Assembly (NCBI GenBank): GCA_014377705.1
Contig: JACMPC010000250.1
Location: 1-64,000 of the forward strand
DNA from: Dermatophilaceae bacterium
Lineage (GTDB): Bacteria > Actinomycetota > Actinomycetes > Actinomycetales > Dermatophilaceae
Direction of reading: 5' to 3'
DNA length: 64,000 nucleotides
The notes beneath the pieces were generated by a model that had not been told where the DNA came from, ran no database searches, and saw only the letters and a list, made by a program, of their open reading frames with translations. The position numbers and the translations under genes are program-made. The first letter of the stretch is position 1; every line of letters begins with the position of its first letter. Of this stretch, positions 1 to 64,000 are shown one piece after another.

Positions 1-233
1 CTGCTGACCCCGCACAACCCGCCCGGCCGCGCAGCACCCAGCACCATCTCCAGCTGAGCCGCCACCGCGGCCGCTATCTCAGGGGTAGGACCAGCCGTCG
101 ACCTCACAAAACCACCTACCGGATCGACGACGGCGTCGGCGTCGGCATCGGCGGCCGACTGGGCCGACGGCACCGACTGGGCCGACTGAGCCGACAACAA
201 GGCGGTCGCCATGATGTCTGTCGCTTCCGCCAT
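1..233 (-). CDS. N-terminal fragment of an unidentified protein, cut by the window edge
   Basis: An open frame runs from an ATG at 231-233 (minus strand) to base 1 with no stop, giving 77 residues. The start is supported by a near-perfect Shine-Dalgarno GGAGGTGA about 5 nt upstream. The N-terminus is Ala/Ser/Gln rich with AQS repeats (AQSAQS, then AQSAA), followed by a helical segment ending near EIAAAVAAQLEMVLG. No domain can be named from this fragment. It could be the start of a DUF222/HNH-type protein, common in these actinobacteria, but that is a guess. It would be transcribed leftwards, in the same direction as the decayed restriction locus to its right. Confidence 0.55.
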   Translation of the reverse strand, partial: MAEATDIMATALLSAQSAQSVPSAQSAADADADAVVDPVGGFVRSTAGPTPEIAAAVAAQLEMVLGAARPGGLCGVS

Positions 234-445
234 GCCCGTCACCTCCGATGAACGTCTGGTGCTCCTGATCTCGAACTGATGTGCTAATTGTAGGCGAATT
301 CGCCGACATAGTCCAGCGTTTGGCGTACCGACGCACCACAAAGACTCGGGCTCCCATTGCGAGAAATGCTGGGGCCCGCGCATCGACTCCCGATGCATCG
401 GAAGCGAGTGTGGCGGGTGGTCCGCTTCGTCCTTGGCGCCCAGGT

Positions 446-469
446 CAACGATGAAACGATTCATCGTTG
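446..469. repeat. Perfect 10-bp inverted repeat
   Basis: CAACGATGAA and TTCATCGTTG flank an ACGA loop, giving a perfect 10-bp stem. It lies just beyond the hsdS remnant and about 210 bp before the edge gene. No T-run follows on either strand, so it may be an operator or a processing hairpin rather than an intrinsic terminator. The rest of 234-487 shows nothing I recognise. Confidence 0.5.
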
Positions 470-487
470 CCACCGAGCCGATGCACC

Positions 488-666
488 TCAGCTTCCCATG
501 GCCGTCGCGAAAAGCCCTGACCGCACGCGCCACGCCATGTCAAGCCGCCCAGAAAACGACCGCGATTGCAGAGACGCGAACAGGGAATCGAGCTCCTCAT
601 GGCTAGCGTGATGAACGCGCGCGAGACCTGAACGGCTTCGACGCGCCGAGCGAAGCGCGCCTGCTC
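488..666 (-). pseudogene. hsdS C-terminal remnant (type I restriction specificity subunit)
   Basis: The minus strand reads ARRVEAVQ and then, one frame over, HASHEELDSLFASLQSRSFSG, the C-terminal helix and tail found at the end of many HsdS subunits (typically ...ELDALFASLQHRAFxGEL). Both target-recognition domains and nearly all of the gene are missing. The remnant is joined almost directly to the end of the hsdM remnant, so a deletion fused the last codons of hsdM to the last part of hsdS. HsdS normally gives the methylase and nuclease complex its DNA sequence specificity; this relic cannot. Confidence 0.7.
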
Positions 667-1922
667 GAGGTCCCGCTCGATGTCGACTTCGAGCTTTTCG
701 AGGTCGGCGATGATCTCCCCAGGGTCGTGGTGCTCGGTCTCGTTGTGGACTGCTTCCTTGTAGCGGTTCAAGGACAGGTCGTCTCCCTGGGCGACGATGT
801 CGGCCTTGGGGACGCAGAAGCTCTGGTCGGTCCGCTTGCGCTGCAGCTTTGTGCACTCCCGGTCCGCCCACCGCTCAGGGCAGTCCGGCAGGTTGTTCTT
901 CGCGTGATCGCCCTGGTAGAACTCACCGGACGGCACCGGGCCGAGCTTGTCCTGCGCCAACACGGCGTGCGCTTGTAGTCCAAACTCATCCCGTTGGCCT
1001 GCACGTCGTAGAACCAGACGTTGTCGGTGCCACCGGAGTTGGACTTGGTGAAGAACAGGATGGCGGTCGACACGCCGGCATACGGATTGAAGACACCGGA
1101 CGTAAGCTTGACCACGGCCTTGAGCTGATGTTCCTCCACCAGCATCCGGCGCAGCTCCTTGTGCGCCTTGCTGGACCCGAACAGCACCCCGTCGGCACGA
1201 TGATCGCCGCCTGACCGCCCGGCTTGAACAGGCGCAGGAAGAGCGCCAGGAACAACAGCTCGGTCTTCCTGGTCCTCACGATGGCCAGCAGATCCCTGGC
1301 AGTCGTCTCGAACCGCGGCGACCAGGAACCCCCCGGTGCCGCAAGCCGGGTCACAGACTCGTCTTGCGGGCCGGGGGCTGTCATCTCGACCATCAGCCCG
1401 ATGATGTGCCGCGGAGTCCGGAACTGCCCGTGGACCCGGCAGAGGCGATCTTGCCCAACATGTTCGCCGTTGTTGTCGCGGTCCCGCATCGGGAGGTGGG
1501 ACAGCATGTCGACCGCCTTGACCAAGAGGCCCGCGGTCGGGACCGTGAACCGGGCGCCCTCCATGTGCTGGGAGTACGTCGAGCCGTCGACACCGAGGGT
1601 GCGCAGGAAGAGGAAGACCCGGCTGTCCACGATCTCGAACATCACGGCTGGGTCGAAGTCCTTAAGCTCTGACTCAGCGCAGATCCGACCACGGCCGGCC
1701 CTGCTCGTCGGCCCTGCTCGTCGGCCCCGTCGGGGAAGACCGGCTTCTCGATCGGCTTGCCGGTGCGGTTTGCCTTGTTCTCGGCGAGGGTGTGCAGGTC
1801 GTAGAGCCGCCGGATGAAGAGCAGGTAGGTGATCAGCTCGATGACCTCCAGCGGTTGGAGATGCCCCCGGACCAGAACGCGTCCCAGATGCGGTCGATCT
1901 TGCTTCTCAGCTCTCCAGTCAT
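667..1922 (-). pseudogene. hsdM: hsdM, type I restriction DNA methyltransferase, frameshifted and deleted
   Basis: From an ATG at 1922 the minus strand reads an HsdM N-terminus (ELRSKIDRIWDAFWSGGISN), then in shifting frames [57 protein letters not shown], the SAM-binding motif DPACGTGGF (1321-1352), [55 protein letters not shown] and [20 protein letters not shown]. These follow HsdM order. At least five frameshifts are needed to follow it. Directly after motif I the sequence jumps to the region past the catalytic NPPF motif, so that motif and roughly 100 or more residues are deleted. One frameshift is a 13-bp tandem duplication (1697-1722). No hsdR is visible. Methyltransferase activity is not possible. 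Confidence 0.85.
1697..1722. repeat. 13-bp tandem duplication inside the hsdM remnant
   Basis: GGCCCTGCTCGTC occurs twice head to tail. The unit is not a multiple of three, so it shifts the reading frame after the segment reading PDGADEQGR. Confidence 0.8.
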
Positions 1923-1930
1923 CACGCGGT

Positions 1931-1954
1931 CGGGGTATCGGGGTATCGGGGTAT
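1931..1954. repeat. 8-bp tandem repeat, three copies, upstream of the hsdM remnant
   Basis: CGGGGTAT is repeated three times just upstream of the hsdM start. Between 1923 and 2167 I see no recognisable gene; open frames there look like shadow frames. Confidence 0.75.
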
Positions 1955-2181
1955 CTCGAGGCCGCTCAGACCGCGACCCACCACCCTCTGGCCGGCTCAG
2001 GCTCAGCCTGGTCGGTCGTCATCGGCCACCGCCACGGAGCCGTCCGCGTGCCGCATTCCTCGCCCTCGTCGCCCGACGCCGAGTGCCGGTTGCGGCGGGA
2101 GGGGGCCTGTGCCAACTTCATGGCCAACTCTTGGCGTTGCCCTGGTGACGCAATACGCTCCTCGCAGTAATGTGACCAGAT

Positions 2182-2760
2182 GTGACCGAAGAACAGCCTT
2201 TCAAGGTGGTACGCCGGTATGACGGGTTCGAGCTGCGCCGGTACCCATCCCATGTCGTGGCCGAGGTCACCGTCCGTCTGCCTTTTGAACAGGCCGGAAA
2301 TGAGGCCTTCCGGTCGCTCTTCGGGTATATCAGCGGCCAGAACCGCTCACGGACCTCGGTGCCGATGACTGCCCCGGTGGTCCAGTCGGCCGGCGCCGCC
2401 CAGAAGGTGGCGATGACCGCACCCGTCATACAGCACGAGAGCGATGAAGGCGGGTATGCCGTCGCGTTCGTCCTGCCGGCCTCCCTGACCGCGGCGACCG
2501 CCCCAGCACCGATCGACCCGAAAGTGAGGATCCGCACCGTGCCGCCCAGCCTGGCGGCCGTCGCGCGATACTCCGGACGCTGGTCGCTGGACTCCTACGA
2601 ACACCATTGCTCTGACTTGCTCACAGCGATCGAGGCGGAGGGGCTGAAGGCGGTCGGGACCCCTCGTTTCGCCCGCTTCGACCCGCCGTTCAAGCCCTGG
2701 TTCCTGCGTCGCAACGAGGTCGTCGTCGACGTGGACGAGAGCAGCGGGCCGACGAGCTGA
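2182..2760 (+). CDS. SOUL-family heme-binding protein
   Basis: 192-residue cytoplasmic protein of the SOUL/HBP family, which binds tetrapyrroles; the bacterial role is unclear. Family marks are the N-terminal YDGFELRRYP (about 13-22), the paired PMTAPV (61-66) and MTAPV (78-82) segments, and the C-terminal KPWFLRRNEV. Length is normal for a single SOUL domain. The start chosen is the GTG at 2182; there is no good ribosome site, but a TAATGT box ends 8 nt upstream, so a leaderless transcript is possible. It stands alone between the restriction-locus ruin and an acyltransferase gene. Confidence 0.9.
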   Translation: MTEEQPFKVVRRYDGFELRRYPSHVVAEVTVRLPFEQAGNEAFRSLFGYISGQNRSRTSVPMTAPVVQSAGAAQKVAMTAPVIQHESDEGGYAVAFVLPASLTAATAPAPIDPKVRIRTVPPSLAAVARYSGRWSLDSYEHHCSDLLTAIEAEGLKAVGTPRFARFDPPFKPWFLRRNEVVVDVDESSGPTS

Positions 2761-2796
2761 CCGGCTTTCCAGCCCTCAGAAAGGCGTCGGAGAGGC

Positions 2797-2825
2797 CCCA
2801 GCCCGGTGGTGCGGCCAGGGCTGGG
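2797..2825 (+). terminator. Candidate terminator hairpin after the SOUL gene
   Basis: CCCAGCCC and GGGCTGGG form an 8-bp stem with a GC-rich 13-nt loop, 36 bp after the SOUL stop codon. There is no T-run, as is usual in high-GC genomes. Confidence 0.4.
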
Positions 2826-2951
2826 ACCGGCATCGGGGCATCCGCCGGCTGTGCGTGGTAGACGGTCAGGAGATCCGGAGCGCGATCCTGAAAATCGTGG
2901 CCGCCGCGATTACTCTGGGCCCGTCCGGGTGTCACAGGGAGAGGCCTGATC

Positions 2952-3530
2952 GTGCGCAAGGCATTTGCTCGGCTGACGTTGCGGCTGACCCGCTGGCACA
3001 CGGTGGGCGAGGTCCCCAGCGCCGGCATCCTGGTCGGCGCACCGCACACGTCCAACTGGGACTGGGTCGCCATGCTGCTGCTCATGTGGAGCGGCGGCGT
3101 CCCTCCGCGCGTGCTGATCAAGGCCGAGATCATGCGTACGCCGCTCGGCCCGCTGCTGAGGGCCAACGGCGGTATCTCGCTGGATCGCGACAACCCCGGC
3201 GCCGTGGTGCGTGACCTGCTCGCCGAGGCCGGCAGGGGCGAGCCGTTCCTGCTGATCATCGCCGCCGAGGGCACCCGCAAGAAGCGTGACTACTGGAAGT
3301 CCGGCTTCTACCGCATCGCCCGGCAGAGCGGCCTGCCGATCAGCCTGGGCTTCATCGACGGGCCCACCCACACCCTGGGGTTCGGCCCCTCGTTCATGCC
3401 GTCCGGCGATATCAGGGCCGACATGGACCTGGTTCGCGCCTTCTACGCGGACAAGGGCGGCATCCATCCGGAGCGTCGGACCGAGCCGCGCCTGCGCGAG
3501 GAGGGCTTGGCCACCGACCGACCGACCTGA
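2952..3530 (+). CDS. 1-acyl-sn-glycerol-3-phosphate acyltransferase family protein
   Basis: 192-residue lysophospholipid acyltransferase-like protein (PlsC family), which would transfer an acyl chain to a lysophospholipid or related acceptor at the membrane. The catalytic H-x4-D motif is HTSNWD (His32, Asp37) and the phosphate-binding motif EGTR is at 106-109. It belongs to the short subgroup lacking a long hydrophobic N-terminal anchor. The GTG start at 2952 is preceded by GGGAGAGG. The exact acceptor cannot be read from sequence. It is transcribed alone. Confidence 0.85.
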   Translation: MRKAFARLTLRLTRWHTVGEVPSAGILVGAPHTSNWDWVAMLLLMWSGGVPPRVLIKAEIMRTPLGPLLRANGGISLDRDNPGAVVRDLLAEAGRGEPFLLIIAAEGTRKKRDYWKSGFYRIARQSGLPISLGFIDGPTHTLGFGPSFMPSGDIRADMDLVRAFYADKGGIHPERRTEPRLREEGLATDRPT

Positions 3531-3626
3531 GCACGGCTTCTCGGCCTGCCGTTGGTGGTCGCCGCGGGAGTCGGACTGACGCGGCCTGACACGGAACCTT
3601 GCGGCGGGGGGGTGCGTTGCGACCGT

Positions 3627-3932
3627 ATGAGCCTTACATGCCCGAAATGCAGCAGTGAGATGAAGAGCTACGAGCGGAACAGGATTCTGGTCGACCAGTG
3701 CACCGGCTGTGGTGGGCTGTTCCTGGACAAGGGTGAGCTCGAGCGGCTTTCGGATGCAGAGAACGCCTGGCACGCCGCTCCGGCAGTCACCTCGCCCCCC
3801 GCAGCCCAGCCGCCGCGGTATGACGACAGATCCCACCATGACGACAGGCCACGGTATGACGACCGCCGTGACGGCGGGTCCTACAAGCCCCGCAAGAAGA
3901 AGTCGTTCCTCTCTGACCTCTTTGACGACTGA
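3627..3932 (+). CDS. Small zinc-ribbon (zf-TFIIB type) protein
   Basis: 101 residues. The N-terminal half is a four-cysteine zinc ribbon: CPKC at 5-8 and CTGCGGLFLDKGELERL, the zf-TFIIB signature. The second half is a hydrophilic linker rich in Asp, Arg, Tyr and Pro (three YDD(R/D)-like repeats) ending in a Lys-rich stretch and FLSDLFDD. The ATG at 3627 begins directly before the ribbon; upstream in-frame codons lack family similarity. Function of these proteins is unknown; a nucleic-acid or protein-binding role is plausible. Confidence 0.85.
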   Translation: MSLTCPKCSSEMKSYERNRILVDQCTGCGGLFLDKGELERLSDAENAWHAAPAVTSPPAAQPPRYDDRSHHDDRPRYDDRRDGGSYKPRKKKSFLSDLFDD

Positions 3933-4032
3933 CGCCCTCCCCGACCGCTGACCCCGCAGGCGGCCGGCGGGGGTGGTCGGGCGGCATACGGGCTGAAGGC
4001 CAGGTCGTGCGGTGAGGCACCATGGAGTCCTT

Positions 4033-6552
4033 ATGCTGCTCACCGATCAGATCCCTGCGCCTCCCGAGCCCGATGCCCTGTATGACGCGTTCGAAGCCTG
4101 GGTCGGGCAGCAGGGGATCACGCTGTACCCGGCCCAGGAAGAGGCCGTCATCGAGATCATGACGGGCTCGAACGTGATCCTGTCGACGCCCACCGGCTCG
4201 GGCAAGACCCTGGTGGCGACCGGGGCGCACTTCGCCGCGCTGGCCCAGGGCAAGCGCACCTTCTACACGGCGCCGATCAAGGCCCTGGTGTCCGAGAAGT
4301 TCTTTGCCCTGTGCGACATCTTCGGTGCCGCGAACGTCGGCATGCTGACCGGCGACGCCTCGGTCAACAGCCATGCTCCGATCATCTGCTGCACCGCCGA
4401 GGTGCTGGCCAACATCGCGCTGCGACAGGGGGCCGGAGCCGACATCGGCCAGGTCGTCATGGACGAGTTCCACTTCTATGCCGAACCGGAGCGGGGCTGG
4501 GCCTGGCAGGTGCCGATCCTTGAGCTTCCCCAGGTCCAGTTCATCCTGATGTCGGCGACCCTGGGCGACGTCGAGCGGTTCGAGGCCGACCTGACCCGGC
4601 GCACCGGGCGCACCACGGCCGTGGTGACCTCGGTCGAGCGGCCGGTGCCGTTGAGCTACTCCTATGCCATCACCCCGCTGCACGAGACCCTCGAGGAGCT
4701 GCTGGCCACCCATCAGGCCCCGATCTATGTCGTGCATTTTACCCAGGCGTCGGCCCTCGAGCGGGCTCAGGCGATGATGTCTGTCAACGTCTGCACCCGC
4801 GAGGAGAAGGACGCCATCGCCGTCCTGATCGGCGGGTTCAGGTTCTCCTCCGGCTTCGGCAAGACGCTGTCCAGGTTGGTACGTCACGGGATCGGGGTCC
4901 ACCACGCCGGGATGCTGCCGAAGTATCGTCGCCTCGTCGAACAGCTCGCCCAGGCCGGGCTGCTCAAGGTCATCGCCGGCACCGACACCCTCGGCGTCGG
5001 GATCAACGTGCCGATCCGCACGGTGGTCTTCACCGGGCTGTCCAAGTACGACGGCTCGCGCCAGCGGGTGCTGAAGGCCCGCGAGTTCCACCAGATCGCC
5101 GGTCGCGCCGGACGGGCCGGGTATGACACGTCCGGGTCGGTGGTGGTGCAGGCGCCGGACCACGACGTGGAGAACGCCAAGGCCGTGGCCAAGGCCGGTG
5201 ACGACCCGAAGAAGCTCCGCAAGATCCAGCGCAAGAAGCCCCCGGAGGGTTTCGTCAGCTGGAACAAGGCGACGTTCGAGAGGCTGGTCGACGCCGAACC
5301 CGAGCCGCTGGTCTCGCGGATGCGGGTCAGCCACTCCATGCTGCTCAATGTCATTGAGCGAGAGGGAGATCCGTTCGAGTCGATGCGCCGGCTCCTGCGG
5401 GACAACCATGAGGAGCCGCGCAACCAGGCCAGGTTGTCCCGGCGTGCCATCCAGATCTACCGGACTCTGCTGAGCGCCGGCGTGGTGCAGCGGCTCGAGC
5501 CGCCGGACGAGACCGGTCGCACGATGCGGGTCACCGAGGACCTGCAGTTCGGCTTCGCCCTCAACCAGCCGCTGTCGACCTTCGCGCTCGCGACGTTCGA
5601 CGTGCTGGATCGCGAGTCGCCGACCTACGCCCTGGACGTGGTCTCGATCCTGGAAGCCACCCTGGAGGACCCGCGACCAGTCCTCACGGCGCAGCGGCAC
5701 AAGGCCCGCGGCGAGGCCATCGCGCAGATGAAGGCCGAGGGCATCGAGTACGACGAGCGGATGGAGCTGCTCGACGAGATCACCTGGCCCAAGCCGCTGC
5801 TCGAGCTGCTCGAGGCCACCTATGAGATGTACCGCCAGGGGCACCCGTGGATCGCCGAGACCGAGCTGTCGCCGAAGTCGGTGCTGCGGGACATGTTCGA
5901 GCGGGCGATGACCTTCGGGGAGCTTGTCCAGTTCTACGGCCTGACCCGCTCGGAGGGGATGGTGCTGCGGTACCTGTCGGACGCCTACAAGGCGCTGCGC
6001 CAGACTGTCCCGGACAGCGCCAAGACCGAAGAGCTGACCGACCTGATCGAGTGGATCGGCGAGGTCGTCCGGCAGACCGACTCCAGCCTGCTGGACGAGT
6101 GGGAACAGCTGAGCGACCCCGACGACCCGGGGAATCTCATGGGCGAGATCACGCCGGACTCGCTTGCGGCGCAGCCCAGGCCGATCACCGCCAACGAACG
6201 CGCCTTCCGGGTGCTGGTTCGCAACGCGATGTACCGTCGGGTGGAGCTGGCTGCCCTGCGTCGGTGGATCGACCTCGGCGAGCTGGACCCGGACTTCGGC
6301 GAGGAGGCGTGGGAGGACGGCATACAGGCGTACTTCGAGGATCACGAGTGGTTGGGCACCGGTCCGGATGCCCGCGGCCCGCAGATGCTGCAGATCGCCA
6401 GGGACGACCATGAACGGCTCTGGGCCGTCCGCCAGGTCATCGACGACCCCGCCGGCGACCACGACTGGGCCATCACCGCCACCGTCGACCTGGCGGCCTC
6501 CGACGAGGCCGGCGAAGCCGTCCTCACCGTCACCGCCTTCGAACCCCTCTAG
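4033..6552 (+). CDS. Ski2-like DEAD/DEAH-box helicase with DUF3516
   Basis: 839-residue ATP-dependent helicase, probably acting on RNA. Visible motifs: Walker A TPTGSGKT (52-59), DEFH as the DExH box (144-147), SAT (174-176), and motif VI QIAGRAGRAGYDT (from about 354). The C-terminal half, about 400 residues, is the helical DUF3516 region of actinobacterial helicases and is of normal length. The ATG at 4033 has GGAG five bases upstream, which decides against the upstream GTG at 4012. The long minus-strand frame opposite this gene is an antisense shadow. Cellular role is not established; the Ski2 family suggests RNA turnover or ribosome-linked work. Confidence 0.9.
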   Translation: MLLTDQIPAPPEPDALYDAFEAWVGQQGITLYPAQEEAVIEIMTGSNVILSTPTGSGKTLVATGAHFAALAQGKRTFYTAPIKALVSEKFFALCDIFGAANVGMLTGDASVNSHAPIICCTAEVLANIALRQGAGADIGQVVMDEFHFYAEPERGWAWQVPILELPQVQFILMSATLGDVERFEADLTRRTGRTTAVVTSVERPVPLSYSYAITPLHETLEELLATHQAPIYVVHFTQASALERAQAMMSVNVCTREEKDAIAVLIGGFRFSSGFGKTLSRLVRHGIGVHHAGMLPKYRRLVEQLAQAGLLKVIAGTDTLGVGINVPIRTVVFTGLSKYDGSRQRVLKAREFHQIAGRAGRAGYDTSGSVVVQAPDHDVENAKAVAKAGDDPKKLRKIQRKKPPEGFVSWNKATFERLVDAEPEPLVSRMRVSHSMLLNVIEREGDPFESMRRLLRDNHEEPRNQARLSRRAIQIYRTLLSAGVVQRLEPPDETGRTMRVTEDLQFGFALNQPLSTFALATFDVLDRESPTYALDVVSILEATLEDPRPVLTAQRHKARGEAIAQMKAEGIEYDERMELLDEITWPKPLLELLEATYEMYRQGHPWIAETELSPKSVLRDMFERAMTFGELVQFYGLTRSEGMVLRYLSDAYKALRQTVPDSAKTEELTDLIEWIGEVVRQTDSSLLDEWEQLSDPDDPGNLMGEITPDSLAAQPRPITANERAFRVLVRNAMYRRVELAALRRWIDLGELDPDFGEEAWEDGIQAYFEDHEWLGTGPDARGPQMLQIARDDHERLWAVRQVIDDPAGDHDWAITATVDLAASDEAGEAVLTVTAFEPL

Positions 6553-6639
6553 CTGGCCGTCGTCCCTGCCCACCCGTCGTCCCGGTTGGTCGGAAGCCGG
6601 GCAGGGTCGGTTGGTTCGAAACCATGCGAAAATTGGTGC

Positions 6640-7290
6640 ATGGATCAGAGCAACCAGGGCCGGGCGAACCCCCGGCGACCGGCGTTCTTCGCCCCGGTCT
6701 CGATGGACTCCCGGGGCGGCGCGGAGTCTCTTGACCCGGCGCGGGTCACCGAGGTCGCCCACGAGACCGCCGCGGTCATCGTCCGGACCGGCAGGGCGGC
6801 CCACGATCCCGAGCTCACGTCCAGGCTCGTCGCGCTGGTCGATGACCTCGGGCTCTCCACCATCGCCGAGCTGTGGGCCGCCCGTCCTGCCCGGACCCTG
6901 CCAGGCGCCCTGTGGCGGCTGTATGCCCTGCGCGAATGGGTGCGCCGGGACCCGGTGGGGGCCAGCGCGGACTACGCGGCCGGGATACGGTTCGCCGACG
7001 TTCCGCATGTGGTGGCCGGGGTTGCCGAGCCTCCGGGGCCGGCGGAGCTGCAGGAGCTGACAGATGCCATCCTGACCGGCATCTTCGAGGGCGACCTGGC
7101 GATCGCGCTGCTGCGGGCCTCCGGCTTCTGTCGGGTGGTCTCGGCCGGGCGCGCCCAGCGTGCCAACGACGCAGAGGGGCAGGACCCGCAATGGGGCTCT
7201 GCCCAGACCCGGCGCGCGGCGTCCATGCTGACCACCGCGGATGACCTGGAGACCTGTGCCCGGCTCTGGCGCAACGGCGATCTTCTCTGA
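6640..7290 (+). CDS. Conserved-looking hypothetical protein
   Basis: 216-residue soluble protein I do not recognise. It is rich in Ala, Arg, Leu and Glu and predicted mostly helical. It has the codon pattern of a real gene (high GC at third positions throughout, no stops) and starts at an ATG at 6640 shortly after the helicase gene, in the same direction. No membrane segment, signal peptide or catalytic motif is seen. It may be co-transcribed with the helicase (87-bp gap). Confidence 0.7.
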   Translation: MDQSNQGRANPRRPAFFAPVSMDSRGGAESLDPARVTEVAHETAAVIVRTGRAAHDPELTSRLVALVDDLGLSTIAELWAARPARTLPGALWRLYALREWVRRDPVGASADYAAGIRFADVPHVVAGVAEPPGPAELQELTDAILTGIFEGDLAIALLRASGFCRVVSAGRAQRANDAEGQDPQWGSAQTRRAASMLTTADDLETCARLWRNGDLL

Positions 7291-7449
7291 CGGATTTTCG
7301 CCATGGAGCCCCTGGCGGGGTTACAGTTTTCTTACGTCGGGCCGCGGCAGCCCCGGGTCCCAAATCAAGCCGCTACGAGCGGCCACGTGCCGTGAGGCGC
7401 TCCCGGCCCGACGTCACACACTCACACCCTTTCGGCACGTTACTGCGGG

Positions 7450-7455
7450 TACATT
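7450..7455 (+). promoter_or_regulatory. Candidate -10 box for a leaderless start at 7462
   Basis: TACATT ends exactly 6 nt before the ATG at 7462, the spacing of actinobacterial leaderless promoters; no clear -35. Confidence 0.4.
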
Positions 7456-7461
7456 GGAAAT

Positions 7462-7740
7462 ATGCCTGCCGCTGGATCGCCTGGTCAAGACCCCGATGAC
7501 GCGCTCACCGATGACGCGCTCACCGATGACGCGCTGGAGTCCGAGATCGAGCTGGTCAGCGAGCTGGTGGTGGCGGCGACCTCCAGCGATGGGCCACTGG
7601 GCCAGGATGAGGTGGACGGCATCCTCGGCGTCTCGCCGCGAGAACAGCCGCCTCAAAAACCAGGAGTACCAGGAGTACCAGGAGTACCAGGCGTACCAGC
7701 GGCTGGTGGGCGAGCTGTTCAGCCGCCAACGCCATCGTAA
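7462..7740 (+). CDS. Small acidic ORF preceding the pit remnant, with repeat-altered C-terminus
   Basis: 92 residues from ATG 7462. The centre (ESEIELVSELVVAATSSDGP and GQDEVDGILGV) resembles short acidic proteins sometimes encoded just before pit transporter genes. The N-terminal part carries a 15-bp tandem repeat giving DDALT-DDALT-DDAL. After ILGV the frame enters a 9-bp repeat giving PGVPGVPGVP and then overlaps the pit relic out of frame, so the present C-terminus is probably not ancestral. Whether it is still translated is uncertain. Confidence 0.45.
   Translation: MPAAGSPGQDPDDALTDDALTDDALESEIELVSELVVAATSSDGPLGQDEVDGILGVSPREQPPQKPGVPGVPGVPGVPAAGGRAVQPPTPS
7494..7538. repeat. 15-bp tandem repeat, three copies
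   Basis: CGATGACGCGCTCAC repeats twice perfectly and once with a changed end; in frame it encodes DDALT units. Confidence 0.85.
7661..7696. repeat. 9-bp tandem repeat, four copies
   Basis: CAGGAGTAC three times followed by CAGGCGTAC. Depending on frame it reads GVP, QEY or RST-like triplets. Confidence 0.85.
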
Positions 7741-8017
7741 CCTCGGTCTCGACCCGGGTGCTGACGCCGCGGATCGCCCTGCTGATGGCCGCGTTCTTCA
7801 ACTTTGGCGGGGCTTTCATCGGCACCAAGATCGCCAGCCCTTCGGCAGTGGTCTCATCGCCCATCCCTCCGGCACCTTCAGCCTGAACATCATCGCCTCG
7901 GCCCTGGTCGGAGCCACCACCTGGAACCTGCTGACCTGGTGGAAGGGTCTGCTGTTCTCGTCCTCCCACGCGCTGTTCGGCGCCCTGCCACAGAACGACC
8001 GCCTCTGCCATATGTAG
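7725..8017 (+). pseudogene. Inorganic phosphate transporter (PitA/PiT family) remnant
   Basis: The plus strand reads ANAIVTSVSTRVLTPRIALL then MAAFFNFGGAFIGTKIA, and after a frameshift near 7840 it continues GLIAHPSGTFSLNIIASALVGATTWNLLTWW and LLFSSSHALFGAL. This is the order of PiT-family phosphate permeases. The N-terminus including the usual FDYTNGFHD-type segment is gone, and nothing recognisable remains after SSSHALFGAL, so more than half the permease is lost. The bases 8018-8233, up to pstB, hold no feature I can identify. The relic points toward the intact pst operon on the opposite strand. Confidence 0.8.
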
Positions 8018-8233
8018 CCAAACGTCCCGCGGCAGCGCCGGGCTGGCGTACTGCCGCTCCTGAGGCAGCGGTGCGGCGCAGCCGATGCAGGCAGCATGGT
8101 GCAGCGGCCCGCCAGCCGTGGACTGGACCCCCGGTGGCGATCTGGTGGGCTTCATGCCCACGGCCACTTTCGCGTCGCGGGTGACGATCGGCTGCCCGGC
8201 CTGAGACGCGAACCCGCCTGAAACGAGCGAGGG

Positions 8234-9010
8234 TCAGCCGAAGCGTCCGGAGATGTAGTCCTCGGTGGTGCGTTCTGTCGGGTTGCTGAACATCTTCTGG
8301 GTGTCGTCCATCTCGATCAACCGCCCGGGCTTTCCCGTCGCGGCCAGGTTGAAGAAGCCGGTCCGGTCCGAGACCCGGGCAGCCTGCTGCATGTTGTGGG
8401 TCACGATCACGATCGTGTATGTGCTCTTCAGCTCGCCGATGAGGTCCTCGATGGCCAGTGTCGAGATCGGGTCCAGGGCCGAACAGGGCTCGTCCATCAG
8501 CAGCACCTGAGGAGCGACGGCAATGGCGCGGGCGATGCACAGCCGCTGTTGCTGACCACCGGAGAGCCCTGCGCCGGGCTTGCTGAGCCGGTCTTTGACC
8601 TCGTTCCACAGGTTCGCGCTGCGCAGCGAGGCCTCGATCTTCTCAGCGAGGATCTTCTTGTCCTTCATGCCGTTCAGCCGCAGTCCTGCCGCCACGTTGT
8701 CCCCGATCGACATCGTCGGGAACGGGTTCGGCCGCTGGAAGACCATGCCGACGGTGCGTCGTACTGCCACAGGGTCCACGTCCGACCCGTAGATGTCGGC
8801 GTCATCGAGGCGGACCGACCCTTCGACCCGCCCGCCGGGGATGACCTCGTGCATGCGGTTCAGCGTGCGCAGCAGGGTGGACTTGCCGCAGCCGGACGGG
8901 CCGATGAACGCCGTCACCGAGCGGGGCTCGACAGTCATCGAGACGTCCTCGATCGCCTTGAAGGAGCCGTAGAAGACGTTGAGGTCCTTGACGTCGATGC
9001 GCTTGGCCAT
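8234..9010 (-). CDS. pstB: Phosphate ABC transporter ATP-binding protein PstB
   Basis: 258-residue ATPase that powers high-affinity phosphate import through PstCA. Walker [10 protein letters not shown] at 37-45, the ABC signature LSGGQQQR near 149-156, Walker [14 protein letters not shown], and the switch histidine in [14 protein letters not shown] are all present. Length is standard. It is the last gene of pstS-pstC-pstA-pstB; no phoU follows, since phoU lies next to senX3 at 34 kb. Confidence 0.97.
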
Positions 9011-9064
9011 GAGGTTATTGTCGTCCTTCGGGTCTGAACGGGGTGGGCGGGACCGTGTGGCCGG

Positions 9065-9994
9065 TCAGTTCCTGACCTTGCTGGTGCGTGCCACCAGACG
9101 TCCGGCCAGGTTGAGGAGCAGGATCACCAGGATGAGCGTAAACGCGGACGCCCAGGTGCGGTCAATGGCCGGTTGCAAGCTTTCCACCCGGTTGGTGTTG
9201 ATCATCGTGGGAAGCGTCGCCATGAAGCCGCCGAAGAGGTTCGTCGCGAGATTCGCGGTGTAGGGACCCAGGATCAGCAGCGGGGCGGTCTCTCCCATGA
9301 TCCGGGCCAAGCCCAGCAGGATCCCGGTGACGATGCCGGAGAAGGCCGTGGGCAGGACGACTTTGGCGATCGTCTTCCACTTGGGCACCCCGAGGGCGTA
9401 CGACGCCTCGCGCAGCTCGTTCGGCACGAGCTTGAGCATCTCCTCGGTCGAACGCACGATGACCGGGATCATCAGCATCACCAGCGCGAGGCACACGGCG
9501 AAACCGACGCGCTGGAGTCCGAAGGTCGTCACCCAGACGGCATAGATGAACAGCGCCGCGACGATGGACGGGATGCCGGTCAGGATGTCGACCATGAAGC
9601 TCACGGTCTTGGCGAGCCGTCCGCGGCCGTACTCCACCAGGTAGATGGCCGTCATCACCCCGACCGGCACGGCCATCACTGCCGTGACCAAAGCCATCAG
9701 GAGGGTGCCCTGGATGGCGTGCGCCGCGCCGCCGCCGACCATTCGTGAGGTGATACCGCGTTGGGAGTTGTTCCACCACACGGGCTCGAGAACGAGCCCG
9801 ATCCCACGGGTGATCACGGTCCACAGGATCCAGGCGAGAGGGATGAGGGCGATCAGGAACGCCGTCCACATCACCACGCGGGCCAGCAGGTTCCGCGCCT
9901 CTCGGGCGCGGGACCTGTGACCCAGCCCCAGCTCGGGCCGCCACTGTCTGGCGGAGCTCAGGCTCGAGCCTGATGTCAGGTCCGCTACCGTCAT
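9065..9994 (-). CDS. pstA: Phosphate ABC transporter permease PstA
   Basis: 309-residue inner-membrane permease, about six membrane segments, with the EAA-type loop (EASYALGVPKWKTI). The ATG at 9994 overlaps the stop of pstC by four bases (ATGA), which fixes the start against a much longer open frame. It pairs with PstC to form the phosphate channel. A 54-bp gap separates it from pstB. Confidence 0.96.
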   Translation of the reverse strand: MTVADLTSGSSLSSARQWRPELGLGHRSRAREARNLLARVVMWTAFLIALIPLAWILWTVITRGIGLVLEPVWWNNSQRGITSRMVGGGAAHAIQGTLLMALVTAVMAVPVGVMTAIYLVEYGRGRLAKTVSFMVDILTGIPSIVAALFIYAVWVTTFGLQRVGFAVCLALVMLMIPVIVRSTEEMLKLVPNELREASYALGVPKWKTIAKVVLPTAFSGIVTGILLGLARIMGETAPLLILGPYTANLATNLFGGFMATLPTMINTNRVESLQPAIDRTWASAFTLILVILLLNLAGRLVARTSKVRN

Positions 9995-11007
9995 TCGCTG
10001 AAGGCTTTTCTGCGCTCGATCACGACGCGGGCGATCGCGTTGACCACAAAGGTGAGGATGAACAGCACCAGCCCGGCTGCGATGAAGGCCCCGGACTTCT
10101 GGGGTGAGTCGAACTCGGCCGCGTTGTTGGCGATCTTGGAGGCGAAGGTCTCGCCGCCGTTGAAGACCGACCAGGACCACTTCGTGTCGTTCGCCAGCGA
10201 GGACAGGATGATCAGGACGGCAACGGTCTCACCCAGCGCGCGGCCGAGGCCGAGCATCGAGGCACTGATCACGCCGGGCTTGCCGAACGGCAGGACCGCG
10301 GTGCGTATCATCTCCCACTGGGTCGCGCCCAGAGCCAGGGCGCCCTCCTTGTGCGTGACGGGGGTCTGGGCGAAGACCTCACGTGACAGTGCGGTGACGA
10401 TCGGCAGAACCATGATGGACAGGACGATGCCGATGAAGAAGATGGTGCCGCTGCTGCTCACCCCGCCGGTCTCGTTGCCGAAGAAGGGCAGCCAGCCGAA
10501 CAGCGTGTTGACCACATTCTGCAGGCCCGTGATGTGCGGGCCGAAGACGAACGCACCCCAGATGCCGTACACGATCGACGGCACAGCCGCGAGCAGGTCG
10601 ATCAGCCCGGCGGCCGGCTGGCTGAGCCACGGTGGGGAGTACTGGGTGATGAACAGGGCGACGCACACGCCCACGGGCACGGCGATGATCATGGCGATCA
10701 CCGAGGATGCGACCGTCACCCAGAGCAGGTTGGCAATGCCGAAGCGAGGGTTGCTGCCGTCGACGTTCCACTCCGTGGAAGTCAGGAAGTTGGCCCCGTT
10801 CTTGCCCAGGGCTGGCAGCGCCTGGGATAGCAGGAAGACCGCGGTCAAGGTGACCAGGGCAATGACCAGCACACCGGCGCCTTTGGCCGTGCCGCCGAAG
10901 AGGCGGTCGCCAAGCCGTCCCGTGGAGGCACGGTCCCCCTGGGGGGTGTTGTTCCCCAGGGGGTCGCGGGCCTGATCCACGATAGAGGCGCCGGTGGTAC
11001 TGGACAT
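9991..11007 (-). CDS. pstC: Phosphate ABC transporter permease PstC
   Basis: 338-residue permease with a hydrophilic N-terminus of about 35 residues, then about six to seven membrane helices and the EAA-like loop (EGALALGATQWEMIR). It forms the transmembrane pore with PstA. It follows pstS by 25 bp and overlaps pstA by four bases, so translation is probably coupled. Confidence 0.96.
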   Translation of the reverse strand: MSSTTGASIVDQARDPLGNNTPQGDRASTGRLGDRLFGGTAKGAGVLVIALVTLTAVFLLSQALPALGKNGANFLTSTEWNVDGSNPRFGIANLLWVTVASSVIAMIIAVPVGVCVALFITQYSPPWLSQPAAGLIDLLAAVPSIVYGIWGAFVFGPHITGLQNVVNTLFGWLPFFGNETGGVSSSGTIFFIGIVLSIMVLPIVTALSREVFAQTPVTHKEGALALGATQWEMIRTAVLPFGKPGVISASMLGLGRALGETVAVLIILSSLANDTKWSWSVFNGGETFASKIANNAAEFDSPQKSGAFIAAGLVLFILTFVVNAIARVVIERRKAFSE

Positions 11008-11032
11008 CAGCTCGAACCTGTCTGTTGCGGGA

Positions 11033-12163
11033 TCAGGACAGGGCGTTCACCGAGGTGAGGACCTTGGCCTGGATGTCTGTGGGGAGCGGCGCATAGCCGA
11101 TCTCCTGGAGCTTGGTCTGCATGTCGGCTGCGGCAAAGGACTTCAGGAACGCCTTGGTCAGCTTGGCCTGGGCCGGGTCCTTTCCCTTGGAGCAGACTAT
11201 CTCGTAGGTCACCAGCAGGATCGGGTAGGCCCCGGCCTCCTTGGTGGCGTAGTCCAGCTTCAGCGAGAGGTCGTTGCCGGTGCCGGTCTGCTTGGCAGCG
11301 CTGACGGCCTTGCCGACTGCTGCGCCGCTGAGCTCGACGGGTCCCGCGCCGTTGTCGATCTGGGCGATGCCGAGGTTGTTGTCCTTGGCGTAGGACCACT
11401 CGACGTAGGTGATACCGCCATCGGTGGCCTTCACCCCGCTGGCGACTCCGGCGGACTTCTCCTTGCCCTGACCCTTGCCGGTCCACTTCTTGGCGGGCTT
11501 TGCGGTCCATTCCTTGGGGGCGGCCGTGTTGAGGTACTTGGTGAAGTTCTCAGTCGTGCCGGACTCGTCAGACCGGAAGAACACGGTGATCGGAGTTGCC
11601 GGGAGGGTGATGCCCGGGTTGATGGCCGCGATCGCCGGGTCATTCCACGTCTTGATGGTGCCGTCGAAGATCTTGGCGGTCACGGCGGGGGTCAGGATCA
11701 GCTTGTCGACACCCTTGACGTTGTAGGCGACGGCAATCGGGCCGGTGACCATCGGGATGTTCCAGGCCGGAGAGCCACAGGTCTTGTCTGCGTCGGCCTG
11801 CTCGATGTTGCTCGCGCCCTCTTTGGGCTTGGTCTTCAGCGCCGAGTCGGAACCGGCGAAGCCGACCTGGCCCGCGATGAACTGCTTGATCCCGGCGCCG
11901 GAGCCTGTCGGGTTGTAGTTGACAGTCGCGCCTGGGCAGGCCGTCTGGAAGTCGGTGATGGCCTGTTCGATGGCATTCTTCTGGGCCGATGAGCCCTCGC
12001 CGCTCAGAGTGCCTTTGGCGCAGTCGACCGCGCTGGCCTTTGCGGCGCCCGCGCTCGGGGAAGCACTCGAGTTGTTGTCAGAACCGCAGCCAGAAATGGC
12101 GAACGTGCCGACCAGGGCAACGCCCGTGACACTGGCGAGCCGCCGACGAGACTGGATTTTCAC
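11033..12163 (-). CDS. pstS: Phosphate-binding lipoprotein PstS
   Basis: 376-residue extracellular lipoprotein that captures phosphate for PstCAB. The GTG start at 12163 gives a lipoprotein signal: RRR, a hydrophobic stretch and the lipobox AISGC with the lipidated Cys26. Mature-protein motifs include GSSAQKNA, YNPTGSGAGIKQF, FAGSDSAL and FRSDESGTTENF, typical of PstS phosphate contacts. GGAGAGG stands upstream at a loose spacing. First gene of the operon, with a candidate Pho box about 95 bp upstream. Confidence 0.96.
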   Translation of the reverse strand: MKIQSRRRLASVTGVALVGTFAISGCGSDNNSSASPSAGAAKASAVDCAKGTLSGEGSSAQKNAIEQAITDFQTACPGATVNYNPTGSGAGIKQFIAGQVGFAGSDSALKTKPKEGASNIEQADADKTCGSPAWNIPMVTGPIAVAYNVKGVDKLILTPAVTAKIFDGTIKTWNDPAIAAINPGITLPATPITVFFRSDESGTTENFTKYLNTAAPKEWTAKPAKKWTGKGQGKEKSAGVASGVKATDGGITYVEWSYAKDNNLGIAQIDNGAGPVELSGAAVGKAVSAAKQTGTGNDLSLKLDYATKEAGAYPILLVTYEIVCSKGKDPAQAKLTKAFLKSFAAADMQTKLQEIGYAPLPTDIQAKVLTSVNALS

Positions 12164-12257
12164 GTTTTTGGAGCCTCTCCACAGCAGGGAAAATTCGGCG
12201 TGCGATGGTGCCCGCCGGGAAGAGGATATTGAGGCTGTATGACGGGCCGCTTGGTGG

Positions 12258-12279
12258 CAGATGAACGCCACATGAATGA
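12258..12279 (-). promoter_or_regulatory. Candidate Pho box upstream of pstS
   Basis: Reading the minus strand, TTCATGTGG and TTCATCTGC form direct repeats exactly 11 bp apart, matching the 11-bp direct-repeat pattern (GTTCAYC-like) bound by PhoP/RegX3-type regulators. It ends about 95 bp before the pstS start. A further GTTCACC occurs near 12330. RegX3 binding is inferred. Confidence 0.55.
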
Positions 12280-12358
12280 AACAAGGCGTTCAGGTGTCCG
12301 TTGGCGGGCCCGGCCATGAGGAGGAGGTGAACAGCACCCCAAGCGGGAGTCAAGCGGC

Positions 12359-13339
12359 TCAGGGCGAAGGGTGACGCTCGACGTCGACGACGCGGGCCTG
12401 CACCCCGGTCCCGACCAGGTGGGCAACCAGAACCTCGCCCTTGCCCATGCCGCTGTGAGCCGCCTTTGTCAGGCTGGTCCTGGCTGTGTTCTCGTCGTTC
12501 TCGTCGTTCTCGTCGTTCTCGTCGTTCTCGTCAGTGCCTTCCGGGTCGGCTATCAGGGCAAGCTGTTCGAGAAGCACGGGCAGCACTGGCCCGTGGCTGC
12601 ACACGACCACCGCGTTTCCGCGCTCCAGCAGCCGGGTCAGGTGGTAGGGGGCCCGCTCAGGCCGCTCGGCGAAACCCTCCTCGGACAGCCCCGACTTGAG
12701 CCGGGCCCGCACTCCGGCAGCCACGGCATACGGCAGGACCGTGTCGAGGCATCGCACGGAAGGGGAGGTGGCGACCCGGCTGACACCGTAGGCGGCCAGG
12801 ATCGGGACCAGTGCCTCGGCCCGTTCCCGGCCGCGGGCGTTCAGCGGTCGCAACGGGTCGGCGTCAGGCCAGGACGAGCGGGACCTGGACCTGGCGTGCC
12901 GGACGATGACCAGGGCCCAGGTGGTCAGGGCTCCGGCACGGTCTGCTCGCTCCAGGGAGTGGAGCTGGTCGAGGTCGCGGGGATAGCTCAGCCGGGCGGC
13001 CGCGGCGTTGACCTCCAGCCAGGCCACTTCGTCGATCTCGTTCATCAGTGCTCCGTCGCCTCCGACGACCTCGGCTGCCCAGTACCGGCACTGCTTGGTC
13101 GTTGGCTGACCAGACTGGTCCTGGAGGCTGTAGTCCGACGTGGGCAGGGTGCGTCCCAGACGCACGTGAAACCCGGTCTCTTCGAGGACCTCGCGGACGG
13201 CGGCGACCGGCCACGCCTCGGCTGGCTCCAGCTTGCCCTTGGCCCAGGCCCAGTCGTCGTACCGCGGGCGGTGAACCATGGCCACCTCCAGGACACCACG
13301 TCGGCGACGCCATGGCAGCGCTCCGGCGGCAGGGATCAC
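12359..13339 (-). CDS. mutT1: MutT1-like Nudix hydrolase fused to a histidine phosphatase domain
   Basis: About 326 residues. The N-terminal Nudix domain carries a full Nudix box, GKLEPAEAWPVAAVREVLEETG (35-56 in pieces: GKLEPAE, REVLEETG), expected to hydrolyse oxidised or dinucleoside polyphosphates. The C-terminal half is a histidine phosphatase with RHA in VIVRHARSRSR and SHGPVL. This layout is that of mycobacterial MutT1, also adjacent to ppk. The GTG at 13339 lies 5 bp after the ppk stop; a start at 13399 overlapping ppk is possible. An in-frame 9-bp repeat inserts five DEN units near residues 270-285. Confidence 0.9.
   Translation of the reverse strand: MIPAAGALPWRRRRGVLEVAMVHRPRYDDWAWAKGKLEPAEAWPVAAVREVLEETGFHVRLGRTLPTSDYSLQDQSGQPTTKQCRYWAAEVVGGDGALMNEIDEVAWLEVNAAAARLSYPRDLDQLHSLERADRAGALTTWALVIVRHARSRSRSSWPDADPLRPLNARGRERAEALVPILAAYGVSRVATSPSVRCLDTVLPYAVAAGVRARLKSGLSEEGFAERPERAPYHLTRLLERGNAVVVCSHGPVLPVLLEQLALIADPEGTDENDENDENDENDENTARTSLTKAAHSGMGKGEVLVAHLVGTGVQARVVDVERHPSP
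12488..12532. repeat. 9-bp tandem repeat, five copies, inside mutT1
   Basis: GTTCTCGTC five times without error. On the coding (minus) strand it encodes a run of Asp-Glu-Asn triplets in a surface loop of the phosphatase domain. Confidence 0.95.
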
Positions 13340-13343
13340 GGTG

Positions 13344-15662
13344 TCAGGAACGGCGCGAGGAGATGCCTGTGCGAAGGGCCTTGAGGCGCCGCTTGGCATT
13401 GTTCTCGATCAGCGTGCTCTGCAGCTCGAGCAGCGGGTTGCCGTCGGCATCGTTGCAGTGCCGGGTCCATCTGCCGTCGCCGCCGAGGTGCCAGCTGGTC
13501 GTCTCATCACTCATCCCCAGGTCCATCAGGGACTTCGTGTCCGAGATGTGCCGTGGGTCGATGAGCCGGACCAGGGCCTCAACCCGGCGATCGAGGTTGC
13601 GGTGCATCATGTCCGCGCTGCCGATGAAGACGATCGGCTCACCTGCGCCGCCGAAGATGAACATCCGGGAGTGCTCCAGGAACCTGCCCAGGATCGAGCG
13701 AACCCTGATGTTCTTGGACAGCCCCTCGACGCCGGGACGCAGGGCACAGATGCCGCGGACCCAGATGTCGACCTTGACCCCCGCCTGCGATGCCCGGTAC
13801 AGCGCGTCGATCATCTGGTCGTCCACGATCGAGTTCAGCTTGAAGCCGACGTAGCCGCCGAGGCCCTCCCGCTCGTTCTCGATCTCGGCGTCGATGTGGT
13901 CGATCAGGCCCCAGCGGACCGAGCGTGGTGCCACCAGCAGACGCTTGAACCTGCTGCGCGGCGCCCATCCGGAGAGCTGGTTGAACAGCCGGGTCAGGTC
14001 CTCGCCGACCTGGGGGTTGCAGGTGAGCAGCCCGAGGTCCTCATAGAGGCGAGCCGTCTTGGGGTTGTAGTTGCCGGTGCCGACGTGGCAGTAACGCCGC
14101 AGTCCCTCTGCCTCCTGCCGGACGACCAGGGAGAGCTTGGCGTGGGTCTTCAGGCCCACGACGCCGTAGACCACGTGGACGCCGGCGTGCTCGAGCTGGC
14201 GGGCCCACGCGATGTTGGCCTGCTCGTCAAACCGAGCCTTGATCTCGACGACGGCAAGTACCTGCTTGCCGGCTTCAGCGGCATCGATCAGGGCGTCCAC
14301 GATGGGGGAGTCGCCGCTGGTCCGGTAGAGCGTCTGCTTGATGGCCAGGACCCTCGGATCGGCCGCCGCCTGCTCGATGAACGCCTGCACCGACGTTGAG
14401 AACGAGTCGTAGGGGTGCTGGAGCAGGATGTCCCTGACCCGGATGGAGGCCAGGATGTCGCTGGCCGCAGAGGTCTCGACCGGGGCCAGGTCGGGGTGGG
14501 TCCTGGGCACGAACGCGGGGAACCGCAGCTCGGACCGCTCGAGGTCAGCCACCACGTCGAGCCCGGTCAGGTCCAGCGGGGCAGGCAGGCGATAGACCTC
14601 GCCGGGCTCCACTCCCAGCTCGCGCCCGAGCAGGTCCATCACGTGGTCGTCCATGTCGTCGGCGACCTCGAGGCGCACCGGCGGGCCGAACCGGCGCCGG
14701 GTGAGCTCCTTCTCCAGGGCGGCAAGCAGGTTCTCGACGTCGTCCTCCTCGACCTCCAGGTCCTCGTTGCGGGTGACCCGGAAGGTGAAGTGCTCGCTGA
14801 CCCGCATCCCCGGGAACAGCTGCTCAAGGTGCGCGGCGATGATGTCCTCAAGGGCGACGAACCGTGCTCCGAAGGGATGTGCCGAAGACGGGTCCGGCGA
14901 CTGGATCTGCACGAAACGGGGCAGCAGCCGTGGCACCTTGACCCGGGCGAAGTGCTCGACGCTGGTCTTGGGGTTGACCAGCAGGACCGCGAGGTTGAGC
15001 GAGAGCCCGGAGATGTAGGGGAACGGGTGAGCCGGGTCGACGGCCAGGGGAGTCAGCACCGGGAAGATCTGGTCCCGGAACATCTGGTCCAGCCCCTCCT
15101 GCTCGGGGGCGCTGAGCGCATCCCAGCGGACGATGGTGATGCCCTCCTCGACCAGGGCCGGCCGCACCTGGTCCTGGAACAGGCGGGCATGGGTGGCCAT
15201 CAGCGTGTGCGCGACCGACGAGATCTCATCGAAGACTTCTCGCGGTTCCAGGCCGGCGGCTGAGCGCACGGCCAGCCCCGTCGCGATACGGCGCTTGAGG
15301 CCGGCCACCCGGACCATGAAGAACTCGTCCAGGTTGCTGGCGAAGATGGCCAGGTAGCGGGTGCGTTCCAGCAGCGGCACGCTCTGGTCGGCGGCGAGCT
15401 GCAGAACCCGTTCGTTGAACTGCAGCCAGGAGATCTCGCGTTCGAGGAAACGGTCCCCGGGCAGCTCGTCGGCAAGCGCTGCGGGGTCGGCCTTCTGGTC
15501 GTCGGCCCGAACCACGCGGACGAACTGACCGTTCGACGACCTGGGCCGTGCGCTGATGAGTGACTGAAGCTCGCCCTCAGGCTCAGCAGGCTTGGCCGTC
15601 GCGGGCGTGGCCACACCGGCCTCCTGGACCGATTGCGGAATCCGCGAAACGTGAGCGATCAT
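13344..15662 (-). CDS. ppk: Polyphosphate kinase 1
   Basis: 772-residue enzyme that reversibly builds polyphosphate from ATP. Seen in order: the N-terminal domain with [17 protein letters not shown], the head domain, and the two C-terminal phospholipase-D-like domains with the phosphorylated histidine region [10 protein letters not shown] (His about 507) and [10 protein letters not shown]. Length is slightly above the usual 690-740 because of a roughly 50-residue hydrophilic N-terminal extension. Start ATG 15662 follows GGATGGGGAC and lies 10 bp after the mshD stop; it is downstream of glnR-mshD and upstream of mutT1 in one minus-strand run. Confidence 0.97.
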
Positions 15663-15672
15663 GTCCCCATCC

Positions 15673-16701
15673 TCACACCGGCGTGTGAACCGTGCGTGAG
15701 TACATGATATCCACGGCTCGGCGGGTGAAGTCCAGACGGGAGTACGTGGCGACGGCCGCCCGGTTGTCCGCGTCCACATAGAGCATGGCGTCGGTGAGGC
15801 CCCGATCACGCAGGTGCGCGAGCCCCAGGATGGTCACCGTCCGGCCCAGCCCCAGGCCCTGGTACGCCGGGTCCACACCCACCACATAGACCTCGCCCTC
15901 CGGCAGCTCCGGCAGCTCCGGCAGCTCCGGCAGCTCCGGCACAGCCGGGTCGATCCCCGGCTCATCGACCGGTTCGGCCTTCGTCCAGTGCGATGCGGCA
16001 AGCCGGGGCGACGAACCACGGGTGTCCTCGATGAGGATGAACCCCGTCTCGTCGAACCATGGCTCGGCGATGCGCTGGTCGAGGTCGACACGGGTCATCC
16101 TGCCCTGCTCGGGGTGGTTGACGAAGGCGGCGGCGTTCACCCGCAACCAGGCCTCCTCGTCCCGACCGACGACGAAGTGCCGGGTGCTGAATCCCGCGGG
16201 GAGGCGGACGTCGGGCAGCCAGGAGCGGTCGGGTCGCAGCGACCTGTGCATCTGCCAGAGCTCACGCATCGCCGCGTAGCCGCCACGGGCGGCAAGAGCA
16301 CGGGCCCCCGGCAGGTCGCCGTGCGACCAGATCTGCAGGATCTCCTCCCGCAGGTTCGGGGTGCTCTGGATCATGGCCTGCTCGAGAGCTCCGATCAAGG
16401 CCGTCCCCACGCCCCTGCGCCTTCGCGCCGGCTCCACCGCGAGCTCCGCGGTGCTGGCCGTGTCGCGCTCCAGGTGGGCGTATCCGGCGAGGTGCGTGCC
16501 GGCATACGCGAGGAGGTGCCAGTCGGCGCGGGTGGCGGTGCCAGCGTTCAGCAGGGAAAGCAGCCCTTGCTCCGACAGGGGCGCGACCGCGTCTTCCCGG
16601 GCGGCTGCAGCGGTCAGCAGGAGCACCTCGGACCGCTGTTCGCCGGTGAGCTGCCCGGTCCCGTCGATCCGGATGATCACGGGGATGACCCCGTCAGGCA
16701 T
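15673..16701 (-). CDS. mshD: Mycothiol synthase MshD
   Basis: 342 residues, two GNAT acetyltransferase domains; it acetylates Cys-GlcN-Ins to give mycothiol, the main thiol of actinobacteria. The first domain has the acetyl-CoA loop [15 protein letters not shown], the second has [19 protein letters not shown]. It overlaps glnR by eight bases, the same order as in mycobacteria. A 9-bp repeat inserts a [14 protein letters not shown] run just before the second domain. Confidence 0.95.
15901..15936. repeat. 9-bp tandem repeat, four copies, inside mshD
   Basis: CGGCAGCTC four times. The coding strand gives repeated Pro-Glu-Leu, lengthening the linker before the second GNAT domain without a frameshift. 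Confidence 0.95.
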
Positions 16702-17413
16702 CCGTCAGCGATTCGCTGGCAGTCGGCGTGGGCTCGGGAACGAAGCGGTAGCCGACGTTGCGCACGGTCCCGATCAGCACCTCGTGCTCCAGGCCAAGCT
16801 TGGCCCGCAGGCGCCTGACGTGCACATCCACCGTGCGGGTGCCGCCGAAGTAGTCGTAGCCCCACACCTCCTGGAGCAGCTGAGCCCGGGTGAAGACCCG
16901 GCCGGGGTGCTGGGCCAGGTGCTTGATCAGCTCGAACTCCTTGTAGGTCAGGTCCAGCAGCCGCCCGTCGACCCGCGCGGAGTAGGTGGTCTCGTCGATG
17001 ACGAGGTCGCCGGCGGTGATCTGCCCTGCGCCCGTGTCGTCGTCTCCGGACAGCGCCAGCGAGCCCACGGCCAGCCGGAGGCGGGCCTCGACCTCAGCCG
17101 GTCCGGCGCTCTCCAGGAGCACGTCGTCGATGCCCCACTCCGCGGTCAGTCCGGCCAGACCGCCCTCGGTCAGGATCGCCAGCAGCGGCACCGAGATTCC
17201 GGTGGCACGCAGCATCCGGCACAGGGATCGTCCGGCGGCCAGCTCGGTGCGTGCGTCCACCAGCACTGCATCGGCTTTCGGGCTGTCGACCAGGGCCGCC
17301 GGCTCGGCAGGCAGAATGTGCACATGATGGCTCAGCAGGGAGAGCGAGGGCAGCACCTCGGCACTGGGTGCCAGCGTGTTGGTCAGCAGCAGCAGGTGGG
17401 CCACCCTTGGCAC
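16694..17413 (-). CDS. glnR: GlnR-type nitrogen regulator (OmpR-family orphan response regulator)
   Basis: 239 residues. The N-terminal receiver-like domain ([19 protein letters not shown] with Asp53, [19 protein letters not shown]) closely follows actinobacterial GlnR; the C-terminal winged helix has [19 protein letters not shown] and [19 protein letters not shown]. GlnR regulates ammonium assimilation and, in several actinobacteria, also phosphate and carbon genes. No sensor kinase is adjacent, as expected for this orphan regulator. Start GTG 17413; a GTG three codons later is possible. First gene of glnR-mshD-ppk-mutT1. Confidence 0.93.
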
Positions 17414-17487
17414 AATAGGTCAGTCCCCCGCCGTTTGGCGTGTTCGCCCGCCTCATGAGACCCCTCACACACTCTGGAGATGCCGGT

Positions 17488-17799
17488 ATGACGAGTACTT
17501 CCGAGGCTGCCCCCTGCGCAGCGGACGTCACCATCCGCTATTGGGCGTCAGCGCGGGCGGCTGCCGGTTGCGACAGCGAGTCCTTCACCGGTCGCTGCGT
17601 CGGCGACGTGCTGGCGGCGGCCTCAGCGGCGCATACCGGGCTTGGCGCTGTCCTGGCGGTGTCCACGATCCTGCTGGACGGAAACCCCGTCGCAGCCTCC
17701 GACCTGCTGCCTGGGTCGTCTGAGCGATGGGCCGGGCAGGCAGCAGGTCCGAAGGGGCGCGCCATCCTCGAAGTGCTGCCTCCCTTCGCCGGCGGGTGA
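17488..17799 (+). CDS. MoaD/ThiS-family sulfur-carrier-like protein
   Basis: 103-residue small protein with a beta-grasp pattern and the C-terminal Gly-Gly (LPPFAGG) that MoaD/ThiS carriers use as thiocarboxylate. No moaE, thiG or activating enzyme is adjacent, so whether it serves molybdopterin, thiamine or another pathway is open. The ATG at 17488 follows TGGAGA. It diverges from glnR. Confidence 0.8.
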   Translation: MTSTSEAAPCAADVTIRYWASARAAAGCDSESFTGRCVGDVLAAASAAHTGLGAVLAVSTILLDGNPVAASDLLPGSSERWAGQAAGPKGRAILEVLPPFAGG

Positions 17800-17814
17800 T
17801 GGGAGAATGTGCTC

Positions 17815-18669
17815 GTGACCGACGCCAACCCTGAACCTCCCCCGCCGACCCGCGGGTCGACCCGCGCCTTGGCTCGTGCAGCCCAGGAGGCGGCCGAGAC
17901 GGCCACGCCCCCCGTGTCGGAGATGCCCATGCAGCCCTTGCTGGCGGTCGCCGTGGTCGCCCTCGCGGGCCTGCTGACCGTCACCGCGTTCGCGGGCCCG
18001 GCAATGGTCGCTCTGGCGCTCGCCCTCGCCGCGGGCGTCATCGCCTGGGGCTGGTGCGGTCTGCTCGGGTTGCCCAGCCCCCGGGGCACCTCGCTCGTGC
18101 TGGCCCTCGGGTCCGCTGCGGCCATCGGCACGGTGCTGGCAACCACCGAGGATCCCTACCTGGTCTGGCCCCCGGCCGCCATGGCCGGCGCCATGATCGT
18201 GGCCTTCATCCACCAGCTCGCACGCCGGGACGGGCGCCCGCGTCTGGTGGAGTCCATCGCCTCGACCGTCACCGCGATCGCGGTCGTGGTCTCCGGCGCC
18301 AGCCTGGTGGCCCTGCCTCGGACCGAGCACGGCGCCTGGGTGGTGGCCATCGCCTCGGCCGCGGTGGCCGTTTCGGCCCTGACTGATCTGGCCGCCGGGT
18401 CGCGGCGGTTCCTGCCGTGGCTGCTTCCTCTGGCGATGTTCGCCGGAGGGGTTGCCGCGGTTGCCGTCGGCCACCGGCTCGGTGCCGTGGGCTGGGGGGT
18501 GGCTGCCCTCCTGGGCGTGCTGGCGGCCGGGATCAGCCACGCCGTGCGTCGCGTGCTGGCAACGCTGCCGGCGATCAGCGGCGCGCGCTCCCAGCTGGTG
18601 AGCGCCTGCGCCTCGGTGCTGACCGGCGGCATGGTCGTGTATGTCGTGGGACGCCTGCTGATCATCTGA
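17815..18669 (+). CDS. Multi-pass membrane protein of unknown function
   Basis: 284 residues. After a hydrophilic N-terminus of about 40 residues there are roughly eight hydrophobic helices (for example LLAVAVVALAGLLTVTAFAG, MVALALALAAGVIAWGW, FLPWLLPLAMFAGGVAAVAV). No family-specific motif is recognised. The GTG at 17815 has GGAG nine bases upstream and begins 15 bp after the MoaD-like gene, so the two probably form an operon. Confidence 0.8.
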   Translation: MTDANPEPPPPTRGSTRALARAAQEAAETATPPVSEMPMQPLLAVAVVALAGLLTVTAFAGPAMVALALALAAGVIAWGWCGLLGLPSPRGTSLVLALGSAAAIGTVLATTEDPYLVWPPAAMAGAMIVAFIHQLARRDGRPRLVESIASTVTAIAVVVSGASLVALPRTEHGAWVVAIASAAVAVSALTDLAAGSRRFLPWLLPLAMFAGGVAAVAVGHRLGAVGWGVAALLGVLAAGISHAVRRVLATLPAISGARSQLVSACASVLTGGMVVYVVGRLLII

Positions 18670-18698
18670 CGCCAGGCGGCGCAAGACCCAGGCTCAGG

Positions 18699-19064
18699 TC
18701 AGTAGACGAGCGCCTGGGCGCCGTCCTGCAGGACTTCCTCGACAAACGCTGCCGCGCCCCGGATCAGGGTCCCGGGCAGCAGGTCGGCTTCAGCGAGGTC
18801 CCGTCGAGCCGCGCACTGGCTGCAGACCGTCAGCCGGCCGTCCGCCAGCACGGCATCGCGCAGGTCGCTCAGCCCTGCTGCGTGCGGCAAGGAGAACATC
18901 TCGGCCCTGCCGGGGACTGCCAGCCAGGTGGACTCTCCGGTCAGCCAGAGGCTGATCTCGGCGCCGCTGGCCGCGGCGGTGGCGGCGACGGTGAACGCCT
19001 GCGAGAGCTTCTCGGGGGACTCGACGCCCACCGTGAGCTTGATGATCAGTTTCCGGGACGGCAT
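18699..19064 (-). CDS. DsrE-family protein
   Basis: 121-residue small cytoplasmic protein of the DsrE/DsrF-like fold, with two cysteines in VCSQCAARRDL near residue 80 in the position where sulfur-relay members carry a reactive Cys. The ATG at 19064 is preceded by TAGCCT ending 7 nt upstream, a leaderless-type arrangement. It diverges from the nitrobindin gene. A sulfur-transfer role is a family guess only. Confidence 0.85.
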   Translation of the reverse strand: MPSRKLIIKLTVGVESPEKLSQAFTVAATAAASGAEISLWLTGESTWLAVPGRAEMFSLPHAAGLSDLRDAVLADGRLTVCSQCAARRDLAEADLLPGTLIRGAAAFVEEVLQDGAQALVY

Positions 19065-19071
19065 GGGTAAG

Positions 19072-19077
19072 AGGCTA
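19072..19077 (-). promoter_or_regulatory. Candidate -10 box of the DsrE gene
   Basis: TAGCCT on the minus strand ends 7 nt before the ATG at 19064; predicted leaderless transcript. Confidence 0.4.
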
Positions 19078-19130
19078 CGATCACCCCGTGGATACCATCT
19101 CCGTGCCCCTGGGAAGCAGCTCGCGCTGAT

Positions 19131-19634
19131 ATGGCCTTCGAGCTCGATGTGAACCTCACCCCTGCCCTGGCGCCGCTGGCCTGGCTGGTCGGGCGCTGGG
19201 AGGGCGCCGGCGTCCTCGGTTACCCGACCATCGAGTCGGCACACTTTGGCCAGGAGATCGTGTGCTCGCACGACGGCCGCCCCTTCCTGCAGTGGCAGAG
19301 CCGGACCTGGCTGCTGGATGCCGCCGGCGAGAAGGTCCGCCCGCTGGCCGTCGAGCTCGGTTTCTGGCGGGCTCTGGACGATGGCGAGATCGAGCTGTTG
19401 CTGACCCACCCGATGGGCATCGTCGAGATGTATGTCGGTCATCGTGACCCCGGCAAGCCGGTGGTGCAGCTGCGCACCGACGGGGTCCTGCGCAGCCCCG
19501 CGGCCAAGGAGTACAACTCCGGGTCGCGAATGTACGGACTGGTGGAGTCCCAGCTGTTCTGGGCCATGGATATGGCTGCCGTCGGGCAGGATCTGCAGAG
19601 TCACGTGTCGGCCCAGCTCAAGCGCGTGGGCTGA
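19131..19634 (+). CDS. Nitrobindin-like heme protein (FABP family)
   Basis: 167-residue beta-barrel protein of the nitrobindin group, related to mycobacterial Rv2717c, reported to bind ferric heme and isomerise peroxynitrite. The signature GRWEGAGVLGYP (21-32) and a late histidine in QSHVSAQLKRVG, the expected heme ligand region, are present. Length is normal. It is followed three bases later by the phosphatase frame, so the two may be co-transcribed. Confidence 0.88.
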   Translation: MAFELDVNLTPALAPLAWLVGRWEGAGVLGYPTIESAHFGQEIVCSHDGRPFLQWQSRTWLLDAAGEKVRPLAVELGFWRALDDGEIELLLTHPMGIVEMYVGHRDPGKPVVQLRTDGVLRSPAAKEYNSGSRMYGLVESQLFWAMDMAAVGQDLQSHVSAQLKRVG

Positions 19635-19646
19635 GTGGTTCCGAGC

Positions 19647-20225
19647 ATGGGTGACCAGGCCCGGGTCCTGATCGTGTGCACCGGCAACATCTGCCGCTCT
19701 CCGTTCATCGAGCGGGTGCTGCAGCAGCAGCTTGACCAGCAGCTGTCGGGATCCGGCCGGGGGATCGTCGTGCGCAGCGCCGGCACGGGCGCCCTCGCCG
19801 GCTCAGAGATGGATGCCCAGGCGGCTGCGCAGCTTGTCGCCCATGGAGGCGACCCCGCCGGTTTCACGGCGCGCGATCTCACCCCTGAGCTGATCGCCGG
19901 GTCCGATCTGGTCCTCACCGCCACCCGTGCACATCGCGGCAAGGTGGCACTGATGTCTCCCAAGGCCCTTCGTCGGGTGTTCACCTTCCGCGACTTTGCC
20001 GATCTCGTCGACGGGATCGTGGTCACCTCGATGCCGGAAGACCAGCGTGGGTGGGTCCGCCAGGTCACCGAGAGGGCAGCGTCGAGTCGCGGCCTCAAGC
20101 CTCCGCTGGCTCCTGATCTCGCAGACATCGTTGACCCGTTCCGACGCCGGGACGACGTGTTCGCCACCATGGCCCGGCAGGTCGTCGAGTCCATGCCTCC
20201 CGTCGTCCGCGCGCTGGCGGGCTGA
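19647..20225 (+). CDS. Low-molecular-weight protein-tyrosine phosphatase
   Basis: 192 residues. The P-loop CTGNICRS (Cys11 to Arg17, C-x5-R-S) is at the N-terminus and the general-acid region DIVDPF lies near the C-terminus, both diagnostic. Such enzymes (Wzb/Ptp type) dephosphorylate BY-kinases that control exopolysaccharide export; a Wzz/BY-kinase gene lies 5 kb away at 25.2-26.6 kb. ATG 19647 is chosen; a GTG at 19635 directly after the previous stop is possible. Confidence 0.9.
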   Translation: MGDQARVLIVCTGNICRSPFIERVLQQQLDQQLSGSGRGIVVRSAGTGALAGSEMDAQAAAQLVAHGGDPAGFTARDLTPELIAGSDLVLTATRAHRGKVALMSPKALRRVFTFRDFADLVDGIVVTSMPEDQRGWVRQVTERAASSRGLKPPLAPDLADIVDPFRRRDDVFATMARQVVESMPPVVRALAG

Positions 20226-20226
20226 C

Positions 20227-21153
20227 ATGGCTCTCTGGCAGGTGCCTGCGCGTGTCGTTACCACGGCCCTGGTGGCGCTGGTGGTTCTGGACATCGCGCT
20301 GGTCGGGACGGCACTGCGATCCACCCATTCCGCTGAAATCGACACGAGTCCGGTGAGCCCCTCATCGGCTCCCGGCAGCTCCGCCGAATCACCCGGGAGC
20401 CCTTCGTCGACTGGTTCGGTGACCGTGGCGAAGGCCCCGTTGCAGACGATGATCATGGCCCTGGACGCGCAGCGTGCCTGGCGGGTCGTGGCTGGTTCGT
20501 GCTCGGGGGGTGGCGCAGCCCTTGCTACCACGGCAGATGGCGGGAAGACCTGGACCAAGGGCAGCACGACACTGCGCCGGATCGTTCGTCTGCGGCCGTC
20601 GGACAACCGGACGGCCTTCGTCATCGGCGCCAACGTGACCTGCGCGGCTGAGCTCAGGGACACCATCGACGGCGGCGGGACCTGGACGTCGGCCGGCACC
20701 GCGGGGGCATGGTTCAGAGATCCCAAGATGTCCACGGTGGTGCGGGCTCCCCGGGCTTCCGCGTCGCAGCCCTGTGGCAAGGGTGCGGTCCTGGACCTGG
20801 CTGTGCTGGCGACAGCCTCGGCCCGGGTGCTCTGTGCCGACGGACTCGTCCGTTCGACAGCGAACAACGGCGTGCTCTGGACAGACGTTGCCAGGGTGGA
20901 CGGTGCGGTCGCTCTGGCGGTTCCGACGGTCAGGTCGGCAGAGTCCTACGTCGCACGCCTGGGCGCCCCGGACTGCGCGGGTGTTCAGATCCTGCGGGTT
21001 CAGCCGCGGGTTGCCACGTCATGCGTCGAGACGTCGATCCCCTTGGTCCCCGGTCAGATCGCCATGTCGCTGATAGAGGGCGGTGGCTGGCTAGCAGTGG
21101 GCACCACCACGATGCGTTCGACCGACGACCTCGTCACGTGGGCGGTGTCCTGA
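20227..21153 (+). CDS. Membrane-anchored or secreted protein with Asp-box (BNR) repeats
   Basis: 308 residues. A single N-terminal hydrophobic helix (about 10-30) is followed by a Ser/Pro-rich linker and a domain with three Asp-box-like repeats: TTADGGKTWTKG, TIDGGGTWTSAG and STANNGVLWTDV, suggesting a beta-propeller outside the membrane. No enzyme family can be named. Starts one base after the phosphatase stop, so the two are an operon. Several cysteines (CSGG, CAAE, CGKG, CADG) may form disulfides. Confidence 0.82.
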   Translation: MALWQVPARVVTTALVALVVLDIALVGTALRSTHSAEIDTSPVSPSSAPGSSAESPGSPSSTGSVTVAKAPLQTMIMALDAQRAWRVVAGSCSGGGAALATTADGGKTWTKGSTTLRRIVRLRPSDNRTAFVIGANVTCAAELRDTIDGGGTWTSAGTAGAWFRDPKMSTVVRAPRASASQPCGKGAVLDLAVLATASARVLCADGLVRSTANNGVLWTDVARVDGAVALAVPTVRSAESYVARLGAPDCAGVQILRVQPRVATSCVETSIPLVPGQIAMSLIEGGGWLAVGTTTMRSTDDLVTWAVS

Positions 21154-21189
21154 CTCAGTCGCGGACACGGGGGAAGGGGACTCATCGGC

Positions 21190-23040
21190 CTAGTTGCAGA
21201 CGGCGTCGTGGAGGCTGACCTTGAGCGGGCGGACCAGGGGTTGGCGCAGCACGATCGGCTTGCCGGTGCCAGAGGGTTCGCTCAGTTGCAGCACGATCGT
21301 CCGTGAGGCGCCACGTGGCACTTCGATGTCAACGTTGTACACGGGATGCCCGAGCTCAGCGCCGATCCTGCCTCTTGCCGGCCGGCCTGCGACCGTGATG
21401 CTGTGCATCACTGCTCCCTGGGTCGCGAAGTAGCTCACGGCCAGCCGGCTGTCTCCAGGCCTGACCGGGTAGGAGCGGCTGTCGGTGCGGCCCGTCACAT
21501 AGGGGGGCAGGCCGCGAGCTGGTGCGTTATTGGTGAGCGTGATCCTCACGGTGGTCCGCCGGGTGGGTCCGCAGCCGGTGCGCTGCCAGGTCAGGGACCG
21601 GTCGAGGTAGTAGTCGAGCTTGTTGCCGCCGCCGTTGACGACGGACATCCCGACATAGGGTGCCGTGGTGGAGGGAACCATGCCGGCCACGGAGGTCTGT
21701 GCCAGGTTTGCCTGAACGGCAGGGTCGGCGGACCATACCAGGATTCGTCGCTCACCGGCTGCGGTGCCGGCGGCCTGAAGCAGCGCTGTCAGGTCGCCGT
21801 CTGCGTCCATGATCTTCTCGCTGGCTGCGGCTGCGACCTCGAGCAGGTAGGCCCGTCGTTTCGCGATGTCAGCCTCGCGGACGCCTGCGAACTTGGCGTA
21901 GCTGGTGCTTTGGGTCAGGGCGACGGCATTGGCCCCGCTGATCTGCGACTTGTCGGGCAGCGTGGCCGGGCCGGTCACCGCGAGCAGGTAGCTGAGCGCG
22001 GTGGGGTCGACGGCCATCACCCCGTCGACCTTCTGGCCGCTGTACTTCTTCCACATGGATGCCCAGATCTGCGCGGCATACGGGAAGTGGGGGCTGAGGT
22101 TGCTGTTGCCGTACAGGGTCGTGGGGCCGGCCCCGTCGTACAGGCGGGTGAAGTCGGGCCCGAAGCTCACCGTGGCGGCGATGCCGTTCAGCGTGGTGTC
22201 GCTCTCCATGCGGGTGAACCGCACTTTGCCCTTGCTTGCCTCCACGATCGCGAAGGCGCCCGGCAGCCCGCCGGTCCCACGGGCCTCGGCCTCATTCTGG
22301 AAGGCGAGGAAGTAGCGTTTTGGTCCATTTTGACCAAGCATCGCGGGTAGGATCCGGGCGCTCAGACTGGCTGACCTCAGGGAGCTGTCCAGAGTGGTGA
22401 TCTGGCCGAGCGCGTCTGCGTAGGAGGCATCGATGGAGCTGAGCCAGGTGTGCTGAGGCAGTCCGCTCATGGTCTGGGTGATCTGGGACACGGATGCCGA
22501 TGCTGCCTTCACGGCTGGGGCGACCGCTGCGATACGTGCGATGTCGATGCTGCCGTCGGCCCGACGCAGGGTGCGCGGGTTCAGCCGCTCGGCGGCGCCG
22601 ACCAGTTGAGGCAGGGCGGTCTGCCCGAGCGAGTCTGCCCCCGCGGTGATGCCACGGATGGTCTGCAACGGCTCGCCACCCGAAGGCAGCGCAGCGGCCA
22701 GGGCCCAGACCGGTCCAGACGTCAGCTGGTTGGCGTAATGGGCGTGGGTGGCCAGGTCGGCGGCGGTGGCGTGGGCAGCAGGCCAGTTGCTGGTCGAGAG
22801 TCTCGCACTCAAGGTGCGGACGTCAGTACGCAATGCGCTGAGCTGGCTTCGGGCCATCAAAGCGGTGACTGCCAGGTAGAGACCGGCAAGAAGCAGCACA
22901 GAACCGGCCACGATCATCGTGAAGCCGATCCGTCGGCGCCGGAGCCGGCTCCGGTCCGGTCCGCTGACCCGCGCTCGGTCGGTCTGGGCCTGCGTGTCAG
23001 TCATGATCTGCTGTGTCGATCGAGGGGTCCGTTCGTACAT
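21190..23040 (-). CDS. DUF4012 domain protein, membrane-anchored
   Basis: 616 residues: a basic cytoplasmic N-terminus (RLRRRR), one membrane helix at about 40-62, then a large extracellular part with the DUF4012 core (YFLAFQNEAEARGTGGLPGA). DUF4012 proteins are often found next to exopolysaccharide genes; their activity is unknown. Convergent with the Asp-box gene. A start at 23004 (MTDTQAQ) is equally possible. The final Cys-Asn ends the protein without a sorting motif. Confidence 0.88.
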   Translation of the reverse strand: MYERTPRSTQQIMTDTQAQTDRARVSGPDRSRLRRRRIGFTMIVAGSVLLLAGLYLAVTALMARSQLSALRTDVRTLSARLSTSNWPAAHATAADLATHAHYANQLTSGPVWALAAALPSGGEPLQTIRGITAGADSLGQTALPQLVGAAERLNPRTLRRADGSIDIARIAAVAPAVKAASASVSQITQTMSGLPQHTWLSSIDASYADALGQITTLDSSLRSASLSARILPAMLGQNGPKRYFLAFQNEAEARGTGGLPGAFAIVEASKGKVRFTRMESDTTLNGIAATVSFGPDFTRLYDGAGPTTLYGNSNLSPHFPYAAQIWASMWKKYSGQKVDGVMAVDPTALSYLLAVTGPATLPDKSQISGANAVALTQSTSYAKFAGVREADIAKRRAYLLEVAAAASEKIMDADGDLTALLQAAGTAAGERRILVWSADPAVQANLAQTSVAGMVPSTTAPYVGMSVVNGGGNKLDYYLDRSLTWQRTGCGPTRRTTVRITLTNNAPARGLPPYVTGRTDSRSYPVRPGDSRLAVSYFATQGAVMHSITVAGRPARGRIGAELGHPVYNVDIEVPRGASRTIVLQLSEPSGTGKPIVLRQPLVRPLKVSLHDAVCN

Positions 23041-23116
23041 GGCGGTGGTTCGACCGTTGCGTGGCTGACGGTGTCGCTAACCAACGGGCGGTAAGTGCTT
23101 CTCCTGCTGCGCAACG

Positions 23117-23152
23117 AGCAGGGCCGGTCACGTGGGACGGACCGGCCCTGCT
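23117..23152 (-). terminator. Hairpin terminator of the LAFTG protein gene
   Basis: AGCAGGGCCGGTC and GACCGGCCCTGCT form a perfect 13-bp stem with a 10-nt loop, 19 bp past the stop at 23171 on the minus strand. Confidence 0.7.
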
Positions 23153-23170
23153 GCCTGCATGAGTTCGGTG

Positions 23171-23479
23171 CTACACGTCGGCTTTGCGTCGTCGACTGGC
23201 GAACACCATCGCGGTGCCGCCGACAAGGAGCAGCCCGCCGAGCGCCCCGACGCCCGCCACAGCGCCGCCGGTGAAGGCCAGTCCCTCGTTGGCGTTGGCG
23301 CTTACCCCAGCGACCGCGACCGGAGGGTTGCTCGTCGCGCTGGTGCCAAGGACCTGGGTCCCGGCAGGCGGCGGGTAGACGCCATCGACGGCACTGGCCG
23401 GCGTGGCGAGGGCAACTGCTGCCACGGTCACCCCGAACATCATGACGAGAGGCGCCCTAAGCCGCTTAATGGTTGACAT
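23171..23479 (-). CDS. Small cell-wall protein with LAFTG sortase signal
   Basis: 102 residues. Signal peptide to about ATPASA (30), a short extracellular segment of about 35 residues, then the LAFTG motif (67-71), a hydrophobic helix and a RRRK tail. This LAxTG layout is recognised by class E sortases of high-GC actinobacteria. The ATG at 23479 has AGGGAGAACTC upstream. No sortase gene is in the window. The displayed part is very small, so it may act as a short surface peptide or pilus-like component. Confidence 0.85.
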   Translation of the reverse strand: MSTIKRLRAPLVMMFGVTVAAVALATPASAVDGVYPPPAGTQVLGTSATSNPPVAVAGVSANANEGLAFTGGAVAGVGALGGLLLVGGTAMVFASRRRKADV

Positions 23480-23648
23480 GAGTTCTCCCTGGAGGTCTGC
23501 AAGCGTACGAGGTATGTGGAACATAGCAGAAACTCGTGGTTCTGCGTAGGGGATACCAGCACTTGTCTTGGCTGGCGTCGAAAGCACATGGCACTGCAGT
23601 GCCGGCGTAGATCGGATTGAGCTCTGAAGCGGGGGCAACCGCTTCGGG

Positions 23649-23654
23649 TAGGCT
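23649..23654 (+). promoter_or_regulatory. Candidate -10 box of the fur gene
   Basis: TAGGCT ends 7 nt before the ATG at 23662; predicted leaderless start. Confidence 0.45.
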
Positions 23655-23661
23655 CGGTTGG

Positions 23662-24099
23662 ATGAAGGACCTTGGCGAGAGCCTGAGGGCCAGGGGTATG
23701 AGGCTGACCCCCCAACGGGAACGAATCATCGACGCCATCCAGGTGCTGGGTCACGCGACGCCTGACGGCCTGGCAGTTGCCGTGGGGCGGGACGGCGGGC
23801 CAGGACTTTCTTTGTCCACGATCTATCGCAACCTTGAGGCGCTCGAGGAGGTGGGGGTGGTCTCCCATACCCACCTCGGTCACCACTCACCGACCTACCA
23901 CCTGTTCGATCACGCCGACCACCTCCACCTCGTGTGCCTCTCGTGCGGGGTCGTCATCGAGAGCGCGGTGACCACAGCCGATCCGTTCGTGGGGAATCTT
24001 TTGGCACTCCACGGCTTTGTTGCGGATGTGAAACACATGGCGATACACGGATGGTGCGCAGCATGCTCGGCCTTGGCGACCCCGGTGAAGGAACCGTGA
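23662..24099 (+). CDS. Fur-family metalloregulator
   Basis: 145-residue DNA-binding repressor. Winged helix with LTPQRERIIDAI and LSLSTIYRNLEALEEVGVV; metal-sensing region HLGHHSPTYHLFDHADHLHLVC; structural zinc site Cys92/Cys95 and Cys132/Cys135. Iron (Fur), zinc (Zur) or other specificity cannot be decided from these residues. A GTGA overlap with the following ygfZ gene indicates translational coupling; regulation of ygfZ is by operon, and iron or zinc targets are not visible nearby. Confidence 0.92.
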   Translation: MKDLGESLRARGMRLTPQRERIIDAIQVLGHATPDGLAVAVGRDGGPGLSLSTIYRNLEALEEVGVVSHTHLGHHSPTYHLFDHADHLHLVCLSCGVVIESAVTTADPFVGNLLALHGFVADVKHMAIHGWCAACSALATPVKEP

Positions 24100-25205
24100 G
24101 CCCGGTGACGGCGCGCCAGTCACCGCCTGACGGCGCGGCTGGCTGCGCGGCTGACGGCAGCCCCGGGGTGCTGCCACCGGGTGCTACCCCCAGCCGGCTG
24201 CTGAGCCGGCCCGGGGCGGTGGCTGGTGAGGGTGTTGACGCGGCGGTCGCCTCGCACTACGGCGACCCGCTGCGGGAGCAGAAGCTTCTGGTCGAGGGTC
24301 TGGCCGCCGTCGACCTCTCGCATCGCGGGGTGGTCACGATCTCCGGCCCGGACCGTCTCTCCTGGCTGCACTCGATCACCACCCAGACGTTGACCGGGCT
24401 GGCGCCTCGTACCTCTGCGGAGTCGCTGGTCCTCAGCCCGAGGGGTCACATCGAGCACGACCTGCACCTGGTGGACGACGGTCAGGTCAGCTGGGTCACG
24501 GTCGAGCCGGGCACGGCCGCGGCGCTCGTTGCCTGGCTGGACTCGATGCGCTTCATGTTGCGGGTTGAGGTTCGTGACGTCAGCCAGGACTATGCCGTGA
24601 TCGGTGAGCCGACCCGTTCCGAGACCACTGAGGTCGAGCCGCTGGCCTGGAGTGACCCGTGGCCGCGTCTGGTCGGGGACACCGCTGCCTACACCGCCGA
24701 CCCGGACCCCGCAGGGCATCCTGGCAGCGCCCGTGCCTGGCGCGAGCTGATCGTTCCGCGCGACCAGCTGGAGACGGCGCTGGGGGGCCGGCCGCTGGCG
24801 GGGATGTGGGCAGCCGAGGCCCTGCGCGTCGCGGCCTGGCGCCCGCGCCTGGGTTTCGAGACTGACCAGCGCACGATCGTTCAGGAGGTCGACTGGCTGC
24901 GCACAGCCGTTCACCTGCACAAGGGGTGTTATCGAGGGCAGGAGACGGTGGCCCGGGTTCACAATCTGGGAAGGCCCCCGCGCCGGCTGGTCTTCCTGCA
25001 CCTCGACGGCTCCGGACACACCTTGCCCGAGCGCGGCGCCGACGTTGAGGCCGGTGGCAAGGTGGTGGGCCGGCTGACCTCCGTGGCACGCCACCACGAG
25101 CTTGGCCCGATCGCTCTTGCCGTGATCAAGCGCAACACCCCCCTGGACTCCACCTGTACGACGGCCGGACTGAGCGCCGCCCAGGAGGAGATTGTGCAGC
25201 GCTAG
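24096..25205 (+). CDS. ygfZ: YgfZ/GcvT-like folate-binding protein
   Basis: 369 residues. The aminomethyltransferase-like fold and the YgfZ signature KGCYRGQE (276-283) identify it as the folate-dependent factor that helps assemble or repair Fe-S clusters. GTG start at 24096 overlaps the fur stop by four bases. The first 40 residues are a Pro/Gly/Ala-rich extension. Coupling to fur fits an iron or Fe-S role. Confidence 0.9.
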   Translation: MSPVTARQSPPDGAAGCAADGSPGVLPPGATPSRLLSRPGAVAGEGVDAAVASHYGDPLREQKLLVEGLAAVDLSHRGVVTISGPDRLSWLHSITTQTLTGLAPRTSAESLVLSPRGHIEHDLHLVDDGQVSWVTVEPGTAAALVAWLDSMRFMLRVEVRDVSQDYAVIGEPTRSETTEVEPLAWSDPWPRLVGDTAAYTADPDPAGHPGSARAWRELIVPRDQLETALGGRPLAGMWAAEALRVAAWRPRLGFETDQRTIVQEVDWLRTAVHLHKGCYRGQETVARVHNLGRPPRRLVFLHLDGSGHTLPERGADVEAGGKVVGRLTSVARHHELGPIALAVIKRNTPLDSTCTTAGLSAAQEEIVQR

Positions 25206-25226
25206 GCCGAGACGCCTGGGCCCGGC

Positions 25227-26627
25227 TCAGGAAGCAGTCTTGGCGCGTGTCTTGGCGTGCTGGCCCGCTGACGAGCCGGGGGCTTTGGCGTCGCCGTAGG
25301 TGTAGTAGGCGTCAGTGTTCTTGGTCGGGATCCGGTTGAGGACCAGGCCCAGGACCCGTCCTTTGACGGCTTCCAGCGACTGCAGCGACTTGGCCAGGTG
25401 GTCGCGGTCGACCCGTCCTGCCCCGACGACCACGACGGTCCCGCCGGCAATGGTGCTCAGGACGGCTGCGTCAGTCACGGGCAGCAGCGGTGGCGTATCG
25501 ATGATCACGACGTCGAAGCGGGTCTCCAGCTCGCGCAGCGTCTCGATCATCGCCGCTGATCCGAGCAGCTCGCTGGGGTTCGGCGGGACCGAGCCGGCGC
25601 CGACCACGTAGACGCTGGTGTCGGCGAACTGCTGCAGCACGTCGCCGAGCTCGGCCTGGCCGATCAGGACGTTGGTCAGGCCCAGGGAACCATCCATTCC
25701 CATGTAATCCAGCAGGCGTGGTCGCCTCAGGTCGCCTTCGACGACACAGACACGCGCGCCCCCGGCGGCCATCGTGATGGCGAGGTTCGCCGTGGTCGTG
25801 GTCTTGCCCTCACCGGCGACCGAGGAGGTGAAGACGATCGAGCGCGGGTGGTTCGCGGCATCCACGAACTGGAGGTTCGTTCGCAGGGTGCGGAACGCCT
25901 CGGCGCGGGCGCTGTGCGGGTCGGCCTGGACGATCAGCGGGTTCTTGGAGGCCTCGGGGTCGAAGGCGATCCCGCCGATGACCGGCGCGTCGGTGACTTC
26001 GGCACAGTCCTTCTCGCTCTTGATGGTCGTGTCGAGCAGGTCTCGCAGGAGGGCCAGCCCGAGGCCCAGCAGCAGGCCGAGCACCACTCCGAGGGCAAGG
26101 TTTCGGGTCGGCTTGGGGCTGATCGGCGCCGTGGGGACGGTCGGGGCGCTGACGACGGTCACCTTGACCGGGCTGGACTGACCCTTGGTCACGCTCTCGA
26201 GGTCGGCAACCGTCTTGATGAACTGCGTGCCCACGGCGTCGGCGACCTGGGCGGCCACCCGAGGGTTCGTGTTGGTGACGGCGACCTCGATGATCACGGT
26301 ATCGAGTGGGACCGTCGCGGTGATCTGGGCGCCGAGCTGCGCCGCCGTGGTGTTGATCCCGAGCGAGCTGATCACCGGATCGAGGACGTTCGGGGTCGTG
26401 ATGACGTCGGCGTAGGACTTGACCCGTTGCTGGGTGAAGCTGCTGCCCGACAGGAGCGCGTTGCTGTCACCGCCTCCTGACGTGGAGATAAAGAGCCGGG
26501 TCTGCGCCTCGTAGACCTTGGGGCTGAGCGCTGTGGCCAGCGCGGCGCCCGCCACCACCACGAGCATGACAGCGACGATGATCCGCCACCGCTTCCGGAT
26601 GACGCGGATATAGTCCTTGAGCTCCAC
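25227..26627 (-). CDS. Polysaccharide co-polymerase fused to BY-kinase (Wzz/Wzc-like)
   Basis: 466 residues. N-terminal Wzz domain with a first helix (IVAVMLVVVAGAALATAL) and a second near residue 175-195 (NLALGVVLGLLLGLGLALL), then the kinase: Walker A VAGEGKTTT, Walker A' VVEGDLRRP, Walker B VVIIDTPPLLPVTD, and a short C-terminal cluster DAYYTYG for autophosphorylation. It controls chain length and export of an exopolysaccharide. The GTG at 26627 follows AGGGACGTTA. No glycosyltransferase cluster is adjacent; the cognate phosphatase is probably the gene at 19647. Confidence 0.93.
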   Translation of the reverse strand: MELKDYIRVIRKRWRIIVAVMLVVVAGAALATALSPKVYEAQTRLFISTSGGGDSNALLSGSSFTQQRVKSYADVITTPNVLDPVISSLGINTTAAQLGAQITATVPLDTVIIEVAVTNTNPRVAAQVADAVGTQFIKTVADLESVTKGQSSPVKVTVVSAPTVPTAPISPKPTRNLALGVVLGLLLGLGLALLRDLLDTTIKSEKDCAEVTDAPVIGGIAFDPEASKNPLIVQADPHSARAEAFRTLRTNLQFVDAANHPRSIVFTSSVAGEGKTTTTANLAITMAAGGARVCVVEGDLRRPRLLDYMGMDGSLGLTNVLIGQAELGDVLQQFADTSVYVVGAGSVPPNPSELLGSAAMIETLRELETRFDVVIIDTPPLLPVTDAAVLSTIAGGTVVVVGAGRVDRDHLAKSLQSLEAVKGRVLGLVLNRIPTKNTDAYYTYGDAKAPGSSAGQHAKTRAKTAS

Positions 26628-26732
26628 TAACGTCCCTGTCCTCTCGCCCACTTGCGTGGCTTCGCTCGGCGCGCTCAGGATACGTCGCCAACGCTCAAGC
26701 CGGAGGGTTGAGGCTACCGGTTCGCTGACAGA

Positions 26733-27626
26733 ATGCCCGGCATGGCCAACGACGCTGCACACATCAAGAATGTGACCACTCCCTCGCCGCCCGTGGGAAC
26801 TCTGGTCATCGTCGCTCCCACGGGAGCCGAGACGGCCAAGGCTGACTGCCCCCAGCTGCCGACGACCCTGGCCGAGCTCGTGGAGACGGCTGTCGCCTGC
26901 GAAGCCGCCGGCGCGGCGCTGATCCACATCCACGTCCGCAATGCCCAGCACCTGCCCAGCCTGGATCCCGTACTCCTGCGTGAGACCGTTCAGGCGGTGC
27001 GCGAAGCGACGTCGATGGTGATCCAGCTCTCCACCGGCGGCAGCGTGCACGACCCGCTGGAGAAGCGCCTCACGGTCCTGGACGCAGGGCCAGACTCCTG
27101 CAGCCTCACCTGTGGCACCACCAACTTCGGCGATGACGTCTTCCTGAACCCCTACCCGTTCATGGCCCAGCTCTACCGTCAGGCCCAGGAGCGCGAGATC
27201 GTCCCCGAGTTCGAGCTCTTCGACCTCGGTCACGTCGCCGCGCTGCGCCGGCTGATCGACGCCTTCGGCCTGCCCTACGGGGGCAAGGTGCACGTCGACT
27301 TCATCACCGGAGTGCCAGGCGGTATGCCGGGCACCCCGGCCGCGCTGCTGGCCGGCGTACAGGCCCTGCCTGCCGAGGTGACCTCCTGGGCGGCGACCGG
27401 CATCGGCCGCAGCCACCTTCCGATCGCCGCGGCAGCGCTCGCGTCAGGCGGGCACCTGAGGGTCGGCATGGAGGACAACCTGAACTTCGCCAAGGGCCGG
27501 CCCGTCCAGCGCAACGACGAGCTGGTGTCCCGGGCCGCCGATCTGGCCCGGTTGATGCAGCGCCCGCCGCTCACCACGGAGCAGGCGCGCGCGATGCTGT
27601 CCGTCAAGGACCGCCGTACCGCCTGA
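26733..27626 (+). CDS. BKACE-family beta-keto acid cleavage enzyme (DUF849)
   Basis: 297 residues, TIM-barrel enzyme that cleaves a beta-keto acid with acetyl-CoA. Zinc-binding HIHVR (near residue 70) and the family segments STGG, TCGTTNFGDDVF, VHVDFITGVPGGMPGT and HLRVGMEDN are seen. The substrate cannot be told. It stands alone, diverging from the Wzz/BY-kinase gene; ATG 26742 is an alternative start. Confidence 0.9.
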   Translation: MPGMANDAAHIKNVTTPSPPVGTLVIVAPTGAETAKADCPQLPTTLAELVETAVACEAAGAALIHIHVRNAQHLPSLDPVLLRETVQAVREATSMVIQLSTGGSVHDPLEKRLTVLDAGPDSCSLTCGTTNFGDDVFLNPYPFMAQLYRQAQEREIVPEFELFDLGHVAALRRLIDAFGLPYGGKVHVDFITGVPGGMPGTPAALLAGVQALPAEVTSWAATGIGRSHLPIAAAALASGGHLRVGMEDNLNFAKGRPVQRNDELVSRAADLARLMQRPPLTTEQARAMLSVKDRRTA

Positions 27627-27642
27627 GAGCCTCGACACATTT

Positions 27643-27685
27643 TGCTTGCTAGGGGTTGCATTGTGCTAACTGGAGCAAGCATAAT
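27643..27685 (+). promoter_or_regulatory. Promoter and inverted-repeat operator of the XRE-hbhA operon
   Basis: TTGCAT (27656-27661), an 18-bp spacer and CATAAT (27680-27685) form a good promoter; the ATG follows after 6 nt, so the mRNA is probably leaderless. TGCTTGCT (27643-27650) and AGCAAGCA (27674-27681) are a perfect inverted repeat flanking the -35 and overlapping the -10, a plausible autoregulatory operator. Confidence 0.6.
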
Positions 27686-27691
27686 GGGGGC

Positions 27692-28231
27692 ATGTCGAAG
27701 TTCGCACCGATCTCCGTTCACGATCTTGGCGACTACCTGCGAGAGCAGCGTCAGGCCGCACAGCTCTCGTTGCGGCAGCTGTCCGAGGTGGCCGGGATCA
27801 GCAATCCCTATATCTCGCAGATCGAGCGCGGGCTGAAGAAGCCAAGTGCCGAGATCCTGCAGGCGCTGGCCAAGGCCCTGAGCATCTCGGCAGAGTCCCT
27901 GTACGTCCGTGCCGGCATCCTCGACGAGCGCACCGACCTTGGTCACGCCCTCGCCGTTGACGTCACCGACGCCGTCCTGGCCGACCCCAAGCTGAACGAC
28001 CGGCAGCGCGCAGTCCTGCTGGACGTCTACGAGTCCTTCGTGGCTGAGCAGGCAGCAGTCAAGGCACCCGGCGCAACGAAGCCGGTCAGACCCGCCAAGC
28101 GGGCCGAGACCACCCGGCGCCAGGCGAGAACAGCACAGAAGTCCACCTCGGAGCCGAGACACCAGAGCCCCGAACCAAGGCCCAGCCCACCAGCAGACAC
28201 AGAAGTCACCCAAAAGGAGAGCAAGTCATGA
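27692..28231 (+). CDS. XRE-family regulator upstream of hbhA
   Basis: 179 residues. A helix-turn-helix (LGDYLREQRQAAQLSLRQLS, VAGISNPYISQIERGLKKPS) at about 10-60 is followed by a helical segment and a Lys/Arg/Pro-rich hydrophilic tail from about 130. It matches the mycobacterial Rv0474 position next to hbhA. ATGA overlap with hbhA. Probably represses its own operon through the inverted repeat just upstream. Confidence 0.9.
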   Translation: MSKFAPISVHDLGDYLREQRQAAQLSLRQLSEVAGISNPYISQIERGLKKPSAEILQALAKALSISAESLYVRAGILDERTDLGHALAVDVTDAVLADPKLNDRQRAVLLDVYESFVAEQAAVKAPGATKPVRPAKRAETTRRQARTAQKSTSEPRHQSPEPRPSPPADTEVTQKESKS

Positions 28232-28902
28232 CCATCGTCAAGGACATCCGCAAGACCGTCACCGACACCACCCCCGTCTACGCCGTCGTCGGAGTCACCG
28301 ACCTGGCCGTGGAGCGTCTGCGCGAGGCCCGCGCCCGCGCAACCGCCGCTCGCCACGACCTGAGCGTGAGCGTCGTGCAGGAGAAGGCCGTCAAGCGCTT
28401 CGAGAAGGTCAGCGAGCAGGCTCAGCAGCTCCCCACGCAGGTCCGCGACCAGACCACAGAGGTTGCCGACAAGGCCAAGGAGACCTACTCCGAGCTCGCC
28501 GTGCGTGGCGAGAAGCTGGTCAAGCGCCTCCGCAACCAGAAGTCCACCCAGAACCTCTTCGAGCAGGCCGGCAACACCGTGTCCCTCGGCAAAGGTGCCG
28601 TCACCACCGTCCGCAATGCCGCACACGACACCCAGCACGCAGCCATGGTCACCCTGGCCACCGGTCGCCGTGAGGTGGAGTCCGTCGCCACATCCGTCGC
28701 CGAAGACGTCAAGGCCACGGGTCACACCGTGCAGAAGGCTGCTGCCACGACTGTGGACTCGGCAGAGGAGACCGCCACCACGGTGAAGAAGAGCACCGCC
28801 GCGGCACAGCGCGCGACCCGCTCCGTCTCCACCAGCGCCCGCAAGACGGCGACGTCCGCGAGCGCCGCCGCCAAGACCGCCACCCCCAAGGTCGGCGACT
28901 GA
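28228..28902 (+). CDS. hbhA: Heparin-binding hemagglutinin-like coiled-coil protein
   Basis: 224 residues, no signal peptide. N-terminal VYAVVGVTDLAVERLREARAR resembles HbhA; the middle is a long amphipathic coiled coil (heptads through about 40-160), and the C-terminal 70 residues are rich in Thr, Ala, Ser and Lys (KKSTAAAQR, KTATSASAAAKTATPK), a basic tail that in mycobacteria binds heparan sulfate. In a non-pathogen the role may be cell aggregation or lipid-domain organisation. Operon with the XRE gene; strong terminator follows. Confidence 0.85.
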   Translation: MTIVKDIRKTVTDTTPVYAVVGVTDLAVERLREARARATAARHDLSVSVVQEKAVKRFEKVSEQAQQLPTQVRDQTTEVADKAKETYSELAVRGEKLVKRLRNQKSTQNLFEQAGNTVSLGKGAVTTVRNAAHDTQHAAMVTLATGRREVESVATSVAEDVKATGHTVQKAAATTVDSAEETATTVKKSTAAAQRATRSVSTSARKTATSASAAAKTATPKVGD

Positions 28903-28933
28903 TCTCAGTTGGATCTGAGCTGAGCAAGGACGT

Positions 28934-28969
28934 GCGTGGCCGGTGTCGATCCCTCGACACCGGCCACGC
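28934..28969 (+). terminator. Strong terminator after hbhA
   Basis: GCGTGGCCGGTGTCGA and its perfect complement form a 16-bp stem with a TCCC loop, 31 bp after the hbhA stop. No T-run. It isolates hbhA from the asparaginase gene. Confidence 0.85.
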
Positions 28970-28982
28970 TTCTGCGTGAGCG

Positions 28983-28988
28983 TAGGCT
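28983..28988 (+). promoter_or_regulatory. Candidate -10 box of the asparaginase gene
   Basis: TAGGCT ends 7 nt before the GTG at 28996, immediately after the hbhA terminator; predicted leaderless start. Confidence 0.45.
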
Positions 28989-28995
28989 CGCGGCC

Positions 28996-29964
28996 GTGAG
29001 TGAGCAGCGAGTTCCCCTGTATGACGCGCCCGTGGTGGCCCACGTCGTCCGTTCCGACTTCGTGGAGTCCGTGCATCACGGGAGTGTGGTGGCGCTGGAC
29101 GCGGACGGCTCGGCGCTGCTGTCGATCGGCGATGTGAGCGGGCCGATCTTCCCGCGTTCGTGCAGCAAGCCCATCCAGGCCCTGGCGATGCTGCGCGCCG
29201 GTCTCGACCTTGACGGTGAGCTGCTCGCGCTGGCGTCCGGCAGCCACTCCGGGGAGTCCTTCCACCTGGAGGGGGTCCGGCGGATCCTGGCCGGGGCCGG
29301 ACTCGGTGAGCAGGACCTGCAGAACACCCCCGACCTGCCCTACGAGGAGCAGGAGCGTGACTCCTGGCTCGCCTCCGGGCGGGCAGCCAGCTCAGTGGCA
29401 CAGAACTGCTCCGGCAAGCACTCGGCAATGCTCGCGACGTGTGTCGCGGCCGGCTGGGACACCGCGACGTACCTCGAGCTGTCGCATCCGTTGCAGCAGC
29501 TCATGGCCCGGACGCTGGCGGAGGTCTCTGGTGAACCCGCGGCGGCAACGGGGGTCGACGGCTGTGGCGCCCCGGTCATGGCCGTGTCCCTGACCGGCCT
29601 GGCTCGGGCCTTCTCCCTTTTTGCCGCTGCCCCCGAGGGCACCGATGAGTCCAGGGTGGCGGCCGCGATGCGGGCCTATCCCCAGTGGGTCGGCGGGACG
29701 CGGCGCGACGTCACCGCGCTGATTCGCGGTGTTCCCGGCCTCATTGCCAAGGATGGCGCGGAGGCGGTCTACGCCGTGGGGCTGGCCGACGGCCGTTCGG
29801 CCGTCCTCAAGATCGCCGACGGCGGCCAGCGAGCCCGGCCTGTCGTGATGGCGGCGGTCCTGCGGCGCCTGGGGATCGACGCCGACGTTCTCGACGAGCT
29901 CGCCCACGCCCCGGTGCTGGGCCACGGACAGACGGTCGGCTCGATCCAGGCCGTCGGGATCTGA
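28996..29964 (+). CDS. Asparaginase of the thermolabile (Rhizobium type II-like) family
   Basis: 322 residues. Family segments VHHGSVVALDADG, RSCSKPIQALAML, ASGSHSGE, NCSGKHSAML and GVDGCGAPV are present, corresponding to the serine- and cysteine/lysine-containing active site of this asparaginase class. It hydrolyses L-asparagine to aspartate and ammonia in the cytoplasm. It sits between hbhA and the DUF2516 gene, which are neighbours in mycobacteria, so it looks inserted. GTG start 28996. Confidence 0.9.
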   Translation: MSEQRVPLYDAPVVAHVVRSDFVESVHHGSVVALDADGSALLSIGDVSGPIFPRSCSKPIQALAMLRAGLDLDGELLALASGSHSGESFHLEGVRRILAGAGLGEQDLQNTPDLPYEEQERDSWLASGRAASSVAQNCSGKHSAMLATCVAAGWDTATYLELSHPLQQLMARTLAEVSGEPAAATGVDGCGAPVMAVSLTGLARAFSLFAAAPEGTDESRVAAAMRAYPQWVGGTRRDVTALIRGVPGLIAKDGAEAVYAVGLADGRSAVLKIADGGQRARPVVMAAVLRRLGIDADVLDELAHAPVLGHGQTVGSIQAVGI

Positions 29965-29994
29965 CCGTCCGGCGCTGATCCTGGCTCCGGCCAC

Positions 29995-30000
29995 TACGCT
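29995..30000 (+). promoter_or_regulatory. Candidate -10 box of the DUF2516 gene
   Basis: TACGCT ends 6 nt before the ATG at 30007. GGGAG overlaps the gap, so a short-leader alternative exists. Confidence 0.35.
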
Positions 30001-30006
30001 GGGAGC

Positions 30007-30333
30007 ATGTCCTCTCTTTTCGGGAGCCTCCAGGGGCTCATCGCCCTGGTGTTCGGGATCGCTGCCCTGGTGCTGTCGGTGTTCGGCTTCGTCGACGCCC
30101 TTCGGTATCGTCCGGATGCCTTCACCGCTGCCGGCAAGAGGACCAAGAAGATCTGGCTGATCGTGCTCGGGGTGGCCGTCCTGCTGAGCCTCTACAGCGT
30201 ATTCTCCGCCTTCTCGCTGGCCTGGATCCTGGCAGTGGTCGGCGCCGGCGTGTATGCCGCTGACGTGCGCCCTGCGTTGCGCCGGGTGATGGGTCGCGGA
30301 TCCTCCGGCGGGGGTCCGGCGACCCGCTGGTGA
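30007..30333 (+). CDS. DUF2516 membrane protein
   Basis: 108 residues with about three hydrophobic helices (LIALVFGIAALVLSVFGFVD, IWLIVLGVAVLLSLYSVF, LAWILAVVGAGVYAADVRPA). Matches the small DUF2516 proteins next to hbhA in mycobacteria (Rv0476 position). Function unknown. GTGA overlap with the hydrolase gene. Confidence 0.85.
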   Translation: MSSLFGSLQGLIALVFGIAALVLSVFGFVDALRYRPDAFTAAGKRTKKIWLIVLGVAVLLSLYSVFSAFSLAWILAVVGAGVYAADVRPALRRVMGRGSSGGGPATRW

Positions 30334-31157
30334 CCGGACGTCCGACTGGCCAGATCACATCGGTGCCGGAAGGTCCGAACGGCTCACCGGAGTACCTCAC
30401 CACCGGGTCAGGCTTGCCCGCAACGGTCTTCGCGCACGGTCTCGCCGGGTCGATCGAGACGACCCGGCCGTTTGGGTCAGGGGTCGCGGGCAGTCGCACC
30501 TTCGTGCGGTTCCGGGGTCACGGCGACTCCGCCCCGGACGCGCCCTGGGGCTATGCCGCCCTCGCCGATGAGCTGGCGGCGGTTGCCGACCGCGTGGGCG
30601 CCACGCAGGCGCTGGGGGTGAGCATGGGCGCGGGCGCGTTGTGCAGCCTTCTTGCGGCCAGCCCGCTCCGGTTCGGGTGCCTTGTGTTCGTCATGCCGGC
30701 CGTGCTTGACCGGCCTCGCACCGATGGGGCGCTGGATCGGATGGTGGCGATGGCGCAGTGTGTCGATGACTGCGACGTGCAGGGCCTGACGGCACTCTTG
30801 CTCCAGGCGGAGCCGGCCTCGGCCAGGTCGCAGGCCGCGGTTCAGCTCTGGTGCCGCCGCCAGGCCGTCGCGATGGCGGGGACCGCGGTCTCGCGGGCGC
30901 TGCGGGCCCTGCCGGCCGCCGTACCTCTCTGTGACGGCGGGGTGCTGGCGGCCGTCAGGGCTCCGGCGCTCGTCATCGCCCAGGAAGGGGACCCGGCGCA
31001 CCCGGTGGGAGTGGCCGAGCAGCTCGCCGGCCTGCTCCCGGACGCCCATCTCGTAGTGATGGCTCCCGGCGGGCTCCTGTGGCGACACCGCGAGGCCATG
31101 CGCGAGCTGATCGGAGGATTTCTGTCAGGGCGCAGCGCCCCGGGGACACCCGGCTGA
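30330..31157 (+). CDS. Alpha/beta-hydrolase
   Basis: 275 residues, alpha/beta-hydrolase fold. Oxyanion region FAHGLAGS, nucleophile elbow GVSMGAG (Ser about 97), acid region ALVIAQEGDPAHP, and a late His in WRHREAM. Substrate unknown; esterase or thioesterase-like. Translationally coupled to the DUF2516 gene. Confidence 0.85.
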   Translation: MTGRPTGQITSVPEGPNGSPEYLTTGSGLPATVFAHGLAGSIETTRPFGSGVAGSRTFVRFRGHGDSAPDAPWGYAALADELAAVADRVGATQALGVSMGAGALCSLLAASPLRFGCLVFVMPAVLDRPRTDGALDRMVAMAQCVDDCDVQGLTALLLQAEPASARSQAAVQLWCRRQAVAMAGTAVSRALRALPAAVPLCDGGVLAAVRAPALVIAQEGDPAHPVGVAEQLAGLLPDAHLVVMAPGGLLWRHREAMRELIGGFLSGRSAPGTPG

Positions 31158-31270
31158 CCGGGTCGCTGGCGAGGCGACGAGACTGGTGGCTGAAATACGT
31201 GGCCGTGCTGGCGCGTTGGGCCTAAAGGCCGAAGAGCCACACGCGATAGCCAGATACCCGGGAGGGACCT

Positions 31271-32599
31271 ATGCCGGCAGTGCCGCGGGTTCGCCGGGTC
31301 GCGATGCTGAGTGTCCACACCTCGCCGCTCGAGCAGCCGGGGACCGGCGATGCGGGCGGTCTGAACGTCTACGTCGTCGAGGTCTCGAAACGGCTCGCCC
31401 GCCGTGGCATCGAGGTGGAGATCTTCACCCGGATGACTGGCGGCTCGCAGCCGTTGCAGTCCGAGATAGCCCCGGGGGTGAACGTCCGCAACGTCGTCGC
31501 CGGGCCCTTCGAGGGGCTGGGCAAGGGCGACCTCCCCGGCCAGCTGTGCGCGTTCGCCCAGGGGGTCATGCGCGCCGAGGCGGCACGGCCCGAGGGCTGG
31601 TACGACCTGGTGCACTCGCACTACTGGCTCTCCGGGCAGGTCGGCTGGCTGGCGGCTGACCGCTGGCGGGTCCCGCTGGTGCACACCATGCACACGATGG
31701 CCAGGGTCAAGAACTCCCGACTGGCCGAGGGTGACGTTCCGGAGCCTCCCGGCCGTGAGATCGGTGAGGCGCAGGTCGTGGAGGCTGCCGACCGCCTCGT
31801 GGCCAACACCCCGGGCGAGGCAGGGGAGCTGATCGCGCTGTATGGCGCTGACCCCGACAGGGTGCGGGTCGTCTCGCCCGGCGTCGACCTGGATCTGTTC
31901 ACCGTCGGGGATGTGCCGGCGGCGCGCGCCCGGCTGGGGCTTCCCCAGGACGCGCACGTGCTGCTCTTCGTGGGTCGGATCCAGCCGCTCAAGGCTCCTG
32001 ACGTGCTGCTCAAGGCGGCGGCTGACCTGCTGGCCCGGCGACCTGAGCTGCGCCACAGATTGGTCGTTGCCGTGGTCGGCGGCCCGAGTGGCTCTGGTCT
32101 GGGCAAGCCCCGGGCGCTGCAGGAGCTGGCCCACCAGCTCGGAATCCACACCCAGGTGCGCTTCGTGCCTCCGGTCGACCGGGCAAATCTCGCGCTCTGG
32201 TACCGCGCCGCCGACCTGGTGGCCATCCCCTCGTACAACGAGTCGTTCGGCCTGGTCGCGATCGAGGCCCAGGCCTGCGGGACACCGGTCATCGCGGCAG
32301 CCGTGGGCGGGCTGCCCTACGCGACCGGTGACGGCGGGGTGCTCATCGACGGGCACGGGACGGCGGAGTGGAGCGCCGGGCTGGAGGCTCTCATCGATGA
32401 TCCCGGGCGCCGCGACCTGTTGGGTCGCAAGGCTGTTGAGCATGCCTCGCACTTCAGCTGGGAGGGCACCACCGACCGGCTGCTCGAGGTCTACACCGAG
32501 TCGATGATCGCCCAGGCGAGATCGGTTTCCGGCCAACCGGCCCCACCGATCGAGGATGCCGCGAAGCTCACCGGCGTTCCGGCCGCGGTGATCCCGTGA
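31271..32599 (+). CDS. mshA: D-inositol-3-phosphate glycosyltransferase MshA
   Basis: 442-residue GT4 enzyme, first step of mycothiol synthesis (UDP-GlcNAc plus inositol 3-phosphate). Diagnostic segments: [21 protein letters not shown] at the N-terminus, [34 protein letters not shown], and the donor-site E-x7-E in [17 protein letters not shown]. Length normal. ATG 31271 has GGGAGGGACCT just upstream. Followed by ybjN and gpm as in mycobacteria. Confidence 0.96.
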
Positions 32600-32624
32600 T
32601 GGGACCACGACGGCAGCGGCCAAA

Positions 32625-32705
32625 CGCACAGTCCCTAGGTTTGGCTGTTCTTAGCCGCACAGTCCCTAGGTTTGCGTGATGTCGGGCGCACAACCCCTAG
32701 GTTTG
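32625..32705. repeat. Tandem 31-bp repeats with CCCTAGGTTTG core, three copies
   Basis: CGCACAGTCCCTAGGTTTG begins at 32625 and 32656 and, with two changes, at 32687: a period of exactly 31 bp. The DNA between cores differs except for a GTCGGG shared with the copy at 53826. The array fills the mshA-ybjN gap and reaches into the possible 5' end of ybjN. Confidence 0.9.
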
Positions 32706-32714
32706 AGGGAGAGC

Positions 32715-33218
32715 GTGAGGTTGTGTCTGCGTCAGTTCCTGGACGAGGCCGGGATCGGGTGGGAGTTGGGGGTGCGGCCGGGGGAGCTTGTCGTCTCGCT
32801 GCCGGGGGAGAAGAAGCTGACCACTGTGTGCTCAGTGGTGGTGGGCGAGCAGTCTCTGTCGGTCTCCGCCTTCGTCGTGCGCAACCCGGACGAGAACCAC
32901 GCGGCCGTCTACGCGCACCTGCTGCGCCGCAACCTCAGGCTGCCCGGGCTTGCCTACGCCATCGACAGCTCCGGCGACGTGTACGTCACCGGGCGCGTTC
33001 CCCTCCAGGGGGTGAGTGCGGCATATCTCGACCAGGTCCTGGGCGTGGTCCTGGAGGCCTCGGACGGCGCTTTCAACGAGCTGCTGGCGATGGGATTCCT
33101 TGAGTCGATGAAGAAGGAGTGGGCCTGGCGCACCTCCCGGGGTGAGTCCACCCGCAACCTCGACGCCTTCCGTCATCTGCTGCAGACGCCGTCCGAGGGG
33201 CCGGCGCCAGCGCCCTAG
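32715..33218 (+). CDS. YbjN domain-containing protein
   Basis: 167 residues from GTG 32715, chosen because AGGGAG lies just upstream. The longer frame from 32676 would place the third 31-bp repeat inside the N-terminus. The YbjN core is clear: VSLPGEKKLTTVCSVVVGEQ, YAHLLRRNLRLPGLAYAID, DVYVTGRVPL, LDQVLGVVLEASD. YbjN proteins are of unknown or chaperone-like, type III secretion chaperone-like fold. It keeps its usual place between mshA and gpm. Confidence 0.88.
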   Translation: MRLCLRQFLDEAGIGWELGVRPGELVVSLPGEKKLTTVCSVVVGEQSLSVSAFVVRNPDENHAAVYAHLLRRNLRLPGLAYAIDSSGDVYVTGRVPLQGVSAAYLDQVLGVVLEASDGAFNELLAMGFLESMKKEWAWRTSRGESTRNLDAFRHLLQTPSEGPAPAP

Positions 33219-33221
33219 ACT
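33216..33221 (+). promoter_or_regulatory. Candidate -10 box of gpm
   Basis: TAGACT overlaps the ybjN stop codon and ends 6 nt before the ATG at 33228; predicted leaderless start. Confidence 0.45.
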
Positions 33222-33227
33222 CGGGGC

Positions 33228-33995
33228 ATGACCACAGCTGAATCGTTCACCCTCATCCTCCTGCGACATGGCGAGAGCGAGTGGAACGCCAAGAACCAGT
33301 TCACCGGCTGGGTCGATGTCGACCTGACAGACAAGGGCCGGGACGAGGCCGTCCGCGGTGGCCAGCAGCTGGTGCAGGCCGGCCTGCTCCCCGACGTCGT
33401 GCACACCTCCCTGCAACGTCGTGCCATCACCACGGCCAACCTGTCCCTGGACGCCGCCGACCGCCACTGGATCCCGGTGAAGCGTTCGTGGCGCCTGAAC
33501 GAGCGCCACTACGGCGCGCTGCAGGGCAAGAACAAGAAGCAGACCCTCGAGCAGTACGGCGAGGAGATGTTCATGACCTGGCGGCGTTCGTTCGACGTCC
33601 CGCCGCCGCCGCAGCCCGTCGACGACGAGTTCAGCCAGGCCCACGACCCACGCTACGCCGACATCGAGGGCGGGCCCCCCGTCACGGAGTGCCTCAAGGA
33701 CGTCATCGTGCGGATGCTGCCGTACTGGGAGAGTGCCATCGTGCCCGACCTGCGGGCCGGCAAGACCGTCCTGGTCGCCGCCCATGGCAACAGCCTGCGA
33801 GGGATCGTCAAGCACCTGGACGGCATCAGCGACGAGGCGATCTCCGGGCTCAACATCCCCACCGGGATGCCGCTCGTCTACCACCTCGCCGGTGACGCAG
33901 ACGGGGACCTGAGGCCGATCATCGTCGGCGGGGAGTACCTCGACCCCGAGGCCGCCAAGGCCGCGGCCGCGGCTGTCGCCAACCAGGGCCGCTGA
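33228..33995 (+). CDS. gpmA: 2,3-bisphosphoglycerate-dependent phosphoglycerate mutase
   Basis: 255 residues; interconverts 3- and 2-phosphoglycerate in glycolysis. Catalytic [10 protein letters not shown] (His about 14), [20 protein letters not shown], and the second histidine in AAHGNSLRG. Full length. Convergent with phoU. Confidence 0.96.
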
Positions 33996-34021
33996 GCTGA
34001 TCTGAGCCGATCTGACCCGAA

Positions 34022-34693
34022 CTACAGCTCCTCGCCGTCCAGGTCGCCCTCGGACCGGTACTCGCCGGTGACCAGATACACGACCCGGCGGGCCACCGAG
34101 ACCGCGTGGTCGGCGAAGCGCTCGTAGTACCGGCTCACCAGGGTCGCGTCGACGGCCGCCTCCGTGCCGTACTTCCACTCGCCGTCCATCAGCATGTTGA
34201 AGATGTCGCGGTGCAGGCGGTCCATCTCGTCGTCGTCTCGCTCGAGGGCGAGGGCGGTTGCGATGTCCTTGCCCGCGATCACCGATCCGGCCTTGGCCAC
34301 GATCCGCTCGGCCACCTGGCCCATCTCCAGGACGGTGGAACGCATGACCGGGTGGATGGCAGAGTCGGGGTAGCGAAGCCGGGCCACCTTGGCGACGTGC
34401 CGCGCGAGGTCGCCCATCCGTTCGAGGTCGCTGCTCATCCGCATCGCGGTGACCACCATGCGCAGGTCGGTGGCCACCGGCTGCTGACGGGCCAGCAGGT
34501 CGATCGAGCGCTCGTCGAGCTCCTGGCGAAGCGCGTCGATCTTCTCGTCGGCGGCGATGACGCTCTCGGCCATCTTCAGGTCGGCGTCAAGCAGCGCCGT
34601 GGTCGCGCGGGACATCGCCGATCCGGCCAGTCGGGTCATCTCGACCAGCTGCTCGGAGATCTTGTCCAGGTCCTCGTGGAAAGAGTCGCGCAT
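34022..34693 (-). CDS. phoU: Phosphate signalling protein PhoU
   Basis: 223 residues, two three-helix PhoU domains with the metal-binding E/DxxxD pattern (MRMSSDLERMGDLARHVAKV and SRYYERFADHAVSVARRV). It links PstB to the SenX3 kinase and holds the Pho response off when phosphate is plentiful. ATG 34693 begins the MRDSFHEDLDKI family start; it diverges from senX3. Confidence 0.96.
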   Translation of the reverse strand: MRDSFHEDLDKISEQLVEMTRLAGSAMSRATTALLDADLKMAESVIAADEKIDALRQELDERSIDLLARQQPVATDLRMVVTAMRMSSDLERMGDLARHVAKVARLRYPDSAIHPVMRSTVLEMGQVAERIVAKAGSVIAGKDIATALALERDDDEMDRLHRDIFNMLMDGEWKYGTEAAVDATLVSRYYERFADHAVSVARRVVYLVTGEYRSEGDLDGEEL

Positions 34694-34791
34694 GGGTCCC
34701 ATTCTCGTCGTAGGTGTATCCGTGTCGTGGGCGTGCCCGCGCAGACCGGGGACGAACGCGCCCACCGGCCCTGCGCAGAGTTGCACCCGCC

Positions 34792-34820
34792 GGTGAACTG
34801 TAGTCGGCGTCAGGATGAAC
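34792..34820 (+). promoter_or_regulatory. Candidate Pho box before senX3
   Basis: GGTGAAC (34792-34798) and GATGAAC (34814-34820) are direct repeats 22 bp apart, i.e. two 11-bp steps with a degenerate middle unit, in the phoU-senX3 gap. Autoregulation by RegX3 is inferred. Confidence 0.45.
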
Positions 34821-34852
34821 AATAAGGGACGGTCGCGCTCAGGGGTGGTGGT

Positions 34853-36109
34853 GTGCGCACCGCATCGTGCCCCACCGTGCGTACGCTGGGGGTCGTGGAC
34901 CCGACGGCTGCGGCAATTCTTGGTGGCGTGCTTGGCCTGGCGATCGGGGCCGTCTCGGTGGTTTCTGTGCGTGGCTCCGATCGTTCGCAGCGACGGCTCC
35001 AGCCGCCCGATCCGGGTGCGCTGCCTGCCGGGGTCTCCGACGTCCTGGCCGTCCTGCGGTCCGGGGCAATTGTCCTGGATGCGGCCGATGCGGTGGTCAG
35101 CACGAGCCCTCCGGCGGTGGCTCACGGCCTGGTCCGAGGACACGATCTGGTGCACGACGAGCTCCGTCAGCTGGCGCGGCAGGTCCGACGCGATGGCGTC
35201 ATCCGCGAGGTGCAGCTCGATCTGCCCCGGGGCCCGCTGGGGCGTGGCCGCATCATTGTGGGCGCGCGGGTGGCACCGCTGGGCAGCTCCCACGTGCTGC
35301 TGCTCGTGGATGACCGCACCGAGGCCAGGCGCGTCGAGGACGTCCGGCGTGACTTCGTCGTCAACGTCAGCCACGAGCTCAAGACGCCGGTCGGCGGGCT
35401 GGCCCTGCTGGCCGAGGCGGTCCTGGAGGCCAACGATGATCCGGAGGCGGTGGCTCGCTTTGCCCGCCGGATGCAGGTGGAGAGCACCCGGCTCACCCGG
35501 CTGGTCCAGGAGATCGTGGATCTGTCCCGCCTCGAGATCGCCGGGACCCTGCACGATCCCGAGCTGGTGGACGTCGGCGCCGCGGCAGCCGAGGCGATCG
35601 AGCAGTCGAGGCTGGTGGCCGGGTCACGTGGCGCCGAGATCGTCTCCTCGCTGGCAAAGGGCGCGCTGGTCTTCGGCGATGCCGACCTGCTGGCGACCGC
35701 GATCAGGAACCTGGTCGGCAACGCCATCAACTACTCAGCCGCGGATGCCCGGGTGGCGGTCAGTGTGCGCGTCGCGGATCAGCTGGTCGAGATCGCGGTG
35801 TCGGACCAGGGGCAGGGGATCCCCGAGAGCGAGCAGGCCCGGATCTTCGAGCGGTTCTACCGCATCGACGCCGCCCGCTCCCGTGCCACCGGCGGCACGG
35901 GTCTGGGGCTGGCCATCGTCAAGCACATCTGCGCCAACCACGGCGGGGAGGTCACGGTCTGGAGCGAGCCGGGGCACGGCTCGACCTTCACGATGCGGCT
36001 GCCGGCGGCCCCTGCGAGCCGGACGAGCAGCCAGCCTGCAGCCGGCATACCCGCTGGTCCCGCGGGGTCGTCCACCCCTGGAAATCGAACACGAGAGGTT
36101 TCTCCATGA
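34853..36109 (+). CDS. senX3: Sensor histidine kinase SenX3
   Basis: 418 residues. One N-terminal membrane helix (AAAILGGVLGLAIGAVSVV), a PAS-like linker, the H box NVSHELKTPVGGL with phospho-acceptor His174, N box NLVGNAINYS, and G boxes DQGQGIPE and GGTGLGLAIVKHI. It senses phosphate state through Pst/PhoU and phosphorylates RegX3. GTG 34853 has AGGGG upstream; GTG 34895 is possible. ATGA overlap with regX3. Confidence 0.95.
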   Translation: MRTASCPTVRTLGVVDPTAAAILGGVLGLAIGAVSVVSVRGSDRSQRRLQPPDPGALPAGVSDVLAVLRSGAIVLDAADAVVSTSPPAVAHGLVRGHDLVHDELRQLARQVRRDGVIREVQLDLPRGPLGRGRIIVGARVAPLGSSHVLLLVDDRTEARRVEDVRRDFVVNVSHELKTPVGGLALLAEAVLEANDDPEAVARFARRMQVESTRLTRLVQEIVDLSRLEIAGTLHDPELVDVGAAAAEAIEQSRLVAGSRGAEIVSSLAKGALVFGDADLLATAIRNLVGNAINYSAADARVAVSVRVADQLVEIAVSDQGQGIPESEQARIFERFYRIDAARSRATGGTGLGLAIVKHICANHGGEVTVWSEPGHGSTFTMRLPAAPASRTSSQPAAGIPAGPAGSSTPGNRTREVSP

Positions 36110-36789
36110 CGCGCATCCTGGTGGTCGAGGACGAGGAGTCGTTCTCGGACCCGCTGTCCTATCTGCTGCGGAAGGAGGGATACGAGGTGTCGGTGGCCGA
36201 GACGGGGCCGGTAGCGCTGGAGGACTTTGATCGCTCGGGCGCAGACCTGGTCCTGCTCGACCTGATGCTCCCCGGGCTGTCAGGGGTGGACGTATGCCGG
36301 GCGCTGCGACACCGCTCCTCGGTGCCGGTCATCATGCTGACCGCCAAGGACAGCGAGATCGACAAGGTCGTCGGGCTCGAGATCGGGGCAGACGACTATG
36401 TCACCAAGCCGTACTCCAGCCGCGAGCTGCTGGCCCGGATCAAGGCGGTCCTGCGCCGTGGTCAGGAGCCGGAGGAGCTGATGCCGCCCACGCTGGAGTC
36501 GGGGCCGGTGCGGATGGACGTGGAACGCCACGTGGTGACGGTGGACGGTCAGCACGTGGCGCTGCCGCTCAAGGAGTTCGAGCTGCTGGAGATGCTGTTG
36601 CGCAACTCGGGCCGGGTGCTGACTCGCGCGCAGCTCATCGACCGGGTGTGGGGCAGCGACTATGTCGGTGACACCAAGACACTTGACGTTCACGTCAAGC
36701 GACTGCGCTCCAAGGTCGAGCCGGACCCCGCCAACCCGCGGTTCATCATCACCGTGCGTGGTCTGGGCTACAAGTTCGAGACCTCCTGA
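36106..36789 (+). CDS. regX3: Response regulator RegX3
   Basis: 227 residues. Receiver domain with acidic pocket VVEDEES, phospho-acceptor Asp52 in LLDLMLPG and the conserved Lys in VTKPYS; OmpR-type winged helix LKEFELLEMLLRNSGRVLTR and DTKTLDVHVKRLRSKVEP. It activates phosphate-starvation genes; the two candidate Pho boxes in this window are its likely targets. Confidence 0.96.
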   Translation: MTRILVVEDEESFSDPLSYLLRKEGYEVSVAETGPVALEDFDRSGADLVLLDLMLPGLSGVDVCRALRHRSSVPVIMLTAKDSEIDKVVGLEIGADDYVTKPYSSRELLARIKAVLRRGQEPEELMPPTLESGPVRMDVERHVVTVDGQHVALPLKEFELLEMLLRNSGRVLTRAQLIDRVWGSDYVGDTKTLDVHVKRLRSKVEPDPANPRFIITVRGLGYKFETS

Positions 36790-36947
36790 CACCTGCCTGA
36801 GGCACGTTCATCAGGCTTCTGTCAACCCCCTGCGCAGCGCCAGCATCAGCGGTATTGTGGCTCTGACCTGCAGAAACGCAGGATCGACTATTCCGCTGCG
36901 AGGTTTTGCCGTGGTATCCTTAAGGTCGCGAAAGGGGTACCTAGCAG

Positions 36948-37430
36948 ATGGCTTTCAAAGTCGGCGAAACGGTCGTGTACCCGCACCACGGTGCGGCACT
37001 GATTGAAAAAATGAAGACCCGAACCATCAAGGGCGAAGACAAGATCTACCTCGTGCTGAAGGTCGCCCAGGGCGATCTGACCATCGAGGTTCCGGCCGAG
37101 AACTGTGACCTCGTGGGAGTTCGCGATGTCGTCGGTCAAGAGGGCCTGGAACGTGTCTTCGAGGTCCTGCGTGCGGCGCACACCGAGGAGCCGACCAACT
37201 GGTCGCGGCGATACAAGGCCAACCTTGAGAAGCTCGCATCAGGCGATGTCATCAAGGTCGCCGAGGTCGTCCGTGACCTGTGGCGTCGCGACAAGGACCG
37301 TGGCCTCTCGGCTGGCGAGAAGCGCATGCTCGCCAAGGCCCGTCAGATCCTCGTCTCCGAGCTGGCGCTCGCAGAGAAGACCAACGAGGACAAGGCGGAG
37401 GCCATCCTCGACGAGGTGCTCGCTTCCTGA
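36948..37430 (+). CDS. carD: CarD transcriptional regulator
   Basis: 160 residues. N-terminal RNA-polymerase-interacting (Tudor-like) domain [20 protein letters not shown] and helical DNA-binding C-terminus with [17 protein letters not shown]. CarD stabilises open complexes at many promoters, including rRNA. A possible promoter (TTCCGC, 18 bp, TATCCT) and AAAGGGG lie upstream. It precedes ispD with a 13-bp gap. Confidence 0.96.
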
Positions 37431-37443
37431 ACGCAGCCATAGC

Positions 37444-38130
37444 GTGAACGTGGCCGTAATCCTGGTCGCCGCCGGTAGTGGCGTGCGGCTCGGAGCAGGT
37501 ATGCCAAAAGCATTCGCCCCGTTGTGCGGAGAGTCATTGCTGGCTCACGCACTGCGGGGCGTTTTTGGTTGTGGGCAGGTGGGACACGTCATCATCGTGG
37601 CCCCTGACTTTCATGTCGACCAGTGCCGGGCTGCTGTGCGGTTCCTCGATGGTCACCGCCAGGCGGAGGTCGTGCCAGGCGGGGTGGACAGGTCGGCTTC
37701 GGTGGAGGCGGGACTGGCTGCTCTGCGGCACGAGGACCGGATCGTCCTGGTTCACGATGTCGCTCGCGCCCTGGCACCGCCGGATCTGTTCGACAGGGTC
37801 ATCCGAGCGGTCCGGGCCGGCCATCCCGCCGTGGTGCCAGGCCTTCCGGTGACCGACACGGTCAAGGTGGTCGACGCCCAGGGCCGCGTTCTGGCGACTC
37901 CAGACCGCGAGTCATTGCGTGGCATTCAGACGCCCCAGGGCTTTCTGCGGGAGGTGCTCCAGCACGCCCATGCCGGTGGAGGCTCGGCCACCGACGACGC
38001 CGGTCTGGTGGAGCGGGCTGGCGGGCACGTGCGTGTCATCACCGGCGATGCTCGCGCGCTCAAGATAACCTCGCCTCTGGACCTCCTCGTCGCGACGGCT
38101 CTTCTTCAGGATGGCCAGCATGCCGGATAA
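37444..38130 (+). CDS. ispD: 2-C-methyl-D-erythritol 4-phosphate cytidylyltransferase
   Basis: 228 residues, third step of the MEP isoprenoid pathway. Nucleotide-binding [16 protein letters not shown] at the N-terminus, [23 protein letters not shown] and [11 protein letters not shown]. The usual VHDAARP motif reads VHDVARA here, a mild variation. GTG 37444. It overlaps ispF by 11 bp. Confidence 0.93.
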
Positions 38131-38644
38131 CCCCCAGTTCTCCCTGCGCCCCGCGACCGGCCCAGCCTTGCTCCCACGCATCGGCGTCGGGGTGGACGTG
38201 CATCCGTTCGCCGTCGATGACCGGACCTTGTCCCTGGCCGGTTTGACCTGGCCGGGTGAGCGCGGGCTCGAAGGTCACTCCGACGGCGATGTTGTCGCCC
38301 ATGCCGCCTGCGATGCTCTCTTCTCCGCCGCAGGGCTGGGAGATCTGGGCACCCACTTCGGCACCGACCGCCCCGAGCTGGCCGGCGCCTCCGGGCTGAC
38401 CCTGCTGGGGCAGGCTGCCCGGATCGTGGTTGCTGCCGGCTATGGGATCGGCAACATAGCCATCCAGATCGTCGGCAACCGGCCCAGGGTCGGTCCCCGT
38501 CGTGAGGAGGCCCAGGCCGAGCTCTCAGCGGCGGTCGCGGCACCGGTGTCGCTCTCGGCGACGACCACCGACGGGCTTGGCCTGACCGGACGGGGCGAGG
38601 GCATCGCCGCGATCGCCACGGCGATCGTGTTCCCCGCGTCCTGA
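38120..38644 (+). CDS. ispF: 2-C-methyl-D-erythritol 2,4-cyclodiphosphate synthase
   Basis: 174 residues; cyclises CDP-ME 2-phosphate in the MEP pathway. Metal site GVDVHPF (Asp26, His28), [12 protein letters not shown], and the C-terminal [22 protein letters not shown] 38120 is preferred over 38111 because AGGA at 38107-38110 is then correctly spaced. Confidence 0.95.
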
Positions 38645-38679
38645 CGCCCCCACCCCGACCCCGATTCAAGGAGAACGAC

Positions 38680-39765
38680 ATGCCCAGCACGGTCAAGGCA
38701 GTGATCGCACGAACCAAGGGTGCGCCGGTGGAGATTGTCGACGTCATCGTGCCGGATCCGGGGCCGGGTGAGGCGGTCGTCAGGATCGAGGCCTGCGGGG
38801 TCTGTCACACCGATCTGCACTACCGCGAGGGCGGGATCAACGACGACTTCCCGTTCCTGCTGGGCCACGAGGCCGCTGGTCTGGTCGAGGCGGTGGGCGA
38901 GGGGGTGACCGAGATCGCGGTCGGCGACTTCGTGATCCTGAACTGGCGCGCGGTCTGCGGAACCTGCCGTGCCTGCGCCAGGGGCAAGCCGCAGTACTGC
39001 TTCAACACCCGCAACGCGACGCAGAAGATGACCCTGACCGACGGCACGGAGCTCTCGCCGGCGCTGGGGATCGGTGCGTTCATCGAGAAGACCCTGGTGG
39101 CCTCGGGTCAGTGCACCAAGGTCGACCCGCAGGCCGATGCCACCGCCGTGGGACTGCTGGGCTGTGGGGTGATGGCGGGGTTTGGCGCCGCGGTCAACAC
39201 CGGTGGCGTCAGCCGTGGAGACTCGGTGGCCGTGATCGGCTGTGGCGGGGTGGGCAGTGCCGCGATCGCCGGGGCCGCTGTTGCGGGGGCGACCACGATC
39301 ATCGCGGTGGATGTGGATGACCGCAAGCTCGAGTGGGCCCGGACGCTCGGCGCCACGCACACGGTCAACTCCCGCAGCACCGACCCTGTGGACGCCATCA
39401 GGGAGCGGACCGGCGGCCATGGGGCTGATGTCGTGATCGAGGCGGTCGGCAGGCCTGAGACCTACCTTCAGGCCTTCTACGCACGGGATCTGGCCGGCAC
39501 GGTTGTCCTGGTCGGGGTGCCCACCCCTGATCTGGAGGTCACCCTGCCGATGATCGAGATCTTTGGACGAGGTGGCGCCCTCAAGTCCTCCTGGTACGGA
39601 GACTGCGTGCCCAGCCGGGACTTCCCGATGCTGGTCGACCTCTACCGTCAGGGCCGTTTCGACCTGGGCGCCTTCGTGTCAGAGACCATCGGGCTCGGCG
39701 ACATCGAGCAGGCCTTCACGAAGATGAGGAACGGCGAGGTTTTGCGTTCGGTGGTGGTGCTGTGA
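38680..39765 (+). CDS. S-(hydroxymethyl)mycothiol dehydrogenase (MscR/FadH type)
   Basis: 361-residue zinc alcohol dehydrogenase that oxidises the formaldehyde-mycothiol adduct and reduces S-nitrosomycothiol. Catalytic zinc ligands ACGVCHTD (Cys39) and GHEAAG, structural zinc [18 protein letters not shown]-binding [10 protein letters not shown] with the following VDVDD. It matches mycobacterial Rv2259. AAGGAGAACGAC precedes the ATG. It overlaps the next gene by 4 bp. In mycobacteria this pair is not beside ispF. Confidence 0.92.
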
Positions 39766-40403
39766 GCGCCAGGGCCTCCGGCGTCCGGGTCGACAAGGTC
39801 GTCACGTCGGGCACGTTCAGCCTGGACGGCGGAACGTGGGACGTCGACAACAACGTCTGGGTCATCGGTGACGAGCTCGAGTGCATCGTCATCGACGCAG
39901 CGCACGACGCCGATCCGATCCTGGCCGCCGTGGCCGGGCGCACGGTGATCGCGATCCTGCTCAGCCACGGGCACGATGATCACATCGGCGCGGCCGCTGA
40001 GGTGGCCGGTGCGACCGGCGGCCCGGCATACCTGCATCCGGCCGACCGGGTCCTGTGGGACACGGTCTACCAGGCGGGCCCCGATGGGGAGCTTGCCGAC
40101 GGGGACGTGTTCACCACCGGCGGCGTGGACGTCACGGTGATCCACACGCCGGGTCATGCCCCCGGCGCCTGCTGCTTCCACGTTCCGGCCCTGGGGGTCG
40201 TCTTCACCGGTGACACGTTGTTCGCGGGAGGACCCGGAGCGACCGGCCGGTCCTACTCGGACTTCCCCACGATCATCGGCTCGGTCCGCGACAGGCTGCT
40301 GATCCTGCCGCCCCTGACTGTCGCCCACCCCGGACATGGTGATGACACCACCATCGGCGCCGAGGCCCCCCACCTGCAGGAGTGGATCGACCGAGGCCAC
40401 TGA
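39762..40403 (+). CDS. MBL-fold metallohydrolase partner of MscR
   Basis: 213 residues. Metallo-beta-lactamase motifs [12 protein letters not shown] (His69, His71, Asp73, His74), [27 protein letters not shown] and [12 protein letters not shown] are complete. The arrangement with the mycothiol dehydrogenase equals mycobacterial Rv2259-Rv2260; a role as thioesterase for the S-formylmycothiol product is inferred. Confidence 0.9.
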
Positions 40404-40562
40404 GACCCTACGCGGCCACTGAGGCCTTTCACGGGGTGTTGCGCATTTGAGGCCGTTGCCAGACAACATTTTCGGACCGAAAACCGGCCTGAGGTGAGCA
40501 AAGCGGCCTGAGGTGGCGATCAGTCGGCCCGCCGGCAACATTCTCGCCGGTAACCTTGGCGG
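40404..40562. repeat. Intergenic stretch with repeated GAGGCC/GGCCTGAGGTG motifs and a palindrome
   Basis: GGCCACTGAG occurs twice across the end of the MBL gene (40396 and 40414), TGAGGCC and CGGCCTGAGGTG recur four times in alternating orientation, and TTTTCGG-A-CCGAAAA (40469-40483) is a perfect palindrome. No ORF. A -10 box for cysS lies at its right end. Confidence 0.5.
40551..40556 (+). promoter_or_regulatory. Candidate -10 box of cysS
   Basis: TAACCT ends 6 nt before the GTG at 40563; predicted leaderless start. Confidence 0.45.
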
Positions 40563-42005
40563 GTGAGCATTCGCCTGTACGACACCGCCACCCAAAAGCT
40601 GCGCGACTTCGTCCCGATCATCGAGGGCAGGGCCGGCATCTACGTCTGCGGACTCACGACCCAGGGCGCCCCGCACATCGGGCATCTCCGGTTCGCTGTC
40701 GCGTTCGACATCCTGCGGCGGTGGTTGACCCTCGGACACGGCCTCGACGTCACCCTGATCCGCAACGTCACCGACATCGACGACAAGATCCTGTCCAAGT
40801 CGACCGAGGCGGGTGCCCGGTGGTGGCCCTGGGGCTACGCCAACGAACGCGCGACCAACGATGCGCTCGACCTGCTCGGTGTGCTGCGACCGACCTACGA
40901 GCCGCGGGCCACGGGACACATCCCCGAGATGCAGGAGATCATGCAGACCCTCATCGACAAGGGTCACGCGTACGCTGCCACGGACGGCAGTGGCGACGTG
41001 TACTTCGACGTGCGCAGCTATCCGGCCTATGGCGAGCTGACCCACCAGCGGATAGAGGACATGGAGGCTGCCGCAGATGCCGATCCGCGAGGCAAGCACG
41101 ACCCCCGCGACTTCGCTCTCTGGAAGGGCCACAAGGCCGGCGAGCCAGAGACCGCGAGCTGGGCAACGGCATTCGGGCAGGGGCGTCCCGGGTGGCACCT
41201 GGAGTGCTCGGCGATGGCACGCAAGTACCTCGGCGACACTTTTGACATTCACGGTGGAGGCGTCGACCTGCGCTTCCCGCACCACGAGAACGAGCAGGCC
41301 CAGTCGCGCGCGGCCGGGCTCGGCTTCGCCAACTACTGGCTGCACAACGCGTGGGTGACCGTCAGCGGCGAGAAGATGGGCAAGTCGCTGGGCAACGCGC
41401 TGCTGGTCAGCGAGATCACCAAGGTGGCGCGCCCGATCGCGATCCGCTACTACCTGGGGGCAGCTCACTACCGCTCGACCATCGAATATCACGAGGGCTC
41501 ACTGCAGATGGCCGAGGCGGCGGTCGAGCGCATCGAGGGTTTCCTGCGCCGTGCCCTGGCGAACCCCGATGCGGTGGAGGGCGCTGGCGAGGGGACGATG
41601 GCGCTGCCTTTCGGCTTCGTCGCGGCCATGGACGACGACCTGAATGTCTCCGGCGCGCTGGCAGCCATCCATGAGGCCGTCCGAGCCGGCAACACCGCCC
41701 TTGACGAGGGCGACGAGGACGAGGCCGCGAAGCTGGGCCGGCAGGTCGCGGCGATGACCGAGGTGCTGGGCATCAATCCGTTCCAACCGCAATGGAACTC
41801 ATCATCCGGCACTGGCGCAGATGAGGTGATGACCGCGCTGGGCGCGCTGGTCATGGACAGCATCGGTGCCCGCGCGGCTGCCCGCGCGGCACGAGACTTC
41901 ACGGTGGCGGACGAGATCCGCGATCAGCTCACGGCAGCGGGTATCGCTGTCGAAGACACTTCCTCGGGCGCGCGCTGGTCGCTGGCCCGTCGTACCGACG
42001 CCTGA
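40563..42005 (+). CDS. cysS: Cysteinyl-tRNA synthetase
   Basis: 480 residues, charges tRNA-Cys. Zinc ligands Cys29 (YVCG), the Cys of WHLECSAM, and FPHHENE; HIGH motif at 38-41; the KMSKS loop reads KMGKS (271-275), an uncommon change. C-terminal helical DALR-like region present. In mycobacteria cysS follows ispF directly; here the mycothiol dehydrogenase pair lies between. It is not MshC, since full CysRS length and the anticodon-binding C-terminus are kept. Confidence 0.93.
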
Positions 42006-42018
42006 AAGGCGGACGAAC

Positions 42019-42993
42019 ATGCCCGGAAACTCCCAGCGCAAAGGCGCCATCCGTGGGTCCAAGAAGGGTCCGAGCGGCGGCAGTGGCGGCCAGAGACGCA
42101 AGGGCCTCGAAGCCCGCGGCTCCACACCCAAGGCTGTCGAGCGCACCAAGCACCCCGCGTACAAGAACGCCGCCGGCGCAGGGAAACGTCCGGCGAGTGC
42201 AGGCGCTTCCAGATCACGCCCGGCGCGCAGCGGTGGATCGCCTCGCAAGTCCAAGGGCTCCAGCGAGATCGTCTACGGCCGCAACTCTGTCGTGGAGGCG
42301 TTGCGCGCGGCGATCCCGGTGACCACGATGTACATCGCCGGCCGGCTCGACTCCGACGACAGGGTGCGCGAGGCCCTCAAGATCGCCACCGGCCGCGGCA
42401 TCTCGATCCTGGAGACACCCCGTGGTGAGCTCGACAGGATCACCGACGGGGGAGTCCACCAGGGTCTGGCCCTGCAGGTGCCGGCGTACGCCTACGCCCA
42501 CCCCCATGACCTCACCAACCCCGAGATGCCTGGCATCCCGTTGATCGTCGCGCTGGACGGGATCACAGACCCCCGCAACCTCGGGGCCATCATCCGCTCG
42601 GTCGCCGCCTTCGGAGGTCACGGCGTGGTGGTCCCGGAGAGGCGTTCGGTCGGGATGACCGCGAGTGCCTGGAAGACCTCGGCCGGCGCGGCCGCCCGGA
42701 TCCCGGTCGCCCAGTGCAGCAACCTCACCCGGACCCTGGAGGACTACCGCAAGGCGGGCTTCTTCGTGCTTGGCCTGGACATGGAGGGTGACGTGTCGCT
42801 GCCCGGGCTGGAGCTGGCCAAGGAGCCGCTGGTCATCGTCATCGGCTCCGAGGGCAAGGGCCTGTCCCGGCTGGTCAGGCAGACCTGTGACCAGATCGTC
42901 TCGATCCCGATGTCGTCGGCCGTGGAGTCCCTCAACGCCGGTATCGCTACCGGCGTCACTCTCTATGAGGTGGCCCGCCGTCGCGCGCTCTAG
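42019..42993 (+). CDS. rlmB: 23S rRNA (guanosine-2251-2'-O)-methyltransferase RlmB
   Basis: 324 residues. A basic, Gly/Ser/Lys-rich N-terminal tail of about 80 residues, then substrate-binding domain (IVYGRNSVVEALRAAIP) and SPOUT methyltransferase with the three motifs LDGITDPRNLGAIIRSVAAFG, IVIGSEGKGLSRLV and IPMSSAVESLNAGIATGV. Follows cysS by 13 bp as in mycobacteria. Confidence 0.94.
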   Translation: MPGNSQRKGAIRGSKKGPSGGSGGQRRKGLEARGSTPKAVERTKHPAYKNAAGAGKRPASAGASRSRPARSGGSPRKSKGSSEIVYGRNSVVEALRAAIPVTTMYIAGRLDSDDRVREALKIATGRGISILETPRGELDRITDGGVHQGLALQVPAYAYAHPHDLTNPEMPGIPLIVALDGITDPRNLGAIIRSVAAFGGHGVVVPERRSVGMTASAWKTSAGAAARIPVAQCSNLTRTLEDYRKAGFFVLGLDMEGDVSLPGLELAKEPLVIVIGSEGKGLSRLVRQTCDQIVSIPMSSAVESLNAGIATGVTLYEVARRRAL

Positions 42994-43145
42994 GGTTGGA
43001 CTCCGACCCAGAGTCCCAGGGGCTCCAAGGTCTCAAGGGCGTGGGCGATTGGCACGTCAAATGCTCGAAAGGCTTCGTCTGGTCCGATAGCGTCAGATCA
43101 AGCAGCGCCACCGGGCGCCGGCACCACAGACGAAAGGAATCGCGC

Positions 43146-43475
43146 ATGTCCGACTACGGCAGTACCCCTCCGCCGCCGCCACCTCCGCCTTCGTCCCCTT
43201 ACGGCGGGCAGGGAGCCGCCGGAACCCCGCCGCCCAACTACCTGGTCTGGGCGATCCTGTCCACTGTCCTGTGCTGCCTGCCTCTGGGAGTTGCCTCGAT
43301 CGTCTTCTCCACCCAGGTCAACAGCAAGTGGGCCCTCGGAGATGTTGCCGGAGCTCAGGATTCGTCGGCCAAGGCCAAGAAGTTCGCTATCTGGTCCGCG
43401 ATAGCCTGGGTGATCGTTGCTGCCCTCTATCTGATCTTCTTCGTGGTGCTGGCCGGGATGGGCAGCAACTCCTGA
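43146..43475 (+). CDS. CD225/dispanin-like small membrane protein
   Basis: 109 residues. Proline-rich N-terminus (eight consecutive prolines near residue 9) followed by two hydrophobic helices (YLVWAILSTVLCCLPLGVAS, IWSAIAWVIVAALYLIFFVV) with the CD225 pattern CCLPLGVASIVFSTQVNSKW. Function in bacteria unknown. AAAGGAA upstream. Precedes the DUF2752 gene by 7 bp. Confidence 0.88.
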   Translation: MSDYGSTPPPPPPPPSSPYGGQGAAGTPPPNYLVWAILSTVLCCLPLGVASIVFSTQVNSKWALGDVAGAQDSSAKAKKFAIWSAIAWVIVAALYLIFFVVLAGMGSNS

Positions 43476-43482
43476 CGGAAGT

Positions 43483-43935
43483 GTGAGAGTGCAGCTCATG
43501 AAGATCGCGCCACGCGTCTCGCCGGCTGCCGTCACTGGTGGTCGGCGGGCAACGCTGCTACCACTGGGAGTTGGATCTGCTGCGCTGGTCTGCGTCGGAT
43601 ACGTGGCGAGCGTTGATCCCAATGCGGCCGGTCACTATCCGACCTGCCCGTTCCTGGCGATCACGGGGTGGTATTGCCCGGGGTGTGGCGCACTGCGGGC
43701 AGTACATGCCCTGGCTCATGGCGACCTGGTGACGGCGTTGGCCCGCAACCCCTTCACCGTCGTGGTGGTCGGATACCTTGCGGTCACCTGGCTGCTCTGG
43801 TTCCGCAGGAGTGCCAGTGGGCGCCCGCTGCGCTGGTTGGCGCCACCCTGGGTGTTGTACGGCGTGCTCTCCGCGATCCTGGCGTTCTGGGTCCTGCGCA
43901 ACGTCCCGGGCTGGACCTGGCTGTCGCCCGCCTGA
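43483..43935 (+). CDS. DUF2752 membrane protein
   Basis: 150 residues with about three to four helices and the family mark CPFLAITGWYCPGCGALRAVHAL, a CxxC-containing membrane loop. Function unknown. GTG 43483 taken; ATG 43498 is a close alternative. Likely an operon with the CD225-like gene. Confidence 0.85.
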   Translation: MRVQLMKIAPRVSPAAVTGGRRATLLPLGVGSAALVCVGYVASVDPNAAGHYPTCPFLAITGWYCPGCGALRAVHALAHGDLVTALARNPFTVVVVGYLAVTWLLWFRRSASGRPLRWLAPPWVLYGVLSAILAFWVLRNVPGWTWLSPA

Positions 43936-43957
43936 TCAGCCGGGTGGCACTTCTTGG

Positions 43958-45220
43958 CTAGCGACCTGGCGATTCTTGCTTCGAGAAGTCGGGCAGCCGC
44001 ATCGCCATAGTGTCGACGCCGAGCACTGCCGCCTCGTCCGGCTTTCCGGGCAGGACATTCTTGAGGTAGTCGGCGATGACCTCCTTGATGGGTATGTCCT
44101 GCCCGGCCGCCTCCGACATGTACCAGCGGTGCTCAAGGACCTCATGGAAGACCTCGGCCGGCTCCAGCTTCTTGGTCAGGTCGCGCGGGACGGTGCGGGT
44201 GACCGGCTCGTAGATCTGGGTCAGCCAGTCGTGGGCCACCATCGACTCGTCGTCGTTCTGCCGGTCCTGCGAAGCGCGGAAGGAGTCGAGGTCGTTGAGC
44301 AGGCGGCGAGCCTGGTTTTCCTCGACGTCTAGGCCGGTCAGTCGCATCAGTCGGCGGGAATGATGTCCGGCATCAACGACTTTCGGCTGAATCTGGATCG
44401 TTGCGCCACCGAAGTCCGTGGAGATCGTCAGCTCGTCGACGTCGAAGCCGAGCTCATTCAGACGGCGGATCCGGTCATCGACCCGCCAACGGCAACCCAC
44501 CCCGAAGCGTTCGCTTCCGGTGAGCTCGCGCCACAGCGAGCGATAGCGGTCGACGATGGACTCCGAGACCCTGATCGGGTCGGCGGCCTTGGCCAGCAAC
44601 CCGCCGGCAGCCAGGTCCATCAGCTCGCCGGCGATGTTGACCCGGGCGATGTCGACGTCGTGCTCGCGCTGTCCGACAGACAGCTTGGTGTGGATCTCCC
44701 CGGTCTCGGCATCCACCAGGTATGCCGCGTATGCGCCGGCATCGCGGCGGAACAGCGTGTTGGACAGCGAGACGTCACCCCACCAGAAGCCCGCAAGATG
44801 GAGCCGGACCAGCAGCACGGCCAACGCGTCGATCAGCCGTTGCGCGCTGTCCGGGCGCAGGCTCTGGCTGAACAGGGCGCGATACGGCAGGGAGAAACGG
44901 AGGTGTCGGGTGAGCAGGCAGGCGTCGAGCTCTTCGCCATCGTCGCCGAGGCGGCCATTGACCACGCCGAAGGGCTGGACGCACGGCTGGCCGATCTTCT
45001 GGAGCAGTCGCAGCATGTTGTACTCGCGAACGGCGAGATGGGGGTTGATCTCCTTGACCGCGATGACCTGGCCGGGGAGCTTGACGAAGCGCACGACGTG
45101 CCGCGAGAGGCCGCGAGGCAGGGCTGCAAGGTTGGCTTCAGGCCACTGTTCGAGCGGCACCGACCATGGGAGGTCGAGCAAAGCAGGGTCTGGTCTTGCC
45201 GCAGTGATCTCGAGTGCCAT
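43958..45220 (-). CDS. DUF4032 protein with kinase-like (WaaP-type) N-terminal domain
   Basis: 420 residues. The N-terminal 250 residues resemble lipopolysaccharide-kinase-like folds: AVKEIN as the ATP-lysine strand, HLAGFWWGDVSLSNTLFRRD as catalytic loop, AYLVDAETGE as the metal-binding aspartate region. The C-terminal part is the DUF4032 domain. Function unknown. It commonly lies beside the ugpC-type ATPase, as here. Confidence 0.85.
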   Translation of the reverse strand: MALEITAARPDPALLDLPWSVPLEQWPEANLAALPRGLSRHVVRFVKLPGQVIAVKEINPHLAVREYNMLRLLQKIGQPCVQPFGVVNGRLGDDGEELDACLLTRHLRFSLPYRALFSQSLRPDSAQRLIDALAVLLVRLHLAGFWWGDVSLSNTLFRRDAGAYAAYLVDAETGEIHTKLSVGQREHDVDIARVNIAGELMDLAAGGLLAKAADPIRVSESIVDRYRSLWRELTGSERFGVGCRWRVDDRIRRLNELGFDVDELTISTDFGGATIQIQPKVVDAGHHSRRLMRLTGLDVEENQARRLLNDLDSFRASQDRQNDDESMVAHDWLTQIYEPVTRTVPRDLTKKLEPAEVFHEVLEHRWYMSEAAGQDIPIKEVIADYLKNVLPGKPDEAAVLGVDTMAMRLPDFSKQESPGR

Positions 45221-45306
45221 CTTCCTATCGTTCCATGTCTTGCTGAGCCTGAGCCCCGAGGTCCAGCGGGTTGCTGCGGGTCAGCGGCCCAGGGGGTCAT
45301 GGGGGC

Positions 45307-45345
45307 AGAAGGTGGCAGCGTCCTCGGGGGACACTGCCACCTTCT
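45307..45345 (-). terminator. Strong hairpin between the sugar-ABC ATPase and DUF4032 genes
   Basis: AGAAGGTGGCAG and CTGCCACCTTCT (12 bp, perfect) plus about five inner pairs after one mismatch. It lies 15 bp past the ATPase stop on the minus strand. Confidence 0.75.
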
Positions 45346-45360
45346 GGTCTGTTGGGGCGC

Positions 45361-46440
45361 TCAGCCGATTCGCAGGCCGGTCTCGTTGTTGAACAGGTGC
45401 ACGTGGTCGCCCTTGGGGGAGAGGTGAACCACGGTGCCCTTTGCCGGCGGGGTGCGGCCGTCGACGCGCACGATGATCGGCTTGATCTTCCCGGCGGTCT
45501 CGGTGGTCGAGCCATAGATGTAGGCGTCGGCGCCGAGCTCTTCGACGACCTCGACGGTGACGGGCAGGCCGTCGCCCTCCATCTTGATGACGAGGTCCTC
45601 AGGGCGGACACCGAGGGTGACTTCCTTGCCCACGCCGGTCAGCAGGCTGCGCTCGATCGGGTGGACGATCGAGCCGAACTTCACGCCTCCGTCGACCACG
45701 GGTACATCGAAGAGGTTCATCGCCGGTGAGCCGATGAAACCGGCCACGAAGACGTTGTCGGGGTGGTCGTACATGCGGCGCGGGGTGTCGCACTGCTGAA
45801 GGAGGCCGTCCTTGAGGACCGCGACGCGGTCTCCCATCGTCATGGCCTCGATCTGGTCGTGGGTGACGTAGACCATGGTGACGCCCAGTCGCCGTTGCAG
45901 AGAGGCGATCTGGGTGCGGGTCTGGACGCGCAGCTTGGCGTCGAGGTTCGACAGCGGCTCGTCCATGAGGAACACCTGCGGGTTCCGCACGATGGCCCGG
46001 CCCATGGCGACGCGCTGGCGCTGGCCACCGGAGAGCGCCTTGGGCTTGCGCTCGAGGTAGTCTTGAAGGTCGAGAATCTTGGCGGCATCGGCGACGCGCT
46101 TGGCGATCTCGGCCTTGTTGATGCCCGCGATCTTGAGCGCGAAGCCCATGTTGTCGGCGACGGACATGTGCGGGTACAGGGCGTAGTTCTGGAAGACCAT
46201 CGCCACGTCGCGGTCCTTGGGGGACATGTCGGTGACGTTGCGATCACCGATCCAGATGTCGCCGACGTTGACCTCTTCGAGCCCTGCGAGCATCCGCAGC
46301 GCCGTGGACTTGCCACAGCCGGAGGGGCCGACCAGGACCAGGAACTCGCCGTCGGCGATGTCGATGGTCAGCCTGTCGACCGAGGGGGTGTCGTTGCCGG
46401 GGTAGGTACGGCTGGCGTTGTCGAACTTCACTGTTGCCAT
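45361..46440 (-). CDS. ugpC: Sugar ABC transporter ATPase (UgpC/MsiK type)
   Basis: 359 residues. Walker [10 protein letters not shown] (38-46), signature LSGGQRQR (about 136), Walker B VFLMDEPLSNLDAKLR, switch HDQIEAMTMGDR, and a C-terminal TOBE region from about 235. In actinobacteria a single MsiK-like ATPase energises several sugar importers; no ATPase gene lies in the mal operon just across the divergent gap, so this protein very likely drives MalEFG. Confidence 0.93.
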   Translation of the reverse strand: MATVKFDNASRTYPGNDTPSVDRLTIDIADGEFLVLVGPSGCGKSTALRMLAGLEEVNVGDIWIGDRNVTDMSPKDRDVAMVFQNYALYPHMSVADNMGFALKIAGINKAEIAKRVADAAKILDLQDYLERKPKALSGGQRQRVAMGRAIVRNPQVFLMDEPLSNLDAKLRVQTRTQIASLQRRLGVTMVYVTHDQIEAMTMGDRVAVLKDGLLQQCDTPRRMYDHPDNVFVAGFIGSPAMNLFDVPVVDGGVKFGSIVHPIERSLLTGVGKEVTLGVRPEDLVIKMEGDGLPVTVEVVEELGADAYIYGSTTETAGKIKPIIVRVDGRTPPAKGTVVHLSPKGDHVHLFNNETGLRIG

Positions 46441-46641
46441 GTGAGTCAGCTTCCTTCACCGGCAGGAACGTGCCGGACGATCCGTTGTAAAGGTGACGAA
46501 CGCCGTGCGGGCGCCCTTGGGCCGGTGGGTGGAAAGACCGCACCGTGTCCTGGACTCTAGTCGATGGGGCCTATCTGCGTGCGGGCGCCCGCCCCTTGAT
46601 GCTCGCCTGAGCGGGCGGGCGAATGGTCCGTTGTGCAAATG

Positions 46642-46695
46642 TAGCCTGCAAGAACTTGCAGGCTACTGGTGAAATCCTGCAAAAACTTGCTAAGG
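46642..46695 (+). promoter_or_regulatory. Paired LacI-type operators before malE
   Basis: Operator 1: TAGCCTGCAAG-AA-CTTGCAGGCTA (46642-46665), perfect 11-bp arms. Operator 2: CCTGCAAAAACTTGCTAAGG (46676-46695), the same core, shifted by exactly 31 bp, about three helical turns. TAAGGT (46691-46696) could be the -10. Binding by the LacI regulator at 52679 is inferred. The rest of the 310-bp divergent gap to the ATPase gene shows no gene. Confidence 0.75.
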
Positions 46696-46750
46696 TGCAG
46701 TCACTAGGGCCGGTCGCAGGGCTGCCCAGGGCTTCCCAAGGAGAAATATC

Positions 46751-48046
46751 ATGCACAAGCGTGCGATTGGTGCAGCGGCCGTCACCGGCATTGCGGCACT
46801 GCTCATGAGCGCCTGCGGCGGGTCCACCACCGTCGCCGCCAAGCCGTCCACCACCGAGGCCGCAGTGCCGGCCGCGGCATCCACCAAGGCACCTGTTCGT
46901 GACGCAGCCGCCGACCTGGTCATCTGGGCCGATGTCGACCGGACGCCGATCATCCAGAAGTACGCCGACGAGTTCGGCAAGGAGAACGGCATCAAGGTCG
47001 TTGTCCAGGTGGCGACCGACGTGCGTCCGCAGTTCAAGGACGCCACCAAGGTGGGCAAGGGCCCCGATGTCATCGTCGGTGCGCACGACTGGCTGGGCGA
47101 GCTCGTCCAGAACAACACCGTCTCGCCGGTGAACCTTGCAGCAGCCGACGCCGCCAAGTTCGCACCACAGGCGATCGCGGCGACCAAGTTCAACGGTCAG
47201 TCCTACGGCGTTCCGTACGCCGTCGAGAACATCGCCCTGGTGCGCAACACCGCACTCGCGCCCACCGCACCGACGAAGATGAGCGATCTGGTCAGCCAGG
47301 GCCAGGCCCTGGTGAAGTCCGGCAAGGCGACCAACATCCTGCTCCAGGAGGTCAGCAAGACCGGTAATGCGTTCTACACCTACCCCTACCTCGCGGCCTT
47401 CGCCGGCGGCGGCATCTTCGCCACCAAGGCCAACGGCGACTATGACGCGTCCAAAGTCATCGTGAACAGCGTCGGCTCGGTCAAGGGCGCCACTGAGCTT
47501 GCCGCGCTGGGCAAGTCCAAGGCGTTGTCCACCAACGTCGACTCCACCAACGCCGACGCGCTGTTCGATGCCGGCAAGGTGCCGTTCTACTTCACAGGCC
47601 CGTGGTCGATCGACAAGGCCAAGAAGGCCAACATCAAGTACGCCATCAGCCCGCTGCCGAGCCTGGCCGGCGGCGGGAAGATGCAGCCGTTCCTGGGCGT
47701 CCAGATGTTCTACGTCTCGGCCAAGGCCAAGAACGCGGCCTTCGCGCAGGAGTTCGTCACCAAGTACGTCCCCCGCGAAGACGTCCAGATGTCGCTGTTC
47801 GCGGCCGGACACCGTCCGCCGGCACTGACCTCGGCGTACGTCAAGGCCACTACGGCCGACCCGGACGTCAAGGCGTGGTTCGACGCAGGCAAGGGCGGAC
47901 AGGCCATGCCCAACATCCCCGCGATGAACTCGGTGTGGGGCCCGCTGGGTCAGGCTTCCGCGGACGTCATCGCCGGCAAGGCGCTGCCGCAGGCACGGTT
48001 CGACGCAGCTCAGAAGGAGATCGCCGCCAACATCGCCAAGGGCTGA
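46751..48046 (+). CDS. malE: Maltodextrin-binding lipoprotein MalE
   Basis: 431-residue solute-binding lipoprotein. Signal with lipobox LLMSAC (Cys22), Ala/Thr/Pro-rich linker, then the MalE fold: LVIWADVDRTPIIQKYADEF, KGPDVIVGAHDWLGELV, YGVPYAVENIALVRN, GKVPFYFTGPWSID, AAGHRPPAL and MNSVWGPLGQA. AAGGAG lies eight bases before the ATG. First gene of malEFG; captures maltose or maltodextrin outside the membrane. Confidence 0.94.
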   Translation: MHKRAIGAAAVTGIAALLMSACGGSTTVAAKPSTTEAAVPAAASTKAPVRDAAADLVIWADVDRTPIIQKYADEFGKENGIKVVVQVATDVRPQFKDATKVGKGPDVIVGAHDWLGELVQNNTVSPVNLAAADAAKFAPQAIAATKFNGQSYGVPYAVENIALVRNTALAPTAPTKMSDLVSQGQALVKSGKATNILLQEVSKTGNAFYTYPYLAAFAGGGIFATKANGDYDASKVIVNSVGSVKGATELAALGKSKALSTNVDSTNADALFDAGKVPFYFTGPWSIDKAKKANIKYAISPLPSLAGGGKMQPFLGVQMFYVSAKAKNAAFAQEFVTKYVPREDVQMSLFAAGHRPPALTSAYVKATTADPDVKAWFDAGKGGQAMPNIPAMNSVWGPLGQASADVIAGKALPQARFDAAQKEIAANIAKG

Positions 48047-48055
48047 TGTATGGCG

Positions 48056-48090
48056 GGTGGCCGGCCGCCGCACGTTGGCGGCCGGCCACC
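48056..48090 (+). terminator. Hairpin between malE and malF (attenuator or mRNA stabiliser)
   Basis: GGTGGCCGGCCGCC and its perfect complement (14 bp, 7-nt loop) start 9 bp after the malE stop and 92 bp before malF. Such hairpins usually raise malE expression over the permease genes. Confidence 0.75.
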
Positions 48091-48182
48091 TGACCGGTCC
48101 GCAGCAGGCGGCGCCGGTACTGCGACCACGGCGCCGATGGCGCACCGGTCACCCTTGTCGGTACGCCGCTTCGAAGGACGAC

Positions 48183-49847
48183 ATGAGTCTCAAGAAATTC
48201 CAGGGAACACCAGAGGTTCAGCACCCGGACAGTCCGGACAACCCGGATCGCCCGGGGGACCGGGTGGTCAGGTCGAAGGGCGAGCCGGGTGGCCGTCGCC
48301 GCTCGTCGGCTGCGAGCCCGCTCTGGCTCGTGGTCACTAAGTGGCTGTTGATCGGGACGGTGCTCGTCGTTCTCGCGTTCGTCGTCCAGAAGCTCATCGA
48401 GCAGGGGTCGTGGGTCGGCGTCGTCATCGCCGCCTTCGTGGCCATGTGCGTGCTGGCCGTCTACGGCACCCGCCACGCCGTGCCACTGAAGTACCTGCTG
48501 CCGGGTCTGCTCCTGCTCGTAGCCCTGCAGATCTGGCCCATCGCCTACACCGTGGGTACATCCTTCACGAACCTCGGTGACGGTCACCTGATCAGCAAGC
48601 AGGAGTCGATCGACTCCATCATCGCCAACTCAGTTCGTGAGGTACCCAACGCGCCTCGGTACCTGCTGTCGGTCGCGGTCAAAGATGGGGCCGATCCTGC
48701 CACGGGTGAGGCGTTCTATCTGCTCACCGAGCCCTCCGGCAAGCCCCTCCTGGGCGACAAGGCCGGGCTGGCAGACCTGCCCGCCGCCAGCGTCGAGAAG
48801 GCAGGCAACGGCCGGATCACCAAGGCCGCGGGGTACCAGATCCTGACTGCGATCCAGGTCAATGCCCGCAAGGACCTCAACGAGTTCGCCGTGCCGACCG
48901 CCGAGGGCGCGGGCATCAAGCGGGTCGGCCTCGCCGAGGCGTTCCAGGGCAAGGCCAACGTCTCTTACGACAAGGCCAGTGACACCCTCCTCGACAGCGC
49001 GACCCGCAAGACCTACATCCCGCGCAAAGCCTCCTGGGTGCCCAAGGACGGTCAGGGCGATACCTTCCCCCAAGGGTGGAAGGAGAATGTCGGGTTCAAG
49101 AACTTCAGCAATGTGCTTACCAACGAGACCTTGCGCTCCGGCTTCCTCAAGATCTTTGCCTGGAACATGGTGTTCGCCGTGGTCTCGGTGCTCTCCACGT
49201 TTGTGCTGGGCATGTTGCTGGCACTGCTGCTCAACGACGCCAGGCTCAGGGGCAGGGCGCTGTATCGGTCGATGCTGATCCTGCCGTATGCGCTGCCCAT
49301 CTTCGTGACGGCGCTGGTCTGGTCCTCGATGTTCAACCAGGACTATGGGCTGATCAACAAGCTTCTGCATCTGAACATCGACTGGCTGGGGGACCCGTGG
49401 GCGGCCAAGGCGGCGATCCTGATCACCAACCTGTGGCTGGGGTTTCCGTACATGTTCATCGTCTGCACGGGTGCTCTGCAGTCCATCCCGGGTGACGTGC
49501 TGGAGGCCGCCAAGATCGATGGCGCCTCGGCGCTGCGGACCATGCGATCGGTCATCATACCGCTGCTGCTGGTCGCGGTGGGCCCGTTGCTGATCGCCTC
49601 GTTCGCCTTCAACTTCAACAACTTCGGCCTGATCTTCCTGATGACCGGGGGTGGGCCCTTCCAGGACTCGAACTTCAGCGTCGGGTCCAGTGACCTGCTG
49701 ATCACCTACGCCTACCGGCTGGCGTTCAGCGGAGTGAGCCCGAACTACGGCCTCGCCGCGACGGTCTCGCTCTTCATCTTCTTCATCGTCGGCCTCATGA
49801 GCTACGAAGGATTCCGCCGCACGAAGTCCCTCGAGGAAGTGAACTGA
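48183..49847 (+). CDS. malF: Maltodextrin ABC transporter permease MalF
   Basis: 554 residues, large like E. coli MalF: three N-terminal helices (about 50-130), a periplasmic insertion of roughly 190 residues (P2-like loop), then about five helices with the EAA loop EAAKIDGASALRTMRSVIIP. The ATG at 48183 has AAGGA six bases upstream; the in-frame codons before it lie over the hairpin and are not coding. TGATG overlap with malG. Confidence 0.93.
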   Translation: MSLKKFQGTPEVQHPDSPDNPDRPGDRVVRSKGEPGGRRRSSAASPLWLVVTKWLLIGTVLVVLAFVVQKLIEQGSWVGVVIAAFVAMCVLAVYGTRHAVPLKYLLPGLLLLVALQIWPIAYTVGTSFTNLGDGHLISKQESIDSIIANSVREVPNAPRYLLSVAVKDGADPATGEAFYLLTEPSGKPLLGDKAGLADLPAASVEKAGNGRITKAAGYQILTAIQVNARKDLNEFAVPTAEGAGIKRVGLAEAFQGKANVSYDKASDTLLDSATRKTYIPRKASWVPKDGQGDTFPQGWKENVGFKNFSNVLTNETLRSGFLKIFAWNMVFAVVSVLSTFVLGMLLALLLNDARLRGRALYRSMLILPYALPIFVTALVWSSMFNQDYGLINKLLHLNIDWLGDPWAAKAAILITNLWLGFPYMFIVCTGALQSIPGDVLEAAKIDGASALRTMRSVIIPLLLVAVGPLLIASFAFNFNNFGLIFLMTGGGPFQDSNFSVGSSDLLITYAYRLAFSGVSPNYGLAATVSLFIFFIVGLMSYEGFRRTKSLEEVN

Positions 49848-50782
49848 TGTCGACCTTTCCTGATGCCGTGCCTCTTGCCGTCCCGCACTCGGTCGATAAG
49901 GCCGAGTCAGCTCAGCCGGTCCGGCCTCGTCCGGGCTCATTCCGCCGAGTGTGGTGGCGGCACGGCCTGGCCATCCTGGCGCTGGTCTGGTCCCTGTTCC
50001 CCATCGTGTTCATCATCTCGGCGGCGCTCAACCCATCGGGGACGATGAATACCGCGGAGCTCTTCCCCAACAACATCTCGATGACCAACTACGACGCCTT
50101 GTTCAGCGACACGGCTAGGCCTTACCTGAGCTGGTACAAGAACTCGATGATCATCGCCGGGTCCGGATCCCTGGCCTCGGTATTCATCGGGGCTTGCGCG
50201 GCCTACGCCTTCTCCAGGATGAGGTTTACCGGCCGCCGGCCCGGCCTGTTCGCCCTGCTCCTGCTCCAGATGTTCCCGGCGCTGCTGGCCTTCGTCGCGC
50301 TCTACGTAACCTTCGTCCGTGTCGGCAATATCCTTCCGGCGATCGGTATCAACACCTCGGCGGGCCTGATCCTGGCCTACCTCGGCGGTGCGATGGGCGC
50401 TAACGTGTGGCTGCTCAAGGGGTACTTCGACACGGTGCCTCGCGAGCTGGACGAGGCTGCCAAGGTGGATGGCGCCTCGCACGCCCGGATCTTCTTCACG
50501 ATGACCCTGCGGCTCGTCATGCCCATTCTGGTCACCGTGTTCATGTTGTCCTTCGTCGGACTGTTCGGCGAGTTCCTGCTCGCCAGCATCTTCCTGCGGG
50601 ATGTCGACTCACAGACGCTCGGGGTCGGACTCTGGTCGATGATGAACGTGACCGGCGACCGCAACAAGTACTTCGGCCAGTTCTGCGCCGGCGCCATGCT
50701 GGCCTCGCTGCCCGTGGTGCTGCTCTATCTCGGATTCCAGAAGCAGCTCGTCGGCGGCCTCACCCAGGGGTCCGTGAAGTGA
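49847..50782 (+). CDS. malG: Maltodextrin ABC transporter permease MalG
   Basis: 311 residues, six membrane helices, EAA loop ELDEAAKVDGASHARIFFTM. Its stop is overlapped by the start of the GH13 gene (GTGA), giving tight coupling of transport and hydrolysis. Confidence 0.94.
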   Translation: MSTFPDAVPLAVPHSVDKAESAQPVRPRPGSFRRVWWRHGLAILALVWSLFPIVFIISAALNPSGTMNTAELFPNNISMTNYDALFSDTARPYLSWYKNSMIIAGSGSLASVFIGACAAYAFSRMRFTGRRPGLFALLLLQMFPALLAFVALYVTFVRVGNILPAIGINTSAGLILAYLGGAMGANVWLLKGYFDTVPRELDEAAKVDGASHARIFFTMTLRLVMPILVTVFMLSFVGLFGEFLLASIFLRDVDSQTLGVGLWSMMNVTGDRNKYFGQFCAGAMLASLPVVLLYLGFQKQLVGGLTQGSVK

Positions 50783-52641
50783 CGATCCTCACTGAGTCGC
50801 TGGCAGGTGCCGGGACCCGGCTGCAGGCCGATCTGCTGTCCCAGCCTCACCACGATGGTTCGGCGCTGTACGTCTCGAACCGGCATCCCCGGCTCGGGGA
50901 CCCGGTCCAGCTCCGGGTCAGGGTTCCGCACGAGACTCACGTCAGTGCTGTGCATGTGCGCCTCGTCCCCGATGCTGAGCCCACGTTCGTCGACGCCGTC
51001 GTCGAACTGGTCACCGAGGCCGAGACGTGGTGGCGGGCCGACATCATCTGCCACAACCCCGTCACCGGCTACCGGTTCCTCCTGGAAGGGGCCGACACGG
51101 CATACCAGTGGCTGAACGGCACGGGCGTGCATCAGCGCGACGTGCCCGACGCGGCGGACTTCCGGCTGGTCACCTTCGTCGCGCCACCGGCCTGGGCTGC
51201 CGATGCCGTTGTCTATCAGGTGTTTCCGGACAGGTTCGCCAAGGCGCTCGACCGGCCGGCACCGGCCTGGGCCGTCCCCGCCGAGTGGCAGGACCCCGTC
51301 GATCTCTCGGAGACCGGATCCCGACAGCTCTACGGCGGTGACCTCGACGGGGTCGTCGCGCACCTTGACCACCTGCAGGCGCTCGGGGTCAACGTGATCT
51401 ACCTGACGCCGTTCTTTCCGTCGACGTCCAACCATCGTTACGACGCCTCCAGCTTCGGGCGGGTGGACCCGATGCTGGGCGGCGACGAGGCCCTGAGCCG
51501 GCTGACCAGCGCCGCGCACGCCTGCGGGATGAAGGTCCTGGGAGACTTCACCACCAACCACACCGGGGACACCCACGAGTGGTTCCGGAAGGCTCTGACC
51601 GACCCCAAGTGCGATGAGCGCGGCTTCTACTTCTGGGAGGACGGCGGTTACGTCGCCTGGCTTGGGGTGAAGTCGTTGCCCAAGCTCAACTATGGCAGCC
51701 AGATCCTGCGCCAAAGGGTCTTCGAGGACGCTGGCGGCGTCGCCCGCAAGTGGATCTCCGGCCCCGACGGCCTCGACGGGTGGCGGGTCGACGTCGCCAA
51801 CATGACCGGTCGTTACAAGTCGCAGAATCTCAACCACGAGGTTGCGTGCCAGATGCGTGACGCCATGCACCAGACGCGACCGGACTCGCTGCTGATCGGT
51901 GAGCACTGCCACGACTTCACCCTCGATGCGCTGGGGGACGGCTGGGACGGCGTCATGAACTACGCAGGATTCACCCGGCCCGTCTGGACCTGGCTGCGGG
52001 ACACGGAGCTTGCGCCCAGGTTCCTCGGGTCACCGCTGATGGTGCCGCGCCTGGGTGGCTCCTCCGTGATGGAGACGATGCGTGAGTTCTCGGCGATGGC
52101 GCCCTGGCGCAGCATCCGGAACAGCTTCAACCTGGTCGGGTCCCATGACACTACCCGCATCCGGACCCTGGTCGGCGCGGACGCCAGGCAGGTCGAGGTC
52201 GCGGCCGGGCTGCTCTTCACGATGCCCGGCATCCCGATGCTGACCTATGGTGACGAGATCGGGATGCGGGGCGAGTATGGCGAGGACGGGCGCCGGCCGA
52301 TGCCCTGGGATGACGCAGACAGCTGGGACGGGCGGATCCTCGAGGTCTACCGGGGTCTCATCTCGGCACGCAATACCAGCGATGCGCTGCGGCATGGCGG
52401 TCTGAGATGGGTCCACGCGGATGACGACGTGCTGGTGTACCTGCGTGAGAGCAAGACGCAGACGGCACTGGTGCACTGTGCCCGTGCCGCGCATGACCCG
52501 ATCCGGGTGTCTGCCAGGCACCTCACCGGCGTGGCTGGGGCGCAGACGGCGTTCGGCCGTGATCTGATCCACAGTGGCGACAGTGTGACCCTCATGGCGG
52601 ACATGCCTGAGGTCAACATCTGGACCTGGCCGAGAGTTTAG
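50779..52641 (+). CDS. GH13 maltodextrin-degrading enzyme (cyclomaltodextrinase/neopullulanase type)
   Basis: 620 residues without signal peptide, so cytoplasmic. An N-terminal beta domain (about 1-135) precedes the barrel: YQVFPDRFA, DGWRVDVAN with nucleophile Asp338, LIGEHCH with acid Glu375, and GSHDTTR with Asp457. The N-terminal domain and position after malG suggest hydrolysis of imported maltodextrins. GTG 50779 is fixed by the four-base overlap with malG. Confidence 0.92.
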   Translation: MTILTESLAGAGTRLQADLLSQPHHDGSALYVSNRHPRLGDPVQLRVRVPHETHVSAVHVRLVPDAEPTFVDAVVELVTEAETWWRADIICHNPVTGYRFLLEGADTAYQWLNGTGVHQRDVPDAADFRLVTFVAPPAWAADAVVYQVFPDRFAKALDRPAPAWAVPAEWQDPVDLSETGSRQLYGGDLDGVVAHLDHLQALGVNVIYLTPFFPSTSNHRYDASSFGRVDPMLGGDEALSRLTSAAHACGMKVLGDFTTNHTGDTHEWFRKALTDPKCDERGFYFWEDGGYVAWLGVKSLPKLNYGSQILRQRVFEDAGGVARKWISGPDGLDGWRVDVANMTGRYKSQNLNHEVACQMRDAMHQTRPDSLLIGEHCHDFTLDALGDGWDGVMNYAGFTRPVWTWLRDTELAPRFLGSPLMVPRLGGSSVMETMREFSAMAPWRSIRNSFNLVGSHDTTRIRTLVGADARQVEVAAGLLFTMPGIPMLTYGDEIGMRGEYGEDGRRPMPWDDADSWDGRILEVYRGLISARNTSDALRHGGLRWVHADDDVLVYLRESKTQTALVHCARAAHDPIRVSARHLTGVAGAQTAFGRDLIHSGDSVTLMADMPEVNIWTWPRV

Positions 52642-52678
52642 GACGGTGCCGGTGAAGACGATTGATGAAGGAAGAGCA

Positions 52679-53737
52679 GTGAGAGCGCGACTGGCGGACA
52701 TCGCCGAGCATGCCGAGGTCAGCGAGGCGACGGTCAGCCGGGTGCTCAACGGCAAGCCGGGCGTCGCAGACGGGACCCGGCAGGCGGTGCTCACCTCGCT
52801 AGATGTGCTCGGCTACGACCGGCCCAGCCGGTTGCGACGCAAGAGCGCCGGGCTCGTCGGCCTGGTCACCCCGGAGCTGACGAACCCGATCTTCCCCGCC
52901 TTCGCCCAGGCCATCGAGACCGCTCTGGCGCGCCAGGGCTTCACGCCGGTCCTGTGTACCCAGACCCCCGGCGGGGTGCACGAGGACGACTATGTGACGA
53001 TGCTTCTCGAACGTGGCGTGGCCGGGATCATCTACGTGAGCGGGCTGCACGCAGACTCGACTACCGACCCGCAGCGCTACGTGACCCTGCGCGAACGTGG
53101 CCTGCCGATCGTGCTGATCAACGGCTACATCGAGGGGGTCGACGCACCGTTCATCTCCAACGACGACGTCGCCTCGATGGATCTCGCCATCGGCCACCTG
53201 GTTGCCCAGGGGCACACGACCATCGGGCTGGCCGTGGGCCAGGATCGATTCGTTCCGGTCATCCGCAAGATCATCGGCTTTCGCAACGCCATGATGACCT
53301 TGCTGGGCCGCACGGATGTCGAGGACCTGATCGCGCACACGATGTTCAGCGTCGAGGGTGGTGCCGTGGCAGCTCAGCGGCTGATCGACAAGGGCGCCAC
53401 CGCGATCGTGTGCGGTTCGGACCTGATGGCGCTCGGAGCTATCAGGGCTGCCCGTCTGCGCGGGATGGAGGTGCCTCGTGACCTGTCCGTCGTCGGCTAC
53501 GACGACTCGCCGCTCATTGCCTTCACCGACCCCCCGCTGACCACGGTCCGGCAGAGCGTCCAGGCCATGAGCGAGGCCGCGGTTCGTGCGCTGCTGGACC
53601 AGATCGCCGGTGACCCGGCGCCGCTGGCCGAGTACGTGTTCCGCCCGGAGCTGGTCGTCCGCGGTTCGACCGGCGCAGCTCCCGGCTCACCCGCTTCAGC
53701 CAAGTCAGGCGCTGCCAGAGGTGGCTCGGCTCTCTGA
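52679..53737 (+). CDS. LacI-family regulator of the mal operon
   Basis: 352 residues. Helix-turn-helix and hinge at the N-terminus (RLADIAEHAEVSEATVSRVL, PGVADGTRQAVL), then the periplasmic-binding-like effector domain ending in DDSPLIAFTDPPLTTVRQ. GTG 52679 is preferred to 52646 because AAGGAAG lies just upstream and the LacI domain begins there. Last gene of malEFG-GH13; likely represses malE through the two operators at 46642-46695. The C-terminal 20 residues are low-complexity Ala/Ser/Gly. Confidence 0.92.
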   Translation: MRARLADIAEHAEVSEATVSRVLNGKPGVADGTRQAVLTSLDVLGYDRPSRLRRKSAGLVGLVTPELTNPIFPAFAQAIETALARQGFTPVLCTQTPGGVHEDDYVTMLLERGVAGIIYVSGLHADSTTDPQRYVTLRERGLPIVLINGYIEGVDAPFISNDDVASMDLAIGHLVAQGHTTIGLAVGQDRFVPVIRKIIGFRNAMMTLLGRTDVEDLIAHTMFSVEGGAVAAQRLIDKGATAIVCGSDLMALGAIRAARLRGMEVPRDLSVVGYDDSPLIAFTDPPLTTVRQSVQAMSEAAVRALLDQIAGDPAPLAEYVFRPELVVRGSTGAAPGSPASAKSGAARGGSAL

Positions 53738-53793
53738 GCGAGCCCGCCAGAGGGCTTCATCCCTGACCGGGTCCCGGGCCTGCGGGCGAGGAC

Positions 53794-53844
53794 CACACGG
53801 TCCCGAGGTTTGTGGGCTCTGCCGGCGCACGGTCCCTAGGTTTG
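53794..53844. repeat. Two further copies of the CCCTAGGTTTG repeat
   Basis: CACACGGTCCCGAGGTTTG (53794-53812, degenerate) and CGCACGGTCCCTAGGTTTG (53826-53844), 32 bp apart, in the 98-bp gap between the convergent lacI and otsB genes. After the second copy comes CGAGTTGTCGGG, nearly the CGTGATGTCGGG that follows the copy at 32656. Confidence 0.85.
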
Positions 53845-54705
53845 CGAGTTGTCGGGGTTTTGTCGGTGGGCGACGAACAGGTTGAGCAGGTGCACCACGG
53901 AAATCTGGTCGGGCACCCGTTGTGCCGCCAGGGTCTCGCCGTCGCCTACCTTGACCGTGAGGTCACCCGAGGCCGGGTCGAGGGCTGCGAAGGCCTTCTC
54001 GTCGGTCACGTCGTCACCGAGGTACAGCGTCGCGTCCGAGCCGGCGGCGCGGGCCAGAGCGCGGACCACCCTGCCCTTGTCCGGCTCGAGCACGGTCAGC
54101 TCGACGACGTCCTTGCCGGGCATCACATGCACGTGTGGATAGCGCTGGCCCACCTCGAGGGCGGCGGCGGTGGCGGCTGCTGCCACCGAGGGGTCCAGGC
54201 CCCGGGTGTGCAGGGCCACGGCGGCTGGCTTCTGTTCCAGCCGCGCCGCGGGGTACCGGGTTCTGATCGCATCGAGCTCGCCGCGCACCACGCTCAGGCT
54301 GGCGGTGGCCTCCGCGTCCAGCAGAGACGCACCCCGGGTCAGGCTGCCCCGACCTCCCCGGTCGCCCTCCTGTCCCTGGTCGCCCTGGTCTCCCAGGTTG
54401 GTTTGCGCGCCATGGCTGCCGACCAGGGTGATGCCGTCCTGCACGCCGATGCCGGTGAGCATCTCCAGGGTCGCCAGATCGCGCCCGGACACGACCGCGA
54501 CCGTGACGCCGCTGAGTGCGGCCGCCGCCCTCAGCACCTCGAGAGCGCCGGGGACCGCCCTGGCCTGCAGGGGGTCGATGACGAAGGGCGCCAGGGTGCC
54601 GTCAAAGTCGACCGCGACCAGCACCCGCGGCCGGCTGGCGAAGGCGGCGACCGCAATACGCAGCTGCGGGTTGTCCTCGGTCACAGGTCTGTCGTCTCCG
54701 GTCAC
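53836..54705 (-). CDS. otsB: Trehalose-6-phosphate phosphatase OtsB
   Basis: 289 residues, HAD-fold phosphatase. DFDGTLAPF (nucleophile Asp and acid Asp) near residue 33, VVSGRDL, GSHGAQ, and GDDVTDEKAF. A Gly/Asp/Gln/Arg-rich loop (DQGDQGQEGDRGG) near residue 105 comes from degenerate 9-bp repeats. GTG start overlaps the otsA stop by four bases. Its stop codon region lies in the repeat at 53826-53844. Confidence 0.93.
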   Translation of the reverse strand: MTGDDRPVTEDNPQLRIAVAAFASRPRVLVAVDFDGTLAPFVIDPLQARAVPGALEVLRAAAALSGVTVAVVSGRDLATLEMLTGIGVQDGITLVGSHGAQTNLGDQGDQGQEGDRGGRGSLTRGASLLDAEATASLSVVRGELDAIRTRYPAARLEQKPAAVALHTRGLDPSVAAAATAAALEVGQRYPHVHVMPGKDVVELTVLEPDKGRVVRALARAAGSDATLYLGDDVTDEKAFAALDPASGDLTVKVGDGETLAAQRVPDQISVVHLLNLFVAHRQNPDNSQT

Positions 54706-56240
54706 AGGTCTTCGGTCCGTTCCGACGCGTTGTCCAGAGCCCTCTGGCTGGACCTGTTGGCCCGCTCCTCGCCCCGCCTCTCCTCGTCACTGGCACGGGT
54801 GGGCCGGCGCGGCTTCGCCGGGGCCGAGGCAAGCGCCTCGAGGTATCGGCTGGCCCAGCGCTGCACGTCGTGGACGGCGACGCGCTTGCGCAGGGCTTTC
54901 ATCCGGCGCCGGCGTTCGTCCTCTGGGGCGGTGACCGCACGCATGATGGTCTGTTTCACGCCCTCGACGTCGTGGGGGTTGCAGATGAAGGCCTGGTGAA
55001 GCTCGTGCCAGGCACCGGCGAACTCCGAGAGCACCAGGGCGCCACCAAGGTCATGCCGGCAGGCGACGTACTCTTTGGCGACGAGGTTCATGCCATCACG
55101 CAGCGGCGTCACGAGCATGACGTCGGCGGCCAGGAACATGGCGGCCATCTCGGCCCGGGGGTAGGACTGGTAGAGGTAGTAGACCGCCGGTGAGCCGATG
55201 TCGGAGTACTCGCCGTTGATGCCGCCCACGGTGCGCTCGATCTCATCGCGCAGATGGCGGTAGGCGTCCACGCGCTCGCGGCTCGGTGTGGACACCTGCA
55301 TCATCGTGACGTCGGGCGGGGCGATCGCCTTGTCCCGCAGCAGCTCCTCGTAGGCCTTCAGCCGGTGCCGGATCCCTTTGGTGTAGTCGAGCCGGTCGAC
55401 GCCGAGCAGGAGGATCTCGGGGTTGCCGAGCGAGGCGCGGATCTCGGCCGCACGGGCCTTGACCTCGGGGGTCCGGGACAGCGCATCGAGGCTGCGGAAG
55501 TCCACCGAGATCGGGATCGCGGCGGCCCGGACCGTGCGTCGTGCGTCGGGGTCGTCGCCGGGTGGGGTGAAGGTGACGGTGTCAGCCTTGGTGGACATGT
55601 TCAGCAGCCGGCGGCAGCAGCGCAGGAAGTTCTCGGCGTCGGCAGTGCGCTGGAAGCCCAGGAAGTCCGCGCCCAGCAGCCCCTCCACCAGGGCCCTGCG
55701 CCAGGGGAGCTGCGAGAAGAGCTCGACCGGCGGGAACGGTATGTGGTTGAACCATCCGATGCGCACATCAGGGCGAAGCGACCGGACCATGGCCGGGACA
55801 AGCTGCAGCTGGTAGTCGTGCACCCAGACGGTGGCACCCGGTGCGGCGATCTCGGCGATGGCTACCGCGAAGCGATGGTTGACCGTGCGGTAGGTGTTCC
55901 ACCAGTTGCGGTGGAAGGTGGCCGGGACGATCACGTCGTGGAAGATCGGCCAGAGGGTGTCGTTGCTGAAACCCTCGTAGTACTCCTCGATCTCGGTGGG
56001 TGACAAGCCCACCGGGTGCAGGTACATCCCCTCGTCGGTGAACGGCTCGGGTGGTGTGCCGGGCTCGCCGGCCCACCCCACCCAGGCCGCGTCGCGGCCC
56101 TTCATGACCGACTCCATTGCTGTCACCAACCCGCCCGGGCTCCGCCGCCAGGTGCTCTCGCCCTTGTCATCGACCACACGGTCGAGGGGCAGGCGGTTTG
56201 CGGCAACCACGAGGTCGAATGTCGGTGCGGCGACGGTCAC
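54702..56240 (-). CDS. otsA: Trehalose-6-phosphate synthase OtsA
   Basis: 512-residue GT20 enzyme joining UDP-glucose and glucose-6-phosphate. [11 protein letters not shown] near 32-42, [30 protein letters not shown], and [15 protein letters not shown] are all present. A charged C-terminal tail of about 40 residues is dispensable-looking. GTG 56240. Operon with otsB. Confidence 0.95.
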
Positions 56241-56316
56241 GCTCTATCAGCTCCTACGTCGGGGATGCTCAGCCTACGGCGAGAGGTCCTGTTTCCACCC
56301 TTTGTCCGGCATCCGC

Positions 56317-56346
56317 TTGGCGAGAGCCAAAGTGTGGCGCTACGGT
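56317..56346 (+). promoter_or_regulatory. Candidate leaderless promoter of the CBS gene
   Basis: TTGGCG (56317-56322), an 18-bp spacer, and TACGGT (56341-56346); the ATG at 56353 follows after 6 nt. Confidence 0.5.
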
Positions 56347-56352
56347 CATGGC

Positions 56353-56781
56353 ATGCGCATTTCAGACGTGATCCGCCGAAAAGGCGACGAGGTGGTGACC
56401 CTCCGCTCAGATGCGACGGTCCTACGGCTGCTGGAAGTCCTGGAAGAGCACCATATCGGCGCCGTGGTGGTCAGCGATGACGACTCGACGGTCTCAGGCA
56501 TCGTCAGCGAGCGTGACGTGGTGCGTCACCTGCACACCGAGGGTGTCGCCGTGCTGGAGCAGACCGTGGCGGTGATCATGACGCGCGATGTGCACACCTG
56601 CGCCCCCGACGACGACATCGAGGATCTTGCCCAGGTCATGACCGACCGCCGCTTCCGTCACGTCCCGGTGGTCTCGCACGGTGCCCTCGTGGCGATCGTC
56701 AGCATCGGCGACGTCGTCAAGGGGCGGATCGACGATCTGAAGACCGAACGTGACCATCTCGTCGGGTACATCCAGCAGTAG
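56353..56781 (+). CDS. Two-CBS-domain protein
   Basis: 142 residues, two CBS domains in tandem (VVTLRSDATVLRLLEVL...GIVSERDVVRHL and VHTCAPDDDIEDLAQVM...AIVSIGDVVKGR). Such proteins sense adenine nucleotides, often during stress or dormancy. The partner cannot be seen. Diverges from otsA. Confidence 0.9.
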   Translation: MRISDVIRRKGDEVVTLRSDATVLRLLEVLEEHHIGAVVVSDDDSTVSGIVSERDVVRHLHTEGVAVLEQTVAVIMTRDVHTCAPDDDIEDLAQVMTDRRFRHVPVVSHGALVAIVSIGDVVKGRIDDLKTERDHLVGYIQQ

Positions 56782-56829
56782 CAGGGCCAGTCGTCGCCCT
56801 CGCCTCCCCCTGATGCCGATCTGGCGGCA

Positions 56830-56835
56830 TAGCGT
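56830..56835 (+). promoter_or_regulatory. Candidate -10 box of the protein kinase gene
   Basis: TAGCGT ends 6 nt before the ATG at 56842; leaderless-type spacing, weak -35. Confidence 0.35.
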
Positions 56836-56841
56836 GGGGAT

Positions 56842-58419
56842 ATGACGATAGGCCTGACGCGAGACGACGACGCCGACTCTGCCGTGCTAGGTCCGGGGCA
56901 GCGGATCGGACCCTATCGACTGATCCATCAGCTCGGTGAGGGTGGGATGGGCGTGGTGCACCTTGCCCTGGACCCCTACGGGCGTGCGGTGGCCATCAAG
57001 GTCCTGCGCGAGCACATCGCCCACGACCCCGAGGCGCGGAACCGGCTGAATCGGGAGGTCGAGACCCTCGCCCTGGTGCAGGATCCCAGGGTGGCGGCGG
57101 TTCTCGATGCCGACACCACGGGGCCTCGGCCCTACATCGTGACGCGGTACATCCCTGGTCCGGCCCTGGACCGGGTCGTGGCCGAGCGGGGGCCGCTGCA
57201 GGGTGAGGCCCTGCTGCGGCTCGGGCGCGGGCTCTGGGAGGCGCTGAATGCGATCCACGCAGCCGGTGTCGTCCACCGGGACCTCAAGCCCGCGAATGTC
57301 GTCCTTCTTGACGGGGATCCGGTTGTCATCGACTTCGGTATCGCCCACGTTGCCGATGACATCCGGCTGACCATGACCGGCCTGGTGATGGGCACCCCGG
57401 GCTACCTGTCGCCCGAGGTCGTCGAGGGCGCGCCGGTCACCGAGGCGACGGACTGGTGGGGCTGGGCCGCAACGCTTGCCTTCGCGGCGTCGGGCGCGCC
57501 ACCGTTCGGGCGCGGGCCCATGGACGTGGTCCTGGACCGGGTCCGGCGTGGCCAGGCAGATCTGTCGGGGGTGGACCAGCGACTGGCCCCGCTGCTGCAG
57601 GCTGCGCTCTCGCCGATCGCCGCGCAGCGCCCGCAAGCGCACGCGGTCGTGCAAGCCCTGGACCGGTATGCCACGGGCGCACCCTCGACGATCGCCATCC
57701 CCGTCGACCCCCCCACCCAGGAGCAGGAATGGCGCTCGGACAGGCGAGAGGATCCGGTTGACGAAGGGGACCGGGAGGTCCTCGAGCAGGACGGACCAGG
57801 CCAGCCGGACCCCCGGGCCGGCTGGCACCCTCGTTCCGGAACGCTGCTGGCTCTGGTCGTGGGGGTCCTCGGTGTCGCGGCGGCCTGGCCCGTGGTCGCG
57901 ATCGGGCTGGTTGTCCTGTGGTCCTGGGGCGCCAGGTTCGCCGACCGTTCGATCACGTCGCTGATGATGAGACGCCACGACCGCGGTCGCCGGCGAAGCG
58001 ACGTGCCTGTCGCGATCGCGGTGAGCCCGTGGCACCTGCTGGTCGCTGCCCTGGCGATGCTGCTCACGCTGGTGATCCCGGCGATCGTCGCGGTCGGCTC
58101 GACGTTTGCCGTGGCCATCGGCGCGGCCGCCGTGGCCGGTGGAGATCCCGCGCCGGACCGGGCGGTGCCGATCGTCGTCGGCGGCCTCCTGGGGCTCGTC
58201 ATGGGCTGGTGGGGACCCGGCGGCGCCAGCCTGCGACGCGGCTCGCGGAGCCTGGTCCGGGCTGTGATGCCAGGCAAGGGGGCCACTAAATTCGTCGTGG
58301 CGAGCTTCCTCCTGATGGGCATCGGGCTGGCAGCGTGGGCCTGGGTCCGCAACGGCCAACCCGACTGGTGGCCCTGGTCGCTGAACTACTTCCAGGCCAT
58401 CTCGCACGGTTTCTGGTAG
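56842..58419 (+). CDS. Membrane Ser/Thr protein kinase
   Basis: 525 residues. Kinase domain about 24-285: GEGGMGVVH, catalytic Lys53 in VAIK, HRDLKPAN (Asp147), DFG (Asp164) and GTPGYLSPE. After a charged linker come about five membrane helices, and no extracellular PASTA or other sensor domain, so it is unlike PknB. It may sense the membrane state. It stands alone between a CBS protein and the Rpf-like gene. Confidence 0.92.
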   Translation: MTIGLTRDDDADSAVLGPGQRIGPYRLIHQLGEGGMGVVHLALDPYGRAVAIKVLREHIAHDPEARNRLNREVETLALVQDPRVAAVLDADTTGPRPYIVTRYIPGPALDRVVAERGPLQGEALLRLGRGLWEALNAIHAAGVVHRDLKPANVVLLDGDPVVIDFGIAHVADDIRLTMTGLVMGTPGYLSPEVVEGAPVTEATDWWGWAATLAFAASGAPPFGRGPMDVVLDRVRRGQADLSGVDQRLAPLLQAALSPIAAQRPQAHAVVQALDRYATGAPSTIAIPVDPPTQEQEWRSDRREDPVDEGDREVLEQDGPGQPDPRAGWHPRSGTLLALVVGVLGVAAAWPVVAIGLVVLWSWGARFADRSITSLMMRRHDRGRRRSDVPVAIAVSPWHLLVAALAMLLTLVIPAIVAVGSTFAVAIGAAAVAGGDPAPDRAVPIVVGGLLGLVMGWWGPGGASLRRGSRSLVRAVMPGKGATKFVVASFLLMGIGLAAWAWVRNGQPDWWPWSLNYFQAISHGFW

Positions 58420-58619
58420 GTACCACCAGCACCTGCGCCGGCTGTTCTGTGCTCCGCCGGCTGTCCCGTCAACCGGCGGATTATCCGAAAGCCCTGCGGT
58501 GCCCGAGGGGTCGGTGGAAGCATTGCTCGTACCTCGTCGCGTTCAGTATTTCGCGGCGCTGTCATGAAGCGGCCGGGGCGTCCTTGCCACGGCCAGCAGA
58601 TCGACAACTGGATATCGCC

Positions 58620-58800
58620 AACACACGCACGCGTGTTCGCAGCGCCAAACCTCGTCGGCGGACAGAGAACCGGGAAATTCCTGGGCATCGACGAGGGTGG
58701 GGGACCCAACTTCGAGCCGGCGAGACCGGCCCCAGGGGTGAAGCCGGAGTCCCGGCCAGGCACACCTGACAGCCTGAACCCGACAGCTGACCTCTCCGGC
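58620..58800 (+). ncRNA. Candidate c-di-AMP (ydaO/yuaA) riboswitch
   Basis: The leader of the Rpf-like gene contains CGCCAAACCTCGTC, then GGGTGGGGGACCCAAC and CCAGGGGTGAAGCCGG, matching conserved blocks of ydaO riboswitches (GCCGAA-like, GGGGGACCCA, GGGGTGAA). In actinobacteria this class often controls resuscitation-promoting-factor genes. CTGACCTCTCC (58787-58797) could pair with the ribosome site GTCAGGAGGA. The first 200 bp of the 400-bp gap (58420-58619) show nothing recognisable. Confidence 0.75.
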
Positions 58801-58819
58801 GTGCGTCAGGAGGATCCCT

Positions 58820-59554
58820 ATGTATTCTGCACCGAGACATCGTGCTGCCCGCAAGAGCTTGTCACTGCTCAACCGCTTGGTCGGCTTCGCATTCGTCGCC
58901 TCGGCGACTGCCGTCATCGGCGTTGCCCTGTCCCCTCCCGCTCAGGCCGCCGGCTCGGTCTGGGACTCGGTTGCGGCCTGTGAGAGCGGCGGCAACTGGG
59001 CTATCAACACCGGCAACGGCTACTTCGGCGGGCTGCAGTTCTCGCAGTCGACGTGGCTGGGGTTCGGTGGCACGCGCTACGCGGCAACTGCCAGCCGGGC
59101 CAGCAAAGACGTCCAGATCGCCATCGCCCGGCGGGTCCTTGCCGCACAGGGCCCCGGTGCCTGGCCTGTTTGCAGCCGGAAGGCGGGCCTGAGCCGGGCC
59201 AATGGTGGCGCGGTCGCATCTTCAGCGGTGTCGTTCTCAGCGGTGTCGTTCTCAGCGGTGTCGCGCTCCAGGGCACGGGTCCCCATCTGTGCCAAGCTCA
59301 CCCTGGACGGCCGGATGGGACCGAAGACGATCCGGGTCCTGCAGCGGTGGGTCGGAACCACCCAGAACGGTAGCTTCGGCCCGACCACCGCCAAGGTCCT
59401 GCAGCGCAGGGTTGGCGTCCCCGCGGATGGCGCTATCGGTCCGAGGACGATCCGGGCGCTTCAGATCAAGATCAGCGCCCGCCGTGATGGCGCACGCCGG
59501 CTGAACGCGGCATCGACCAGGGCTTTGCAGGTGTACCTCAACCGGCACTACTGA
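58820..59554 (+). CDS. Rpf-like transglycosylase with peptidoglycan-binding repeats
   Basis: 244 residues, secreted: signal peptide to about PPAQA (43). The Rpf domain follows, [15 protein letters not shown] (catalytic Glu55) and [18 protein letters not shown], with cysteines at 54 and in WPVC. A linker with SAVSF repeats leads to two to three short peptidoglycan-binding repeats ([44 protein letters not shown]). It cleaves peptidoglycan during regrowth. AGGAGGATCCCT precedes the ATG; under riboswitch control. Confidence 0.9.
59222..59266. repeat. 15-bp tandem repeat, three copies, inside the rpf-like gene
   Basis: TCAGCGGTGTCGTTC twice and TCAGCGGTGTCGCGC once; encodes a repeated SAVSF linker between catalytic and binding domains. 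Confidence 0.9.
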
Positions 59555-59595
59555 GCGCGAGCCCGTGGAGCCGCCGGACTGACCGGCTCCCCGAC

Positions 59596-59631
59596 ACGTT
59601 GGCCCGGTGGGGTCACCCACCGGGCCGACGT
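59596..59631 (+). terminator. Terminator of the rpf-like gene
   Basis: ACGTTGGCCCGGTGGG and CCCACCGGGCCGACGT form a 16-bp stem (one G-U pair) with a GTCA loop, 42 bp after the stop. Confidence 0.8.
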
Positions 59632-59670
59632 CTGCTCCGCCTTGCTGGACCTCTATCATTTTCGGAGCAA

Positions 59671-59745
59671 GCCGGAGTGGCTTAATGGCAAAGCAACCGC
59701 CTTGTAAGCGGTAGATTGCGGGTTCGATTCCCGCCTCCGGCTCCA
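59671..59745 (+). tRNA. tRNA-Thr (anticodon TGT)
   Basis: Seven-pair acceptor GCCGGAG/CTCCGGC, anticodon stem ACCGC/GCGGT with loop CTTGTAA (anticodon TGT, reading ACA), T arm GCGGG-TTCGATT-CCCGC, and encoded CCA. The D arm is GCTTAATGGCAAAGC. No integrase or attachment-site repeat is seen beside it. The 157 bp after it (59746-59902) hold no gene I can support. Confidence 0.95.
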
Positions 59746-59902
59746 TGATCTGCGCAGGCAAAGGCTCCCGAGACCCTTCTTGCGCTGCTTTTCTGGCTCC
59801 CACCGCATAGGGGTGCCACGCGTGTCGAGCCTGATCTGGCGTTCCCAGGCTCAACGGTCAGCGTGGCCTCGATCACTGTCCGGGCCGGGCATCCTTGCCG
59901 GG

Positions 59903-60667
59903 TCAGCGCGGAGGCATCCGGAGCGCGCCATCCAGCCGGATGACCTCGCCGTTGAGCATGCCGTTGTCGACGATGTGGGCGACCAGAGACGCATACTCCC
60001 GCGGCCTGCCCAGCCGTGACGGGTGGGGCACCTCAGCCTCAAGGGCGGCGGTCACCTCATCGGCGAGCCCGGCCAGCATCGGCGTGGCGAAGGTGCCCGG
60101 CGCCACGGTCACCACCCGGATGAGCTTGTCGGCGAGGTCGCGGGCGGCCGAGAGGGTCAGGGAGATGATCCCACCCTTGGAAGCGGCGTAGGCAGCCTGC
60201 CCGATCTGCCCGTCGTAGCCGGCGATCGACGCGGTCATCACGATCAGCCCGCGGTCACCGTCAAGGGGCGCGTTCGCCAGCATTGCCGCAGCGGCCAGGC
60301 GGATGACGTTGAACGTCCCGATCAGGTTGATGTCTATGACGTTGCGGAAGGTCGCGAGGTCCATCGGCCCCTCCCGGCCGACGACCCGCCCGGGCGTGGC
60401 CACGCCCGCGCAGTTCACCACGATCCGCAGGTCGCCGAGCTCCTGCGCCACGGCGATCGCGGCCTGCACCTGAGCCTCGTCGCGCACGTCGGCGGCACAG
60501 AAACGGACCCGGTCGCCGAGCTCCCTGGCGAGGACCTCGCCACCGGAGGCGAGCAGGTCGACGATGACGACGGCGGCGCCATCCTGGTGAAGCCGTCGGG
60601 TGGTGGCCTCGCCGAGGCCGGAGGCACCGCCGGTGACCAGGGCCACGGTGGAAACGTTGATCTGCAA
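59903..60667 (-). CDS. Short-chain dehydrogenase (3-hydroxyacyl-CoA dehydrogenase-like)
   Basis: 254 residues, SDR. NAD-binding [10 protein letters not shown] at the N-terminus, NCAGVA, catalytic Ser in MTASIAG and YAASKGG, and the closing ALRMPPR. Similar to type II 3-hydroxyacyl-CoA dehydrogenases, which fits the acyl-CoA dehydrogenase immediately upstream on the same strand. The start is TTG at 60667, with AGGAG six bases upstream. Confidence 0.9.
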
Positions 60668-60689
60668 GGGATTCTCCTGGGAAGAGTGG

Positions 60690-61841
60690 TCAGCCGCGGA
60701 GCAGCTGTCGGGCGATGACGAGCCGTTGGATCTGGTTGGTTCCTTCGAAGATCTGGGTCACCTTGGCCTCTCGCATGTAGCGCTCGGCCGGGAAGTCACG
60801 CGTGTAGCCGGCGCCTCCGAGCACCTGGATGGCATCGGTGGTGACCCGCATGGCCGCGTCCGTGCAGATGAGCTTGGCCACCGCGGCCTGCTTGCTGAAC
60901 GGCCGGTCGGCGTCCTTGAGTCGCGCCGCGTGCAGATAGGTTGCCCGGGCCGACGTGACGGCCGCCTCCATGTCGGCGAGCAGGAACGACAGTCCCTGGA
61001 ACTCGCTGATGGCCTTGCCGAACTGCTCCCTCTCCTTGCTGTACGAAACGGCCAGGTCCAGCGCCGCCTGGGCCAGGCCCGTTGCGGCGGCGGCGACTCC
61101 GAGGCGACCGGAGTCGAGCGCGTGCAGGGCGATCGACATGCCTAGGCCCGGGGCGCCGATCATCCGCCCCGAGTCGACAACGGCGCGGTCGAAGTGGACC
61201 TGGCTCACGGGGTCGCAGGCCAGGCCCATCTTGCGCTCGGGTGTGCCGAAGGAGATGCCGCCGGTGTCGGCCGGGATGACGAAGCAGGACAGGCCCTTGC
61301 TCGGGTGGTCGTCGGTGCGCACGAACGCGGTGTAGAAGTCGGCATGGCCGGCGTGCGAGATCCAGGCCTTGCTGCCGGTCACGCTGTACGTCGAACGGTC
61401 CTGACTGGCCGTTGCCCGGGTCGAGATCGCCGAGACGTCGCTGCCGGCCTGCGTCTCGGACAGGCAGTAGCCGCCGAGGGTCTGCCCGCTGAGCATTGCC
61501 GGGAGCAGCTCGGCCCGTTGCTGGTCGCTGCCGTACTCGGCCACCGGGAAACAGGTCAGGGAGTGCACGGAGACGCCCACAGCCACACTCATCCAGGCTG
61601 AGGCGATCTCCTCGACGACCTGGAGGTAGACCTCATAGGGCTGCCCACCCCCGCCGTGCTCCTCGGCATACGGCAGGGACAGCAGGCCCGAGCGGCCCAG
61701 AAGGGCAAAGGTGTCGCCGGGGAACTGTGCCGCTTCCTCCGCGGCGCTGGCAATCGGCGCCAGCTGGGCGGCACAGATCTGGCGGGTCAGGTCGATGAGG
61801 TCCTGTGACTCATCGGTGGGCATGATGCGCTCTGCTGGCAT
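60690..61841 (-). CDS. Acyl-CoA dehydrogenase
   Basis: 383 residues, FAD-dependent. Family segments [72 protein letters not shown] and [17 protein letters not shown]. The catalytic-base region IFEGTNQIQ has Glu in the usual place. ATG 61841 or 61823. Operon with the SDR gene, pointing to branched- or short-chain acyl-CoA oxidation. Confidence 0.94.
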
Positions 61842-61956
61842 GGCGCGAAGGATACTGGTTTCCAGGGCGGACGCCACCTTGGCGGCTACCCGCCCTCGGC
61901 TGACACCCAGCCACGACCCGTGGCGCAGACCCGACAACAAGCTGAATGGACACCCC

Positions 61957-63042
61957 GTGACCTACCCGTCGCCCCTGCACGATCCCGAAGCCCGAGGATT
62001 CGCCAGCGACAACTATGCCGGCATCCACCCCGAGATCCTGGAGGCTATCGGCCGGGCCAACGGCGGGCACCAGGTGGCCTACGGCGCCGATGTCTACACC
62101 CGGCACCTGCAGGAGGTCTTCCAGCACCACTTCGGTGCCGCGGCGAGGGCATACCCCGTCTTCAACGGGACCGGTGCCAATGTGATCTCGCTGCAGGCGA
62201 TGACGGAGCGCTGGGATGCGGTCATCTGCGCCGAGTCCGCGCACATCAACGTCGACGAGGGCGGCGCCCCCGAGCGGGTCGGCGGCCTGAAGCTGCTCAC
62301 GGTCCCGACGCCGCTGGGCAAGCTCACCCCGGCGCTGGTCGGGCGGCAGGCGTGGGGATGGGGCAACGAGCACCGTGCGCAGCCCAAGGTCGTCTCCATC
62401 ACCCAGAGCACGGAGCTCGGCACCTGCTACTCGGTGGACGAGATCGCCGCGATCGTCGAGCACGCCCACGACCATGACCTGGCGGTGCATCTGGATGGCG
62501 CCCGGATCGCCAATGCCGCGGCCGCTCTTGGGGTTCCGATGAGGGCCTTCACCACAGACGTCGGTGTCGACGTCGTCTCCTTCGGTGGCACCAAGAACGG
62601 AATCATGATCGGGGAGTGCGTCGTCGTGCTCAACCCCGAAGCGGTGCGCGGGATGGCGTTCCTGCGCAAGCTCTCGATGCAGCTGGCCTCCAAGATGCGG
62701 TTCGTGTCGGTGCAGTTCGACGCCCTGCTGTCCGGCGATCTGTGGCTGCGCAATGCGAGCCACTCCAACGCCATGGCGGCCCGGCTCGAGGACGCGGTCC
62801 GAGACGTGGACGGGGTGGAGGTGCAGCGACCGGTCGAGGCCAACTCGGTCTTCGCGACCCTGCCCGCCCCCGTGACCGAGCGGCTGCAGCAGCGATACCC
62901 CTTCTACGTCTGGGACGAGAGCAGCGGCGAGGTCCGCTGGATGACCTCGTTCGACACCACCGAAGCCGACGTCGACGGCTTCGTGGCAGCCCTCCGACAC
63001 GAGATGGCGACCATGCGGTCAGTGCCACGACGTGCCATCTGA
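61957..63042 (+). CDS. Low-specificity L-threonine aldolase / beta-eliminating lyase family
   Basis: 361 residues, PLP fold type I. FASDNYAGIHPEIL at the start, HINVDEGGAPE, AVHLDGARIANAAAAL with the PLP-binding Asp, and SFGGTKNGIMIGE with the PLP-lysine (about 213). Cleaves threonine to glycine and acetaldehyde. GTG 61957 with a weak TGGA site. Diverges from the acyl-CoA dehydrogenase gene. Confidence 0.9.
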   Translation: MTYPSPLHDPEARGFASDNYAGIHPEILEAIGRANGGHQVAYGADVYTRHLQEVFQHHFGAAARAYPVFNGTGANVISLQAMTERWDAVICAESAHINVDEGGAPERVGGLKLLTVPTPLGKLTPALVGRQAWGWGNEHRAQPKVVSITQSTELGTCYSVDEIAAIVEHAHDHDLAVHLDGARIANAAAALGVPMRAFTTDVGVDVVSFGGTKNGIMIGECVVVLNPEAVRGMAFLRKLSMQLASKMRFVSVQFDALLSGDLWLRNASHSNAMAARLEDAVRDVDGVEVQRPVEANSVFATLPAPVTERLQQRYPFYVWDESSGEVRWMTSFDTTEADVDGFVAALRHEMATMRSVPRRAI

Positions 63043-63111
63043 AGGAGCAACAATCGACCTGAAATCGCCCCGGGAGCAGCAGTTAGTGCGCTTTCACATA
63101 CCGGGGTGGGG

Positions 63112-63220
63112 CGGCTCGGTCGGGTGAGCGGTCGGGTGAGGGTGAGCGGGCGGGTGAGCGGTCGGGTGCGGGTGAGCGGGTGAGGGTGGGCCGTGCCGTG
63201 AGCCGGCGGGGTGGGGCGGT
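63112..63220. repeat. G-rich degenerate repeat of GGTCGGGTGAGC-like units
   Basis: Units such as CGGTCGGGTGAG and GGGTGAGCGGGC recur with variation over about 80 bp in the gap between the convergent aldolase and ABC ATPase genes. No ORF. Repeated G3 runs on the plus strand could form unusual structures. Confidence 0.6.
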
Positions 63221-64000
63221 CAGGCGGGGTAGGCGTGGACTTCGGTGGCCTTCACTGTTGCCCACAGCTCCTGGCCGGCGCCCAGTCGCAGGTCGGCCAC
63301 GGCGGCGATCGTGACTTCGGCGACGAGAGGGAACGGGCCGGCCAGGCTCACCCGCGCCGTCTGGCCGATGAGCTGTATGTCGCCGACGGTGACCGGCCAG
63401 GTGTTGCGCGGCGAGCCGTAGGGGCGAGCCCGGTAGAGGGCGACGGCTGATGGCGCGATGGTGACGCAGACCGCCGCCCCGCCCGGCACCTCGGGTGTCA
63501 CCACCGTGGTCCCGCCCACGTCCACCTCCTGGCCGCTGACCCGTTGCCCGCGAAGGAAGTTCAGCCCGACCACGTGTGCCACGTAGGCGTCGCGGGGGCG
63601 GGCGATCACCTCCTGCGGGGTCCCCTCCTGGACCAGGCGACCCGCTTCGATGAAGAGGAGGCGATCTGCCAGGGACAGCGCGTCGAGCGGGTCATGGGTC
63701 ACCAGGATGGTGATCCCGTCGAAGGCGCGCAGCCGGACGCCGAGATCGGCCCGGGTCTGCGCCCTGGTCGTCGGGTCGAGCGCCGACAGCGGTTCGTCGA
63801 GCAGCAGCAGTGCGGGGTCGGTGGCCAGGGCCCGGGCCAGTGCGACCCGCTGCGCCTGGCCGGAGGAGAGCTCGCGGGGCCGGACGTCGAGGCGGTCGCC
63901 AAGCCCGAGGGCCTCGAGCTCGAGGCGGGCCCGTGCCCGGGCGTGAGCCCTGGAAACCCCTCGTGACCGCTGTCCGAAACCGACGTTGTCGATGACGCTC
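63220..64000 (-). CDS. Molybdate-type ABC transporter ATPase (ModC-like), 5' end outside the window
   Basis: The C-terminal 260 residues are seen. The frame reads in from base 64000: SVIDNVGFGQRS, signature ELSSGQAQRVALARAL, Walker B LLLLDEPLSALDP, switch VTHDPLDALSLADR, then a TOBE/Mop-like C-terminal domain (SGQEVDVGGTTVV, VGDIQLIGQTARVSLAGPFPLVAEV). The Walker A part lies beyond the edge. The Mop-type C-terminus favours molybdate or tungstate; sulfate or other oxyanion is possible. Confidence 0.85.
   Translation of the reverse strand, partial: SVIDNVGFGQRSRGVSRAHARARARLELEALGLGDRLDVRPRELSSGQAQRVALARALATDPALLLLDEPLSALDPTTRAQTRADLGVRLRAFDGITILVTHDPLDALSLADRLLFIEAGRLVQEGTPQEVIARPRDAYVAHVVGLNFLRGQRVSGQEVDVGGTTVVTPEVPGGAAVCVTIAPSAVALYRARPYGSPRNTWPVTVGDIQLIGQTARVSLAGPFPLVAEVTIAAVADLRLGAGQELWATVKATEVHAYPA

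Follow-up and report, generated by a model that had tools for sequence, protein, structure and literature searches.

In the genome from which the window derives (the window being the whole 64,000-nucleotide stretch of DNA analysed here), a 19-bp core recurs in helically phased arrays at the ends of genes. Its copy number, phasing, lack of single copies, constrained core, gene-end position, polarity of decay and one-sided G+T-rich flank can all be read directly from the DNA. From these we infer protein binding, cooperativity and a boundary role: the arrays may be composite sites for a putative sequence-specific DNA-binding protein of the genus, which would act as a boundary at gene ends, a reading on which our confidence is evenly poised.

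The core and its two arrays in the window

Five cores, all on the plus strand, lie in the window, with starts at 32625, 32656, 32687, 53794 and 53826. The first three occupy the junction of an mshA-like gene with ybjN and start exactly 31 bp apart, as the preliminary description had it; in the second array, next to otsB, the start-to-start distance is 32 bp. The features concerned are:

31304..32599, plus strand: GT4 glycosyltransferase (mshA-like), the upstream gene; 25 bp separate the end of its stop codon from the array
32625..32643, plus strand: core copy 1, CGCACAGTCCCTAGGTTTG (consensus from 216 units)
32644..32655, plus strand: spacer, 12 bp
32656..32674, plus strand: core copy 2, CGCACAGTCCCTAGGTTTG
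32675..32686, plus strand: spacer, 12 bp, containing the GTG (32676) at which the ybjN frame now starts
32676..33218, plus strand: YbjN family, the downstream gene; the array stands in place of the 5' end that the gene has in three other species of the genus
32687..32705, plus strand: core copy 3, CGCACAACCCCTAGGTTTG, across which the ybjN frame reads
32706..32804, plus strand: G+T-rich flank past the TTTG end; third codon positions in 32717-32804 are 80% G+T
52679..53737, plus strand: LacI-family regulator, converging on the second array
53794..53812, plus strand: one core of the array next to otsB, CACACGGTCCCGAGGTTTG
53813..53825, plus strand: spacer of the second array, 13 bp
53826..53844, plus strand: the other core of this array, CGCACGGTCCCTAGGTTTG, whose minus-strand CAA-ACC-TAG (stop 53838-53836) terminates otsB
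53836..54684, minus strand: trehalose-phosphatase (otsB), with its stop codon inside the core

The core, 19 bp long, is CGCACvrTCCCTAGGTTTG, constrained at positions 2-5 and 7-19 and with A, C or G at position 6 (216 units). Its self-complementary part is confined to CCTAGG (6 bp), and the palindromic core of the preliminary description shrinks to that hexamer. A chance origin is ruled out by two controls: at up to three mismatches the window yields five cores against none in 100 dinucleotide shuffles of it, and a search of the whole genome with CGCACVRTCCCTAGGTTTG at up to two mismatches yields 180 matches against none for the reversed pattern. These numbers uphold the earlier view of a repeat family rather than chance, supersede its count of five copies and exclude a local five-copy repeat. 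That description had held that finding only five copies, or all relatives lacking the core, would speak against a family; there are 180 copies here and 151 in the sister species.

At the first junction, ybjN of at least one related species starts at the mshA stop codon (a GTGA overlap). In the window's genome the array took the place of the first ybjN codons, such that the frame starts in a spacer and crosses a core. Neither an intrinsic terminator (a GC-rich hairpin with a T run) around the array at 32625-32705 nor a sigma-70-like promoter at the mshA-ybjN junction was found. Elsewhere in the window, Rfam matches an msiK RNA element (46445-46501, minus strand) and a c-di-AMP (ydaO) riboswitch (58669-58817, plus strand).

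Phasing, distribution and inheritance of the arrays

The array set comprises 45 array-bearing regions and the window, among the matches listed, and some arrays may be absent from it; on this basis the genome holds at least 73 same-strand arrays (about 75) with 216 units. Same-strand neighbours in the arrays listed lie 32 bp apart in 104 cases and 31 bp apart in 32, with seven at other distances (95% at 31/32 bp); without the spacing filter, up to 120 bp, the corresponding counts are 77, 25 and 8. At up to two mismatches, 178 of 183 copies have an in-phase partner, 31/32 bp away or, in head-to-head pairs, 20/21 bp away, for which chance would provide 0.3%. Of the other five, two are truncated at contig ends and the remaining three each have a neighbour, at 25, 63 and 33 bp respectively; no isolated core occurs among the listed copies. 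Runs in one direction, not alternation, predominate within clusters, and outward-facing pairs of arrays (CAAACCTAGG... ...CCTAGGTTTG) are frequent. In the tightest head-to-head pairs 1-2 bp separate the cores (20/21 bp apart; nine cases in two genomes). Head-to-head distances of 20-53 bp are in helical phase in the window's genome, whereas those beyond 21 bp in the sister genome (27, 44, 57 and 67 bp) are not strictly phased, and strict helical phase at every head-to-head distance is accordingly rejected.

The spacers, 12-13 bp long, behave differently from the cores. Between arrays they are 32% alike, which is the random level; inside one array they are 62% alike, and adjacent spacers of equal length 66%, indicating that core and spacer are duplicated together, locally, as units multiply. 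The 12 bp after one copy, earlier taken as a conserved unit, are indeed identical to the corresponding stretch of the distant array at 10 of 12 positions, yet the genome-wide spacer values do not bear out such a unit. Since arrays with unrelated spacers all share one period, the period is imposed rather than accidentally inherited, and, fixed at 31/32 bp across independently formed arrays, it corresponds to about three helical turns. A 19-bp core with an obligatory phased partner and free spacers is what would be expected from cooperative protein binding on one face of the helix. Thus, of the options in the preliminary description, arrayed protein-binding sites are the best-supported reading, in view of the fixed period, the lack of isolated copies, the conserved core and the free spacers. 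Two or more cores 31-32 bp apart, or a head-to-head pair at 20-21 bp, would place proteins on the same helix face; molecules so placed would bind cooperatively, and single cores would not persist.

The genome of the window (3.78 Mb, 278 contigs) and that of the sister species (about 280 contigs) are both drafts, and some arrays of the latter include runs of N. Within the genus, the core search gave 151 matches in the sister species and 2 and 1 in two other species; among 54 further genomes of the family and order, one had a single two-mismatch match. When 84,980 species genomes were scanned for exact matches, multi-copy loci turned up only in the sister species MAG UBA4719, of actinomycete (Actinomycetes) lineage. 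A core-spacer-core profile made from 66 arrays matched 45 times in the window's genome and 46 times in UBA4719; beyond these two, it gave traces in two other species of the genus and one marginal match across 188 family genomes, and one weak match in a sample of 396 order genomes. The arrays are thus strongly lineage-restricted and abundant in two species of one genus. A phage or plasmid source is rejected, as 72,556 plasmids and 50,697 phages provided only single unrelated matches. No known RNA family matched at the arrays and no published description of the motif was found among 5.39 million papers.

The two array-rich species share about 82% DNA identity, and 18 pairs of arrays at orthologous junctions can be compared. 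Core identity is the same in orthologous (0.822) and non-orthologous (0.824) arrays, whereas spacer identity is 0.42 in orthologous arrays and 0.32 otherwise (p=4e-5). This retained trace in the spacers, together with equal core identity, indicates that arrays are inherited while spacers drift and cores are held. The constancy of the core may reflect selection or a copying process restricted to the core; concerted evolution by such a copying mechanism could explain it instead of selection. Decay is polar, with the copies at the CGCAC end more decayed in 38 arrays and those at the TTTG end in 14 (p=0.001). At nine junctions shared with the array-poor species there is one clear two-plus-two array (region L215, beside a dnaJ-like gene); at the others, remnants can be discerned by eye at some and none at the rest. 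The core is absent from the mshA-ybjN junction of three other species of the genus and from the otsB junction of both species readable there, and both arrays of the window are recent gains; the empty sites are too diverged for exact target duplications to be read.

Some loci illustrate how arrays sit relative to variable genes. The same two arrays flank different genes in two species, namely one that is exonuclease/phosphatase-like by eye (region L143, 3984-4976) and one for a small membrane protein (region L064, 5140-5465), and hence arrays can bracket variable gene content. In the sister species, a gene that may be AbiEi-type antitoxin/DUF559 endonuclease-like lies between outward-facing arrays (L058, 4200-5600), and in the window's genome an array truncates it (L111, 9880-10400). 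At the grpE/dnaJ-like junction of the sister species (L059, 2940-3260), several tandem 15-bp GACCCGCAACCCAAG units lengthen the upstream coding sequence up to the array.

The usual explanation for interspersed repeats in bacteria is a mobile palindrome of the REP type. An account on these lines, in which a putative enzyme copied the cores to gene ends, where they were amplified locally and are harmless, is possible though on the unlikely side. The recent gain of both window arrays and the tight lineage confinement, with copy numbers surging in two species, fit it; REP families likewise cluster and prefer intergenic sites (PMC2817692), and the arrays resemble REPs and BIMEs in exceeding 100 copies per genome, in being extragenic and often clustered, and in occurring in both orientations. 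In contrast, the core is non-palindromic and lacks a GTAG-type tag, the repeats are mostly direct rather than alternating, solitary copies are absent, and the length between copies is fixed, where inter-REP segments are substantially variable (PMC2817692). No match to the RAYT (Y1 transposase, PF01797) was found in the 97%-complete genome, while control genomes were positive. Inheritance at orthologous positions holds for at least 18 arrays, with spacers, not cores, randomising. The neighbours read from sequence are diverse housekeeping genes (the Pfam check covers those of the window only), with no recurrent gene, mobile-element gene or transposase in or beside the arrays. Palindrome, RAYT, spacing and solitary copies all rule out REP/BIME membership, with which copy number and extragenic location would agree. 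Of the transposable mini-element offered as an alternative in the preliminary description, the classical form is not supported, for want of a Y1 transposase, a recurrent gene and a palindrome, whereas the gain and loss of arrays agrees with it. A reverse-transcriptase engine was also considered and rejected: RVT_1 genes number one to a few per genome of the genus, with one in the window's genome, presumably a group II intron maturase, and more in the nearly array-less G002, and array copy number does not track them. A CRISPR array is different too, as the spacers here are of 12-13 bp and alike within an array, and the neighbours are not cas-like by sequence reading.

Gene ends as the favoured position

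Gene calls came from a simple codon-usage caller and are approximate, and the gap regions were picked around arrays, such that only the ratio between gap types is meaningful: arrays are present in 25 of 61 convergent gaps (41%), 23 of 204 codirectional gaps and 3 of 57 divergent gaps (5%). When it faces a gene end, the TTTG end lies near the stop codon, and in 13 arrays, that at otsB included, the TAG of the element itself (CAA-ACC-TAG) is the stop of the gene. This preference for gene ends and convergent gaps suggests a boundary role. Mainly between convergent genes, the arrays would most likely work as such a boundary, in the form of a transcription roadblock and/or an anchor for handling positive supercoils. 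A general terminator is excluded, as there are about 75 arrays for several thousand genes. The even split of orientation in codirectional gaps (16 versus 15) counts against a strictly polar roadblock, which would predict a preference. The window's own array also speaks against the boundary reading, in that mshA and ybjN are a tightly coupled pair in relatives, inside which a terminator would be oddly sited.

A comparable placement of directional protein-site arrays just downstream of genes is known from eukaryotic roadblock terminators, namely the Sal boxes with TTF-I and the Reb1 sites; for the present arrays, a roadblock function is one that we infer. Positive supercoils accumulate between convergent genes, and GapR is found at gene 3' ends and in convergent gaps (PMC8360656). 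These are the same genomic places as those of the arrays, although what GapR recognises is overtwisted DNA, with no sequence motif of this kind (PMC8360656). REPs and BIMEs, for their part, are targets of gyrase, IHF and DNA polymerase I and help Rho to terminate transcription (PMC2817692).

The one-sided G+T-rich flank and its possible causes

In the first 90 bp of ybjN, third positions are 80% G+T, compared with 43-53% in three array-less relatives, and they are alike further on. Across the window's genome, third-position G+T on the unit strand past the TTTG end is 0.79 at 1-30 bp, then 0.70, 0.64 and 0.58, with a baseline of 0.52 beyond 150 bp; the flank is thus about 100-150 bp long and fades outward. 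Paired per array, G+T is raised in 40 of 44 cases in the window's genome (p=1e-11) and in 22 of 36 in the sister species (p=0.03), where the effect is weaker and shorter. The skew was not seen in gene 3' ends beyond the CGCAC end. At 11 sites where orthologues served as the reference, the changes that lie within 80 bp favour G and T, with C>G and C>T dominant, and those beyond 150 bp are balanced. The G+T enrichment at synonymous positions (regions L103-L147) could be the mutational footprint of a directional DNA process. At ybjN the skew tracks the strand of the array and not the mRNA, which argues for a directional cause at the DNA level. Of the four arrays whose TTTG end points at a gene start, three have raised G+T, which is not significant alone; with these four in the informative orientation, a DNA-level cause is favoured and one at the mRNA level is also possible. 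Textbook models of replication-fork and of RNA-polymerase arrest both expose the gene strand; arrest of either kind is rejected by reasoning only, the G+T-rich strand being the unit strand and not the gene strand.

The iteron arrays of plasmids such as RK2, F and P1, bound by Rep/TrfA, may serve as the closest working analogue, with no claim of membership. Iterons are repeated head to tail in units of 17-22 bp, with 19 bp in F and P1; TrfA favours DNA with two or more of them, a half-turn displacement abolishes cooperativity, and the Rep proteins then attach to a single strand of neighbouring DNA that has been opened on one side (PMC4980987). The present arrays are similar in their 19-bp unit, never single, their helical phase and their one-sided, strand-biased flank. 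They differ in being dispersed at chromosomal gene ends (about 73-75), in lying three turns apart and in having no linked rep/initiator gene among the flanking genes seen; the flank is also G+T-rich, where an A/T-rich unwinding element is described for iterons. The TTTG end would, as a working idea on polarity, be the active side at which DNA is opened, and new units would join there via local duplication of core and spacer. An initiator-like protein on gene-end arrays that opens or displaces DNA one way past the TTTG end, repeatedly exposing one strand, is an unlikely proposal. Such directional opening would explain the strand-specific G+T drift over 100-150 bp, the fresher copies at the TTTG end and the encroachment of arrays on and into stop codons.

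Alternatively, the arrays and C/A-rich gene ends might act in mRNA, through Rho loading or pausing or through 3'-UTR processing. This is rather doubtful. In genes that face the TTTG end, the final 90 nt of the coding strand are rich in C and A and low in G, like Rho sites, and the hairpins of head-to-head arrays are very stable (z about -9 to -10); against this, the single-direction arrays tested fold no better than shuffles, about half of the codirectional arrays are oppositely oriented, a helical period of 31/32 bp makes no evident sense at the RNA level, and at the start of ybjN the skew follows the array strand, albeit in an orientation with the same few arrays. Still less credence can be given to outward-firing promoters or enhancers, whereby transcription started in the array would cross the TTTG end and leave the non-template strand G+T-rich. 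The fading unit-strand skew does fit an exposed non-template strand, and the window array would read into ybjN; however, that junction lacks a sigma-70-like promoter, divergent gaps, the natural place for promoters, are those that least often hold arrays, and most arrays would fire antisense into gene ends. Neutral tandem duplication of a chance 19-mer, to which the likeness of spacers within arrays lends local unit duplication, is barely credible and refuted by independent arrays that share core and period despite unrelated spacers, and by core identity that is constant despite divergence.

Returning to the phased protein-binding sites, the family combines a REP-like abundance with another design: non-palindromic, helically phased, never solitary, at gene ends and limited to one genus. 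Should a dedicated protein bind these arrays, they would constitute a gene-end boundary or termination system so far unrecognised in bacteria, and the strand-specific footprint would record a directional DNA transaction taking place at them.
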